A stretch of 41,417 nt of DNA, taken from Bacteroidia bacterium. Lineage in GTDB: Bacteria; Bacteroidota; Bacteroidia; CAILMK01; JBBDIG01. The position numbers and the translations under genes were made by a program. Location of the stretch: NCBI GenBank assembly GCA_040880525.1, contig JBBDIG010000015.1, positions 1 to 41,417 on the forward strand, read 5' to 3'. Shown here piece after piece: positions 1 to 41,417 of this stretch. The notes under the pieces are model-generated. The model was not told where the DNA came from, ran no database searches, and worked only from the letters and a program-made list of their open reading frames with translations. Each line of letters begins with the position of its first letter. Position 1 is the stretch's first letter.

Positions 1-62
1 CTTTCCATGTTTGGGTTTACGTTTAGTGTAAACCTATTTCAGGACAAGACACCCCTATCTAT

Positions 63-80
63 CGCAAGCGTCCGCTTGTG
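63..80. repeat. REP palindrome, left flank of dead RAYT
   Basis: An 18-base imperfect palindrome whose core arms CAAGCG and CGCTTG are separated by TC. The exact reverse complement of all 18 bases lies at 651-668, so the two copies bracket the RAYT pseudogene in inverted orientation. RAYT transposases are known to act on such short hairpins (REP or REPIN sequences). That these were its substrates is inference. Confidence 0.7.
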
Positions 81-103
81 ATTTTAAAGCTTGAAAATCA
101 TCA

Positions 104-606
104 CTAAAGCTCAATTTCCAGGAATCCTTCAGTGCCAGAATAATCGCCCCTATTGCTCCAAAGATAATCTACCGGTTGGGGAACTATCCCTGCTTCTACC
201 GGATTATTATGAAGATAATCCAATTTAGTTTCCTGCATGTGGTTGTCCCATAATTTATAGGCTGGTTATGCTGCTGCCACAATTGCCATTCCCGGTTATT
301 GTTATTTTTCCTTCCAGCCCGCTTCATCATCCAAATTAGCCATTCCTTCCTGCGTTCCTGCGGATGATCGGCAATTTGTTCCCTGAGCTTCCGGGAAGTG
401 AAGCTTTTAATGTCACGCATAATATCTTCCATTGGATTGGATTCTGTGCTGATAATCAGATGTACATGGCTTGGCATGATAATCCAGGCATTCAAAATCA
501 ATCCTGTATGTTGTTGGCAGTATTTCAGGCTATCAATAAGTACATAACAGTATTCCTTTCGGGTAAAGAGATCAATTCAATGTACCACTGCAAAACTTAC
601 AAATTA
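104..606 (-). pseudogene. Degenerate REP-associated tyrosine transposase (RAYT, Y1_Tnp family)
   Basis: The minus strand carries the Y1 transposase HUH motif in NAWIIMPSHVHLIIS (about 455-500), followed by the family's basic region and WQQHNQPI. The frame is broken at about 255: one base is missing, and a different frame continues with LWDNHMQETKLDYLHNNPVE and ends at a TAG at 104-106 with DYSGTEGFLEIEL, the usual RAYT tail. Upstream of the open part (above 501) homology also continues (VSFAVVH-stop-IDLFTRKEY), with TGA where the family has a Trp codon and another stop before it. At least three disabling lesions are therefore visible. RAYTs are single-copy domesticated relatives of IS200/IS605 transposases that mobilise REP hairpins; the flanking inverted REPs fit. 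Function is lost here unless intact copies act in trans. Confidence 0.85.
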
Positions 607-650
607 AGGCTAGGTTTGATCTCGAAATTCCTGGTCTTTACCGGCATTCC

Positions 651-668
651 CACAAGCGGACGCTTGCG
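651..668. repeat. REP palindrome, right flank of dead RAYT
   Basis: Exact reverse complement of the 18-base palindrome at 63-80. It lies about 45 bases upstream of the recognisable start of the RAYT relic. Confidence 0.7.
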
Positions 669-705
669 GGAGAGTGAGCAGGATAACAGAGGAATTGTAC
701 ACGCG

Positions 706-744
706 AGGGCTTTAGCCCTTCTATTCTAAAAGGGCTAAAGCCCT
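706..744. repeat. Perfect inverted repeat, REP-like (two GGGCTTTAGCCC-type arms)
   Basis: Two 15-base arms (706-720 and 730-744) are exact reverse complements separated by 9 bases. Each arm is itself nearly palindromic (AGGGCTTTAGCCCT), so the element is a REP pair of the kind called a REPIN. It is a different family from the REPs at 63 and 651. Between here and 907 I see no gene, only a further 9-base inverted repeat (833-841 with 853-861). Confidence 0.7.
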
Positions 745-907
745 GATGCTTTCGTTGTTGGTCTCCTTTCCTCCGCCCTGAAGTACGAAGCTACTGATGC
801 CCTGAAGGATGGGTTTGAGCCTCTGGAGAAATATTTATACTCCCTGAAAGGCAGTATAAATTCAAAACATAGTACCATTCTTCCTTATGATTCAAGCATT
901 CCCACTT

Positions 908-1918
908 CTATCGTATCCTATCCAGAATCTCCCCGATCAACCCGGGGCCGGAAAACACGAAGCCGGTATAAAGCTGCACCAGATCAGCGCCCGAAGAGAA
1001 TTTGTTCATGGCGTCCTGTGCGGTCATTACACCACCGGAGCCAATGAGGGCAAGCTTTCCCTGGGAACGTTCGCGGAGCTTGTTCAGCACAGCCGTGGAT
1101 TTATTGGTGAGCGGGGCACCACTCATTCCGCCCTCACCAATGGCCGCCACGCGGTCTGGTTCCAGGCCATCCCGCTCGATGGTGGTGTTGGTCGCCACGA
1201 GGCCATCAAGCTTATTTTTCAGCGCTATTTCCACAATCTCGTCCAACTGCTCATTGGTGAGGTCTGGCGCTATTTTCAGGAATACCGGCCGCTGCCCCGG
1301 CTGCCTGTGGTTTTCGTCCTGCACAGCGCCCAGGATGCGCTGTAGTCCTTCCTTGTTTTGCAGCTCCCGAAGTCCGGGCGTATTGGGCGAGCTTAGGTTT
1401 ATTACAAAATAATCAACCAGCCCGTTTAAGGCAGAAAAACAGGCTACATAATCCTTCTCCGCTTGCTCATTGGGCGTGTCCTTGTTCTTGCCAATGTTGC
1501 CGCCAATCACCATGTCGTCTGTGCGATTTTCCAGGCGCTTTGCCACAGCCGCCACACCATCGTTGTTAAAGCCCATGCGGTTTATCACCGCCTTCTGCCT
1601 GGGCAGCCGGAACAATCGTGGTTTGGCATTGCCTGCTTGTGGCCGTGGCGTTACCGTTCCTATTTCAATAAATCCAAATCCCAATGCAAATAGTTCATGG
1701 TAAAAGCGGGCATTTTTGTCCAGCCCGGCAGCCAGCCCAACCGGATTCCTGAATGTAATTCCGGCCACAGTTTTCGGTAAATTCGCGTGCTTTGCACCCA
1801 GCGCTCCCTTTATTCCCGGAAGGTGCATGGCCAGCTTCAGGGATTGCAGGCTCAGGTCGTGGGCCGCCTCGGCAGGCAGGGAAAAAAGCAACGGGCGCAG
1901 GATTGAATATAAATTCAT
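908..1918 (-). CDS. pyrD: Quinone-dependent dihydroorotate dehydrogenase (class 2)
   Basis: Oxidises dihydroorotate to orotate with FMN and passes electrons to quinone, the fourth step of pyrimidine synthesis. Visible are the N-terminal amphipathic region with LRPLLFSLPAEAAHDLSL typical of membrane-associated class 2 enzymes, GLAAGLDKNARF, EIGTVTPRPQAGNAKPRLFR, NRMGFNN, and the catalytic segment INLSSPNTPGLR with its serine. The C-terminal IGSGGV and LVQLYTGFVF are FMN-phosphate binding elements. About 336 residues, normal for the class. I place the start at the ATG at 1918 rather than at 1954, because a TACCTTTG promoter box lies at 1924-1931 and would make the longer start untranscribed. 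The gene is divergent from rarA. Confidence 0.95.
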   Translation of the reverse strand: MNLYSILRPLLFSLPAEAAHDLSLQSLKLAMHLPGIKGALGAKHANLPKTVAGITFRNPVGLAAGLDKNARFYHELFALGFGFIEIGTVTPRPQAGNAKPRLFRLPRQKAVINRMGFNNDGVAAVAKRLENRTDDMVIGGNIGKNKDTPNEQAEKDYVACFSALNGLVDYFVINLSSPNTPGLRELQNKEGLQRILGAVQDENHRQPGQRPVFLKIAPDLTNEQLDEIVEIALKNKLDGLVATNTTIERDGLEPDRVAAIGEGGMSGAPLTNKSTAVLNKLRERSQGKLALIGSGGVMTAQDAMNKFSSGADLVQLYTGFVFSGPGLIGEILDRIR

Positions 1919-1923
1919 AATGA

Positions 1924-1931
1924 CAAAGGTA
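1924..1931 (-). promoter_or_regulatory. Bacteroidota -7 promoter box for pyrD
   Basis: TACCTTTG on the minus strand matches the TAnnTTTG consensus, with a TTG about 20 bases upstream. It ends 5 bases before the pyrD ATG, so the transcript would begin at or very near the start codon (leaderless or almost so). Confidence 0.6.
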
Positions 1932-1962
1932 GCAAGCCACCAAACCAACATCAACGCAAACT

Positions 1963-3237
1963 ATGGCAGAAGCCCACGATAAACGCCCACTGGCCGAGCG
2001 GATGCGGCCCCGAAACCTTGATGATTTTATTGGGCAGGAACATCTGCTTGGCAAGACTTCGGTGCTGCGCCAGGCCGTGGAAAGCGGCACTGTACCTTCC
2101 ATGATTTTCTGGGGACCACCAGGCGTGGGGAAAACCACCATGGCCCACATTATCGCTGAAAATGCGGGGCTGCCTTTCTATGCACTGAGCGCCATTAGTT
2201 CGGGCGTAAAGGATCTGCGCAAAGTGATAGAAGAAGCCGAAGCAGGAGAGCAGGCGCTGCTCTTTATTGACGAAATCCACCGCTTTAACAAAGCACAACA
2301 GGATGCCCTGCTGGGGGCGGTAGAACGCGGAACCATCGTATTGATTGGCGCCACCACAGAGAACCCTTCGTTTGAGGTGATCTCTGCCCTACTCTCCCGC
2401 TGCCAGGTGTATATTTTGAAACCACACGAAAAAGATGATTTGGTGGCCATTGCCCATCGCGCCATAAAGGATGACGAAATCCTGCAACAGTGGCAGATCG
2501 AAGTAAAGGAATGGGAGGCCATGCTCCGGCTGTCGGGAGGCGATGCACGCAGGCTGCTGAATGTGCTGGAACTGGTGGTGAACAGCTTTAAGGAGAAGAA
2601 GGTGGTGATAACGGATGAGCTCGTGATGGAGCGCGTGCAACAGAAAATGGCACTTTACGACAAAACCGGAGAGCAGCACTACGACATTATTTCTGCGTTC
2701 ATAAAAAGCATGCGCGGCAGCGACCCCAATGCTGCGGTGTATTGGCTGGCGCGGATGCTGGAAGGTGGGGAGGACCCCAAGTTCATCGCCCGCAGGATGC
2801 TAATCCTGGCCTCAGAAGATATTGGCAATGCAAACCCCAATGCGCTGCTACTGGCCACCAGTACTTTCCAGGCCATTGATGTAATCGGGATGCCTGAAGC
2901 GCGGATCATCCTGTCGCAATGCGCTACCTACCTTGCTTCATCCGCAAAGAGCAATGCCAGTTACGAGGCCATTGGGGCTGCCCAGAAACTGGTGAGGCAG
3001 CAAGGCGACTTGCCTGTGCCGCTCCACCTGCGCAATGCGCCAACCAAGCTGATGAAGCAAATTGGCTATGGAAAGGATTACCAGTACAGCCACGGCTTTC
3101 AGGACAATTTCTCAGCGCAGGAATATTTGCCCGAAAAGCTCAGCGGCACCAAGATTTACGACCCCGGCAAAAACCCGCGCGAAGAGCAGCTCCGCCAGTT
3201 CCTGAAGCAGCGATGGAAGGGGAAGTATGGGTATTGA
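1963..3237 (+). CDS. rarA: Replication-associated recombination protein A (AAA+ ATPase)
   Basis: RarA/MgsA is a clamp-loader-like AAA+ ATPase that acts at stalled replication forks and interacts with SSB. Residues 1-30 hold the characteristic LAERMRPRNLDDFIGQEHLL; Walker A is GPPGVGKT at 51-58; Walker B and DEIH are at about 99-106; IGATTENPSFEVISALLSRC contains sensor 1 and the arginine finger. The C-terminal half has GSDPNAAVYWLARMLEGGED and EDIGNANP, the tetramerisation and lid region diagnostic of RarA as opposed to RuvB or DnaX. 424 residues is full length. It is divergent from pyrD with 44 bases between the start codons; no strong promoter box was found for this side. Confidence 0.95.
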   Translation: MAEAHDKRPLAERMRPRNLDDFIGQEHLLGKTSVLRQAVESGTVPSMIFWGPPGVGKTTMAHIIAENAGLPFYALSAISSGVKDLRKVIEEAEAGEQALLFIDEIHRFNKAQQDALLGAVERGTIVLIGATTENPSFEVISALLSRCQVYILKPHEKDDLVAIAHRAIKDDEILQQWQIEVKEWEAMLRLSGGDARRLLNVLELVVNSFKEKKVVITDELVMERVQQKMALYDKTGEQHYDIISAFIKSMRGSDPNAAVYWLARMLEGGEDPKFIARRMLILASEDIGNANPNALLLATSTFQAIDVIGMPEARIILSQCATYLASSAKSNASYEAIGAAQKLVRQQGDLPVPLHLRNAPTKLMKQIGYGKDYQYSHGFQDNFSAQEYLPEKLSGTKIYDPGKNPREEQLRQFLKQRWKGKYGY

Positions 3238-3375
3238 TGTAATTAAAGGATTGTATTCAAACATAGGCTACGGTATTATAGATTCTTGTTTGATCACAAT
3301 CATTTTTATTTATAATTAATAATACGTTAATATTTATACTATTTACGGTGTCAATTCCAAATTTCCCGAAATCGT

Positions 3376-3488
3376 TGTCATTCCCGCAAAAAGGGGAGTC
3401 TCCGGCTGTAAAGCAACCACGTAACTTTTATAAGGGCTTTATGCGCAGGAGATACAGGATATTACGCTCGCGAAATTCAGGAATGACA
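3376..3488. repeat. Possible small inverted-repeat element in the rarA-fic gap
   Basis: The 341-base gap 3238-3578 has no gene that I can support. Within it, TGTCATTCC at 3376-3384 is the exact reverse complement of GGAATGACA at 3480-3488, bounding about 113 bases. Such ends are common in short non-autonomous repeats, but only one copy lies in this window, so mobility is a guess. Confidence 0.35.
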
Positions 3489-3521
3489 GGTTTGTTTGTA
3501 TTTCAGGCTCATGGGTAAAGT

Positions 3522-3573
3522 TTGGACATGAGCACAAGTTCATGTCCGCGAAAGCTGTTTTTTTGGACATGAG
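3522..3573. repeat. Three GGACATGA motifs downstream of fic
   Basis: TTTGGACATGAG occurs at 3521-3532 and again at 3562-3573, and the inverse TCATGTCC lies at 3540-3547. The first and inverse copies can form an 8-base stem. The cluster starts 6 bases after the fic stop codon. It might be a 3' end hairpin for fic or a binding or recombination site; nothing in the sequence decides. Confidence 0.5.
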
Positions 3574-3578
3574 TTTAA

Positions 3579-4673
3579 TTATCCTTTTTTTAGTAATTGA
3601 TATAATTTAGTGTTTATAAATATCAATTCTTTTCCTTTTTCTTCTGATTCAAGGATTTTTAATTCTTCTAAACTTCTAAGATAATTGGAAGCTGTTTTTC
3701 GGTTCAGTCTCATTCCATTCACCAGAAACTCAATTTTACAATAAGGATGAATGAACAATTGCTCAATAAGATCTTTCGAATAAATTCGGGGAAGGCTTTT
3801 CTGAACAATTGTCTGAGTCTCAGAAAATATCTTGTTGATTTGTTTTATTTGATCAATGGTTTGCAGTGCGGTAATTTCGATGCCCTTCAATATAAACAAC
3901 ACCCAAGCATCCCATTTCGCCTGTGTTCGCACTTCTTGCAGCAAACGATAATAGGTCACTTTGTGGTGGATAATATAGGCACTTAAATACAATACCGGAT
4001 CGTCAATTAAATTTTTTAACACCAGATACAAGATGTTGATGATTCTGCCGGTTCGACCATTGCCATCATAGAAGGGATGAATGCTTTCAAACTGATAATG
4101 CTGCACAGCCAATTTGATCAGTGGTGAAACCTCATCATCATCATCAATATTCAGATAGTCTTCAAGGTTCTTCATTAACTTATTAATGGTCTCCTGATTA
4201 TCTGGGGGCGTATAAATGGTTTTATTCGTCAGATCATTTATGAGTGCTGTTCCTGGCAATTTTCTAATGCCTGCATCATTCTCCTCCAATTCCTGTTGAA
4301 TGGATACAATGCCATTGGTGCTCAAAAATCCATTTTCCCTGACGAGACGAAACCCGGACAGCAATGCCTCCCGATAACGCAGGACTTCTTTAGTGGCCGG
4401 ATCTGGATTAGCTGCCGTGGCTGTCAACGCTTGGTATAGTTTATCCTGGGTGGTTATCACGTTTTCGATTTCGGAGCTTGCGCGGGCTTCCTTCAGAATA
4501 ACAGCGTTAAGGAGTATTTTTGGATTTGGAAGTGTCCTGGCCAAACCCTTTAGCTCTGCTAATGCTACGGCCGATTTACTCTCCTGACGAAGGATTGATA
4601 AGGTTTCAATCAGTGATTGCCGGGGAGGCAAAAATGGTAAACTGTTATAGGGTTTATCAGGATTAAAGGTCAT
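3579..4673 (-). CDS. Fic family protein (adenylyltransferase, class II) with C-terminal winged helix
   Basis: Fic enzymes transfer AMP or other phosphate-containing groups from nucleotides to hydroxyl side chains. The core motif HPFYDGNGRTGR is complete at 199-210, with the catalytic His199. The N-terminal segment has SSEIEN at 66-71, which fits the [S/T]xxxE[G/N] inhibitory-helix motif, so activity is probably autoinhibited in cis (class II) and no separate antitoxin is needed. Residues about 290-364 look like a helix-turn-helix domain (EQLFIHPYCKIEFLVNG, LNRKTASNYLRSLEE), as in the Fic-DOC-N family. 364 residues is normal length. The gene stands alone; flanking DNA is AT-rich and repeat-bearing, so horizontal acquisition is possible. 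Targets are unknown. Confidence 0.9.
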   Translation of the reverse strand: MTFNPDKPYNSLPFLPPRQSLIETLSILRQESKSAVALAELKGLARTLPNPKILLNAVILKEARASSEIENVITTQDKLYQALTATAANPDPATKEVLRYREALLSGFRLVRENGFLSTNGIVSIQQELEENDAGIRKLPGTALINDLTNKTIYTPPDNQETINKLMKNLEDYLNIDDDDEVSPLIKLAVQHYQFESIHPFYDGNGRTGRIINILYLVLKNLIDDPVLYLSAYIIHHKVTYYRLLQEVRTQAKWDAWVLFILKGIEITALQTIDQIKQINKIFSETQTIVQKSLPRIYSKDLIEQLFIHPYCKIEFLVNGMRLNRKTASNYLRSLEELKILESEEKGKELIFINTKLYQLLKKG

Positions 4674-4885
4674 GCTTTTTATTATATAAAGTATGTGTGC
4701 CCCGCTATGAAATTTTTCATAAAACCAATGCCAATTTTAAAAAAGGTCGGTGCTCGTTGAAGCAGGACAATTTTTGTCAAATATAGAATTTTCAGAAATG
4801 GCTATAGGTCATTTTCTTCCTTCGTTCACCAATCACGGATTTGCAGGCTCAATAACCTTCTCGTTTCTCTTACGGTTCAATAGCC

Positions 4886-5084
4886 GCATCTTTGCACAGG
4901 CCGTAACCAAAAAAGCCAATTATGCTTATCCATCGGGAAACATTGATTTCGGATGATGTAATCAACGAGGAGTTTGTCTGCAACATCAGCAAGTGCAAGG
5001 GTATATGCTGCGTGGAAGGGGATTTTGGCGCTCCACTGGAAAAGGATGAGATACAGCAGATAAAATCGGATTACAAGAAGAAGC
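4886..5084 (+). pseudogene. Truncated duplicate of the DUF3109 gene with its promoter
   Basis: From ATAGCCGCATCTTTGCA (4886-4902) through the first 53 or so codons from the ATG at 4922, this matches the intact DUF3109 gene and its promoter at 23755-23965, including [11 protein letters not shown] and EGDFGAPLE. Differences are mostly third-position changes, so this was once a coding paralogue. Homology stops at about 5080, and the remaining frame to 5119 is foreign: it reads backwards into the start of another gene (next entry). Only about a quarter of the 195-residue protein is left, and the later cysteines are missing. Confidence 0.8.
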
Positions 5085-5145
5085 CCGCCCAGCACCAGCA
5101 GCGTCTTAAAGCGCATTAAATTTTTTCCGAATATACTATTTCAGG
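5079..5145 (-). pseudogene. 5' end fragment of a homologue of the 8772 membrane protein gene
   Basis: Read on the minus strand, 5116 down to about 5079 encodes [15 protein letters not shown], close to MKLKSLLVMGGLYFL of the gene starting at 8772. The similarity extends at nucleotide level both into the gene (AGCCCGCCCA is shared exactly on the plus strand) and upstream of the start codon (an AT-rich TTTTTT-CGAATAT stretch in both). The gene is cut off after about 15 codons, where the DUF3109 fragment begins. Confidence 0.65.
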
Positions 5146-5273
5146 ATAATATCGTTCTGTCTTTCGTTGGACAGCAAATTACCGGTTTGCATCGCCCCGG
5201 GTTTTTTTAAACATCTGGCTTTTCCCGGAGCAAGTGGTAACTTGCCCCTCTTAAAATCAAAATTTGCCTTGAT

Positions 5274-8108
5274 ATGATTGCCTTCAAATCCCTGCCCTTA
5301 CTCATTTTATTTATTGGTATTGCCTTTCAAACTTTTTCCCAGGATAAAAATCATGAGCGCCTCCCTGTGAAAATATGGGAGCGTGAATTTTCTGAGGGCA
5401 CCTACGAGGGACCGAGTGAGGTTATGGATGTGGCTGGTGATTCTGCACGAAATTACTATTATACCGGCTATTTCACCAGTCCGAACGGAGGATACGATAT
5501 GGCCCTCGTCAAAACCGGAGGGGACGGAAGTGTGATTTGGAAAAAGCGGATACCGGGTGAAGGAATCCACTGGAATAGCGGGCTAAAAATACAGATAGGA
5601 GCGCAGGGAAATATCTATGTGTTGGGAATGTTGTTTTTGAATAACGGCAACCATGTCACTTTGTTGAAATTTAATAATTCAGGAGAATTGATTTGGAAGA
5701 CGCCCATCGAAAAAATGCGAACATACAGACCCTTAGGGTTGCGTGAGTGGAACATGCCCCAACATTTTAGGGAGGGCGACCATCATTATGTAATTTATGA
5801 AATGAATCCGAGAGATACGGTTGAAGAATTGAATTTGGTCAAAATAAATGATTCAGGAAATGTAATAAACAAAAGCAATATAGCACTCACCCCTGACCCA
5901 TTGTATCCTCGAATATATTTTGATGAAGTAACCTTCCATGACGGCTTTTTCAGTACAATAATGCGTTCAATAAATCCATGGCCGAATAGACAAAGAGATC
6001 ATTTGTTATTTTTTGATCTTAACGGTGTAATATTCATGACAAAAGAATACGCCACACCGTTGCCACCGATGCAACCCGAGATAATTGGTAGCACCGATTC
6101 ATCTGTCTCAATTCGCTACACAGATGGTGCAACCGGTGATGTGGCAGGAATGGAGATAGGAAGGTCTGGTAATACGGCTGCCGCCATAAACTTAAGTCTT
6201 ACAAATTATGATGACTTTTCAAGCAAGTTTGTGCGTCTCGATCATTATCATTATTCAGTTTTATATAATCTAATCCAACAACGCTATTATTTAGTAAAAT
6301 GGGCTGACAGCCTAAAGATTGAGGATGAATTTCCATTGCCACTTCCAGAAAAGCCGCGTGGCATTCTGGCAGATGAGGACGCAGGGATATTTCTGATATA
6401 CACTACGGACAGTGGGCTTACGGTCTATAACTATGATACAAATGGCAGCCTACGTTGGGTCAACTATTTTGAAGGAAGTATATGGGAACTGGATGTATGG
6501 GACGCTAAGATTGTTGGGGACCATTTGGTTTTTTGCATAAATCCTTTGCATAGATGGTCAGCAAGTGCCCAGGTACCTTTGGAGAACTTCCGGATTGTTC
6601 GCTTTAATAAAGACAATGGAGTAGTTGCTGAATATAAATATGGGGAAAGTGCCGGTTCCATCACTCAATTACACAAGCAGGAGATTGACGCTAAGGGGAA
6701 TGTGATCGTACTATGTACGAATTCCCTAACTCGGAATTATTCGGAATTTGCCTTATACAAAGTAGGAGCCGATGGAAATTTAAAATGGAAGAAAACCGGG
6801 CCGGAGATTTCAGGTTACTACTTCCAATACATTTGTGGTTTTTATGTGGTGGAGGGCGATAACATTCATATTTTTCACCGGGACGAGTTTAATGTGTTTC
6901 ATCGAATAATATTTGCCCCTGATGGCTCATTGAAGGAAGACAAGACGCTTCAGGCCTTCTCTTCTCCTACGGCCTTTCATCAATTCTATAAAGGAAGTAA
7001 TGGATCATCATTGGGTATAGCAATTAAAGTTTATGACAGTCTTGGTGGTCCTGATGTGAGCATAGCACTTTTCGCAAACGATACAAGAATTATTGCCGAG
7101 GAAAAAATTCCATTGTACGCAAGCGTGATGGATATAAGCCATGATAAAAGAAATAACGCATTTCAAGTAGTTTTGAATTTTCCCGAAGAAACATCTGATC
7201 AGATTAGGGAGGAACTATGGCAGATACACAGTAATGGGCATATTGAAAAAAAGCTTTTGGGCTATTATCCCAGCCACTTATCATGGATAAAAAAAGTTGC
7301 CTTTGACAGGGATGGAAGTTTTAGTATAATACGTGATTTCCGTTCGCCAAATACTTCTGATCCTGAAATTCATAAGTATACGGCTGATGGTACTTTGATA
7401 AAAAAGCTAAGTTTAGATGTGTTGTCAGGCTCAATGAGGTTTGCAGCTCCAGGGACAAGATTTAGTATAGACAAGGCAGGAAACTACCTGATTAGTGGTA
7501 ATGTTACCAATCCATTACTATCCGAACATCGCGCTGTATTTTATAAATTTGATGGTGATGGCAACCTGAAGTGGTCCCATCCATCCAGTGCCATTGCACA
7601 GATTTGGTATGTAAACCATGATAATGATGTGTTTCTTTATCTTTATGAAGATGGCTTGAATGATTCATTGCTGAAGATAGATGAATATGGCCAAATATTA
7701 TGGAGAAAAGCTACTGATAACAATGGGCTGCAACAATTCATGGCTTTTGACAAAGGCTTTTTCTATGAGACGTGGGGATATTTTGGCAAAACCGTTCTTA
7801 GGAAATATCAGGATCCGGGCATCAACGCTGTTGAGCTGCCGTCACCGCTATTTTTCTTTGAGGCATATCCCAACCCAACTTCTGGTGATGTGACCTTCAG
7901 CTACCAGATTCATGAGCCATCGGATGCCAGTTTGTATTTCTACGACTTACAAGGGCGGTTGTTAACGTCTTTTGAGCTTGGCAACAAGGTGGCCGGCATC
8001 CACCATTTCCGATATAACTTCACACATGAATATGCCCAGGGCTTATACCTGGTAAGGCTGGTGGCCGGAGAGCAATCGGGTTCAGTAAAAGTGGTGCTGA
8101 GCAATTAA
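5274..8108 (+). CDS. Secreted protein with T9SS type A sorting domain, beta-propeller-like repeats
   Basis: A signal peptide is visible at 1-23 (LPLLILFIGIAFQTFSQ). The body, residues about 30-850, repeats units of the form GxYDMALVKTGGDGSVIWKK, LLKFNNSGELIWKTPI, YKVGADGNLKWKKTG and YKFDGDGNLKWSHPS, like SBBP or PQQ-type beta-propeller blades. From about 860, EAYPNPTSGDVTF through LYFYDLQGRLL to GLYLVRLVAGEQSGSVKVVLS is a textbook Por_Secre_tail domain, so the protein should be exported by the Sec pathway and anchored or released through T9SS. No catalytic motif is recognisable. 944 residues. The gene is lone, just downstream of the chimeric relic, and more AT-rich than pyrD-rarA. Confidence 0.9.
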   Translation: MIAFKSLPLLILFIGIAFQTFSQDKNHERLPVKIWEREFSEGTYEGPSEVMDVAGDSARNYYYTGYFTSPNGGYDMALVKTGGDGSVIWKKRIPGEGIHWNSGLKIQIGAQGNIYVLGMLFLNNGNHVTLLKFNNSGELIWKTPIEKMRTYRPLGLREWNMPQHFREGDHHYVIYEMNPRDTVEELNLVKINDSGNVINKSNIALTPDPLYPRIYFDEVTFHDGFFSTIMRSINPWPNRQRDHLLFFDLNGVIFMTKEYATPLPPMQPEIIGSTDSSVSIRYTDGATGDVAGMEIGRSGNTAAAINLSLTNYDDFSSKFVRLDHYHYSVLYNLIQQRYYLVKWADSLKIEDEFPLPLPEKPRGILADEDAGIFLIYTTDSGLTVYNYDTNGSLRWVNYFEGSIWELDVWDAKIVGDHLVFCINPLHRWSASAQVPLENFRIVRFNKDNGVVAEYKYGESAGSITQLHKQEIDAKGNVIVLCTNSLTRNYSEFALYKVGADGNLKWKKTGPEISGYYFQYICGFYVVEGDNIHIFHRDEFNVFHRIIFAPDGSLKEDKTLQAFSSPTAFHQFYKGSNGSSLGIAIKVYDSLGGPDVSIALFANDTRIIAEEKIPLYASVMDISHDKRNNAFQVVLNFPEETSDQIREELWQIHSNGHIEKKLLGYYPSHLSWIKKVAFDRDGSFSIIRDFRSPNTSDPEIHKYTADGTLIKKLSLDVLSGSMRFAAPGTRFSIDKAGNYLISGNVTNPLLSEHRAVFYKFDGDGNLKWSHPSSAIAQIWYVNHDNDVFLYLYEDGLNDSLLKIDEYGQILWRKATDNNGLQQFMAFDKGFFYETWGYFGKTVLRKYQDPGINAVELPSPLFFFEAYPNPTSGDVTFSYQIHEPSDASLYFYDLQGRLLTSFELGNKVAGIHHFRYNFTHEYAQGLYLVRLVAGEQSGSVKVVLSN

Positions 8109-8292
8109 AGGTTTTGGGTATGAACCTAATGGTGAGTGGCAATTTCTGAAAGGAACAGTATATCTTCTAAAATGAAGATTGGGTTTGCCTTTCAATATTT
8201 GTATTTTAAAATCCCGATATTACCTTGAAAACATTTTTGCCAAATATAAAAGCGAAATAACCCTGTAGAATCCCATGAAAGAAAACCTGCAA

Positions 8293-8772
8293 TTAGTTAT
8301 TGTTAACTTTAAAAAACATAAGAACCAGTAAAGGGTACAGGAAAAAATTGAAAAGCAATAGTCCTATCACCATCATTCCCAGAGTTATTATCCAATCGAT
8401 GTTATTCGGCCTGGTTAGCATATCTATTATGGTCAGCAGTGTAAATATAAATAATAGTAATCCAATCAGCAATGCGGTTATGGCCAAATAGCCAAAAGAT
8501 TGGGAAATTGAAATCTCAGCCTCTTTTCCGGTTTCTGTTTCTATATAATCCAGGATTCCCGGAAACGCAGAGGATTGTCTGTTTTGGGAATATTTCATCA
8601 AAGGCGGGTAGGTTTTCAGCCAAAAGAAAAACAGGAAAATAGCAAATGGCATTGTCCACCAAATTTCCATAATGGAGCTGTCTATTGTGGAGATATAAAG
8701 AAATCCGGATACATAACCCAAAAGACACAGGAAATATAGCCCGCCCATTACCAGTAATGATTTTAACTTCAT
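8293..8772 (-). CDS. Hypothetical integral membrane protein, four predicted TM segments
   Basis: I do not recognise the family. 159 residues with hydrophobic segments at about 4-28, 38-52, 92-116 and 124-152, and a hydrophilic loop between the second and third (KTYPPLMKYSQNRQ to TETGKEAEIS). It may be a small inner-membrane protein. Its start region has a degraded homologue at 5079-5145, which suggests the family was once present in two copies. It converges with the T9SS gene, 184 bases apart. Confidence 0.7.
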   Translation of the reverse strand: MKLKSLLVMGGLYFLCLLGYVSGFLYISTIDSSIMEIWWTMPFAIFLFFFWLKTYPPLMKYSQNRQSSAFPGILDYIETETGKEAEISISQSFGYLAITALLIGLLLFIFTLLTIIDMLTRPNNIDWIITLGMMVIGLLLFNFFLYPLLVLMFFKVNNN

Positions 8773-8799
8773 GGGATTTTTTTCGCGAATATTACAATT

Positions 8800-8819
8800 C
8801 TTCGGGCAGAAGCCCGAAG
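8800..8819. repeat. REP-like hairpin CTTCGGGC-AGAA-GCCCGAAG
   Basis: Perfect 8-base arms with a 4-base AGAA loop, 28 bases upstream of the 8772 start codon on that gene's 5' side. It is not followed by a T-run on either strand, so it is unlikely to be a terminator. The rest of 8820-8945 holds no supportable gene. Confidence 0.55.
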
Positions 8820-8948
8820 CTACATAGCCGCCCGGTATCAGGTTTCAGCTTAATGATGGAACCGTCCCGCACTATGAAACGAGTGAAGGATGCAGAAGTG
8901 GCCATAGGATTGGAAGTGATTTTAGGTAAGGCGAAGATGCGTAAACAC

Positions 8949-8977
8949 AAAAAAACCCCGGAGAATCTTCTCCGGGG
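8949..8977 (-). terminator. Strong intrinsic terminator, minus strand
   Basis: CCCCGGAGAA (8956-8965) pairs perfectly with TTCTCCGGGG (8968-8977). On the minus strand it is followed at once by seven T (8955-8949). On the plus strand no T-run follows. No protein gene lies upstream on this strand, so it ends the candidate RNA described next. Confidence 0.8.
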
Positions 8978-9138
8978 CCTCTCAACCAAAAAGCTTTAAT
9001 AACCACTTAACCAAAAACAACTATAAAAAATATATAATTCTTACAACCAGCGGGATTGTCCCTTCCGGATCAAAATATCAGGACATTTTGATCCCGGCTC
9101 GTACTGCTTGTTTCTAATTTAGTTCTTTCCTTTGATGT
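8949..9138 (-). ncRNA. Candidate orphan small RNA, about 190 nt
   Basis: On the minus strand a promoter box TATCTTTG (9150-9143, TAnnTTTG) lies about 165 bases before the strong terminator at 8977-8949. Between them there is no start codon followed by an open frame of useful length (the only ATG is followed by TCC TGA), but there is a second perfect hairpin, GGATCAAAAT with ATTTTGATCC, separated by 8 bases (about 9086-9059). Sequence between the hairpins is AT-rich and unstructured, as in trans-acting RNAs. I cannot match it to 6S, tmRNA, RNase P or SRP RNA. No clear -33 TTG was seen, which lowers confidence. Confidence 0.45.
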
Positions 9139-9142
9139 AACG

Positions 9143-9150
9143 CAAAGATA
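9143..9150 (-). promoter_or_regulatory. Bacteroidota -7 box for the candidate small RNA
   Basis: TATCTTTG on the minus strand fits TAnnTTTG. Transcription would start near 9138. No good -33 TTG was found 17-21 bases upstream. Confidence 0.4.
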
Positions 9151-9226
9151 ATATTGCCTCTCAGTACTTATCGGGTGAGAAATGGCGAATACCTTACATA
9201 CGTATTAAATTCCGAAAAAAAGAAAA

Positions 9227-9757
9227 GTGAACTTGATTTTCAGGGAAATATCCTTTGGCTCTGAAGCATACCCGCAAACGGTGAAGCTCCGGGAAGAGGT
9301 ACTGAGAAAGCCTTTGGGCCTAGAATTCAGCCGGGAGCAGCTTGATTCAGAAGCCGGGGATTATCATTTGTGCGTGATGGCGGAGCAGGGCCCACTGGCC
9401 TGCCTGGTGCTGACGCCTCACGCTGAAGGCTGTTTAAGAATGCGACAGGTAGCCGTTTCGCCCGACCACCAGAAGAACGGGATCGGTCGTTTGCTGGTGG
9501 CTTTTTCCGAAGGATTTGCCATTGAGAAATATTGCCGGGAAATGGTTCTCCATGCCAGAGAGGAAGCCATTCCTTTCTATAAAAAACTCGGATACAAAGT
9601 ATATGACGAGCCTTTTAAAGAATTGGAAATTCCGCACAGGAAAATGAAGAAAGTACTTCCCGCTCCGCGAATCTTCCGGAATTCTTACAAAAAGGGCATG
9701 GGAGGAAATTATGAAAAAAGCAATTTTGAGGACTGGGAAACCAGGCCTGGGAAATAA
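9227..9757 (+). CDS. GNAT family N-acetyltransferase
   Basis: Transfers an acetyl group from acetyl-CoA to an amine; substrate unknown. RMRQVAVSPDHQKNGIGRLL at about 71-90 is motif A, with the pyrophosphate-binding QKNGIG at 82-87; LHAREEAIPFYKKLGYK at about 108-124 is motif B. The start is GTG at 9227 (GTG AAC TTG ATT); no in-frame ATG lies nearby upstream. The tail after KMKKV, about 35 residues, is an extension beyond the usual fold and is basic. The gene is 62 bases upstream of the MMPL exporter, which however has its own promoter box. Confidence 0.85.
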   Translation: MNLIFREISFGSEAYPQTVKLREEVLRKPLGLEFSREQLDSEAGDYHLCVMAEQGPLACLVLTPHAEGCLRMRQVAVSPDHQKNGIGRLLVAFSEGFAIEKYCREMVLHAREEAIPFYKKLGYKVYDEPFKELEIPHRKMKKVLPAPRIFRNSYKKGMGGNYEKSNFEDWETRPGK

Positions 9758-9795
9758 GCTAAAATTCTTTACTAAAACGCACGTCTTAATTTTAG

Positions 9796-9803
9796 TAATT
9801 TTG
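9796..9803 (+). promoter_or_regulatory. Bacteroidota -7 box for the MMPL exporter
   Basis: TAATTTTG matches TAnnTTTG and lies 16 bases before the ATG at 9820, inside the gap after the acetyltransferase. It would give a leader of roughly ten bases. Confidence 0.5.
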
Positions 9804-9819
9804 CAGGAAACTTTGGCGG

Positions 9820-12147
9820 ATGTGGACTAAGGTCTCTCATTTTATTTTAAGATATCGGTTTCTTCTGCTTGGCCTTATTGCCATAGTTACCCTCGTGATG
9901 GGCTACTATGCCCTGCAGGTTAAAATGTCCTACGATTTCATCCAGGTGACGCCCTCGGATGATCCGGATTTTAAAACGTATCAAAAGTTCAAAGATCAAT
10001 TTGGCGAGGACGGAAGTTCTATGTTCGTGGGATTTCAGGCCGCACAGCTTTGGAACCTGCGCTTCTTTCAGGACTATTATGACGTTACCAAAAAAGTAGA
10101 AGCCCATCCCGGCATCACTGAAGTACTGACGCTCACGAATCTCCAGAACCTGAAAAAGGACAGGGCAAGAAGAAGCCTCTATCTGGATCCGGTAATTGAC
10201 AAAAGGCCCCAAACCCAGACTGGACTGGATAGCCTCAAAGAAGAGATTCTTAGCCTGCCTTTTTACAGGGATCTGCTCTATAATCCTGAAACCCATACCG
10301 TAATGATGCTGGTGCGGTTTGATAAGGATACGCTTGCATCAAAATCGCGGGGTGACCTCATCGCTCATATTGAAGATGAAATGGACAGCTTTGGCGAGCT
10401 ATACAATCTGGAAATACATTACAGCGGAATGCCCCTGATCCGCACCAAGATCACGGAGAAAGTAGCCAATGAAATGAAGCTGTTTTCCACCATTTCCATT
10501 GTCATCACAGCCCTCATACTTTTGTTTTTCTTTCGTTCCTTTTCGGCAATGGTTTTCCCGCTGGTGGTCATTATCATCATCATGGTTTGGACCCTCGGAA
10601 CCATAAGCCTGTTTGGGTATAAGCTTAATATTCTCTCCGGTCTCCTCCCTCCACTGATCGTCATCATCGGGGTGCCTAATTTTATTTATTTTCTTAATAA
10701 ATATCACCACGAGTTTAAAAAGCACGGAAATAAAGTCCTGGCCATAAACCGAATGGTGGAGAAAATTGGGGTCATCACTTTTTTGACAAACTGCACCACA
10801 GCCATTGGGTTCGGTGTGCTTTTCCTGACGGAAAGTCCTATCCTCAAGGAGTTCGGACTTGTAGCCGCCATAAATATTATGGCGACATTCTTCATATCGG
10901 TAATCACCATTCCGGTAATATTCAGCCTGCTTCCGGAGCCCTCCAGCCGACATACCAATTATCTTAACAGCCGGTATATGAAATACGCGCTGGACACTAT
11001 TGATAATTGGGTCCATAACCACCGCAAATGGGTGTATCTGGTTACAGGGTTAGTGATTATCCTCGGTATCGTAGGTGTAGCGCGCCTGAAGGTGATTGGC
11101 TATATGCTGGACGATATTCCGCACAAGGACAAGCTTTATAGCGACCTCATGTTTTTCGAGAAGCATTTTGAAGGCGTGATGCCCTTTGAAATAATTGTGG
11201 ATACAAAACAAAAGAACGGATTGCTGAGGCCGGAGAACCTGCAAAAGCTGGATCAGTTGCAGGATTCCATTGAGTCGTACCCTGAATTTGCCCGGCCCAT
11301 GTCAGTGGTGGAGGTGATAAAATTTACGAAGCAAGCATTTTATGATGGCCGGGAAAGCCAATACAGCCTGCCAACAGCGAGGGAAAGGAACTTTCTGCTG
11401 CCTTACCTTACCGGGATAAAAGGTGATAATCCGCTCATGCAAACCATGATTGATACCAACCGGCAGGTAGCGCGCATTTCAGCTAAAATGGAGGATGTAG
11501 GGTCGCTGAAGCTGGCAGAAATAAAAGAACGCCTGGAAAGGAACATTACCGAAATATTTGGAGATACGGATTTTCATACGGACATAACGGGAGTGAGTGT
11601 GGTGTTTATGAAGAACAATAAATACCTGATCGAGAGCCTTGTGTCCAGCCTTATCCTGGCTTTTTTGATAGTTTCCTGCATCCTGGGGCTGCTCTTTATG
11701 CAATGGCGAATGATCCTGATCTCCATCATCCCCAACTTTATACCGCTGCTGGTGACAGCCGGATTAATGGGTTTCTTTGACATCGCGCTGAAGCCATCCA
11801 CAGTTTTGGTGTTCAGTATTGCCTTCGGAATATCGGTGGATGATGCATTGCACTTCCTGGCTAAATACCGGCAGGAACTGAATAATCACAACTGGGATGT
11901 GCCTAAAACTGTTTCAGTGGCGCTCGGAGAAACAGGCTTCAGCATGATATACACATCACTCATTCTGTTCTGTGGTTTCTCCATTTTTGATGCATCGTCC
12001 TTTGGCGGCACGGCCATGCTGGGTGTGCTTACCTCCATTACTTTGCTCATTGCAATGCTTACCAACCTGGTGATCCTGCCTTCATTGCTCCTGACGTTTG
12101 ATACCAAATTCAGCAAGAAAAAAATAGCATTGCCAGACCCTGAATAG
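9820..12147 (+). CDS. MMPL/RND family transporter (sterol-sensing-domain type)
   Basis: A proton-driven exporter of the HpnN or MmpL kind, in the inner membrane; such proteins move lipids or other hydrophobic molecules. 775 residues with the RND plan twice over: TM1 (about 10-30), a periplasmic domain (40-215), then a block of five helices from about 225 (STISIVITALILLFFFRSF, LNILSGLLPPLIVIIGVPNFIYFLNKY) to about 375; the second half repeats this from TM7 near 407, with ISIIPNFIPLLVTAGLMGFF and VLVFSIAFGISVDDALHFL. The conserved acidic pair in GISVDDALHF sits where proton relay residues lie. No membrane-fusion or outer-membrane partner is next to it. Confidence 0.9.
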   Translation: MWTKVSHFILRYRFLLLGLIAIVTLVMGYYALQVKMSYDFIQVTPSDDPDFKTYQKFKDQFGEDGSSMFVGFQAAQLWNLRFFQDYYDVTKKVEAHPGITEVLTLTNLQNLKKDRARRSLYLDPVIDKRPQTQTGLDSLKEEILSLPFYRDLLYNPETHTVMMLVRFDKDTLASKSRGDLIAHIEDEMDSFGELYNLEIHYSGMPLIRTKITEKVANEMKLFSTISIVITALILLFFFRSFSAMVFPLVVIIIIMVWTLGTISLFGYKLNILSGLLPPLIVIIGVPNFIYFLNKYHHEFKKHGNKVLAINRMVEKIGVITFLTNCTTAIGFGVLFLTESPILKEFGLVAAINIMATFFISVITIPVIFSLLPEPSSRHTNYLNSRYMKYALDTIDNWVHNHRKWVYLVTGLVIILGIVGVARLKVIGYMLDDIPHKDKLYSDLMFFEKHFEGVMPFEIIVDTKQKNGLLRPENLQKLDQLQDSIESYPEFARPMSVVEVIKFTKQAFYDGRESQYSLPTARERNFLLPYLTGIKGDNPLMQTMIDTNRQVARISAKMEDVGSLKLAEIKERLERNITEIFGDTDFHTDITGVSVVFMKNNKYLIESLVSSLILAFLIVSCILGLLFMQWRMILISIIPNFIPLLVTAGLMGFFDIALKPSTVLVFSIAFGISVDDALHFLAKYRQELNNHNWDVPKTVSVALGETGFSMIYTSLILFCGFSIFDASSFGGTAMLGVLTSITLLIAMLTNLVILPSLLLTFDTKFSKKKIALPDPE

Positions 12148-12221
12148 CTATAGGGCGGAAATGATTTTGCCGGATAATCCTTTAAGCAGCCTCCCTTTTG
12201 GAGGGATAAATTTTGGCCGGA

Positions 12222-12407
12222 ATGGAAGAGGAATCTGATTATTATTTCAATGAGGACGGCCTGCTGGTCTTTACGCGGCATTATCATCTGAAACGCGGGT
12301 ATTGCTGTGGAAAGGGCTGCCTTCACTGCCCATACAACTGGGAAAAAGTGCCGGAGCCTACCCGGTCAAACCTGCTTAAAAGGCAGAATAAGCGCGAAAA
12401 TAAGTAA
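12222..12407 (+). CDS. DUF5522 small cysteine-rich protein
   Basis: 61 residues. YYFNEDGLLVFTRHYHLKRG leads into CCGKGCLHCPYNW, with cysteines 28, 29, 33 and 36 in the CCxxxCxxC pattern typical of the family, likely binding a metal. Function is unknown in the literature I know. I start at the ATG at 12222 rather than at the TTG at 12213. It lies 74 bases after the exporter on the same strand and may share its transcript. Confidence 0.85.
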   Translation: MEEESDYYFNEDGLLVFTRHYHLKRGYCCGKGCLHCPYNWEKVPEPTRSNLLKRQNKRENK

Positions 12408-12438
12408 CCCAATTCGGGATTCTGCCCTCGGTTCCCTG

Positions 12439-12663
12439 CTAGTTCTCGCATGCACACTGCGAACCGTCATCTTGGCTGGCCAGTTCCACACAATCATCTT
12501 CCATTGCTTTAAGATCTTCACTGGTTCCGCAACGCTCGCTGTAGAGCTTGGTAACCTGTCCATCTTCATCCTGCACCTTGCACGATGCGCAATCTCTGCA
12601 TGATGTGAAAGTCATAACAATCGCCATCCCAATGGCTCCGGTTAGTATTTTTAAGTGATTCAT
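12439..12663 (-). CDS. Small cysteine-rich lipoprotein, paralogue of the one at 40788
   Basis: 74 residues with a hydrophobic N-terminus and FTSC as lipobox (Cys22), then RDCASCKVQ and further cysteines (ERC, DDC, CAC), so the mature part is short, acidic and cysteine-rich. The layout matches the protein at 40788-41003: SC(K/R)xCxxC, then an ERC/KNC segment, an acidic stretch and a C-terminal Cys. I start at the second ATG, two codons inside the longest frame. Function unknown. It converges on DUF5522, 31 bases apart. Confidence 0.7.
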   Translation of the reverse strand: MNHLKILTGAIGMAIVMTFTSCRDCASCKVQDEDGQVTKLYSERCGTSEDLKAMEDDCVELASQDDGSQCACEN

Positions 12664-12770
12664 AAACATAAATATTAGTGAAAAGATGAGTTCACGAAAT
12701 TACATGGAACCGGGCAAAAATGTATTCTGCCGGCACGCATTTGCGATTTCCTTCATTTTTCACAGGGAAA

Positions 12771-12788
12771 TGCATTTATATAAATGCA
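12771..12788. repeat. Perfect 18-base palindrome
   Basis: TGCATTTATATAAATGCA reads the same on both strands. It lies in the 288-base gap between the small lipoprotein and DUF3185, where I see no gene. It could be an operator for a dimeric regulator or simply AT-rich symmetry. Confidence 0.45.
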
Positions 12789-12951
12789 CGCGGGACTGAG
12801 TGCAACAGCTACCGAAAAAACAATTATGAAAGGGAAATATCAGGGGTCAGGGCGCAGTCGCGGTGACCTCATTATTGCAAGTACACATTTTAGCAGCCCA
12901 GCCACGGCAGGGGGATGACCAATGGACAGAGCAGGATGAGGTTTACTTGAT

Positions 12952-13167
12952 TTATTTTTTACCGGAGGAGGCCACGATAATGACCCCGCCTATCAGCAAA
13001 ATGCCTCCGGCTATTACAGGCCAGCCAATTTGATCATCATCCTCCGCTCTGACTTCAAGCGGTCCCAGGTCCAGAACTTTGTCCTTGGTTGCGTAATCTA
13101 TTCCGCCATAAATCAACCCGGCAAGGCCGAAGATGATCAATATCACTCCAATTGTTTTTTTATTCAA
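12952..13167 (-). CDS. DUF3185-like small membrane protein
   Basis: 71 residues: TM1 at about 4-23 (IGVILIIFGLAGLIYGGIDY), a short polar stretch (KDKVLDLGPLEVRAEDDDQ) and TM2 at about 48-66 (WPVIAGGILLIGGVIIV). This two-helix layout with the conserved charged loop fits DUF3185. It lies downstream of the terminator of the lmo0937-like gene, so it may have its own promoter. Confidence 0.75.
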   Translation of the reverse strand: MNKKTIGVILIIFGLAGLIYGGIDYATKDKVLDLGPLEVRAEDDDQIGWPVIAGGILLIGGVIIVASSGKK

Positions 13168-13195
13168 AACAGGATTTTTTTAATACACGATTAAA

Positions 13196-13240
13196 AGAGA
13201 AAAGACCCTCCGCTATACAGAGAGCGAAGGGTTCTTTTAG
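13196..13240 (-). terminator. Intrinsic terminator after the lmo0937-like gene
   Basis: On the minus strand ACCCTTCGCT pairs with AGCGGAGGGT (one G-T pair) around an 8-base loop and is followed by CTTTTCTCTTTT. It begins about 13 bases after the stop codon at 13253. Confidence 0.75.
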
Positions 13241-13252
13241 TTCAAACAATGC

Positions 13253-13405
13253 CTAACCTCTAATAACCCTTATGAGTACGGCTATAATGGCCAGTACCAA
13301 CAGGATGTGGATGAGGTTGCCACCAACGGGGTCAGCCGGCAATAAAAAGCCCAGCAACCAGAGAATGACAAGGATGATGGCAATCCAATAAAGTAAAGCG
13401 CCCAT
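13253..13405 (-). CDS. lmo0937-family small membrane protein (50 aa)
   Basis: Starting at the ATG at 13405 the frame reads MGALLYWIAIILVILWLLGF and ends IIAVLIRVIRG, with two hydrophobic segments (about 3-22 and 31-47) around a PADPVGGN turn. This is the standard form of lmo0937-type proteins, found widely in stress-responsive loci of Bacteroidota. It follows the lipoprotein gene by 51 bases and precedes a clear terminator. Confidence 0.85.
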   Translation of the reverse strand: MGALLYWIAIILVILWLLGFLLPADPVGGNLIHILLVLAIIAVLIRVIRG

Positions 13406-13456
13406 AGGTTTAAAATTTAGTTTGTGGAAAGATTAGTTTAAGTTTTTTAAAAGATA

Positions 13457-14083
13457 TTATTTCTGAAGGCTTTGGTCATGCACTTTGTATTGGCCATATT
13501 CCACTTTCAGTTTATTTATTTCGTTGGCAGCTTCAATGTTTATGCTGTCTTTCAGCGCGGTCTTGCGCCTGTTCAGGCGGTTCCATAGTGTATCTATCTG
13601 TGTCCAATCATCTGACGAATACTGCTCCTTGTTCATTTTTACTTCCCGCACAAACTGGTGGTAAGTTTCCACCAAATTCCCGGAGGTTATGGCTTGGGGT
13701 TCATCTTCAGGCCCTTCCAGCATACGCTCTAGTTTGTCAGGGCCAGTCTCATCTCCAAATCTGGTTTCGTATTGCCGCCTGAAATTAAAATAGCGGGTAT
13801 TATTTCTCTCTACTTCAGCTATCTGCTCATCACTCATCAAATGACGTTTATTTTCCACACCTGCCCGCATGATCTCATACTCATTTCGAATGGCTTCCAT
13901 TTCTTCCAAAGTAAATTCCTTTTCCGCTGTTTCAACGCTATCCATAAATGAGGCATAGGCATCAACATATACTACAACATCATCCTCCTGCGGTGTGCTG
14001 TTGCAACCTGCAGGAACTACCAGCACACACATCATGGCAATGAGTCCGGAAGTAATCCTTTTATTATTATTGTTAGCCAGCAT
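13457..14083 (-). CDS. Helical lipoprotein of unknown function
   Basis: 208 residues. A lipobox VPAGC puts the acylated cysteine at 27. The mature part is almost entirely predicted helix rich in Glu, Lys and Arg (AEKEFTLEEMEAIRNEYEIM, WTQIDTLWNRLNRRKTALKD), as in periplasmic coiled or helical-bundle proteins. I do not recognise a named domain. It sits between the holin/YtxH genes and the lmo0937-like gene on the same strand and may belong to the same module. Confidence 0.75.
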   Translation of the reverse strand: MLANNNNKRITSGLIAMMCVLVVPAGCNSTPQEDDVVVYVDAYASFMDSVETAEKEFTLEEMEAIRNEYEIMRAGVENKRHLMSDEQIAEVERNNTRYFNFRRQYETRFGDETGPDKLERMLEGPEDEPQAITSGNLVETYHQFVREVKMNKEQYSSDDWTQIDTLWNRLNRRKTALKDSINIEAANEINKLKVEYGQYKVHDQSLQK

Positions 14084-14228
14084 AAACTTTTAAGCGGTGA
14101 TTTTTCTAAACAAACCTTTTGACAGGTATGCCGTCACAAATATTTGTGTAAAACGCTCCTGCTTTTAAATAGTTTATGAACAGGCGATTTTAGATTTCAG
14201 GCGTTCTGGGGCTTGCCTGTGAATTCTG

Positions 14229-14669
14229 TTATTTGCGCTCAGTAATGACAATTTCATTTCCGGAAGTCCGGTACTTTAATGATTTTCCTGAAGGCAAATT
14301 TTTCCTGTTTTTAATATCCTTAACAGTTTTTATTGTCATTTTAATAACGGCAGGTGCCAGCACCACGAGCGCCTTTTCGCCAAGTTTTCTTAAAAAGCTC
14401 TTCCGGCTGCTATTCTTCGTTAATCTGCCAAGCAGGATCATTGTTCCTATATGTACAGCGCTGGTGCGCAACTGGTTTTTCATGCCCGGATTAGGAAGGA
14501 TATTATTTGCCAATTGGTACATGACGTTGACCGGTTTCAGTGCAGTTCTCACCGTATTAAAATCCCGCTTCACGATTTGCCGCTGCAGGTCGAGCTTCAG
14601 CTCCAGCCGCTTCTTTTCTTCCTGAAGTTCCTTATAAGTCCTTATCCGCTTTCTTTCCATTTTCTGCAT
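14229..14669 (-). CDS. Hypothetical basic protein coupled to the holin-like gene
   Basis: 146 residues. The first 40 are a charged helix or coiled coil (RTYKELQEEKKRLELKLDLQ), followed by a hydrophobic stretch (about 70-112: HIGTMILLGRL, ALVVLAPAVIKMTIKTV) and a basic tail. Its start overlaps the end of the holin-like gene by 38 bases, which implies translational coupling; an alternative ATG at 14660 also overlaps. YtxH, holin-like and a third basic protein in this order recur in Bacteroidota. Not a recognised family beyond that. Confidence 0.75.
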   Translation of the reverse strand: MQKMERKRIRTYKELQEEKKRLELKLDLQRQIVKRDFNTVRTALKPVNVMYQLANNILPNPGMKNQLRTSAVHIGTMILLGRLTKNSSRKSFLRKLGEKALVVLAPAVIKMTIKTVKDIKNRKNLPSGKSLKYRTSGNEIVITERK

Positions 14670-15003
14670 CCTTATTTTCAGGAAAAAAGACTGTTACCAT
14701 TTTATTGAGAATAGGATTATAAATTAATTGCCTTTTAAAAATAAAAAATATGATCGTAAGTAAAAGATAAAACCCGGAAATAATGGCAAACCCAATGTAG
14801 TAATCGCCCAGCCATTTGCCCAGAAGCAGGGCTAACGCCACGCTGCTGAAAATGACAAAAAACAGGAAGAAACATGCAACAATGGCCAGACTGGCCAATG
14901 TTGAAAATGTGGACGAAAGCTTATCCAGCAATTGCAGCCTGAATAGCTCCAGCCGGGTTTCTATGTATTCAGCAAGATGGTGTACCGGTTCCTTCAGGTC
15001 CAT
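14632..15003 (-). CDS. Phage_holin_3_6 (Holin-X) family membrane protein
   Basis: 123 residues. An amphipathic N-terminus (EPVHHLAEYIETRLELFRLQ) precedes two TM segments, about 34-62 and 70-90, and a hydrophilic tail. This is the layout of Pfam Phage_holin_3_6. No phage genes lie nearby, so despite the name it is probably a cellular envelope protein. I start at the ATG at 15003; the frame also allows GTG at 15009. Confidence 0.8.
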   Translation of the reverse strand: MDLKEPVHHLAEYIETRLELFRLQLLDKLSSTFSTLASLAIVACFFLFFVIFSSVALALLLGKWLGDYYIGFAIISGFYLLLTIIFFIFKRQLIYNPILNKMVTVFFPENKDAENGKKADKDL

Positions 15004-15067
15004 AAGCACATATAAGCCCGTCCAGGGTTATTAATACAAAATTAAAACAGGTTCATAAAAGAAAAAA

Positions 15068-15090
15068 GATATGCCATATTCTGACATATC
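15068..15090 (-). terminator. Intrinsic terminator after the YtxH gene
   Basis: On the minus strand GATATG and CATATC pair around an 11-base loop, extended by an AAGG context, and are followed by six T (15067-15062). It lies about 28 bases after the YtxH stop and before the holin-like start, so it may attenuate rather than end the transcript. Confidence 0.6.
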
Positions 15091-15118
15091 CTTTTCCTCA
15101 TTTTTACAAAGAAATAAA

Positions 15119-15460
15119 TTAGCGGGCCTTAGCCTTATCAAAATTTTCTTTTGCACCGGCCAGGTTTGATTTGATTTCATTCGTAGCAGTTTGGCTGGCT
15201 GTTTCAATTGAATCCATTGCCTGCGAAGCCTGCTGCTTCAGTTCGTCAGATAGCTTCTTTGCACTGTCCATTAGTCCGTGCCGGAAATCTTCGCCTTTTT
15301 CAGGAGCGAGGAGTAAACCTGCAACAGCTCCCACAGCCGCGCCTGCTATAAATGCGATTAATACTTTTTCAGTTGAGCCCATAGTATTGGATTTTTTAAA
15401 ATTGTTGAAAAATGTGTTGGTTAAATCCTCAGTTGCTTTTTTCATAAAGTTCAAAATCAT
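15119..15460 (-). CDS. YtxH domain-containing protein
   Basis: The core KVLIAFIAGAAVGAVAGLLL followed by APEKGEDFR is the YtxH signature: a glycine-rich TM helix, then an amphipathic, Ser/Ala/Lys-rich helix (SDELKQQASQAMDSIETASQ). In Bacteroidota and Bacilli these are small stress-associated envelope proteins. The longest frame starts at 15460, but the core begins MGSTEKVLIAF at 15382, closer to typical family starts; the extra 26 residues (MKKATEDLTNTFFNNF) may or may not be translated. Confidence 0.85.
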   Translation of the reverse strand: MILNFMKKATEDLTNTFFNNFKKSNTMGSTEKVLIAFIAGAAVGAVAGLLLAPEKGEDFRHGLMDSAKKLSDELKQQASQAMDSIETASQTATNEIKSNLAGAKENFDKAKAR

Positions 15461-15556
15461 TTGGATGGAGATACGGAAGGCTGCTCATCACAGGTTACTT
15501 CCTTATTTCAAATTCAACTAATTAACCTCCAACCCTTGCTTTTGTTTACGTGAAAG

Positions 15557-15814
15557 TCATGGTGCGATCACTATTTTTTGTTCGAGCCGCGAAACGCCTG
15601 ATTGCAGCCTGATAAGGTAGATTCCAGGCGGCAGGTTTGCGGGCCACCGGATTTCCTGCTCACGCACATCCTTCACTACCAGCCTCAACTGTTGCTTTCC
15701 GTAAGCATCTATCAGGCTGATGTGTCCGGTAAAAGGTTCGTCCAGTTGAACAATGGTTTTGCCCCTGGCAGGGTTTGGGGAAACGGAAAAAGATGGTTTG
15801 GCAGGTTCATTCAT
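15557..15814 (-). pseudogene. T9SS type A sorting domain separated from its enzyme by a frameshift
   Basis: 85 codons reading FSVSPNPARGKTIVQLDEPF to PPGIYLIRLQSGVSRLEQKI, a complete Por_Secre_tail domain with no signal peptide of its own. It lies directly after the sugar dehydrogenase, one frame back; the junction is an ATGA where the enzyme's TGA overlaps this frame's ATG. A free sorting domain would not be exported. The simplest reading is one lost base in the linker of a single gene. Confidence 0.8.
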
Positions 15815-16920
15815 CCCGGTGCTGTGCCGGAAATTTCAATGATCATGTCATCATCCGGGCCTGGCGAGCCACGGCCATCCTTGTTGCTGGTGGCTATGAA
15901 AACGCGTCCATCAGGCGAAACGCACAAATCGCGCAGGCGGCCATAGCTGTCGTTTCCTGCGAAAAAGCTGTTTTCCTCTTCCACATCGGTGGCCGTTGCA
16001 TTCAGCTTAAGCTGCACCAACCTCGAAGCTTTGAGTGTTGTCATCAAAATGCTGTTGTGCCATTCCGGAATTCCCCATCCTCCGTAGTAGTCAATTCCTG
16101 CAACTGCCAGAGTTGGGGTCCAGGCACTTACCGGCTCCACTACATCCGAGTCATTGCAAAAAATAATTTCCGCAGGCTCATTGCAAAATCCATTAACATC
16201 TGGCCATCCGTAGTTTCTTCCGCTATAAATGATGTTCAGTTCGTCATCGGAATTTGGGCCATGCTCTGAACTGTAAACCAGCCCTTTGGCCAGCACAAGT
16301 CCTTGTGCATTTCTATGGCCTTTGCTCCATAAATTATTGCCGGGAAACGGATTATTTGCGGGTATCTCGCCTTCAGCCGTCATTCGTAATACTTTACCGT
16401 TGAGGCTGCTATGGTCCTGGGGTGTCTGTGTATTGCCGGCATCGCCTGTTGTAATAAGCAGCGTATTATCAGGAAGAAATATCAGCCGGCAGCCATTATG
16501 GATGGCGCTGCCTGCAATCCCGTCCAGCAGGATCAAAGGATTGGTAAGCTGGTCGTCAGCGTAATCGTAGCGGGCTATTCTCACTTTTATTCCCTGGTCA
16601 AAATAGTTGTAAGCCACAAATACCCAGGAAGTATCCTCAAATGCCGGGTAAAGAGCCATGCCCATCAATCCCGCTTCGCTTACCTCATGCACATCGTCAA
16701 TGGTCAGCAAGGGCATAACCTGTCCGTTTGCAGGATTTACCCGGCTTATGCGTCCATATCGTTCGGTCATCCAGATATGGTCATCCGGACCCCAGAGGAT
16801 CTCCCAGGGAGTATCCAGACCGGTAGCCACTTCACGGGTAGTAAGCGTAGGCTGGGCTGCAGCCGCCACGCTGCAAAATGTGAAAAGCAGAAACAGAGAT
16901 GCAGGCCGGAGGGCAATCAT
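15811..16920 (-). CDS. PQQ-dependent sugar dehydrogenase (GSDH family), secreted
   Basis: Glucose/sorbosone dehydrogenases oxidise sugars with PQQ in the periplasm or outside the cell; the true substrate is unknown. A signal peptide is visible at 1-22 (ASLFLLFTFCSVAAAAQ). The six-bladed propeller fold shows LDTPWEILWGPDDHIWMTER near the start, HNGCRLIFLPDNTLLITTGD, SLNGKVLRM, and EHGPNSDDELN (about 215-230), the family's active-site strand. 369 residues. The frame ends at GTAPG; the sorting tail continues in another frame (15557-15814). As it stands the enzyme would be exported but not handled by T9SS. Confidence 0.9.
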   Translation of the reverse strand: MIALRPASLFLLFTFCSVAAAAQPTLTTREVATGLDTPWEILWGPDDHIWMTERYGRISRVNPANGQVMPLLTIDDVHEVSEAGLMGMALYPAFEDTSWVFVAYNYFDQGIKVRIARYDYADDQLTNPLILLDGIAGSAIHNGCRLIFLPDNTLLITTGDAGNTQTPQDHSSLNGKVLRMTAEGEIPANNPFPGNNLWSKGHRNAQGLVLAKGLVYSSEHGPNSDDELNIIYSGRNYGWPDVNGFCNEPAEIIFCNDSDVVEPVSAWTPTLAVAGIDYYGGWGIPEWHNSILMTTLKASRLVQLKLNATATDVEEENSFFAGNDSYGRLRDLCVSPDGRVFIATSNKDGRGSPGPDDDMIIEISGTAPG

Positions 16921-17023
16921 TGTTTAGAAGCTTATGAATTATCTGAAATTCTTGATTTAAAAATTCTATAACATTGAAAGAATGAGATGGTTTTTTCTCT
17001 TCCCCTTCGCTGAGCAATGCGCA

Positions 17024-18328
17024 TTATCTGGATCCAGCTATCCACCGCCCCATTTCCTTCAGGCTGGCTTTTTTGCCATACATAAGAATGCCGGCCCGGT
17101 AAATTCGCCCGGCCAGCCATGTGGTGCCAAGAAAACCGGCCACCATAAGGCCCATTGAAAGCAGAAGCTGCCAGGCAGGAACTTCAAAGGGAATGCGTGC
17201 CATCATAATAACGGGCGAAGTGAACGGGATCATGCTCAGCCAGAATGCCAGGCCGCTATCAGGATTATTAATAAGTGCCGGAAGAGTCATAATGCTGAAC
17301 AGCAACGGGACAGAAGCCGGGAACATGAATTGGTAGGTATCCGACTGGCTATCCACAGCCGCTGCAAAAGAGGCAAATAGGGAACTGTACAGGAGGTATC
17401 CAAAAAGGAAATAAAATCCGAAGCTAAACAAGAGGAGTCCGAGCGGCAACGTATCAATACTGGCCATTATATTTTGGAACATTTCCGCACCTTCGGGCCC
17501 CTGCGCCATTCCGGAATCTCCGGCCAAAGTCATTGAACCGGGATCAGGCATAAAAAGGAGGCTGGCAATTGATGTGAGGAGCACCGTCAGAATAATCCAG
17601 AAAGCAAACTGCGTAAGGCCCACCATTGCAATTCCCAGGATCTTTCCCAGCATCAATTGAAAGGGCTTTACCGAGCTTATGATGATCTCGACAATCCGGT
17701 TGGATTTTTCTTCCTGTACCCCTTTTAGTACCAGTCCACCATAGAGAAAAATAAAAAAGTAAATAAGAAAACCCCCTCCGAAAGCTGCGCCACTTGCGGC
17801 TGCCACGCTGCTCTCGCGCAAACCTGCTTCTCCCACTACCCTGCACCGGATCTTCACCCTGGCCGAAATGCTTTCAATGGTTTCCCGGCCAATTCCCAGG
17901 GCTGCCATTCTTCGCTCTTTCAGTTCATCAGAGAGTAAATCTTTTATATGGTTTGTAATTCCAATCCCAAGGTTTTTTGCGGAAATAATCTCTACGCTGT
18001 CCAGATCATTCTTCTCGAAAGGCGGAATGTGCAGGATCATTTCCGCATCGGTATTCTCCAGCAATTCCATCCGGAGATTTTCATCCATTAGCCCCTCTGC
18101 ATACTGGAACGCCACCTCTCCTGAAGGATCCTGCATGCCGGCAAACTTCCCGCTCTCATCCACTACAATTACTTTATAGCGCTGCTCGCTGTCCATAGTA
18201 GCGATTAATACGGGAGCGGTAAACATCAGTACATACAGCAATGGACCAAGGAGCGTCAGGAAAATAAAGGTTTTGTTTTTGACGCGGCTCAGGTATTCAC
18301 GCCTGATGATAAGCAGGATCTTTCTCAT
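17024..18328 (-). CDS. natB: ABC-2 type exporter permease, NatB-like
   Basis: 434 residues. TM1 at about 22-42 (FIFLTLLGPLLYVLMFTAPV) is followed by a large extracytoplasmic domain (50-175) and five or more C-terminal helices (FGGGFLIYFFIFLYGG, GIAMVGLTQFAFWIILTVLL, LLLFSFGFYFLFGYLLYSSL, LLLSMGLMVAGFLGTTWLAG). GVQEEKSNRIVEIIISSVKP is the ABC-2 permease signature. It forms an exporter with the ATPase that overlaps it by 4 bases. NatAB pumps sodium in Bacillus; the substrate here is not shown by the sequence. Confidence 0.9.
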   Translation of the reverse strand: MRKILLIIRREYLSRVKNKTFIFLTLLGPLLYVLMFTAPVLIATMDSEQRYKVIVVDESGKFAGMQDPSGEVAFQYAEGLMDENLRMELLENTDAEMILHIPPFEKNDLDSVEIISAKNLGIGITNHIKDLLSDELKERRMAALGIGRETIESISARVKIRCRVVGEAGLRESSVAAASGAAFGGGFLIYFFIFLYGGLVLKGVQEEKSNRIVEIIISSVKPFQLMLGKILGIAMVGLTQFAFWIILTVLLTSIASLLFMPDPGSMTLAGDSGMAQGPEGAEMFQNIMASIDTLPLGLLLFSFGFYFLFGYLLYSSLFASFAAAVDSQSDTYQFMFPASVPLLFSIMTLPALINNPDSGLAFWLSMIPFTSPVIMMARIPFEVPAWQLLLSMGLMVAGFLGTTWLAGRIYRAGILMYGKKASLKEMGRWIAGSR

Positions 18329-19242
18329 GCCGTTTTCTCTTTTACCAGCCTTATAAAAATATCATTGATGGATGGCAGTTCCTCTTCAAATCCGTGGATC
18401 TCCACACTTGCCATCAACTTTTGCAGCAATACGTTCGGGTGCTGCATTCCTTCCGAGCGGAAGGTAACGGTAGAGAATCCATCCTCGCGCAGTTTCTGGT
18501 TTTGCAAAACAAAACCCGCAGGAATGCCTTGTTCATCCAGTTCTCCACGGTAAATAACACGGTATATGTTTGCCTTAAAATTTTGCCGGATCTCATCTAC
18601 CCTGCCGCCAATTACTTTCTTTGCCTTATTGATTAATACCATGAATTCACACATTTCCTCCACCTGTTCCATCCGGTGGGTTGAGAGAATGATGGTAGTT
18701 CCCTGGTTTCTGAGCCGGATCAACTCCTGCTTTATCGCCTCCGCATTTACGGGATCAAAACCGCTGAAAGGTTCATCCAGAATCAATAGCTCAGGGTTGT
18801 GAATCACGGTGGTGATAAACTGTATTTTTTGCTGCATCCCCTTACTGAGTTGCTCCACTTTCTTATCATACCAATCCATAATATCCAGTCGCTGCATCCA
18901 TTGCCGTGCTTCTTCCCGCGCTTTGCTACCGGGCAATCCTTTCAATTGCGCCAGGTAGATCAATTGCTCCCCCACCTTCATTTTACGGTAGAGGCCCCGC
19001 TCCTCCGGCATGTACCCGATATTGCTGATATCGTCCCGTTTCATGGGTTGTCCTTTCAGCAGCACCTCACCGCTGTCAGCATCCAGGATCTGGTTTACGA
19101 TCCTGATGAGCGTGCTCTTGCCAGCCCCGTTCGGTCCCAGCAGCCCGAAAATAGATTGCTTCGGTACCGAAAGACTCACCTGGTCCAGCGCCAGAAAGTC
19201 GCCATACCGTTTCGTTACCTCTTTAGCTTCAAGAATATTCAT
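18325..19242 (-). CDS. natA: ABC transporter ATP-binding protein, NatA-like with DUF4162 tail
   Basis: 305 residues with Walker A GPNGAGKS at 36-43, the signature LSKGMQQK at 132-139, Walker B LILDEP at 153-158 and the H-loop STHRM. After about 215, a DUF4162-type C-terminal domain follows (YRVIYRGELDEQGIP to LPSINDIFIRLV), usual in NatA and its relatives. It precedes the permease gene with a 4-base overlap, so both are one unit. A TACTTTTG box lies 26 bases upstream. Confidence 0.92.
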   Translation of the reverse strand: MNILEAKEVTKRYGDFLALDQVSLSVPKQSIFGLLGPNGAGKSTLIRIVNQILDADSGEVLLKGQPMKRDDISNIGYMPEERGLYRKMKVGEQLIYLAQLKGLPGSKAREEARQWMQRLDIMDWYDKKVEQLSKGMQQKIQFITTVIHNPELLILDEPFSGFDPVNAEAIKQELIRLRNQGTTIILSTHRMEQVEEMCEFMVLINKAKKVIGGRVDEIRQNFKANIYRVIYRGELDEQGIPAGFVLQNQKLREDGFSTVTFRSEGMQHPNVLLQKLMASVEIHGFEEELPSINDIFIRLVKEKTA

Positions 19243-19267
19243 GCAACCCCTTTTGTAAAAATGAGCG

Positions 19268-19275
19268 CAAAAGTA
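19268..19275 (-). promoter_or_regulatory. Bacteroidota -7 box for the natAB operon
   Basis: TACTTTTG on the minus strand matches TAnnTTTG, 25 bases from the natA ATG. The remainder of the 19276-19428 gap shows no gene. Confidence 0.5.
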
Positions 19276-19428
19276 TAGCTCCCGTTACCAAAAGGAAATT
19301 GATGCGCGCTTTATATTCGGGCCTTAGCTTTGACTCATCCAAAAAAATTCCTGAAAGGCGTCTATTTAAATACACTGTGGTCATTTCTTAAAGTAACAAA
19401 GGCAGGCTATAGGGCTTAATATACAAGG

Positions 19429-20106
19429 TCATAAGCAATAAATTATTTCGATTGGAACATTCGGTAAAGGATTATCTTCAATTTTCCATAAGCACCAGCC
19501 AGATACTGATACACCCGATGCTTCTGATTCTGTTTCCAACATTACCCAGTCCCCTTCATACTCCTTTACTTCATAATAGTACTGTGTAAAATGAGAGTCT
19601 ACAACAGGGCTATCAACATTTGGGTAGACTCTAAGTGGGTTATTGATAGGAAAGCCTAATAGCCGATCCTTCAAAAATTCTTCATATTTATAAAAACGTA
19701 TGTATTTTTTTGAACCTAAAAAATCAACTTTTTTTTGTTCAAAGTATAGCTCGGTCGTTGAGTTTATTCTAAAACCTTCGATATAAAAGACACCTGCTTC
19801 AGGATCAAAAACTTTCGGCTTAATAATTTTCTCCCATGTAGAATTCGGTTCCTCCATCAAATCATATTCTTCATCCCCAAAAGATAGGGTTGTCGAATTA
19901 AGTTTTATATGGTTGCCATTTATTTTAAAAATCAATGTATCTTGTGTAGAGTTGTATAATTCATATAAATTAATTGAATACACTCCAAATTCTTTACTTT
20001 CTTGAATCGCATTATCATTGCCATGCATCTTTTTATTATTATCTCTATCATGAAATCCACACTTTATTAAAAGTGGCAATATGATAAAAAAATGAAGTTT
20101 CCTCAT
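19429..20106 (-). CDS. AT-rich lipoprotein of unknown function with SH3-like C-terminus
   Basis: 225 residues. MRKLHFFIILPLLIKCGF gives a lipobox with Cys16. The middle is beta-rich (LIFKINGNHIKLNSTTLSFG). From about 155 the pattern NPLRVYPNVDSPVVDSHFTQ, YYYEVKEYEGDWVMLETES and GWCLW resembles a bacterial SH3 domain. Codon use is clearly more AT-rich than in the flanking ABC and HAD genes, and the gene lies next to a tRNA, so it may have been acquired. No partner gene is visible. Confidence 0.7.
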   Translation of the reverse strand: MRKLHFFIILPLLIKCGFHDRDNNKKMHGNDNAIQESKEFGVYSINLYELYNSTQDTLIFKINGNHIKLNSTTLSFGDEEYDLMEEPNSTWEKIIKPKVFDPEAGVFYIEGFRINSTTELYFEQKKVDFLGSKKYIRFYKYEEFLKDRLLGFPINNPLRVYPNVDSPVVDSHFTQYYYEVKEYEGDWVMLETESEASGVSVSGWCLWKIEDNPLPNVPIEIIYCL

Positions 20107-20300
20107 TTCCTGTAAATTTTTTCATTTTGATTCCCATATTCTTAACTTGAAGAATAATATAGATACGTACCGGGCAAGTTCTTCCATTCCACGTTCGCTA
20201 CCATATAATGCCAAAGACCTTGATTTCCGCAACTCGGTTCGTTTGAACTCAATGTCACTGCTCCATGGTAAAAGTATCCCTACCGCCCTTAAACCGAAAA

Positions 20301-20330
20301 TCCCTTGCAAGTTTATCAACTTACAAGGGA
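20301..20330 (-). terminator. Hairpin downstream of the tRNA gene
   Basis: TCCCTTG-C-AAGTT pairs with AACTT-A-CAAGGGA around TATC, with one mismatch. On the minus strand it follows the tRNA by about 10 bases and is followed by ATTTTCGGTTT, a modest terminator tail. The remaining 20107-20300 stretch holds no gene that I can support. Confidence 0.55.
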
Positions 20331-20339
20331 TTGAGCGGT

Positions 20340-20416
<77 letters not shown>

Positions 20417-20431
20417 GCTTTCCTTATGGCC

Positions 20432-20439
20432 TAACTTTG
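20432..20439 (+). promoter_or_regulatory. Bacteroidota -7 box for the HAD gene
   Basis: TAACTTTG matches TAnnTTTG on the plus strand, between the divergent tRNA and the HAD gene. It would give a leader of about 60 bases. Confidence 0.5.
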
Positions 20440-20506
20440 CACCATCTGAAAGGGGTGCAAAAATAGCGATTCCCTCGCAAATTCTACAAATAACCAAGCG
20501 CAGAAA

Positions 20507-21139
20507 ATGATCAAAAACCTGATCCTGGATCTGGGAGGTGTAATCCTGGATATTGACTACCAGCGAACTGAAGAGGCTTTTATCGCGCTGGGAATAACGG
20601 ATTTTGAAGAGATCTATTCTCAGATGCGCCAATCGCCCATTTTTGACCGGCTGGACACCGGGAAGATTGATGCAGATGAATTTCTTGATTCCCTGGCGGG
20701 GCACTGCAAAAAGCCCGTTTCCCGCGAACAGGTACGCGATGCCTGGAATCGTATGCTAATCGGACTGCCAGCAGAAAACCTTGAACTGCTCAGAGAGCTG
20801 AAACCTCATTTCCGGCTGTTTCTATTCAGCAACACCAATGCGATCCATTATCCGGAATTCAATGAATTGATCAGCAGGCAACACGGGATTGCGGATTTCT
20901 CCGGCCTTTTTGAGCGGGCTTACTACTCTCATTTGGCAAGGCTTCGTAAACCGGATGAGGCAGCTTTTAACCTGGTAGTACGCGAAAACAACCTTGCACC
21001 GCAGGAGACACTGTTCATTGATGATAGCCCTCAGCATGTTGAAGCTGCCCGGAGAACAGGTATCAGCGCTGTATTAAAGGACAAGGACGAATCGCTGAGG
21101 GAATTGCTGAAAAGATACCTGAAGTGGCCTGCTTTATAA
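20507..21139 (+). CDS. HAD-IA family phosphatase, YihX-like
   Basis: Small-molecule phosphatase of the haloacid dehalogenase fold; YihX acts on alpha-glucose-1-phosphate. Motif I is LDLGGVILDID at 7-17, with the nucleophile Asp8; the usual second Asp is a Gly, as is common in this subfamily. Motif II is LFLFSNTN (about 105-112), the motif III lysine is in RLRKPDEAAF, and motif IV is TLFIDDSPQHVEAA. The helical cap occupies about 18-85. 210 residues is normal. It stands alone between a tRNA and a hairpin. Confidence 0.9.
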   Translation: MIKNLILDLGGVILDIDYQRTEEAFIALGITDFEEIYSQMRQSPIFDRLDTGKIDADEFLDSLAGHCKKPVSREQVRDAWNRMLIGLPAENLELLRELKPHFRLFLFSNTNAIHYPEFNELISRQHGIADFSGLFERAYYSHLARLRKPDEAAFNLVVRENNLAPQETLFIDDSPQHVEAARRTGISAVLKDKDESLRELLKRYLKWPAL

Positions 21140-21147
21140 GGATGCAT

Positions 21148-21187
21148 AAAAAAACGGCAGGCATTGAATTAACTTCAATACCTGCCG
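21148..21187 (-). terminator. Strong hairpin with T-run on the minus strand
   Basis: CGGCAGGCATTGAA (21155-21168) pairs with TTCAATACCTGCCG (21174-21187) with one mismatch. The T-run (21154-21148 read in reverse) lies on the minus-strand side, so it best ends a minus-strand transcript, although it may also stop the HAD message. No recognised gene lies upstream on the minus strand (see findings). Confidence 0.65.
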
Positions 21188-21369
21188 TGTTATAAAGAAT
21201 TCACCCATGAATTCTATCCTTTCGGATTACCATATATAATGCTTTCGGAACCGGAATGTTTACCAGGATATCCGTTTTTATAAATCACCTTTCCCCAGGG
21301 GTTTTTTCAGATTCGGTTAAAGTGATTGTATTTCAGCACAGAAACACTTGCCCTCCCGGTCCAAAGTTC

Positions 21370-21397
21370 TTGCAATGAACCCTTATCATTACCTTCG
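21370..21397 (+). promoter_or_regulatory. Promoter of the PNGase F-like gene
   Basis: TTG at 21370-21372 and TACCTTCG at 21390-21397 are 17 bases apart, close to the Bacteroidota TTG-N19-TAnnTTTG pattern with one mismatch. The start codon at 21424 is about 26 bases further on. Confidence 0.4.
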
Positions 21398-21423
21398 TTT
21401 CCAGCCATTAAAATCTGAATCCT

Positions 21424-23655
21424 ATGAAGACATACTTCCTTTTGTCCCTCGCGATTTCATTTGCATGTATAGCCGCTGCCGGACCAGGTGATACCATCCG
21501 CGTCAGGAGCCACGAAAATGTGCATTGGGACTGGAACGGAAATAAAGATCGCATCGCGGTTTTTCCTCCCCCATCTCAGCAGTTCAGGCAGATACTATTG
21601 CACTACACGCTGGGCTGCCCCTCCACAGGTTGCAGCGAGTGGGACTACACCACCCAGATCCAGGTGCTCAGAAAAACCGGTAAGTGGGACTCAACCCTGG
21701 CGCTGGCTCCGGAGTTTACCGCAGACGGGCAGGAAATAGATACGTTCCACTACCGGACGGATCCTACGTACGTTCATTTTTTCAATACCAAAACAGGATT
21801 GACGGATTCCACACTTGCTGAAGACTGGAAGGTATTGCTTTACCAAGACCCACAAAACCCGCTGACACCAACCGATTCATTTATTGCATGGGAAGGAGAT
21901 TTTTACAATTATGTTTTTAATATAAATGGAGATACGGTTGATTCCGTGTGGGTTCCGGCCACTTCCTCACTTTTCCTTTCTCACCATAAAATTTATACTC
22001 CGTATGAAGTGAAGGAGGCGGTGGAATTGGCCCGGGTCATCACGCCTTATGCCGGGAACTTCGACAGGAACTGGCAACATACCTGGACCTTTGACATAAC
22101 GGATTACGAGCCGCTCCTCCTCGATTCAACAGAAATACGGGCCCGGTATGACGGCTGGCAGGATGGATTCACCATTACCCTGGATTTTGAGCTGATAGAA
22201 GGCATGGCCCCGCGAAAAGTACTGGCCATACAAAATTTGTGGCAAGGGGCTTTTCAATATGGGGTAGCTTCCAATCCAATAGAAAGCAGGCTGGTGGAAC
22301 GGGAGGTGACCATCCCTGCAGAAGCGAAGGGCGCCAGCGTGCGCATTCTCCCCAGTGGCCACGGCTTTGGTGGCAACGAAAACTGCGCTGAGTTCTGTCC
22401 TAAAGATTATTACCTGAAAGTAAACGGGCAGCAGCGATTTTCACAACTCATCTGGAAGGACGACTGCGGTCTGAACCCGGTCTACCCCCAGGCCGGCACC
22501 TGGCTCTACGATCGCGCCAACTGGTGCCCCGGTGGAGCTGCCATTGCCTTCGATCATGAGATCACACCCTGGATGGCGCCCGGCAGCAACATGAAGCTGG
22601 ACATGGACCTGGAGCCTTACAGCTACAATGGTAGCGGCAGCACGCCAGTCTACATTATCGCTGCACAACTATTTACTTATGGTGAAATAACTTATGAGAA
22701 TGACGCAACCGTTTCCGCCATCATCGCCCCAACCCAGGACGAAAATCATATCCGCCAGAATCCGGTTTGTGCCAATGCGATCATCGAAATTCAGAACCTG
22801 GGATCGGCCACCCTCGAAAGCGTGGAGATTATCTACGGTCCCAAAGGTGGCCACCTCGATCTATATACGTGGACCGGCAGCCTGGCATTTGGAGAAAAAG
22901 CGGAGGTGGCGCTTCCGGGCAGGTTGTTTTATACCGCCTCTCAGGATGTGGCAACTTTTACAGCCGAGGTACGAAACCCCAATGGAAAGCCTGATGAAAA
23001 TGATTTGAACAATAAAATGGAATCTCCTTTCGATGTGCCTGAGAAATTGCCTGAGACCGTGGTGCTGTGGCTGAAAACAAATTCCGCTGGAAATGAATCT
23101 TCCTACCGGGTTACAAACTATAAAGGGGAGACGCTGTATCAGCGTTCCGGCATGGCGAATAATACAATCTATAAGGACACTTTTAATTTCCCTGATGCAA
23201 TAGGTTGCTATACATTGGAAATAGATGACGCGGGAAAAGACGGGCTGAGCTTCTGGGCCAATTCAGCAGGAACGGGTTATGCGCGTTTGATGAAAGGCTC
23301 CGGCTCCCTGGGCCTGTTGAAAAATTTCGATCCTGATTTTGGAACGCAGATCCGTTACAGTTTCACGGTAGGATACACAGTGGATGTGCAGGAAACGGAA
23401 CGCAACACCACATTTCTACAGGTATTTCCGAATCCCACAAAAGAACGCTTGTTTATTGACCTCGTATTACCACAGAAAGCGCCAGTACATTTTGAACTTT
23501 ATAATGCAGCCGGACAACTAAAAAAGCAAGCTCAGATTTTGGATTATCAAAACCAGGGTATTGATTTAAATATAGCTGATTATGAACAAGGTATTTATTT
23601 GATCCGCGTTCGTTCCGGCAACAATGTTTGGGTAAAGCGGGTGCTGAAGCACTAA
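21424..23655 (+). CDS. Secreted PNGase F-like peptide-N-glycosidase with T9SS sorting domain
   Basis: PNGase F releases intact N-glycans from asparagine. A signal peptide is at 1-19. The N-terminal fold includes LHYTLGCPSTGCSEWDYTTQ (about 60-78), with the family's GCPxxxCxxWD motif that holds the catalytic Asp, and HTWTFDITDYEPLL. The second PNGase domain runs to about 430 (FGGNENCAEFC, LIWKDDCGLNPVYPQAGTW). From about 440-540 is a CARDB-like segment, and the tail from about 660 (QVFPNPTKERLFIDLVLPQ to GIYLIRVRSGNNVWVKRVL) is a type A T9SS domain. 743 residues. Family assignment is strong; true glycosidase activity is inference, since many homologues are uncharacterised. Confidence 0.88.
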   Translation: MKTYFLLSLAISFACIAAAGPGDTIRVRSHENVHWDWNGNKDRIAVFPPPSQQFRQILLHYTLGCPSTGCSEWDYTTQIQVLRKTGKWDSTLALAPEFTADGQEIDTFHYRTDPTYVHFFNTKTGLTDSTLAEDWKVLLYQDPQNPLTPTDSFIAWEGDFYNYVFNINGDTVDSVWVPATSSLFLSHHKIYTPYEVKEAVELARVITPYAGNFDRNWQHTWTFDITDYEPLLLDSTEIRARYDGWQDGFTITLDFELIEGMAPRKVLAIQNLWQGAFQYGVASNPIESRLVEREVTIPAEAKGASVRILPSGHGFGGNENCAEFCPKDYYLKVNGQQRFSQLIWKDDCGLNPVYPQAGTWLYDRANWCPGGAAIAFDHEITPWMAPGSNMKLDMDLEPYSYNGSGSTPVYIIAAQLFTYGEITYENDATVSAIIAPTQDENHIRQNPVCANAIIEIQNLGSATLESVEIIYGPKGGHLDLYTWTGSLAFGEKAEVALPGRLFYTASQDVATFTAEVRNPNGKPDENDLNNKMESPFDVPEKLPETVVLWLKTNSAGNESSYRVTNYKGETLYQRSGMANNTIYKDTFNFPDAIGCYTLEIDDAGKDGLSFWANSAGTGYARLMKGSGSLGLLKNFDPDFGTQIRYSFTVGYTVDVQETERNTTFLQVFPNPTKERLFIDLVLPQKAPVHFELYNAAGQLKKQAQILDYQNQGIDLNIADYEQGIYLIRVRSGNNVWVKRVLKH

Positions 23656-23796
23656 TTTATCAAGCCTATTGTTATGTTATTTCAAAGCCAAAAATTAAAG
23701 CTTAAAAATCCGGGAAAACGCAGCCTTATTTACAAATCACAACATGAGGACAGATAGCCGCATCTTTGCAGCTTCGGAAAATACAAAAAGCTATTC

Positions 23797-24384
23797 ATGC
23801 TCATCCATCGTGACACCTTGATCTCTGACGAAGTAATAACCGAGGACTTTGTCTGCAACATCAGCAAATGCAAAGGCATCTGCTGCGTGGAGGGAGATTT
23901 TGGCGCTCCGCTCGAAGAGGAGGAGATAAACCACATAAAGGCTGATTACAAAAAGATAAAGCCTTACATGACTGAGGCCGGAAGGCACGTAGTGAAGGAG
24001 AAGGGATTCTATGAGCAGGATCCGGAACATGAGCTGGTGACCACGCTGGTAAAAGGCCGTGAATGTGTTTTTGCAAAAAACGAAAACGGCACCTGGCAGT
24101 GCGCTATTGAACAGGCATTCCAGGATGGAAAAACTGAATTTCGCAAACCACTTTCATGTCACCTTTATCCGGTTCGCATCAGCAAAATTGGTTCGCTGAC
24201 GGCCCTGAATTATGATCGCTGGGCCATCTGTGGTGATGCCTGCAAACTGGGATCTGAATTAAAAGTGCGGGTATATAAATTCTGCAAGGATTCGCTCATC
24301 CGCAAATTTGGCGAGGAATGGTACGGGGAATTGACAGAGGTCGCAAACGATTACATTGAGGCAACTGAAATGACAAAAGAATGA
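23797..24384 (+). CDS. DUF3109 family cysteine-rich protein
   Basis: 195 residues. Near the N-terminus [11 protein letters not shown] places Cys at 20, 25, 29 and 30, followed by EGDFGAPLE; further cysteines occur in GRECVF, GTWQCAIE, PLSCHLYPV and ICGDACKL. The pattern resembles YkgJ-type zinc- or iron-binding clusters, so a bound metal is likely; function is not known to me. A promoter with CATCTTTG (23761-23768) precedes it, and the same promoter with the first 53 codons exists as a relic at 4886-5084. It overlaps the following lipoprotein gene by 4 bases. Confidence 0.9.
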   Translation: MLIHRDTLISDEVITEDFVCNISKCKGICCVEGDFGAPLEEEEINHIKADYKKIKPYMTEAGRHVVKEKGFYEQDPEHELVTTLVKGRECVFAKNENGTWQCAIEQAFQDGKTEFRKPLSCHLYPVRISKIGSLTALNYDRWAICGDACKLGSELKVRVYKFCKDSLIRKFGEEWYGELTEVANDYIEATEMTKE

Positions 24385-24872
24385 CCGGCTGGAAATACAA
24401 TATTTTGATGATTTCGCTTTTGATGCTGTGGAGTTGCGGCCCATCCAGATCCGGCAATAAGTCCGAAACTGAGGAGGCTCCCGCCATTTCGCAGCAGGAA
24501 ATGCCTCCCCAAGAAATGATCGCTTGCGACAGCGCCATAACACAGGAAGTTGACACTCCGCCCCTGTTTCCTGATGGAGATCAGGCGCTGGCCATGTATT
24601 TTTATAAAACGCTCAGGATCCCTAACCCACACCGCTCCCTCGAAAAAACCGGTACGATCTCTTTCGTGGTGGACTGCAATGGGCGCGCTAAGGATTTCAG
24701 AGCCGTCAGCAGCATCCATGCTGATGTTGACCGGATTATTGAATATGCAGTTTTAAAAATGCCGGCATGGAATGCAGCCGTCAAGGACGGCCAGGCGGTA
24801 AATCACCGGGTTTGTTTCAGAGTACAGGTGGTGCGGGGTTCCACGGCTTTTCAGCCCCAGGATTGCGATTAA
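24381..24872 (+). CDS. Lipoprotein with TonB C-terminal-like domain
   Basis: 163 residues. The lipobox LWSC puts the acylated Cys at 19. After a Glu/Pro-rich linker (EEAPAISQQEMPPQEM), residues about 65-155 have the TonB-C layout: PDGDQALAMYFYKTLRIPNP, GTISFVVDCNGRAKDFRAVS, VLKMPAWNAAVKDGQAVNHR and VCFRVQV. It lacks the usual N-terminal TM anchor and proline-rich spacer, so it is probably not a TonB that energises receptors but an anchored relative, common in Bacteroidota. Start overlaps the DUF3109 stop (ATGA), implying coupled translation. Confidence 0.85.
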   Translation: MTGWKYNILMISLLMLWSCGPSRSGNKSETEEAPAISQQEMPPQEMIACDSAITQEVDTPPLFPDGDQALAMYFYKTLRIPNPHRSLEKTGTISFVVDCNGRAKDFRAVSSIHADVDRIIEYAVLKMPAWNAAVKDGQAVNHRVCFRVQVVRGSTAFQPQDCD

Positions 24873-25141
24873 TCATCGTAGCCTTTTGCTTTATTTAATT
24901 TCCGGTTATTCTATTAAATATCCACTCCATACAGATCCGGTATCTTCGGATTTGTTTAAATTAAATCTACTATTACAGAACCCTGTAAACCACGGATTGC
25001 CCGCTGATCCAGGCGCTCAACAATCAGCCTGCATTCTCCGTTTTGCTATAATGTTTTATTCCCCAAAATATAAACCGGGAATAATAATTCATTAAATCAT
25101 ATTTTATTTTTATTAGAATTTGAATTTTAAAGCGGAAATAA

Positions 25142-27676
25142 ATGAGTTTAAATGACTACCGGGAAAAGCGCGATTTCTCTAAAACCAGTGAACCGGAAGC
25201 CGGCAAAAAATCAGATTCCGAATCCATTTTCGTTGTGCAGCGCCATGATGCCAGAAACCTGCACTATGACTTACGGCTGGAGATGGAGGGCGTGCTGAAA
25301 AGCTGGGCAATTCCCAAAGGTCCTTCTATGAATCCTGCTGACAAACGCCTGGCTATGCAAACTGAAGATCATCCTTTCGGCTACAAAGACTTTGAAGGGG
25401 AAATACCAAAAGGTGAATATGGCGCTGGTTCGGTTGAAATATGGGACGCAGGAAAACTCACGGCTCCCGGCAACACCAATCCTGATAAAGCCGCGAAACA
25501 ACTCCTGAACGGCCTGCACAATGGCCACCTGAAATTTGAATTGCACGGGGAAAAATTACAGGGTGGTTTCGCTTTAATTAAATTAAAGGATGAAAAACAA
25601 AAGAATGCCTGGCTGCTGATTAAGGAAAATGATAAATTTGCCACAGACGAGCCTTACAACAGCGAAACGCACATTAAGCCCGGCTCCAAAATTCCACCTA
25701 AAGATATAGAGCCGTCACCCCTTACGGCAGAGCAGGTGCAGGATTTGCTGAAGCCTATTCCTGCCGGAGCCAAAAAGGCTAACATACCTGAAGTGTTCCA
25801 GCCTATGCTTGCCAGCCTCATTGACCAACCTTTTTCCGACAAGGACTGGCTTTTTGAAATTAAATGGGACGGCTACCGGGCACTTGCATTTGTAGATAAA
25901 GGCACGGCAAATCTCTATTCGCGAAATAAATTATTATTCAAAAAATATATCCCGTTAAATAAAGAGTTGGAAAGGCTGCAGGCAAGTGCCGTAATTGATG
26001 GGGAAATAGTAGTGGTGGATGAAAATGGCCATGCGGATTTTCAAAAAATGCAGCACTACAGCCGGAAGTATGAAGATCGGTTGCAATACCAGGTGTTTGA
26101 TTTAATTTATTTAAATGGCCATAATTTAATAAACGTGCCTCTGCTGGAACGCAAAAAACTTTTACAACGACTGGTCACGGGATTTAATCAAATTATTTAT
26201 AGCGATCATATTATAGAAAAAGGCGAAGAATTTTACGCTCTTGCCGAAAGCCATGAACTGGAGGGAATTATTGGAAAGCTGGGCGCTGGCCCTTACCGGC
26301 CGGGCAAGCGCAGCCCGGATTGGGTGAAAATGAAAATACTAAAAACGCAGGAAGCTGTAGTAGGTGGATATACGTTACCAAAGAGCGGACGACAGTATTT
26401 TGGTTCGTTGCTGCTGGGGGTTTATGACGGGAAAAAGTTCCGTTTTATTGGCAGCAGTGGCGGAGGATTCGACCAGAAAATGCTGAAGGAGGTATATGGT
26501 GCTATGCAACCTCTGCGCATTGAAAATAAGCCATTTGCCAATAAAGTTCCGGTAGCAAAAAATGCGGTGTGGGTAAAGCCTGAACTGGTGTGCGAAGTTG
26601 CGTTTTCAGAATTCACGAATGATGGGATAATGCGCCACCCGGTGTTCCGGGGGATGCGGGATGACAAAAACCCACGGGAAATTGTAAGAGAAATACCGCA
26701 GCCCGGCAGTGTTGTAAAACAAGAGGCAAAGCCGGTTCAAAACCAAAATTCTAAAGCCGGAGCAGCGAAAAACAAAAGTAAAATTATAGTTGGGAAACAG
26801 GCTGTCTCCATTAGCAATACGAACAAGGTTTATTGGCCGGAAGAAGGCTATACTAAGGGAAACCTGGTGGAATATTATCATAAAATGGCGGAGTATATTG
26901 TCCCTTATTTAAAAGACCGTCCGCAGTCGCTGCACCGCCATCCTGACGGCATAAATGGGGAGGCCTTTTACCAAAAAGATATGGGCACGCTCCCACCCTC
27001 CTGGATAGCACGATACAAGGTGCCCAGAAACTCTGCAGATGCGGACATTAACTACATGCTGGTGCAGGATGCCGCTTCGCTGCTGTGGATGGTAAACCTG
27101 GGATGCATTGAGATCAATCCCTGGAGTTCACGCGTGCAGCAGCCGGATCATCCTGATTACGTAGTGATAGACATTGATCCTGCACAAAACACGTTTGAGG
27201 AGGTAATTGAAGTGGCACTGGCCGTGAAGGAGGTTTTGGATGAAGCGGCCATAGCAGGATATCCGAAAACATCCGGGGCCACAGGAATGCATATTTACAT
27301 ACCGCTTGGCGCGAAGCATACCTATGAGCAGGGAAAGAATTTTGCGCATTTGATTGCCTACCTGACCCACAGGAAACTTCCAAAACTCACCAGCATAGCC
27401 CGGATGACGAAACTCCGGACAAAGCAGGTGTACCTTGATTATCTGCAAAACAACAAGGGCCAAACCCTCGCTTCCGTATACAGTGTTCGCCCGCGACCAG
27501 GCGCCACCGTTTCCACCCCGCTGAAGTGGGAGGAGGTAAAGAGCGGCCTGCATCCTTCACAGTTCACCATGAAAAACCTGCCCGCCCGTATTGAAAAAAC
27601 CGGAGACCTTTTTAAGGGCGCCATCGAAAAAGGAATAGACCTGGCCAAAACGCTGGCAAGACTGGAAAAGAAATAA
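25142..27676 (+). CDS. ligD: Multifunctional non-homologous end-joining DNA ligase LigD (PE-LIG-POL)
   Basis: LigD repairs double-strand breaks with Ku. Order here: 3'-phosphoesterase (about 1-190; FVVQRHDARNLHYDLRLEME, GEYGAGSVEIWDAG), ATP-dependent ligase (about 215-520; catalytic lysine in KWDGYR at 241-246, then VIDGEIVV and EGIIGKLG), and primase-polymerase (about 550-844; ISNTNKVYWPEEGYTKG, VIDIDPAQN with the metal-binding DxD near 674). A poorly conserved Lys/Gln-rich linker (about 530-548) joins the last two. 844 residues, full length. No Ku gene is in the window. The 269 bases upstream hold no gene that I can support. Confidence 0.95.
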   Translation: MSLNDYREKRDFSKTSEPEAGKKSDSESIFVVQRHDARNLHYDLRLEMEGVLKSWAIPKGPSMNPADKRLAMQTEDHPFGYKDFEGEIPKGEYGAGSVEIWDAGKLTAPGNTNPDKAAKQLLNGLHNGHLKFELHGEKLQGGFALIKLKDEKQKNAWLLIKENDKFATDEPYNSETHIKPGSKIPPKDIEPSPLTAEQVQDLLKPIPAGAKKANIPEVFQPMLASLIDQPFSDKDWLFEIKWDGYRALAFVDKGTANLYSRNKLLFKKYIPLNKELERLQASAVIDGEIVVVDENGHADFQKMQHYSRKYEDRLQYQVFDLIYLNGHNLINVPLLERKKLLQRLVTGFNQIIYSDHIIEKGEEFYALAESHELEGIIGKLGAGPYRPGKRSPDWVKMKILKTQEAVVGGYTLPKSGRQYFGSLLLGVYDGKKFRFIGSSGGGFDQKMLKEVYGAMQPLRIENKPFANKVPVAKNAVWVKPELVCEVAFSEFTNDGIMRHPVFRGMRDDKNPREIVREIPQPGSVVKQEAKPVQNQNSKAGAAKNKSKIIVGKQAVSISNTNKVYWPEEGYTKGNLVEYYHKMAEYIVPYLKDRPQSLHRHPDGINGEAFYQKDMGTLPPSWIARYKVPRNSADADINYMLVQDAASLLWMVNLGCIEINPWSSRVQQPDHPDYVVIDIDPAQNTFEEVIEVALAVKEVLDEAAIAGYPKTSGATGMHIYIPLGAKHTYEQGKNFAHLIAYLTHRKLPKLTSIARMTKLRTKQVYLDYLQNNKGQTLASVYSVRPRPGATVSTPLKWEEVKSGLHPSQFTMKNLPARIEKTGDLFKGAIEKGIDLAKTLARLEKK

Positions 27677-27888
27677 GCGGCCTGGGATAAGATTATGTGC
27701 TATCCGCAATTGCCGTTATTTCCTTTGCCCCAGGCCCCGTTTTGAAAATCTAAAAAGGAATTTTACCTGCTTTTGGCAGGCTCCGAGAAATTGCATTACA
27801 GAAATATTTTGACCATATTGTCCCCCAAAACGAAGTTCAGTTGTCATAGAGATAATAACAATAATGATCAACTTCAAAAAGTAAAAAA

Positions 27889-28236
27889 ATGAAAGAGTAT
27901 TTAGTGCTGATCCGGGAAAACCTGGATAACTATGGGAAAATGACCCCACAGGAAATGCAGGACGATATTGCAAAACATGTAAAATGGGTAGAAAAACTCG
28001 TTCAAAACGGAAATTTTAAAGGTGGAAATCCTTTAACTCCGGCAGGTAAACACCTAAAGGGCAATGACAAAATTCTCACAGACGGGCCTTACATTGAAGC
28101 CAAAGAGGGAGTGAGCGGTTTTTATTTTTTGCTTGCCACCTCATTGGAAGAAGCCACACAAATTGCCAAAGGTTGTCCTTCTCTCAACACGGGCGGATCC
28201 GTTGAAATTCGTGAAATCATCCAGACCGAACAATAA
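27889..28236 (+). CDS. YCII-related (DGPF) protein, partner of the ECF42 sigma factor
   Basis: 115 residues. Features are MKEYLVLIRENLDNYGKMTP, a central region with NPLTPAGKHLKGNDKILTDG followed by PYIEAKEGVSGFYFLLA, and EEATQIAKGCPSL, the DGPF/YCII core with a dimeric ferredoxin-like fold. DGPF genes next to ECF42 sigma genes are a known association. It is 6 bases upstream of the sigma gene and begins a run of AT-rich genes. Confidence 0.88.
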   Translation: MKEYLVLIRENLDNYGKMTPQEMQDDIAKHVKWVEKLVQNGNFKGGNPLTPAGKHLKGNDKILTDGPYIEAKEGVSGFYFLLATSLEEATQIAKGCPSLNTGGSVEIREIIQTEQ

Positions 28237-28242
28237 AACAGG

Positions 28243-29517
28243 TTGAATAATCAAGACAATATCGATCAATTGACAGCCCATCTTTTCCGTGAAAATTCGG
28301 GAAAGATGGTTGCTGTTTTGTCCAGGATGTTTGGATTAGGTCAAATTGATATTGCCACGGACGTAGTTCAGGATACTTTTGAAACAGCACTTTCCAAGTG
28401 GCGGTTTTCGGGCATTCCAGATAACCCTTCGGGATGGCTGATGCAGGTAGCAAAAAACAAAGCGCTTAATACCTTTAAAAGAGAAAATAAAACCCAGGCA
28501 TTTCCACCTTCGGTTTACCTCAATCGGTTTGACAAGAGTATTGAAAATCAGTTTGACATCTTACTTTCCCCTAAAGAAATTAAGGACAGTCAATTGCGTT
28601 TACTGTTTACATGTTGCCATCCAAGTTTCTCAACTAAAAATCAAATTATAATCACGCTTAATATTTTGTGCGGATTTGGTATTCCTGAAATTGCGAATGC
28701 CTTGCTGATGAATGAAGAAGCCGTAAAAAAGGCATTGACAAGAGGAAAGGCTTCGCTTAGAAAACTGGATAATATCCTGCAAACAAACATCATTGCTCAA
28801 GCGGACGAGCGGATAAAAACGGTTCGGACCATCCTTTACCTGATGTTTAATGAAGGATACAAAACCACTCGCAGCAAAGAGGCGATTAATAATGATTTGT
28901 GCTATGAAGCGATACGTCTCGCCAAACTTTTGGAAAATGATGGCTGTGCAGTAAACAGCGAAACTAATGCGTTGATCGCCTTAATGTTCTTCAATGTTTC
29001 CCGTTTCCCTGCAAGGCTTGGCACAAGCGATGAATGGCTTACATTGGAAGAACAAAATCGCAGTTTATGGAATAGTATATTTATTGAGGAAGGTTGTCAT
29101 TATCTCAATAAAGCGACTCAGTCGGAAACGCTTACACGTTTTCATATTGAAGCAATTATTGCCTCTATACATTGTACCGCCACAACATTTAAAGAAACCA
29201 ATTGGCAGAAAATTGCTTATTTGTATCATCAATTGGAGCAATTAGAACCCTCGCCCGTTGTAACGCTCAACAGAATTATTGCCGAAAGCTACCTTAGCTG
29301 TTCAGACAGCATACGAGCGCTTGATGAATTAGAGATCAAAGCAGATTTAAAAAAGAACTTTCTTGTATCGGCCACAAAGGGAGATATTTACAAACGAAAA
29401 GGCGAGTTTAAAAATGCACAAATATATTATGCGCAGGCGCTGAGCTTATCCGCTTCACCTGCTGACAGAGAATTTTTGCGAAAGAAAATCCTGCAATGCC
29501 AGATAAATAAAAACTAA
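28243..29517 (+). CDS. ECF42-type RNA polymerase sigma factor with C-terminal TPR-like domain
   Basis: 424 residues. Sigma-2 lies at about 10-80 (IATDVVQDTFETALSKWRFS, NPSGWLMQVAKNKALNTFKR), sigma-4 at about 105-165 (LRLLFTCCHPSFSTKNQIII, EIANALLMNEEAVKKALTRG). Residues about 180-424 form the long helical DUF6596/TPR extension of ECF42 (DERIKTVRTILYLMFNEGYK, SPVVTLNRIIAESYL, NAQIYYAQALSLSA), which is reported to be needed for activity in place of an anti-sigma factor. The start is TTG at 28243. It follows the DGPF gene by 6 bases and leads to DUF2461. Confidence 0.92.
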   Translation: MNNQDNIDQLTAHLFRENSGKMVAVLSRMFGLGQIDIATDVVQDTFETALSKWRFSGIPDNPSGWLMQVAKNKALNTFKRENKTQAFPPSVYLNRFDKSIENQFDILLSPKEIKDSQLRLLFTCCHPSFSTKNQIIITLNILCGFGIPEIANALLMNEEAVKKALTRGKASLRKLDNILQTNIIAQADERIKTVRTILYLMFNEGYKTTRSKEAINNDLCYEAIRLAKLLENDGCAVNSETNALIALMFFNVSRFPARLGTSDEWLTLEEQNRSLWNSIFIEEGCHYLNKATQSETLTRFHIEAIIASIHCTATTFKETNWQKIAYLYHQLEQLEPSPVVTLNRIIAESYLSCSDSIRALDELEIKADLKKNFLVSATKGDIYKRKGEFKNAQIYYAQALSLSASPADREFLRKKILQCQINKN

Positions 29518-29529
29518 AAGAAGAAAATT

Positions 29530-30198
29530 ATGACTTACTTCAATACCTCATTTTTGAAATTCTTCAAAGAACTTTCAAAAAACAACAACAAGGCTTGGTT
29601 TGATGAAAATCGTAAAACCTACGAAAAGGAAGTTAAAAAACCATTTTCAGATTTTGTTGAAGAAATGATCAAACGAATTCAAGAACATGAGCCTGAGGTA
29701 AAAATTAAAGCCTCTGAAGCCATCATGAGAATCAACAAAGACATTCGCTTTTCAAAAGACAAAACTCCATACAACACGCATGTATCAGCGAATATTTCTG
29801 TGTATGGTAAAAAAGACAAATCTTATCCAGGATTTTACTTTCAGTTATCGCCTGAAGGTATAATGATTTACGGTGGAGCTTATATGGTTGACAGCACAAC
29901 TCTTGAAGCAATTAGAAATCACATTTCAGCTAATTTAACTGAATTTTCCAGTGTAAATAATGATAAATCATTTAAAGAAAAATACGGTAAATTACAAGGT
30001 GAACAAAACAAACGTATTCCAAAAGAGTTTCAAGAAATTGCTGAAAAAGAACCATTAATTGCAAACAAACAGTTTTTCTATTCTGCTGAATTAAAGCCGG
30101 AATTGATCACATCGGAGCAGCTTCTTGATGAATTGATGAAATATTATCTTGCGGGAAAGAAAATGAATGATTTTTTGAAAAAGGCATTTAAAAAGTAA
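29530..30198 (+). CDS. DUF2461 domain protein (TIGR02453)
   Basis: 222 residues with LKFFKELSKNNNKAWFDENR, KEVKKPFSDFVEEMI, IMRINKDIRFSKDKTPYNTH and PGFYFQLSPEGIMIYGGAYM, all characteristic of TIGR02453. Activity is unknown. Lies 12 bases after the ECF42 gene in the same AT-rich style, so it is probably cotranscribed. Confidence 0.9.
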   Translation: MTYFNTSFLKFFKELSKNNNKAWFDENRKTYEKEVKKPFSDFVEEMIKRIQEHEPEVKIKASEAIMRINKDIRFSKDKTPYNTHVSANISVYGKKDKSYPGFYFQLSPEGIMIYGGAYMVDSTTLEAIRNHISANLTEFSSVNNDKSFKEKYGKLQGEQNKRIPKEFQEIAEKEPLIANKQFFYSAELKPELITSEQLLDELMKYYLAGKKMNDFLKKAFKK

Positions 30199-30222
30199 AC
30201 TAACACAAATAAACTTGGAGTT

Positions 30223-30732
30223 ATGAAAGTACCGGAAATGGATTGGACTATTTTTCGTAAGCGAATCACAATTGAAAAGCCAATGGAAGAAGTTTATTCT
30301 GCCTGGGCTACCAAAGATGGAATGGAGTCGTGGTTTTTAGAAAAAGCTGACTATCGTGATGCAACTGATAAGTTCAGAAAATCAAATGAATTAGTAAAAA
30401 AAGGAGACGCCTTCACGTGGAAATGGCATAACTGGGATTTTGAAGAAAATGGCATAATACTGAAAGAAAACGGTATTGATTTAATTTCCTTCACATTTGG
30501 TTCCGGTGGTAACGTTATTGTTAATTTAGAACCTTCTGAATTGAGAACCGAAATCATTCTTACACAAGAGAATATTCCTTCTGATGATAAGGCTAAAAAG
30601 GACTTTTTTGTAGGCTGCTCTAACGGATGGACGTTTTGGCTGACCAATTTAAAAGCATGGATGGAATATGGAATAACACTAAACGCTAAAGGGTTGAAAC
30701 AAGAAGAAACACGTGATTTGGTAAACAGTTGA
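30223..30732 (+). CDS. SRPBCC (AHSA1/START-like) domain protein
   Basis: 169 residues with the helix-grip pattern of the AHSA1 group: WTIFRKRITIEKPMEEVYSA then WATKDGMESWFLEKADYRD, GDAFTWKWHNWDFEENGIIL and the C-terminal helix (GCSNGWTFWLTNLKAWMEYG). Such proteins bind hydrophobic ligands. Proteins of this type often occur with DGPF-ECF sigma loci. 24 bases after DUF2461. The 236 bases after it are AT-rich with no gene I can support. Confidence 0.88.
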   Translation: MKVPEMDWTIFRKRITIEKPMEEVYSAWATKDGMESWFLEKADYRDATDKFRKSNELVKKGDAFTWKWHNWDFEENGIILKENGIDLISFTFGSGGNVIVNLEPSELRTEIILTQENIPSDDKAKKDFFVGCSNGWTFWLTNLKAWMEYGITLNAKGLKQEETRDLVNS

Positions 30733-30968
30733 TGGTACAAGCTAAATTTATAGTTTGACTATAAATATATGGAGTAATAATTATCATAGTGTTGCTTGTT
30801 GCATTTTGCTTGGATTTTCATTAACGGAAACTTCAGACTCAGAAACTAAAGATCAAATAGAAACCAAATAATAAAACGGATGATTTGGAATACGATAAAA
30901 TGTGAGAAGTCGGAGAAAATAATCTCTGCAATTGGTATTTCGATATCTGAATACGCCCTTTCTCTGCC

Positions 30969-31964
30969 TCAACAAGCTACCACTGCACCGGCATAATGCT
31001 CCCGCACCTCTTCCAAAATTTCAAGAATCATCGCAGGATCATCTTCGGTCACCAGCCGCATACGGAAGGACTTGAAATCGAAGAATCCTTTGAAGTAGCT
31101 GTGATAATGCCTGCGCATTTCCACCACGCCCAGGCGGTTTCCTTTCCATTCCAGCGATTTGGTGAAATGCTGGCGGCAGACTTTCACGCGCTCATCCAGG
31201 GTGGGAGGTGCGGCTTCCTCGCCTGTGGCAATAAAATGCTTTATCTCACGGAAAATCCAGGGGTAGCCGATTGACGCGCGGCCCAGCATCACGCCATCCA
31301 CACCATAGCGATGCTTCATTTCCAGTGCCTTTTGCGGGGTATCCACATCGCCATTACCGAAAACGGGTATGCGCATGCGGTGGTTTTCCCGCACCTGTCC
31401 TATTAGTGTCCAGTCGGCTTCGCCCTTGTACATTTGCTTGCGTGTGCGGCCGTGTATGGAAATGGCCTGGATGCCAACATCCTGTAGCCGCTCCGCCACC
31501 TCCACGATGTATTTTGTGCTCTCGTCCCAGCCCAGGCGGGTTTTTACCGTTACCGGAAGTTTGGTGGCTTTAACGATCTCAGCCGTCATCCTAACCATTT
31601 TGGGAATATCCTGGAGAATGCCTGCTCCGGCACCTTTGCAGGCCACTTTCTTCACAGGGCAGCCGTAGTTAATGTCAATCAGGTCGGGATGCACCTGCTC
31701 GGCAATGCGGGTAGCCTCTATCATGCTGTCTATCTCAGAGCCGAATATCTGGATACCAACCGGGCGCTCCTTCTCAAAGATGTCCAGCTTCTGCAGGCTT
31801 TTGGCGGCATCGCGGATCAACCCTTCGGACGAGATGAACTCGGTATACATCAAATCTGCGCCCTGCTCTTTACAAACGGCACGGAATGGTGGATCGCTCA
31901 CGTCCTCCATTGGGGCAAGCAGCAGCGGGAATGGCCCCAGCGCTATGTCTCCTATCTTTACCAA
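30969..31964 (-). CDS. dusB: tRNA-dihydrouridine synthase B
   Basis: FMN-dependent reduction of uridine in the tRNA D-loop. LLLAPMEDVSDPPFRAVC at 14-31, the catalytic cysteine Cys102 in DINYGCPVKK with GAGAGIL after it, and ISIHGRTRKQMYKGEADW are the Dus motifs; VFGNGDVDTPQKAL and GVMLGRASIGYPWIF are FMN-binding. 331 residues. The start codon is TTG at 31964 (TTG GTA AAG ATA), as homologues begin MVKIG. Divergent from the CPBP gene with 38 bases between. Confidence 0.93.
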   Translation of the reverse strand: MVKIGDIALGPFPLLLAPMEDVSDPPFRAVCKEQGADLMYTEFISSEGLIRDAAKSLQKLDIFEKERPVGIQIFGSEIDSMIEATRIAEQVHPDLIDINYGCPVKKVACKGAGAGILQDIPKMVRMTAEIVKATKLPVTVKTRLGWDESTKYIVEVAERLQDVGIQAISIHGRTRKQMYKGEADWTLIGQVRENHRMRIPVFGNGDVDTPQKALEMKHRYGVDGVMLGRASIGYPWIFREIKHFIATGEEAAPPTLDERVKVCRQHFTKSLEWKGNRLGVVEMRRHYHSYFKGFFDFKSFRMRLVTEDDPAMILEILEEVREHYAGAVVAC

Positions 31965-31974
31965 CGGTATCTTT

Positions 31975-31982
31975 TATCTTTG
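31975..31982 (+). promoter_or_regulatory. Bacteroidota -7 box for the CPBP-cdsA operon
   Basis: TATCTTTG matches TAnnTTTG, 20 bases before the ATG at 32003. It sits in the short divergent gap with dusB. Confidence 0.55.
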
Positions 31983-32002
31983 TGCAAAGTTAAACGCCAA
32001 TT

Positions 32003-33196
32003 ATGACTAACACCTTTGCGGGTGGGGAAAAACAGCCATTTGTACTTATTATCGGCCAATGCTTTCTGTATGCCGGGATCACCATCACCAGCCTGTTCGT
32101 CTTCGCAATAACCGGGAGCTTATTTGCTTCCCTCATTTTTAATCTCCCTTTCGATGCCTTCATGGGCATAGATTATGACAATATTTCTATGCAGATGGTG
32201 CAGGCTCTTAAGGTAGTTCAGCTTTTCTCGCCTGTGCTGGCATTCCTGGTTTCTGCCTGGCTCATCAGCCGCATCCACAGCGGGAAGCCCTGGCGGTTTA
32301 TGGGCGCTGACAAATATGCTGCCCCGTGGCTCTATTTCGTTGTTGGCGGGTTGTGGCTCGCATTCTATCCGCTGCTTGCCTGGATGATTGAGGTGAACCA
32401 ACAGATGCAATTGCCACAAAGCTTCTCTGCTATTGAAGAATGGATGCAGAAAAGCGAAATATCCCTGGAGAAACTGACAGAAAAACTGCTTGCCGGATCA
32501 GGCGTGGGTACTTTCTTGTCGAATGTGCTCATCATTGCAGTGGCCCCGGCAATATCCGAAGAATTGTTTTTTAGAGGCACCATACAGCGCCTTTTCCGCC
32601 ACTGGACACTTAATCCGCATATTGCCATTTTTGTGGCCGGTTTTCTCTTTAGCTTTATTCATTTCCAGTTTTATGGATTCCTGCCCCGGATGGCAATGGG
32701 CGTATTATTCGGCTATCTGCTATACTGGAGCGGCAGCATCTGGGTTCCGGTTTTTGCACATTTTCTAAATAATTTCCTGGCCGTTCTGGGCATTTACCTT
32801 TATAATAACGGCATCATTGATATTAATATTGAGGAGGAAGAAAGTTTCCCGTGGTGGCTCACGCTTATCAGTGTTTTTTCCACCGTTATTATTTTATTTC
32901 TTATATATCAAAAATTAAAAACCAAAAATAAATCTTCATTATATGTTTCAGAAAAAGGACTGGAAGGAAATCTGGAAATTAAACCTGAAGAAAAGGAACC
33001 TAACTGGATAAAGATATACAGTGTAAACCAGGTTTATGAAGCAGAGATCCTGGTGGGAGCATTGGAGAACGAAGGAATAAAAGCCATCGTTGTAAATAAA
33101 AAAGATTCATCATACCAATTTGGCGATGCTGAAATATATTGCCATGAGGAGGATGCAGACAAGGCGTTGGGAATTATCAGGAACAACATTTTATGA
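32003..33196 (+). CDS. CPBP intramembrane protease fused to a DUF2007 domain
   Basis: 397 residues with seven or eight TM helices. The CPBP (ABI) motifs are EELFFRG with Glu186 and Glu187, FIHFQ with His220, and FAHFLNN with His253, the glutamate-histidine set of intramembrane glutamic endopeptidases of the Rce1 kind. After a linker (about 315-335), residues about 335-395 match DUF2007 (IYSVNQVYEAEILVGALENE to DAEIYCHEEDADKALGII), a small cytoplasmic signal-transducing domain. The fusion is encoded in one frame. Overlaps cdsA by 4 bases, so a link to membrane lipid metabolism is plausible but inferred. Confidence 0.9.
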   Translation: MTNTFAGGEKQPFVLIIGQCFLYAGITITSLFVFAITGSLFASLIFNLPFDAFMGIDYDNISMQMVQALKVVQLFSPVLAFLVSAWLISRIHSGKPWRFMGADKYAAPWLYFVVGGLWLAFYPLLAWMIEVNQQMQLPQSFSAIEEWMQKSEISLEKLTEKLLAGSGVGTFLSNVLIIAVAPAISEELFFRGTIQRLFRHWTLNPHIAIFVAGFLFSFIHFQFYGFLPRMAMGVLFGYLLYWSGSIWVPVFAHFLNNFLAVLGIYLYNNGIIDINIEEEESFPWWLTLISVFSTVIILFLIYQKLKTKNKSSLYVSEKGLEGNLEIKPEEKEPNWIKIYSVNQVYEAEILVGALENEGIKAIVVNKKDSSYQFGDAEIYCHEEDADKALGIIRNNIL

Positions 33197-33996
33197 ATAA
33201 TCTGCAGATCCGGGCTATTACAGGTGCTGTCTATTTGCTGATGATCATATCCTCTATCCTCATTGGCATCTGGGCATTTCTGCTGGTTATATTGCTTTTT
33301 TCCGTACTGGGAATTTATGAATTTTATAATCTTTACAAATCCTATAACTACGATCCGCAGATCATCTTTGGATCCATTACAGGAGCTTTCGTTACTGCGG
33401 CTATTCCACTTTTGCATTGGGGATATATTTCTTTTAATATATTATTACTGGTAATCCCAGCATTTATCATAATGTGCATCGCAGAGCTTTACCGAAAAAA
33501 GGAAAATCCTATTATCAATTTGTCCATTACGCTCATGGGCATCGTGTATATTTCGCTTTCATTAGGCCTTCTTGGGGCAATGCTCACGATGGACGGCTAC
33601 TGGATAGTGCTGGGAATATTCCTGCTCATCTGGAGCAATGATACGTTTGCTTACCTGATCGGATCCCGCATAGGTCGTAAACGCTTGTTCAGCCGCATTT
33701 CACCCAAAAAATCCGTGGAAGGCAGCATAGGCGGATTTGTGATGACCCTGGGAGTTGCTGCGCTTATCGGCCTCTTCAGCCAGTCGCTGCTCATGATCCA
33801 TTGGGTAACGCTGGGTATTATTATCGTGCTTACCGCTACTTTTGGAGATCTCTTCGAATCCATGATGAAGCGCAGCCTGGGAATAAAAGACACCGGCAAC
33901 ATCCTGCCCGGCCATGGCGGAATACTGGACCGCTTTGATTCTGTTTTGATGACGGCTCCGGTGGTTTATGTTTATGTGCGAATGGTTTTACAGTGA
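33193..33996 (+). CDS. cdsA: Phosphatidate cytidylyltransferase (CDP-diacylglycerol synthase)
   Basis: Makes CDP-diacylglycerol from CTP and phosphatidic acid, the branch point of phospholipid synthesis, in the inner membrane. About eight TM segments; DTFAYLIGSRIGRKRLFSRI then SPKKSVEGSIGGF; the signature GDLFESMMKRSLGIKDTGNI then PGHGGILDRFDS, with DRFDS at 246-250, is complete. 267 residues, normal length. Its start overlaps the CPBP-DUF2007 gene (ATGA). Confidence 0.95.
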   Translation: MNNLQIRAITGAVYLLMIISSILIGIWAFLLVILLFSVLGIYEFYNLYKSYNYDPQIIFGSITGAFVTAAIPLLHWGYISFNILLLVIPAFIIMCIAELYRKKENPIINLSITLMGIVYISLSLGLLGAMLTMDGYWIVLGIFLLIWSNDTFAYLIGSRIGRKRLFSRISPKKSVEGSIGGFVMTLGVAALIGLFSQSLLMIHWVTLGIIIVLTATFGDLFESMMKRSLGIKDTGNILPGHGGILDRFDSVLMTAPVVYVYVRMVLQ

Positions 33997-34068
33997 TCAG
34001 TTATCAGTTATCAGTGAACAGTGAGAGAGTGATCAGTGAACAGTGAGGGAGTGATCAGTGAATGAGGG
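33994..34068. repeat. Degenerate tandem repeats starting in the cdsA stop codon
   Basis: ATCAGTTATCAGTTATCAGTGA is followed by two copies of about 22 bases built on GATCAGTGAACAGTGAG(A/G)G and a partial third. They begin at the TGA of cdsA. Simple AT-poor repeats of this kind occur as spacers; no function is seen. Confidence 0.7.
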
Positions 34069-34164
34069 ATGGGTTATTCTGACATTTAGTTATTGTTTAA
34101 TTCAGGGTTGGTTTTGTTTTTTTAATTGTTGTCTTAAAATCTTGACAATACCACAGGTTTTATT

Positions 34165-35295
34165 ATGAAAAGAGTATTTAAGAAGTTTTTTATTACAACC
34201 GGGGTGCTTCTGCTCCTGTTAATTATTGCGATTATGGCATTCGTTTCTTTTGCGCCTCAATTTGGGGCTGCACCAACCGGGGAACACCTGGAGCGGATTA
34301 AGTCCTCACCGAATTACGCTGACGGCAATTTTATTAATCTTATTGAAACCGAACTGAGTTTCAGCCCGCGGGCCGTAGTGCAAATGGTCTATAATTTTGC
34401 TACAGCAAAAAATACGGCACCTAAGGATTCAATACCGGTTAAGTTTGACGAAAGCGGGAAAACCGGGGAAGAAGCCAACCCTGACAATGCAACTTATATT
34501 ACCTGGTATGGCCACTCTGCAGTCCTGGTGGAGATGGACGGTATGAAGTTGCTGATTGATCCTATGCTGGGCACTACATCATCACCGGTAGCTTTTTTCG
34601 GCCGGAGGTTCCCTTATGAGGAGCCCATTAATATTTCCGACCTGAAGTCAATTGACGCGGTGCTGATCTCTCATGACCATTACGACCACCTCGATTATCC
34701 TTCAATCAAAGATTTGCACAAATTGACAGGCCATTTTTATGTGCCCCTGGGCGTGGGTTCCCATCTGAAGCATTGGGGCGTACCGCCAGAAAAAATTACC
34801 GAGATGGACTGGTGGGATTCTGCTACGTTCGGTACGCTGACTTTTACCGCTACACCTGCCCGTCATTTCTCGGGCCGCGGCTTGGGCGACAGGAACAAAA
34901 CCCTGTGGGCTTCCTGGGCAATTAAAGGAAAAAACGACAGGATCTACTTTAGCGGAGACAGTGGTTACGGGCCCCACTTTAGGGAGGTAGCAGAAAAGCT
35001 CGGCCCGTTTGATTTTGCCATGATTGAATGCGGCCAGTACAACGAGCTGTGGGAGGACATCCATATGCTGCCGGACCAAAGCGTGAATGCAGCATTGGAC
35101 ATCAACAGCAAAGTTGTTATGCCGATCCACTGGGGCGCATTTTCACTCGCCCCTCATACCTGGCAGGAGCCAGCAGAGAAGTTTACTGCCGGTGTCTTAT
35201 CCGCAGGGCTAAATGTGGTAACGCCCTATATTGGGGAGCGTATTAAGGTGGGACATCCTTACCCGCAGAATGAGTGGTGGCAGGGAGTGCGCTGA
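34165..35295 (+). CDS. Metallo-beta-lactamase-fold hydrolase, UlaG/NAPE-PLD-like
   Basis: 376 residues. TM1 at about 10-29 (TGVLLLLLIIAIMAFVSF) anchors or secretes it. The MBL fold shows ITWYGHSAVLVEMDG, the zinc motif HDHYDH at 170-175, FSGDSGYGPHF with a further metal ligand, and IECGQYNELW and MPIHWGAF. This matches the NAPE-PLD-like branch; the substrate may be a phospholipid or similar. It lies alone, 168 bases after cdsA. Confidence 0.88.
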   Translation: MKRVFKKFFITTGVLLLLLIIAIMAFVSFAPQFGAAPTGEHLERIKSSPNYADGNFINLIETELSFSPRAVVQMVYNFATAKNTAPKDSIPVKFDESGKTGEEANPDNATYITWYGHSAVLVEMDGMKLLIDPMLGTTSSPVAFFGRRFPYEEPINISDLKSIDAVLISHDHYDHLDYPSIKDLHKLTGHFYVPLGVGSHLKHWGVPPEKITEMDWWDSATFGTLTFTATPARHFSGRGLGDRNKTLWASWAIKGKNDRIYFSGDSGYGPHFREVAEKLGPFDFAMIECGQYNELWEDIHMLPDQSVNAALDINSKVVMPIHWGAFSLAPHTWQEPAEKFTAGVLSAGLNVVTPYIGERIKVGHPYPQNEWWQGVR

Positions 35296-35373
35296 GCCAC
35301 TCCTCCAGGATGCGGCATATAGCACTCTGAAATTTCCCTGAAAACAGTGAGACAAAGCAGGTTATATGTTTAT

Positions 35374-35381
35374 AGATTTGC
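35374..35381 (+). promoter_or_regulatory. Bacteroidota -7 box for the broken CHU_C gene
   Basis: TAGATTTG matches TAnnTTTG, 70 bases before the ATG at 35452. No clear -33 TTG was seen. Confidence 0.35.
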
Positions 35382-35451
35382 GATCACGCTTCCCTGAGCC
35401 AAGCCGAAAGGAAGTACCGTCTTTTCCTGACTTTTCAACCATTCCTTTACT

Positions 35452-36260
35452 ATGAAATGCACGATCAGAAGCCTGTTGCTATTGCTTCTCCTCATTTTCC
35501 TCACTCCAGACCTCGCTCATACCCAGACCTGCTCAGGCACGTACACCGTAAGTGCCAGCCAGCCAAGATGCGTAAACTCATCCATTTCTTTTATTATTAC
35601 AGACACCTCCTCCAGGTCCTATATCTACACCTGGAAGTGGTGGGATGGCAGCAGCCCAAATACCAGCACCAGTAAATGGCAAGGCATGGTGGCGGTTGTG
35701 CCGATACAATCCTGTTGAATGATATTGTGGTGCATCCTACGCCAACAGCCGGATTTGACTTTTTTCAGGCTGATAAACCTCCGCATGGCCAAATGATCTT
35801 TACCAATACCTCAAGCGGAGCCGATAAATACCTGTGGCATTTTGGGGACGGGGACAGCACAGATGTAGAGCATCCCTACCACAACTATGGGCGGCTGGGG
35901 GAATACCTTGTGAAGCTACGGGCAATAACGAATGAAGGTTGTGAGCATGAAGTACACCGGATCGTGCCCCTCGTTGACCTCTTCAATTTCCATATTCCCA
36001 CAGCCTTCAGCCCTAACGAAGATGGCTACAACGAAGAATTTGCACCTGTGCTGCTGAACCCGGATGATCAATTTGCCTGGAAGATCTATAACCGGTGGGG
36101 CGAAGTAGTATTTGAAAGTACCACAAGCCAGACCTGGGATGGCCGCAACCAGGCAGGAAACCTCGCCCCTGATGGCGTCTACGTGTATGTACTCACCATT
36201 ATCAGCTCTGCGGATGGCTGGAAAACCAGCGCTACCGGCCAGGTGACACTTGTGAGGTAG
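35452..36260 (+). pseudogene. Frameshifted secreted protein with PKD and CHU_C (T9SS type B) domains
   Basis: The first frame, 35452-35718, has a signal peptide (LLLLLLIFLTPDLAHTQ) and a beginning PKD-like region (IYTWKWWDGSSPNTSTS). At about 35690 the reading shifts; the second frame continues with GGGCADTILLNDIVVHPTPT, a PKD repeat (YLWHFGDGDSTDVEHPYHNY) and the C-terminal domain (IPTAFSPNEDGYNEEFAPVL, WKIYNRWGEVVFESTTSQTW, GVYVYVLTI) used for type B T9SS sorting and gliding motility proteins. The usual PKD strand between WDG and CADTI is also missing, so a small deletion probably accompanied the shift. Not expressed as one protein unless frameshifting rescues it. Confidence 0.8.
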
Positions 36261-36300
36261 AGATTTTTTGAAGGATAAACGGCTAAAGGCAGGTTCATAG

Positions 36301-36909
36301 TTAAACCCGGGTCTGGTCTGTTCTCAGTGAATCTTTGGAGGCTCTTCTTATTTCTTTTTCTATAATAACCGGGAAATGCTTCATTTCCAACTTGTGAATT
36401 TTGGCGGCAATATCTACTGCTGAATCTTTTGCATCTACAGCGGCCTTTGCCTGAAAGATGATCTGGCCGCGGTCATACGCTTCATCAATGTAGTGAATAG
36501 TTATTCCTGTTTCGATTTCTCCGGCTGCCTTTACCACTTTATGAACGTTCATCCCATACATGCCTTTACCGCCAAACTTCGGTAGCAGTGCCGGATGTAT
36601 ATTGATAATGCGCTGCGGAAACGCGTTCACAAGGTGAGGCGGAATTCGCCAGAGAAAGCCGGCAAGGACGACCCAATTCACCTTCTTTTGCTGCAACAGG
36701 TGCAATATAGTCTTATCCTTTAGTTCCTGATTATTAAATATGTGCGTTTCCACCAGCAGGCGTCTGGCCCGGTCCAGTACTCCGGCCTGAGCGTTGTTGC
36801 AAAGCACCAGCACCACTTCCACATCCGGATTTTTGGAAAAGTAACGGATTATATTTTCGGCATTGGTACCACTGCCTGAAGCAAAAATAGCCAGATTCGT
36901 TTTTGCCAT
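36301..36909 (-). CDS. purN: Phosphoribosylglycinamide formyltransferase
   Basis: Third step of purine synthesis; transfers formyl from 10-formyl-THF to GAR. SGSGTNAENIIRYF near the N-terminus binds the phosphate of GAR; NIHPALLPKFGGKGMYG holds the catalytic Asn-His pair; IHYIDEAYDRGQIIFQ provides the catalytic Asp. I start at ATG 36909 instead of GTG 36915; the gene is then 2 bases from the stop of the upstream lipoprotein. About 202 residues, full length. Confidence 0.93.
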   Translation of the reverse strand: MAKTNLAIFASGSGTNAENIIRYFSKNPDVEVVLVLCNNAQAGVLDRARRLLVETHIFNNQELKDKTILHLLQQKKVNWVVLAGFLWRIPPHLVNAFPQRIINIHPALLPKFGGKGMYGMNVHKVVKAAGEIETGITIHYIDEAYDRGQIIFQAKAAVDAKDSAVDIAAKIHKLEMKHFPVIIEKEIRRASKDSLRTDQTRV

Positions 36910-36911
36910 GC

Positions 36912-38381
36912 TCACAATCCGAATTCGTCAACAAAGAGTCTTTGAAAAAACTGCTGCATATTTCCGTTGCCGTCCAGGTTGTGCAGTTCCAGCGATGAAA
37001 TGATAAAGTTGGATTGGCCGCTGGCCGGTCGTTTGGCCATGATGGTGGAGTGGCCGGGCCAGATATTAGCGCCTGAACTGCTGCTCTGAGTAATCTCGGC
37101 TGTATAAATAGCGGTTGTATTTGCTGCCTCATAAAACGGCCTGGCACTGCTCAGGATCTGTACTGACTTTAACTCCGGCCATCCGGTCAACACCGGAATG
37201 ATCCGGGCATCATTCGCCAGCCGGAACTGCGAACCTGCCGGAGGCTCTACCAAAGAATCAATGGGTGTAAAATCAAGAAAATTTGCCTGTTCTTCAATGG
37301 CTGAAGAATAGTTGGTGGCAATGAACATTTTGCCCCCGGCATTGAAAAATTGATCCGTGGTTCGTTGTGCCATCGGCAGCGATGTGGTGGCTTCACTCCC
37401 AAACCAGATCAGCACATCAAACAGGGCGAAGATCATCTCCTGCGTAGGATTGTCAGCAGCAAGGGACGTGTAATTGCCGGCCACTACTTCGCTTACCCGC
37501 AGCGTATCAACATTTGATATTCCTGTTGCACCGAGATGGTTTAAATAAAAATCTTCCCGTTGCTGAAGGTTCGTGGAATATGCATTTACCAGCAAAACTT
37601 TAGAAACCACGCGTTTCACATAAATACTATAGGATGAAATTAGCGGAGAAGTTGCGCCCACCTGGTCAACGGCACGGATGTAAAGAACATTCGAATCATT
37701 GGTGCGCAGGCCGGGCATGGTCCCTGGCTCAGGAATGAGGCTGCTTCCTGTAAGTACCTCAACATCCGTCAGTGCAGCTTCCGGGTTTACTGCCTTTAAC
37801 GTGGCCGAACTGAATACGGCATCAATAATAAAAGGCGCACTGGTAGTATCATTCAGGTACAACTCAAAATGATCAATATTGGCAAAGCCATCAGGGTCCG
37901 TGGCTTCCCAGAAGTATTTTATAACCGGGAAGGTTTTTACCGGATTTCGGGCCGGGCTGCCCCCGGAATATTGGAAGGCGACCAACGGGGCAGAATTTTT
38001 TACGGGGTATGCAATAATAGCCGGTGTAGGGTCCTGAACTCCATCATTATCAATGGCGCGAACGTGAAGAATGAAATCGAAAGTGTCTTGCCCTGGCGGA
38101 ATTTCGACCAGGAAAACCGAATCCTGCCGGGTAGTAAAGCTCCAGGGGCCGCCATCCTGAGAAATCTCAAAACCCGCCAGGTAACCATCAGGATCATCGC
38201 CCCACCAGCGGACAGTGATCCTGGAAGTAAACCGGTCGGATCCCACCCGTACAATAGTGTCCGCAACAGTATATGTTTCCGGAGGAATATTGGCCGTTGG
38301 CGAGCCTGCAATATCGTCTTTGCAAGAAGAAAATATTCCTATTAAGAGAAGGATCAACAGAAAATTCCCGGCTTGTTTCAA
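36912..38381 (-). CDS. Large lipoprotein with fibronectin-like modules, unknown function
   Basis: 489 residues. Lipobox IFSSC puts the acylated Cys at 20. Two beta-sandwich-like modules follow (RITVRWWGDDPDGYLAGFEI at about 55-75, VIKYFWEATDPDGFANIDHF near 150), then a region from about 260 reading SKVLLVNAYSTNLQQREDFY, IFALFDVLIWFGSE and MFIATNYSS that resembles class I glutamine amidotransferase-like folds (as in ThuA-type proteins). I do not recognise a named family. Cotranscribed with purN, an odd pairing, and preceded by a TAATTTTG box. Confidence 0.7.
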   Translation of the reverse strand: MKQAGNFLLILLLIGIFSSCKDDIAGSPTANIPPETYTVADTIVRVGSDRFTSRITVRWWGDDPDGYLAGFEISQDGGPWSFTTRQDSVFLVEIPPGQDTFDFILHVRAIDNDGVQDPTPAIIAYPVKNSAPLVAFQYSGGSPARNPVKTFPVIKYFWEATDPDGFANIDHFELYLNDTTSAPFIIDAVFSSATLKAVNPEAALTDVEVLTGSSLIPEPGTMPGLRTNDSNVLYIRAVDQVGATSPLISSYSIYVKRVVSKVLLVNAYSTNLQQREDFYLNHLGATGISNVDTLRVSEVVAGNYTSLAADNPTQEMIFALFDVLIWFGSEATTSLPMAQRTTDQFFNAGGKMFIATNYSSAIEEQANFLDFTPIDSLVEPPAGSQFRLANDARIIPVLTGWPELKSVQILSSARPFYEAANTTAIYTAEITQSSSSGANIWPGHSTIMAKRPASGQSNFIISSLELHNLDGNGNMQQFFQRLFVDEFGL

Positions 38382-38398
38382 ATCGTTATTTTAAGATG

Positions 38399-38406
38399 CA
38401 AAATTA
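38399..38406 (-). promoter_or_regulatory. Bacteroidota -7 box for the lipoprotein-purN operon
   Basis: TAATTTTG on the minus strand matches TAnnTTTG, 17 bases before the ATG at 38381. Confidence 0.55.
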
Positions 38407-38407
38407 A

Positions 38408-38605
38408 TTAAAGCCCTGCTGACGGATGATAAGGTTCTGTTTCGGTAAACAAGAAGAAGTACCGGTTCCCCGAGCCGGGAAGCGATATCCGCAAGTTATT
38501 TCCAGGGTCTTCAGGAATTGCTGTGAAAGACCAAACCGGGTTCGCCCTGCATGAGCTGTAGCCGGCATCAAAAAATTGGCAGTCTCCATCTATCTTCTTT
38601 CTCAT
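38408..38605 (-). other. Doubtful small ORF (65 codons) upstream of the lipoprotein gene
   Basis: An open frame on the minus strand with no hydrophobic N-terminus and no family I recognise (DGDCQFFDAGYSSCRANPVW near the start). The promoter box of the downstream gene abuts its stop codon. It could be a decayed gene end or a real small gene; I see no decisive sign. Between this and 38891 is the plus-strand stretch discussed in the findings. Confidence 0.2.
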
Positions 38606-38891
38606 CTATAATAATTAATTTAAAAAATGCGCTGTATCAAAAAGTTTGTCTGTTTGCTGTTAACAGGGAATAATGCAAAAACGGAGATGCCCACCCAATT
38701 TTTCGCAGGCCACTATGGGATCTGTGCGTGCCTTATCTTACATCCGAAAGCAATGCATCGCTTCTGGTTTTTACAGCTATCTGACGCAGCAGATATTTGT
38801 GTTATCAAAAATGGCCGCGACAAAAGCGATCGTTTTACAGAAAAAATAAAAAGAGACATTTCATAGGTTTGTTTTTTGGGTTGGTTGGGGA

Positions 38892-38927
38892 AATAGCTGC
38901 ACTGGATTGACGGTGCAGCTATTTTTT
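38892..38927 (+). terminator. Strong intrinsic terminator, plus strand
   Basis: AATAGCTGCAC (38892-38902) pairs perfectly with GTGCAGCTATT (38913-38923) around 10 bases, running into six T (38922-38927). Only a doubtful 79-codon ORF (38627-38866) lies upstream on this strand, so it may end a short or noncoding transcript. 38928-39026 is empty. Confidence 0.75.
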
Positions 38928-39026
38928 ATTGTGCTCTTCACAACCAGTCTCCAGCAATCCCAGTTGCTGAATTAGATAGAGATCAAATTTCGGAATTTAC
39001 ATACCCTTCGGCCACGGTTTGGTATT

Positions 39027-40469
39027 TCAGGTTTTTTGCAGGTGGCCAGCCGTCTCTTCCAGTAAATCAAGTGTCAGATCAATATGCTCCAGGTGCGTCC
39101 TGAATGAAAGTACCGCGATCCGAATCCAGAAGATGCCGTTAATGGTGGTAGAGGAAAGGAACACACGGCCATCTCTCACGATCCCGCGAACTAGCCGTTT
39201 ATTGAAGTCGTTTGCGTTGCCCGATTCCGGAACATACCGGAATATGACAATACTCAGGTCGGGTTCGGGACCTGCTTCGAACCCTTTGCGTTTCCGGATC
39301 TCCTGGTGGAAGTAGCGCGCCAGCAGCAATTTTTCTCGGAGAGCCGCCCGAAAAGGTGCAATGCCATGCAGGAACAAGGGCAGCCACATACGCGGGCCGC
39401 GAAAATGCCGGGAAAGCTCGGCTGATAGTTCGGCTGGTGATAACTCGTCCTGGCTATCTGCGGTATCCTGGAGGTAAGCCGCCTGAAACCGGTGCGCATC
39501 CCGAAGTTTTTTTCCGTCTCGTACCAGCACAGCTCCGCTGCCGTAGGGCAAGAACAACCCTTTGTGCGGGTCCAGCACAATGGAGTTACAGCATTCGATG
39601 CCGCGCAAAGCCTTTTGGCCATGTTCTGTCAGCACGAAGAAGCCGCCAAAAGCCGCATCCACATGGAACCAGGAATGATATTTCTGCGCAATGGCGGCAA
39701 TTTTTTCCAGCGGATCAGCAGCGCCTGTGTCAGTCGTGCCCGCTGAGGCGATTATCAGGAACGGCCGAAAGCTGGCGGCCACATCGTTCACCACCATTGC
39801 CTCCAATTTTGCTGTGTCCATCCTGAAATTGTCGTCAGCCGGAACAATGCGGACTTGCGCCTCTGCAAGCCCTGCGATATTCAGTGCTTTTTGTACAGAA
39901 TGATGGGTGTGGGCAGAATAATATACCACCGCATTCTCAACATCCCGCGCCTTGAGGTTCATGGCTTCGCGGGCCGTTACAATCGCATTGAGGTTGGCAA
40001 TGGAGCCTCCGCTGGTAAGATTGCCTACAGCCGATTCAGGATAACCCATGATTTCTGCCATCCACCGCACCAGCATGTGCTCAAGCCGCACCGCCCCCGG
40101 AGAGGCATAGAACACACCGGCAAACTTGTTCGTAACGGCTGCAAGGACATCCCCCATTGCGGAAGCATATATGCCCCCACCGGGAATATAGGCCAGGTGT
40201 CCGCCAGAGGCCGGATTCAGCCCCGGCTCGTTTACATGCTCCTGGAAAATTTTCAGGGCCTCATTTATTGAATGTCCGTCTTCGCTCAGGGGATGTTCGT
40301 AAATGCCACTGCCCTTTCTATCCTCTACATGATAGGCCAATGTATCGGGTAGTTTTTCAACAAAATCGTCTGCAAAATCAAGAACGGCTTTGGATAAGGT
40401 CGTGCGTTCTTCTTGTGTGGGTTCCAAAGCTGCAGATTCTTGGTGCCACTTCTTAATTTCTTCTTTCAT
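39027..40469 (-). CDS. PLP-dependent decarboxylase, aromatic amino acid/group II type
   Basis: 480 residues from the ATG at 40469. LTSGGSIANLNAIVTAREAM at about 151-170 is the cofactor phosphate region, HVDAAFGGF (269-277) holds the PLP-binding Asp and DPHKGLFLPYG (300-310) the Schiff-base Lys303. This is the pyridoxal decarboxylase family (aromatic-L-amino-acid and tyrosine/tryptophan/glutamate decarboxylases); substrate not shown. The longer frame to 40565 is rejected: a TACATTTG promoter box lies at 40477-40484, inside it. No transporter is adjacent. Confidence 0.9.
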   Translation of the reverse strand: MKEEIKKWHQESAALEPTQEERTTLSKAVLDFADDFVEKLPDTLAYHVEDRKGSGIYEHPLSEDGHSINEALKIFQEHVNEPGLNPASGGHLAYIPGGGIYASAMGDVLAAVTNKFAGVFYASPGAVRLEHMLVRWMAEIMGYPESAVGNLTSGGSIANLNAIVTAREAMNLKARDVENAVVYYSAHTHHSVQKALNIAGLAEAQVRIVPADDNFRMDTAKLEAMVVNDVAASFRPFLIIASAGTTDTGAADPLEKIAAIAQKYHSWFHVDAAFGGFFVLTEHGQKALRGIECCNSIVLDPHKGLFLPYGSGAVLVRDGKKLRDAHRFQAAYLQDTADSQDELSPAELSAELSRHFRGPRMWLPLFLHGIAPFRAALREKLLLARYFHQEIRKRKGFEAGPEPDLSIVIFRYVPESGNANDFNKRLVRGIVRDGRVFLSSTTINGIFWIRIAVLSFRTHLEHIDLTLDLLEETAGHLQKT

Positions 40470-40476
40470 GCATTGG

Positions 40477-40484
40477 CAAATGTA
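40477..40484 (-). promoter_or_regulatory. Bacteroidota -7 box for the decarboxylase
   Basis: TACATTTG on the minus strand matches TAnnTTTG and ends 7 bases before the ATG at 40469, implying a near-leaderless transcript. Confidence 0.5.
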
Positions 40485-40564
40485 AGATGGAGAGGAAACT
40501 TCATGGCCATGGTTCTTTGATCGGTGGAGAGAGCTTATAGCCTGTTGTGGACGCTGGAAAGGCA

Positions 40565-40706
40565 CGCGTTACAGACGCGAGCTGTGGGATGCAGACCAAC
40601 CTATGGCCAAGCAAAAGCTGGTGAAGAAGAAAGACTAATTTGTTCGGGAAAAACAAGGCTTTAAAATCAGGAAGTTTTGCAGGTATTGTTGGAGACAACA
40701 ATACCT
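40565..40706. repeat. Two short hairpins in a gene-poor gap (40485-40787)
   Basis: CGCGT (40565-40569) and ACGCG (40575-40579) form a small stem. AGGTATTGTT (40681-40690) and AACAATACCT (40697-40706) form a perfect 10-base stem around GGAGAC with no T-run, like a REP. Between them the plus strand has a coding-like stretch ending at about 40638 (findings). No supported gene lies in this gap. Confidence 0.5.
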
Positions 40707-40787
40707 ATAGATAATTTCTCAATAATTGCTTCGTCCAAAGAATGAAAGAACAGTGGCGATTTGATTTATAAATAATTGTACATAACT

Positions 40788-41003
40788 ATGAAATATTGGA
40801 CATACTTTATTAGTTCGTTTGTGTTGTTGGCATTTTCATCATGTAAGAAATGCAAAACTTGCCAGTCCTGGCAAAATGGCGTGGTTACCGAAGAAAAGAA
40901 TTGTGCCTACGGTGGGGGATCAAGCAACCAAACCCTTGAGAACTGGGAGCTGTACCTTGTGGAAGAAGCTGGATATGATTCAGTTAGTTGCGTAACGGAA
41001 TAG
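40788..41003 (+). CDS. Small cysteine-rich lipoprotein, paralogue of the one at 12439
   Basis: 71 residues. Lipobox AFSSC with Cys19, then KKCKTCQSW, an EEKNC segment and a final VSC. The layout mirrors the lipoprotein at 12439-12663. I start at the ATG at 40788; the longer frame would use a TTG. Function unknown; stands alone. Confidence 0.75.
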   Translation: MKYWTYFISSFVLLAFSSCKKCKTCQSWQNGVVTEEKNCAYGGGSSNQTLENWELYLVEEAGYDSVSCVTE

Positions 41004-41156
41004 GTTCTATAACCTTGTAATTACTTCGGGATTTTCCGCTCTCGTTTCGCCTTTTCTAATCCTGAAGGGCACAGCCATTTATTCGACCACAACCACTACA
41101 AATAGTCCTGGAGAATTTGTCTTTCAGGAAGTGATCTGTATGACGCTTGTTATAGT

Positions 41157-41354
41157 TTATCTCCACATTCCAATAATGAGTCCCATGACAATAAAGCTAA
41201 TGGTAACATAACCACCGTGAATAAGCATATATTTCGTGGATTTTCTTTCAAACTGTCCAATAATGAATAAGGACATAGCTACCCATCCAAATCCTGCTAA
41301 GAATCCTGCAGTAGCTCCCCAGGACAGAGTTGTACTTTCATCAATTAAAAACAT
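41157..41354 (-). CDS. DUF1761-like membrane protein, C-terminal half only
   Basis: 65 residues with two TM segments (about 14-33 and 46-63): GFLAGFGWVAMSLFIIGQFE then IHGGYVTISFIVMGLIIGMW. This matches the second half of DUF1761 proteins, which are usually about 130 residues. In-frame stops lie just upstream of 41354, so the N-terminal half is either lost or frameshifted beyond the window edge. Marked as CDS with low certainty; it may be a pseudogene. Confidence 0.5.
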   Translation of the reverse strand: MFLIDESTTLSWGATAGFLAGFGWVAMSLFIIGQFERKSTKYMLIHGGYVTISFIVMGLIIGMWR

Positions 41355-41417
41355 AGCCAGATTAATTCTACTTTAACACATTTATCATCCAGATAACCAG
41401 GCATCTATATCATTCTG

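Follow-up and report, generated by a model that had tools for sequence, protein, structure and literature searches.

The window analysed here, a stretch of 41,417 bases, contains a gap flanked by a plus-strand gene at 9227-9757, which diverges from the features discussed below and encodes a GNAT-family acetyltransferase (Pfam Acetyltransf_10, E 8e-14), and by a minus-strand ORF at 8772-8293. On its minus strand this gap holds, in order, a TATCTTTG box, an inverted repeat, and a G-C-rich hairpin followed by seven T, which together form the unit considered here; its copy number in its own genome is one. The called genes at 9227-9757 and 9820-12147 both lie on the plus strand, the next called minus-strand gene is found at 13457-14083, and in the ORF list of the 41,417-base window no called minus-strand gene ends at the terminator at 8983-8949. 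Called genes were picked by hand from the ORF list, and leave 22% of the window uncovered. The first-pass annotation had described the locus as a minus-strand box with two hairpins and a strong terminator, and was right in both coordinates and description; its placement of the DNA in Bacteroidota agrees with a Por secretion-tail domain that scores above its cut-off, as well as a second one just below its own. Elsewhere in the window, at 25142-27676, a LigD-type protein carries phosphoesterase, ligase and primase-polymerase domains (Pfam).

One end of the unit is formed by an intrinsic terminator on the minus strand at 8949-8983, where hairpin scan and folding give a hairpin of 15 pairs, rich in G-C at its core, and then seven T. 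The core, CCCCGGAGAAGATTCTCCGGGG, spans 8977-8956, and TTTTTTT follows at 8955-8949. When a strong terminator was required to have 8 or more perfect pairs, 5 or more of them G-C, and a minimum of 6 T within 8 positions, both strands of the 41,417-base window gave one site, at 8977-8949, while 20 dinucleotide shuffles gave one in total; the hairpin with seven T that had been marked at 8949-8977 is indeed the only site of such strength in the window. A looser scan of 7500-11000 returned three terminator-like sites against 3.9 in shuffles, and hence no excess. Look-alike hairpins with a T run in other genomes of the class were found no more than 60 nt past the stop of a same-strand ORF in six of the seven places inspected (the seventh, L083, is ambiguous for that strand), which supports a terminator role for the hairpin at 8983-8949.

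At the other end of the unit, the minus strand carries at 9143-9150 a putative -7 promoter box of the Bacteroidota type, TATCTTTG, with CG directly after it, assigned by the position of the motif relative to the inferred start; the longer form of the box, TATCTTTGCG, spans 9150-9141. A TAnnTTTG box had been claimed about 170 bases upstream of the terminator, and the distance from the box at 9150-9143 to the terminator core is 165 nt. Plain TAnnTTTG alone is weak evidence, as it occurs 38 times in the window against 37.5 in shuffles, and when the gap is shuffled, one turns up on the minus strand within its first 240 nt with P 0.15; for TAnnTTTGC within the first 200 nt, the corresponding value is P 0.033. 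The extended form TAnnTTTGC[A/G], with eight sites in the window against 5.6 in shuffles (sd 2.2), is not above chance in number. All eight of these sites lie outside called genes: six stand 15-66 nt upstream of a gene or tRNA called on their own strand, the seventh comes ahead of an 88-aa ORF (35452-35718), and the eighth is the box at 9150-9141. On the strength of this placement outside genes, the box at 9150-9143 is taken as a working promoter, and promoters of this genome seem to be marked by the extended motif. Inspection by eye showed no clear -33 TTG element upstream of TATCTTTG, and sigma-70-like promoters in 7500-11000 numbered seven against 7.5 in shuffles, with no excess. In Flavobacterium psychrophilum, the sigma-A box lies at -12 to -5 relative to the start (PMC9723704), and the same spacing would put the predicted start of the unit near 9138. 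The box and the first bases of the unit are matched over 25-26 bases at 96% in L003 (1501-1526), another genome of the class, where the stretch falls in the promoter region of a 300-aa ORF; this match probably reflects a shared promoter consensus.

Between these two ends, the predicted minus-strand transcript, 8949-9138, would be non-coding, about 190 nt long and 38% GC, its start being placed by the position of the box. The earlier claim that the unit has no ORF holds, since its sole ATG frame has two codons and its longest GTG/TTG frame, of 19 codons, continues across the terminator and past the transcript end; the longest ATT frame has 25 codons. The sequence 8949-9139 folds at -61.7 kcal/mol, with a z of -4.66 (0 of 300 shuffles as good) and of -4.59 in a second computation. 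With the terminator removed, the fold is only moderately better than its shuffles (z -2.6 to -2.7; two to three of 300 as good), while z is -0.17 for the opposite strand without terminator, -1.9 for the 5' half by itself and -0.3 for the A+T-rich middle. Thus, in these computed folds, a good part of the signal comes from the terminator and the rest from predicted long-range pairing. The long-range stem, within 9005-9123 on the minus strand, consists of 15 pairs between 9123-9108 and 9020-9005 (mean pair probability 0.81), and a weaker outer stem joins 9136-9130 to 8991-8985 (0.56). Inside the long-range stem, besides smaller hairpins, the central hairpin at 9065-9096, with 13 pairs and a loop of 4, is predicted with a mean pair probability of 0.93; its arms GGATCAAAAT/ATTTTGATCC form 10 perfect pairs within 9094-9067, and correspond to the perfect 10-base hairpin noticed earlier between box and terminator. 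The computed fold as a whole is a multi-branched junction whose unpaired stretches are short, the one on its 5' side amounting to about 5 nt. A reading of the central palindrome as a repeat family was rejected, given that the dyad GATCAAAA-N4..14-TTTTGATC occurs in only two places in the genome, the central hairpin included; the exact 28 bases of the palindrome are absent from the viral contigs searched. A duplex scan for mRNA targets, covering 32 start regions of the window, gave none that was convincing (best z -2.6 of 32).

The unit had been called uncharacterised, and Rfam likewise yields no family match. At the gathering threshold, the whole window returns one tRNA and nothing else, and a search of 601 bases centred on the locus, with E values as high as 10, gives 14 rows, all at chance level; the three minus-strand rows whose alignments were inspected (Spot 42, NsiR1 and VrrA) lean mainly on the terminator. 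DNA searches gave matches in two of 39 other relatives and 12 of 294 other class genomes, with at most two candidates scored per genome among the matches listed for the 294-genome set, and none of the matches is longer than 61 bases. The two matches among the 39 relatives, on inspection, are one within argS and one in a promoter region, and those in G115 and G153 of the 294-genome set are terminators. In the argS match, 8965-8999 on the minus strand of the unit aligns in frame with the final codons of that gene in a single other genome (35 bases, 86%). A covariance model of the whole unit (R1) found 8 places in seven of 294 other genomes, 7 of these places being inspected, and a model of the body without the terminator (R2) found only the unit's own genome among 395 class genomes. 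Each model was built from one sequence given twice, and the reach of the R2 search was limited by strict filters and by at most seven candidates scored per genome among the matches listed. Plasmid and phage searches with the unit gave no match. The order is represented by 12 genomes, the other 11 of which belong to other families. As the body has no relatives in the genomes searched, there is no covariation and no sign of selection to be read from it. The unit, like the 159-aa ORF downstream of it, appears to be lineage-specific as far as searched, and this lack of relatives neither supports nor refutes function.

The surroundings of the neighbouring genes in other genomes were also compared. 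Five close MMPL orthologues are available in the same order, and four were checked with 3 kb upstream, L008 being left out since it has 74 bases upstream. On the minus strand upstream, none of the four shows a box and then a terminator; two of them have a terminator without a preceding box, and the adjacent plus-strand ORFs at the four loci differ in size. In two of these genomes, G002 and G005, the GNAT relative sits on another contig. Four further MMPL relatives, 32-43% identical and two of them with about 250 bases upstream, were covered by the R2 search. The GNAT gene has 22 matches outside its own genome, of which 21 were judged and L057 was excluded as its locus is cut by a contig end. 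No minus-strand terminator of at least 7 pairs was present within 900 nt upstream at any of the 21, and a box was seen upstream of four GNAT matches. Across 30 loci that surround MMPL or GNAT relatives, R2 had no match at E up to 1.

On the downstream side, the minus-strand ORF at 8293-8772 is an orphan of 159 aa, hydrophobic and, by reading, a membrane protein. It looks coding: its gene-like codon score of 0.21 compares with 0.15-0.39 for 16 genes of the window and with -0.16 (sd 0.07) for its own shuffles. No relatives were found in 394 other class genomes, Pfam, NCBIfam or plasmids, apart from one chance-level PHROG row. The ORF starts 176 nt past the terminator, and it was passed over when the first-pass annotation stated that the hairpin has no protein gene to serve, a statement that stands insofar as no called minus-strand gene ends there. 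The stretch between terminator and ORF contains, at 8800-8819, a perfect 8-bp palindrome, CTTCGGGC-AGAA-GCCCGAAG, without a T run and the only such site in the window. The minus strand also has a 37-codon ATG frame at 8792-8905, whose end is separated by 19 bases from where the 159-aa ORF begins, and this frame could be a small upstream gene or a product of chance.

Only if the unit were a leader would the 159-aa ORF be part of it, and it is this arrangement that most directly competes with a free-standing RNA gene. The box would then be the promoter of the ORF, the terminator would limit read-through, and the short RNA would be an aborted 5' leader produced by attenuation. The coding appearance of the ORF fits such a scheme, as does the fact that the sole exact minus-strand TAnnTTTG box from the ORF start to 9226 is TATCTTTG. 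The intervening 8948-8773 holds one box with one mismatch, of a kind that numbers 549 in the window, exact boxes included; several called genes also have no exact box close upstream, and hence the absence of one before the 159-aa ORF says little. A weak local hairpin that uses the left arm of the terminator forms in folds cut before the terminator is complete, but at about -4.5 kcal/mol, and with -11.3 kcal/mol for the best upstream partner of the left arm, these alternatives compare with -23.8 kcal/mol for the terminator, so that no strong anti-terminator is visible. The 176-nt gap that follows the terminator also speaks against a leader, and we consider this arrangement unlikely.

Two other explanations concern the unit itself. 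It could be non-functional, with promoter and terminator left behind by gene loss or rearrangement and yielding a spurious transcript or none, in keeping with the observation that, among the genomes searched, neither the box-terminator unit nor the 159-aa ORF was found outside this one. The 35-base, 86% match to argS could be read as a gene relic along these lines, but the 3' end of the genome's own argS is unlike the unit by eye, and short matches of a similar kind turn up in two of 39 and 12 of 294 genomes; the argS match is accordingly most likely due to chance. Box and terminator, moreover, are intact, with extensive predicted pairing between them, and a mere remnant is to our mind improbable. 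The unit might instead encode a divergent 6S RNA of its own lineage, a roughly 190-nt RNA that would bind the RNA polymerase holoenzyme, which would account for its length, its paired ends and its own promoter. The 6S RNA of this genome is otherwise unaccounted for, since RF01685 and RF00013 give no 6S gene in it. Nevertheless, RF01685 found a match in one of 39 other genomes, below cut-off, and in none of 14 controls, and RF00013 found one in five of the 14 controls, Bacteroides not among them; by these controls both models are insensitive in the phylum, and the missing match means little. Two points weigh against a 6S identity: instead of a large open central bubble, the predicted fold has a multi-branched junction in which some 5 nt on the 5' side are unpaired, and the body model R2 has no match in the 11 same-order genomes. 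A 6S function seems very improbable.

Among known RNAs, the closest likeness is to the intergenic small RNAs (sRNAs) of Bacteroides thetaiotaomicron. In that species, 49 high-confidence intergenic sRNAs with start and terminator are recorded, 27 of the 49 being strain-specific; they have 35% GC, 76% have a canonical promoter, and nine of 11 candidates tested were seen on Northern blots (PMC7366714). The unit resembles them in having its own predicted start and an intrinsic terminator, and in being short, low in GC and narrowly distributed. No Rfam model of a Bacteroides sRNA reaches threshold on the unit, the BTnc049 and rteR rows being at chance level. The predicted RNA is longer than MasB, which is about 100 nt (PMC10994844). 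The unit is also similar in length to the independent transcripts of F. psychrophilum (Rfp RNAs; median 176 bp, with a strong fold predicted for 18 of 45), and is likewise non-coding and preceded by a sigma-A box (PMC9723704). The Rfp RNAs were, however, detected by RNA-seq whereas the unit is known here from sequence alone, and the two are likened by description (PMC9723704). With 6S RNA, the unit shares length (RF00013) and paired ends, but it matches neither RF00013 nor RF01685, and its predicted fold lacks a large open central bubble. Spot 42 (RF00021), the best sub-threshold Rfam row, has in common with it a U-rich stretch and then a G-C-rich terminator; unlike a true member, the unit scores 23.9 bits against a gathering score of 80, with 46 model positions skipped and mainly the 3' part aligned.

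Taken with these comparisons, we favour the reading that the unit is probably an independently transcribed, lineage-specific intergenic sRNA gene, non-coding and with promoter and terminator of its own. The small-RNA profile proposed in the first-pass annotation stands as far as an independent non-coding unit goes, with box, terminator, fold and no ORF, and with transcription as an inferred property; it is weakened to the extent that a leader role for the 159-aa ORF is still to be set beside it. For such an sRNA gene, RNA polymerase with the housekeeping sigma factor would start near 9138 from the TATCTTTG box, and transcription would halt at 8949 at the intrinsic terminator. The product would be a non-coding transcript some 190 nt long, in which the 5' and 3' parts are computed to pair around the 13-pair hairpin. 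This RNA may then act in trans, with an exposed stretch pairing with one or a few mRNAs. By analogy with Bacteroides, where the target of GibS is bound by pairing at its translation initiation region (PMC7366714) and that of MasB at its 5' region (PMC10994844), trans action by mRNA pairing is most likely. The transcription of the unit, its exact ends, its trans action and its targets are all inferred from the DNA.

As it stands, the unit is a credible, if ordinary, new candidate among the small regulatory RNAs, which are common. There is a slim chance that it is instead the founder of a new structured RNA class, or an unrecognised 6S-type RNA, of an order in which the 6S-Flavo model finds nothing, its body being held by long-range pairing of the ends. 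The unit leaves current understanding unchanged. If transcribed, it would add a lineage-restricted sRNA to a phylum whose mapped sets, of those compared here, are from Bacteroides and Flavobacterium, and it suggests that sRNA genes of this genome can be picked out from sequence alone where a gap free of genes holds both TAnnTTTGC[A/G] and a strong terminator.
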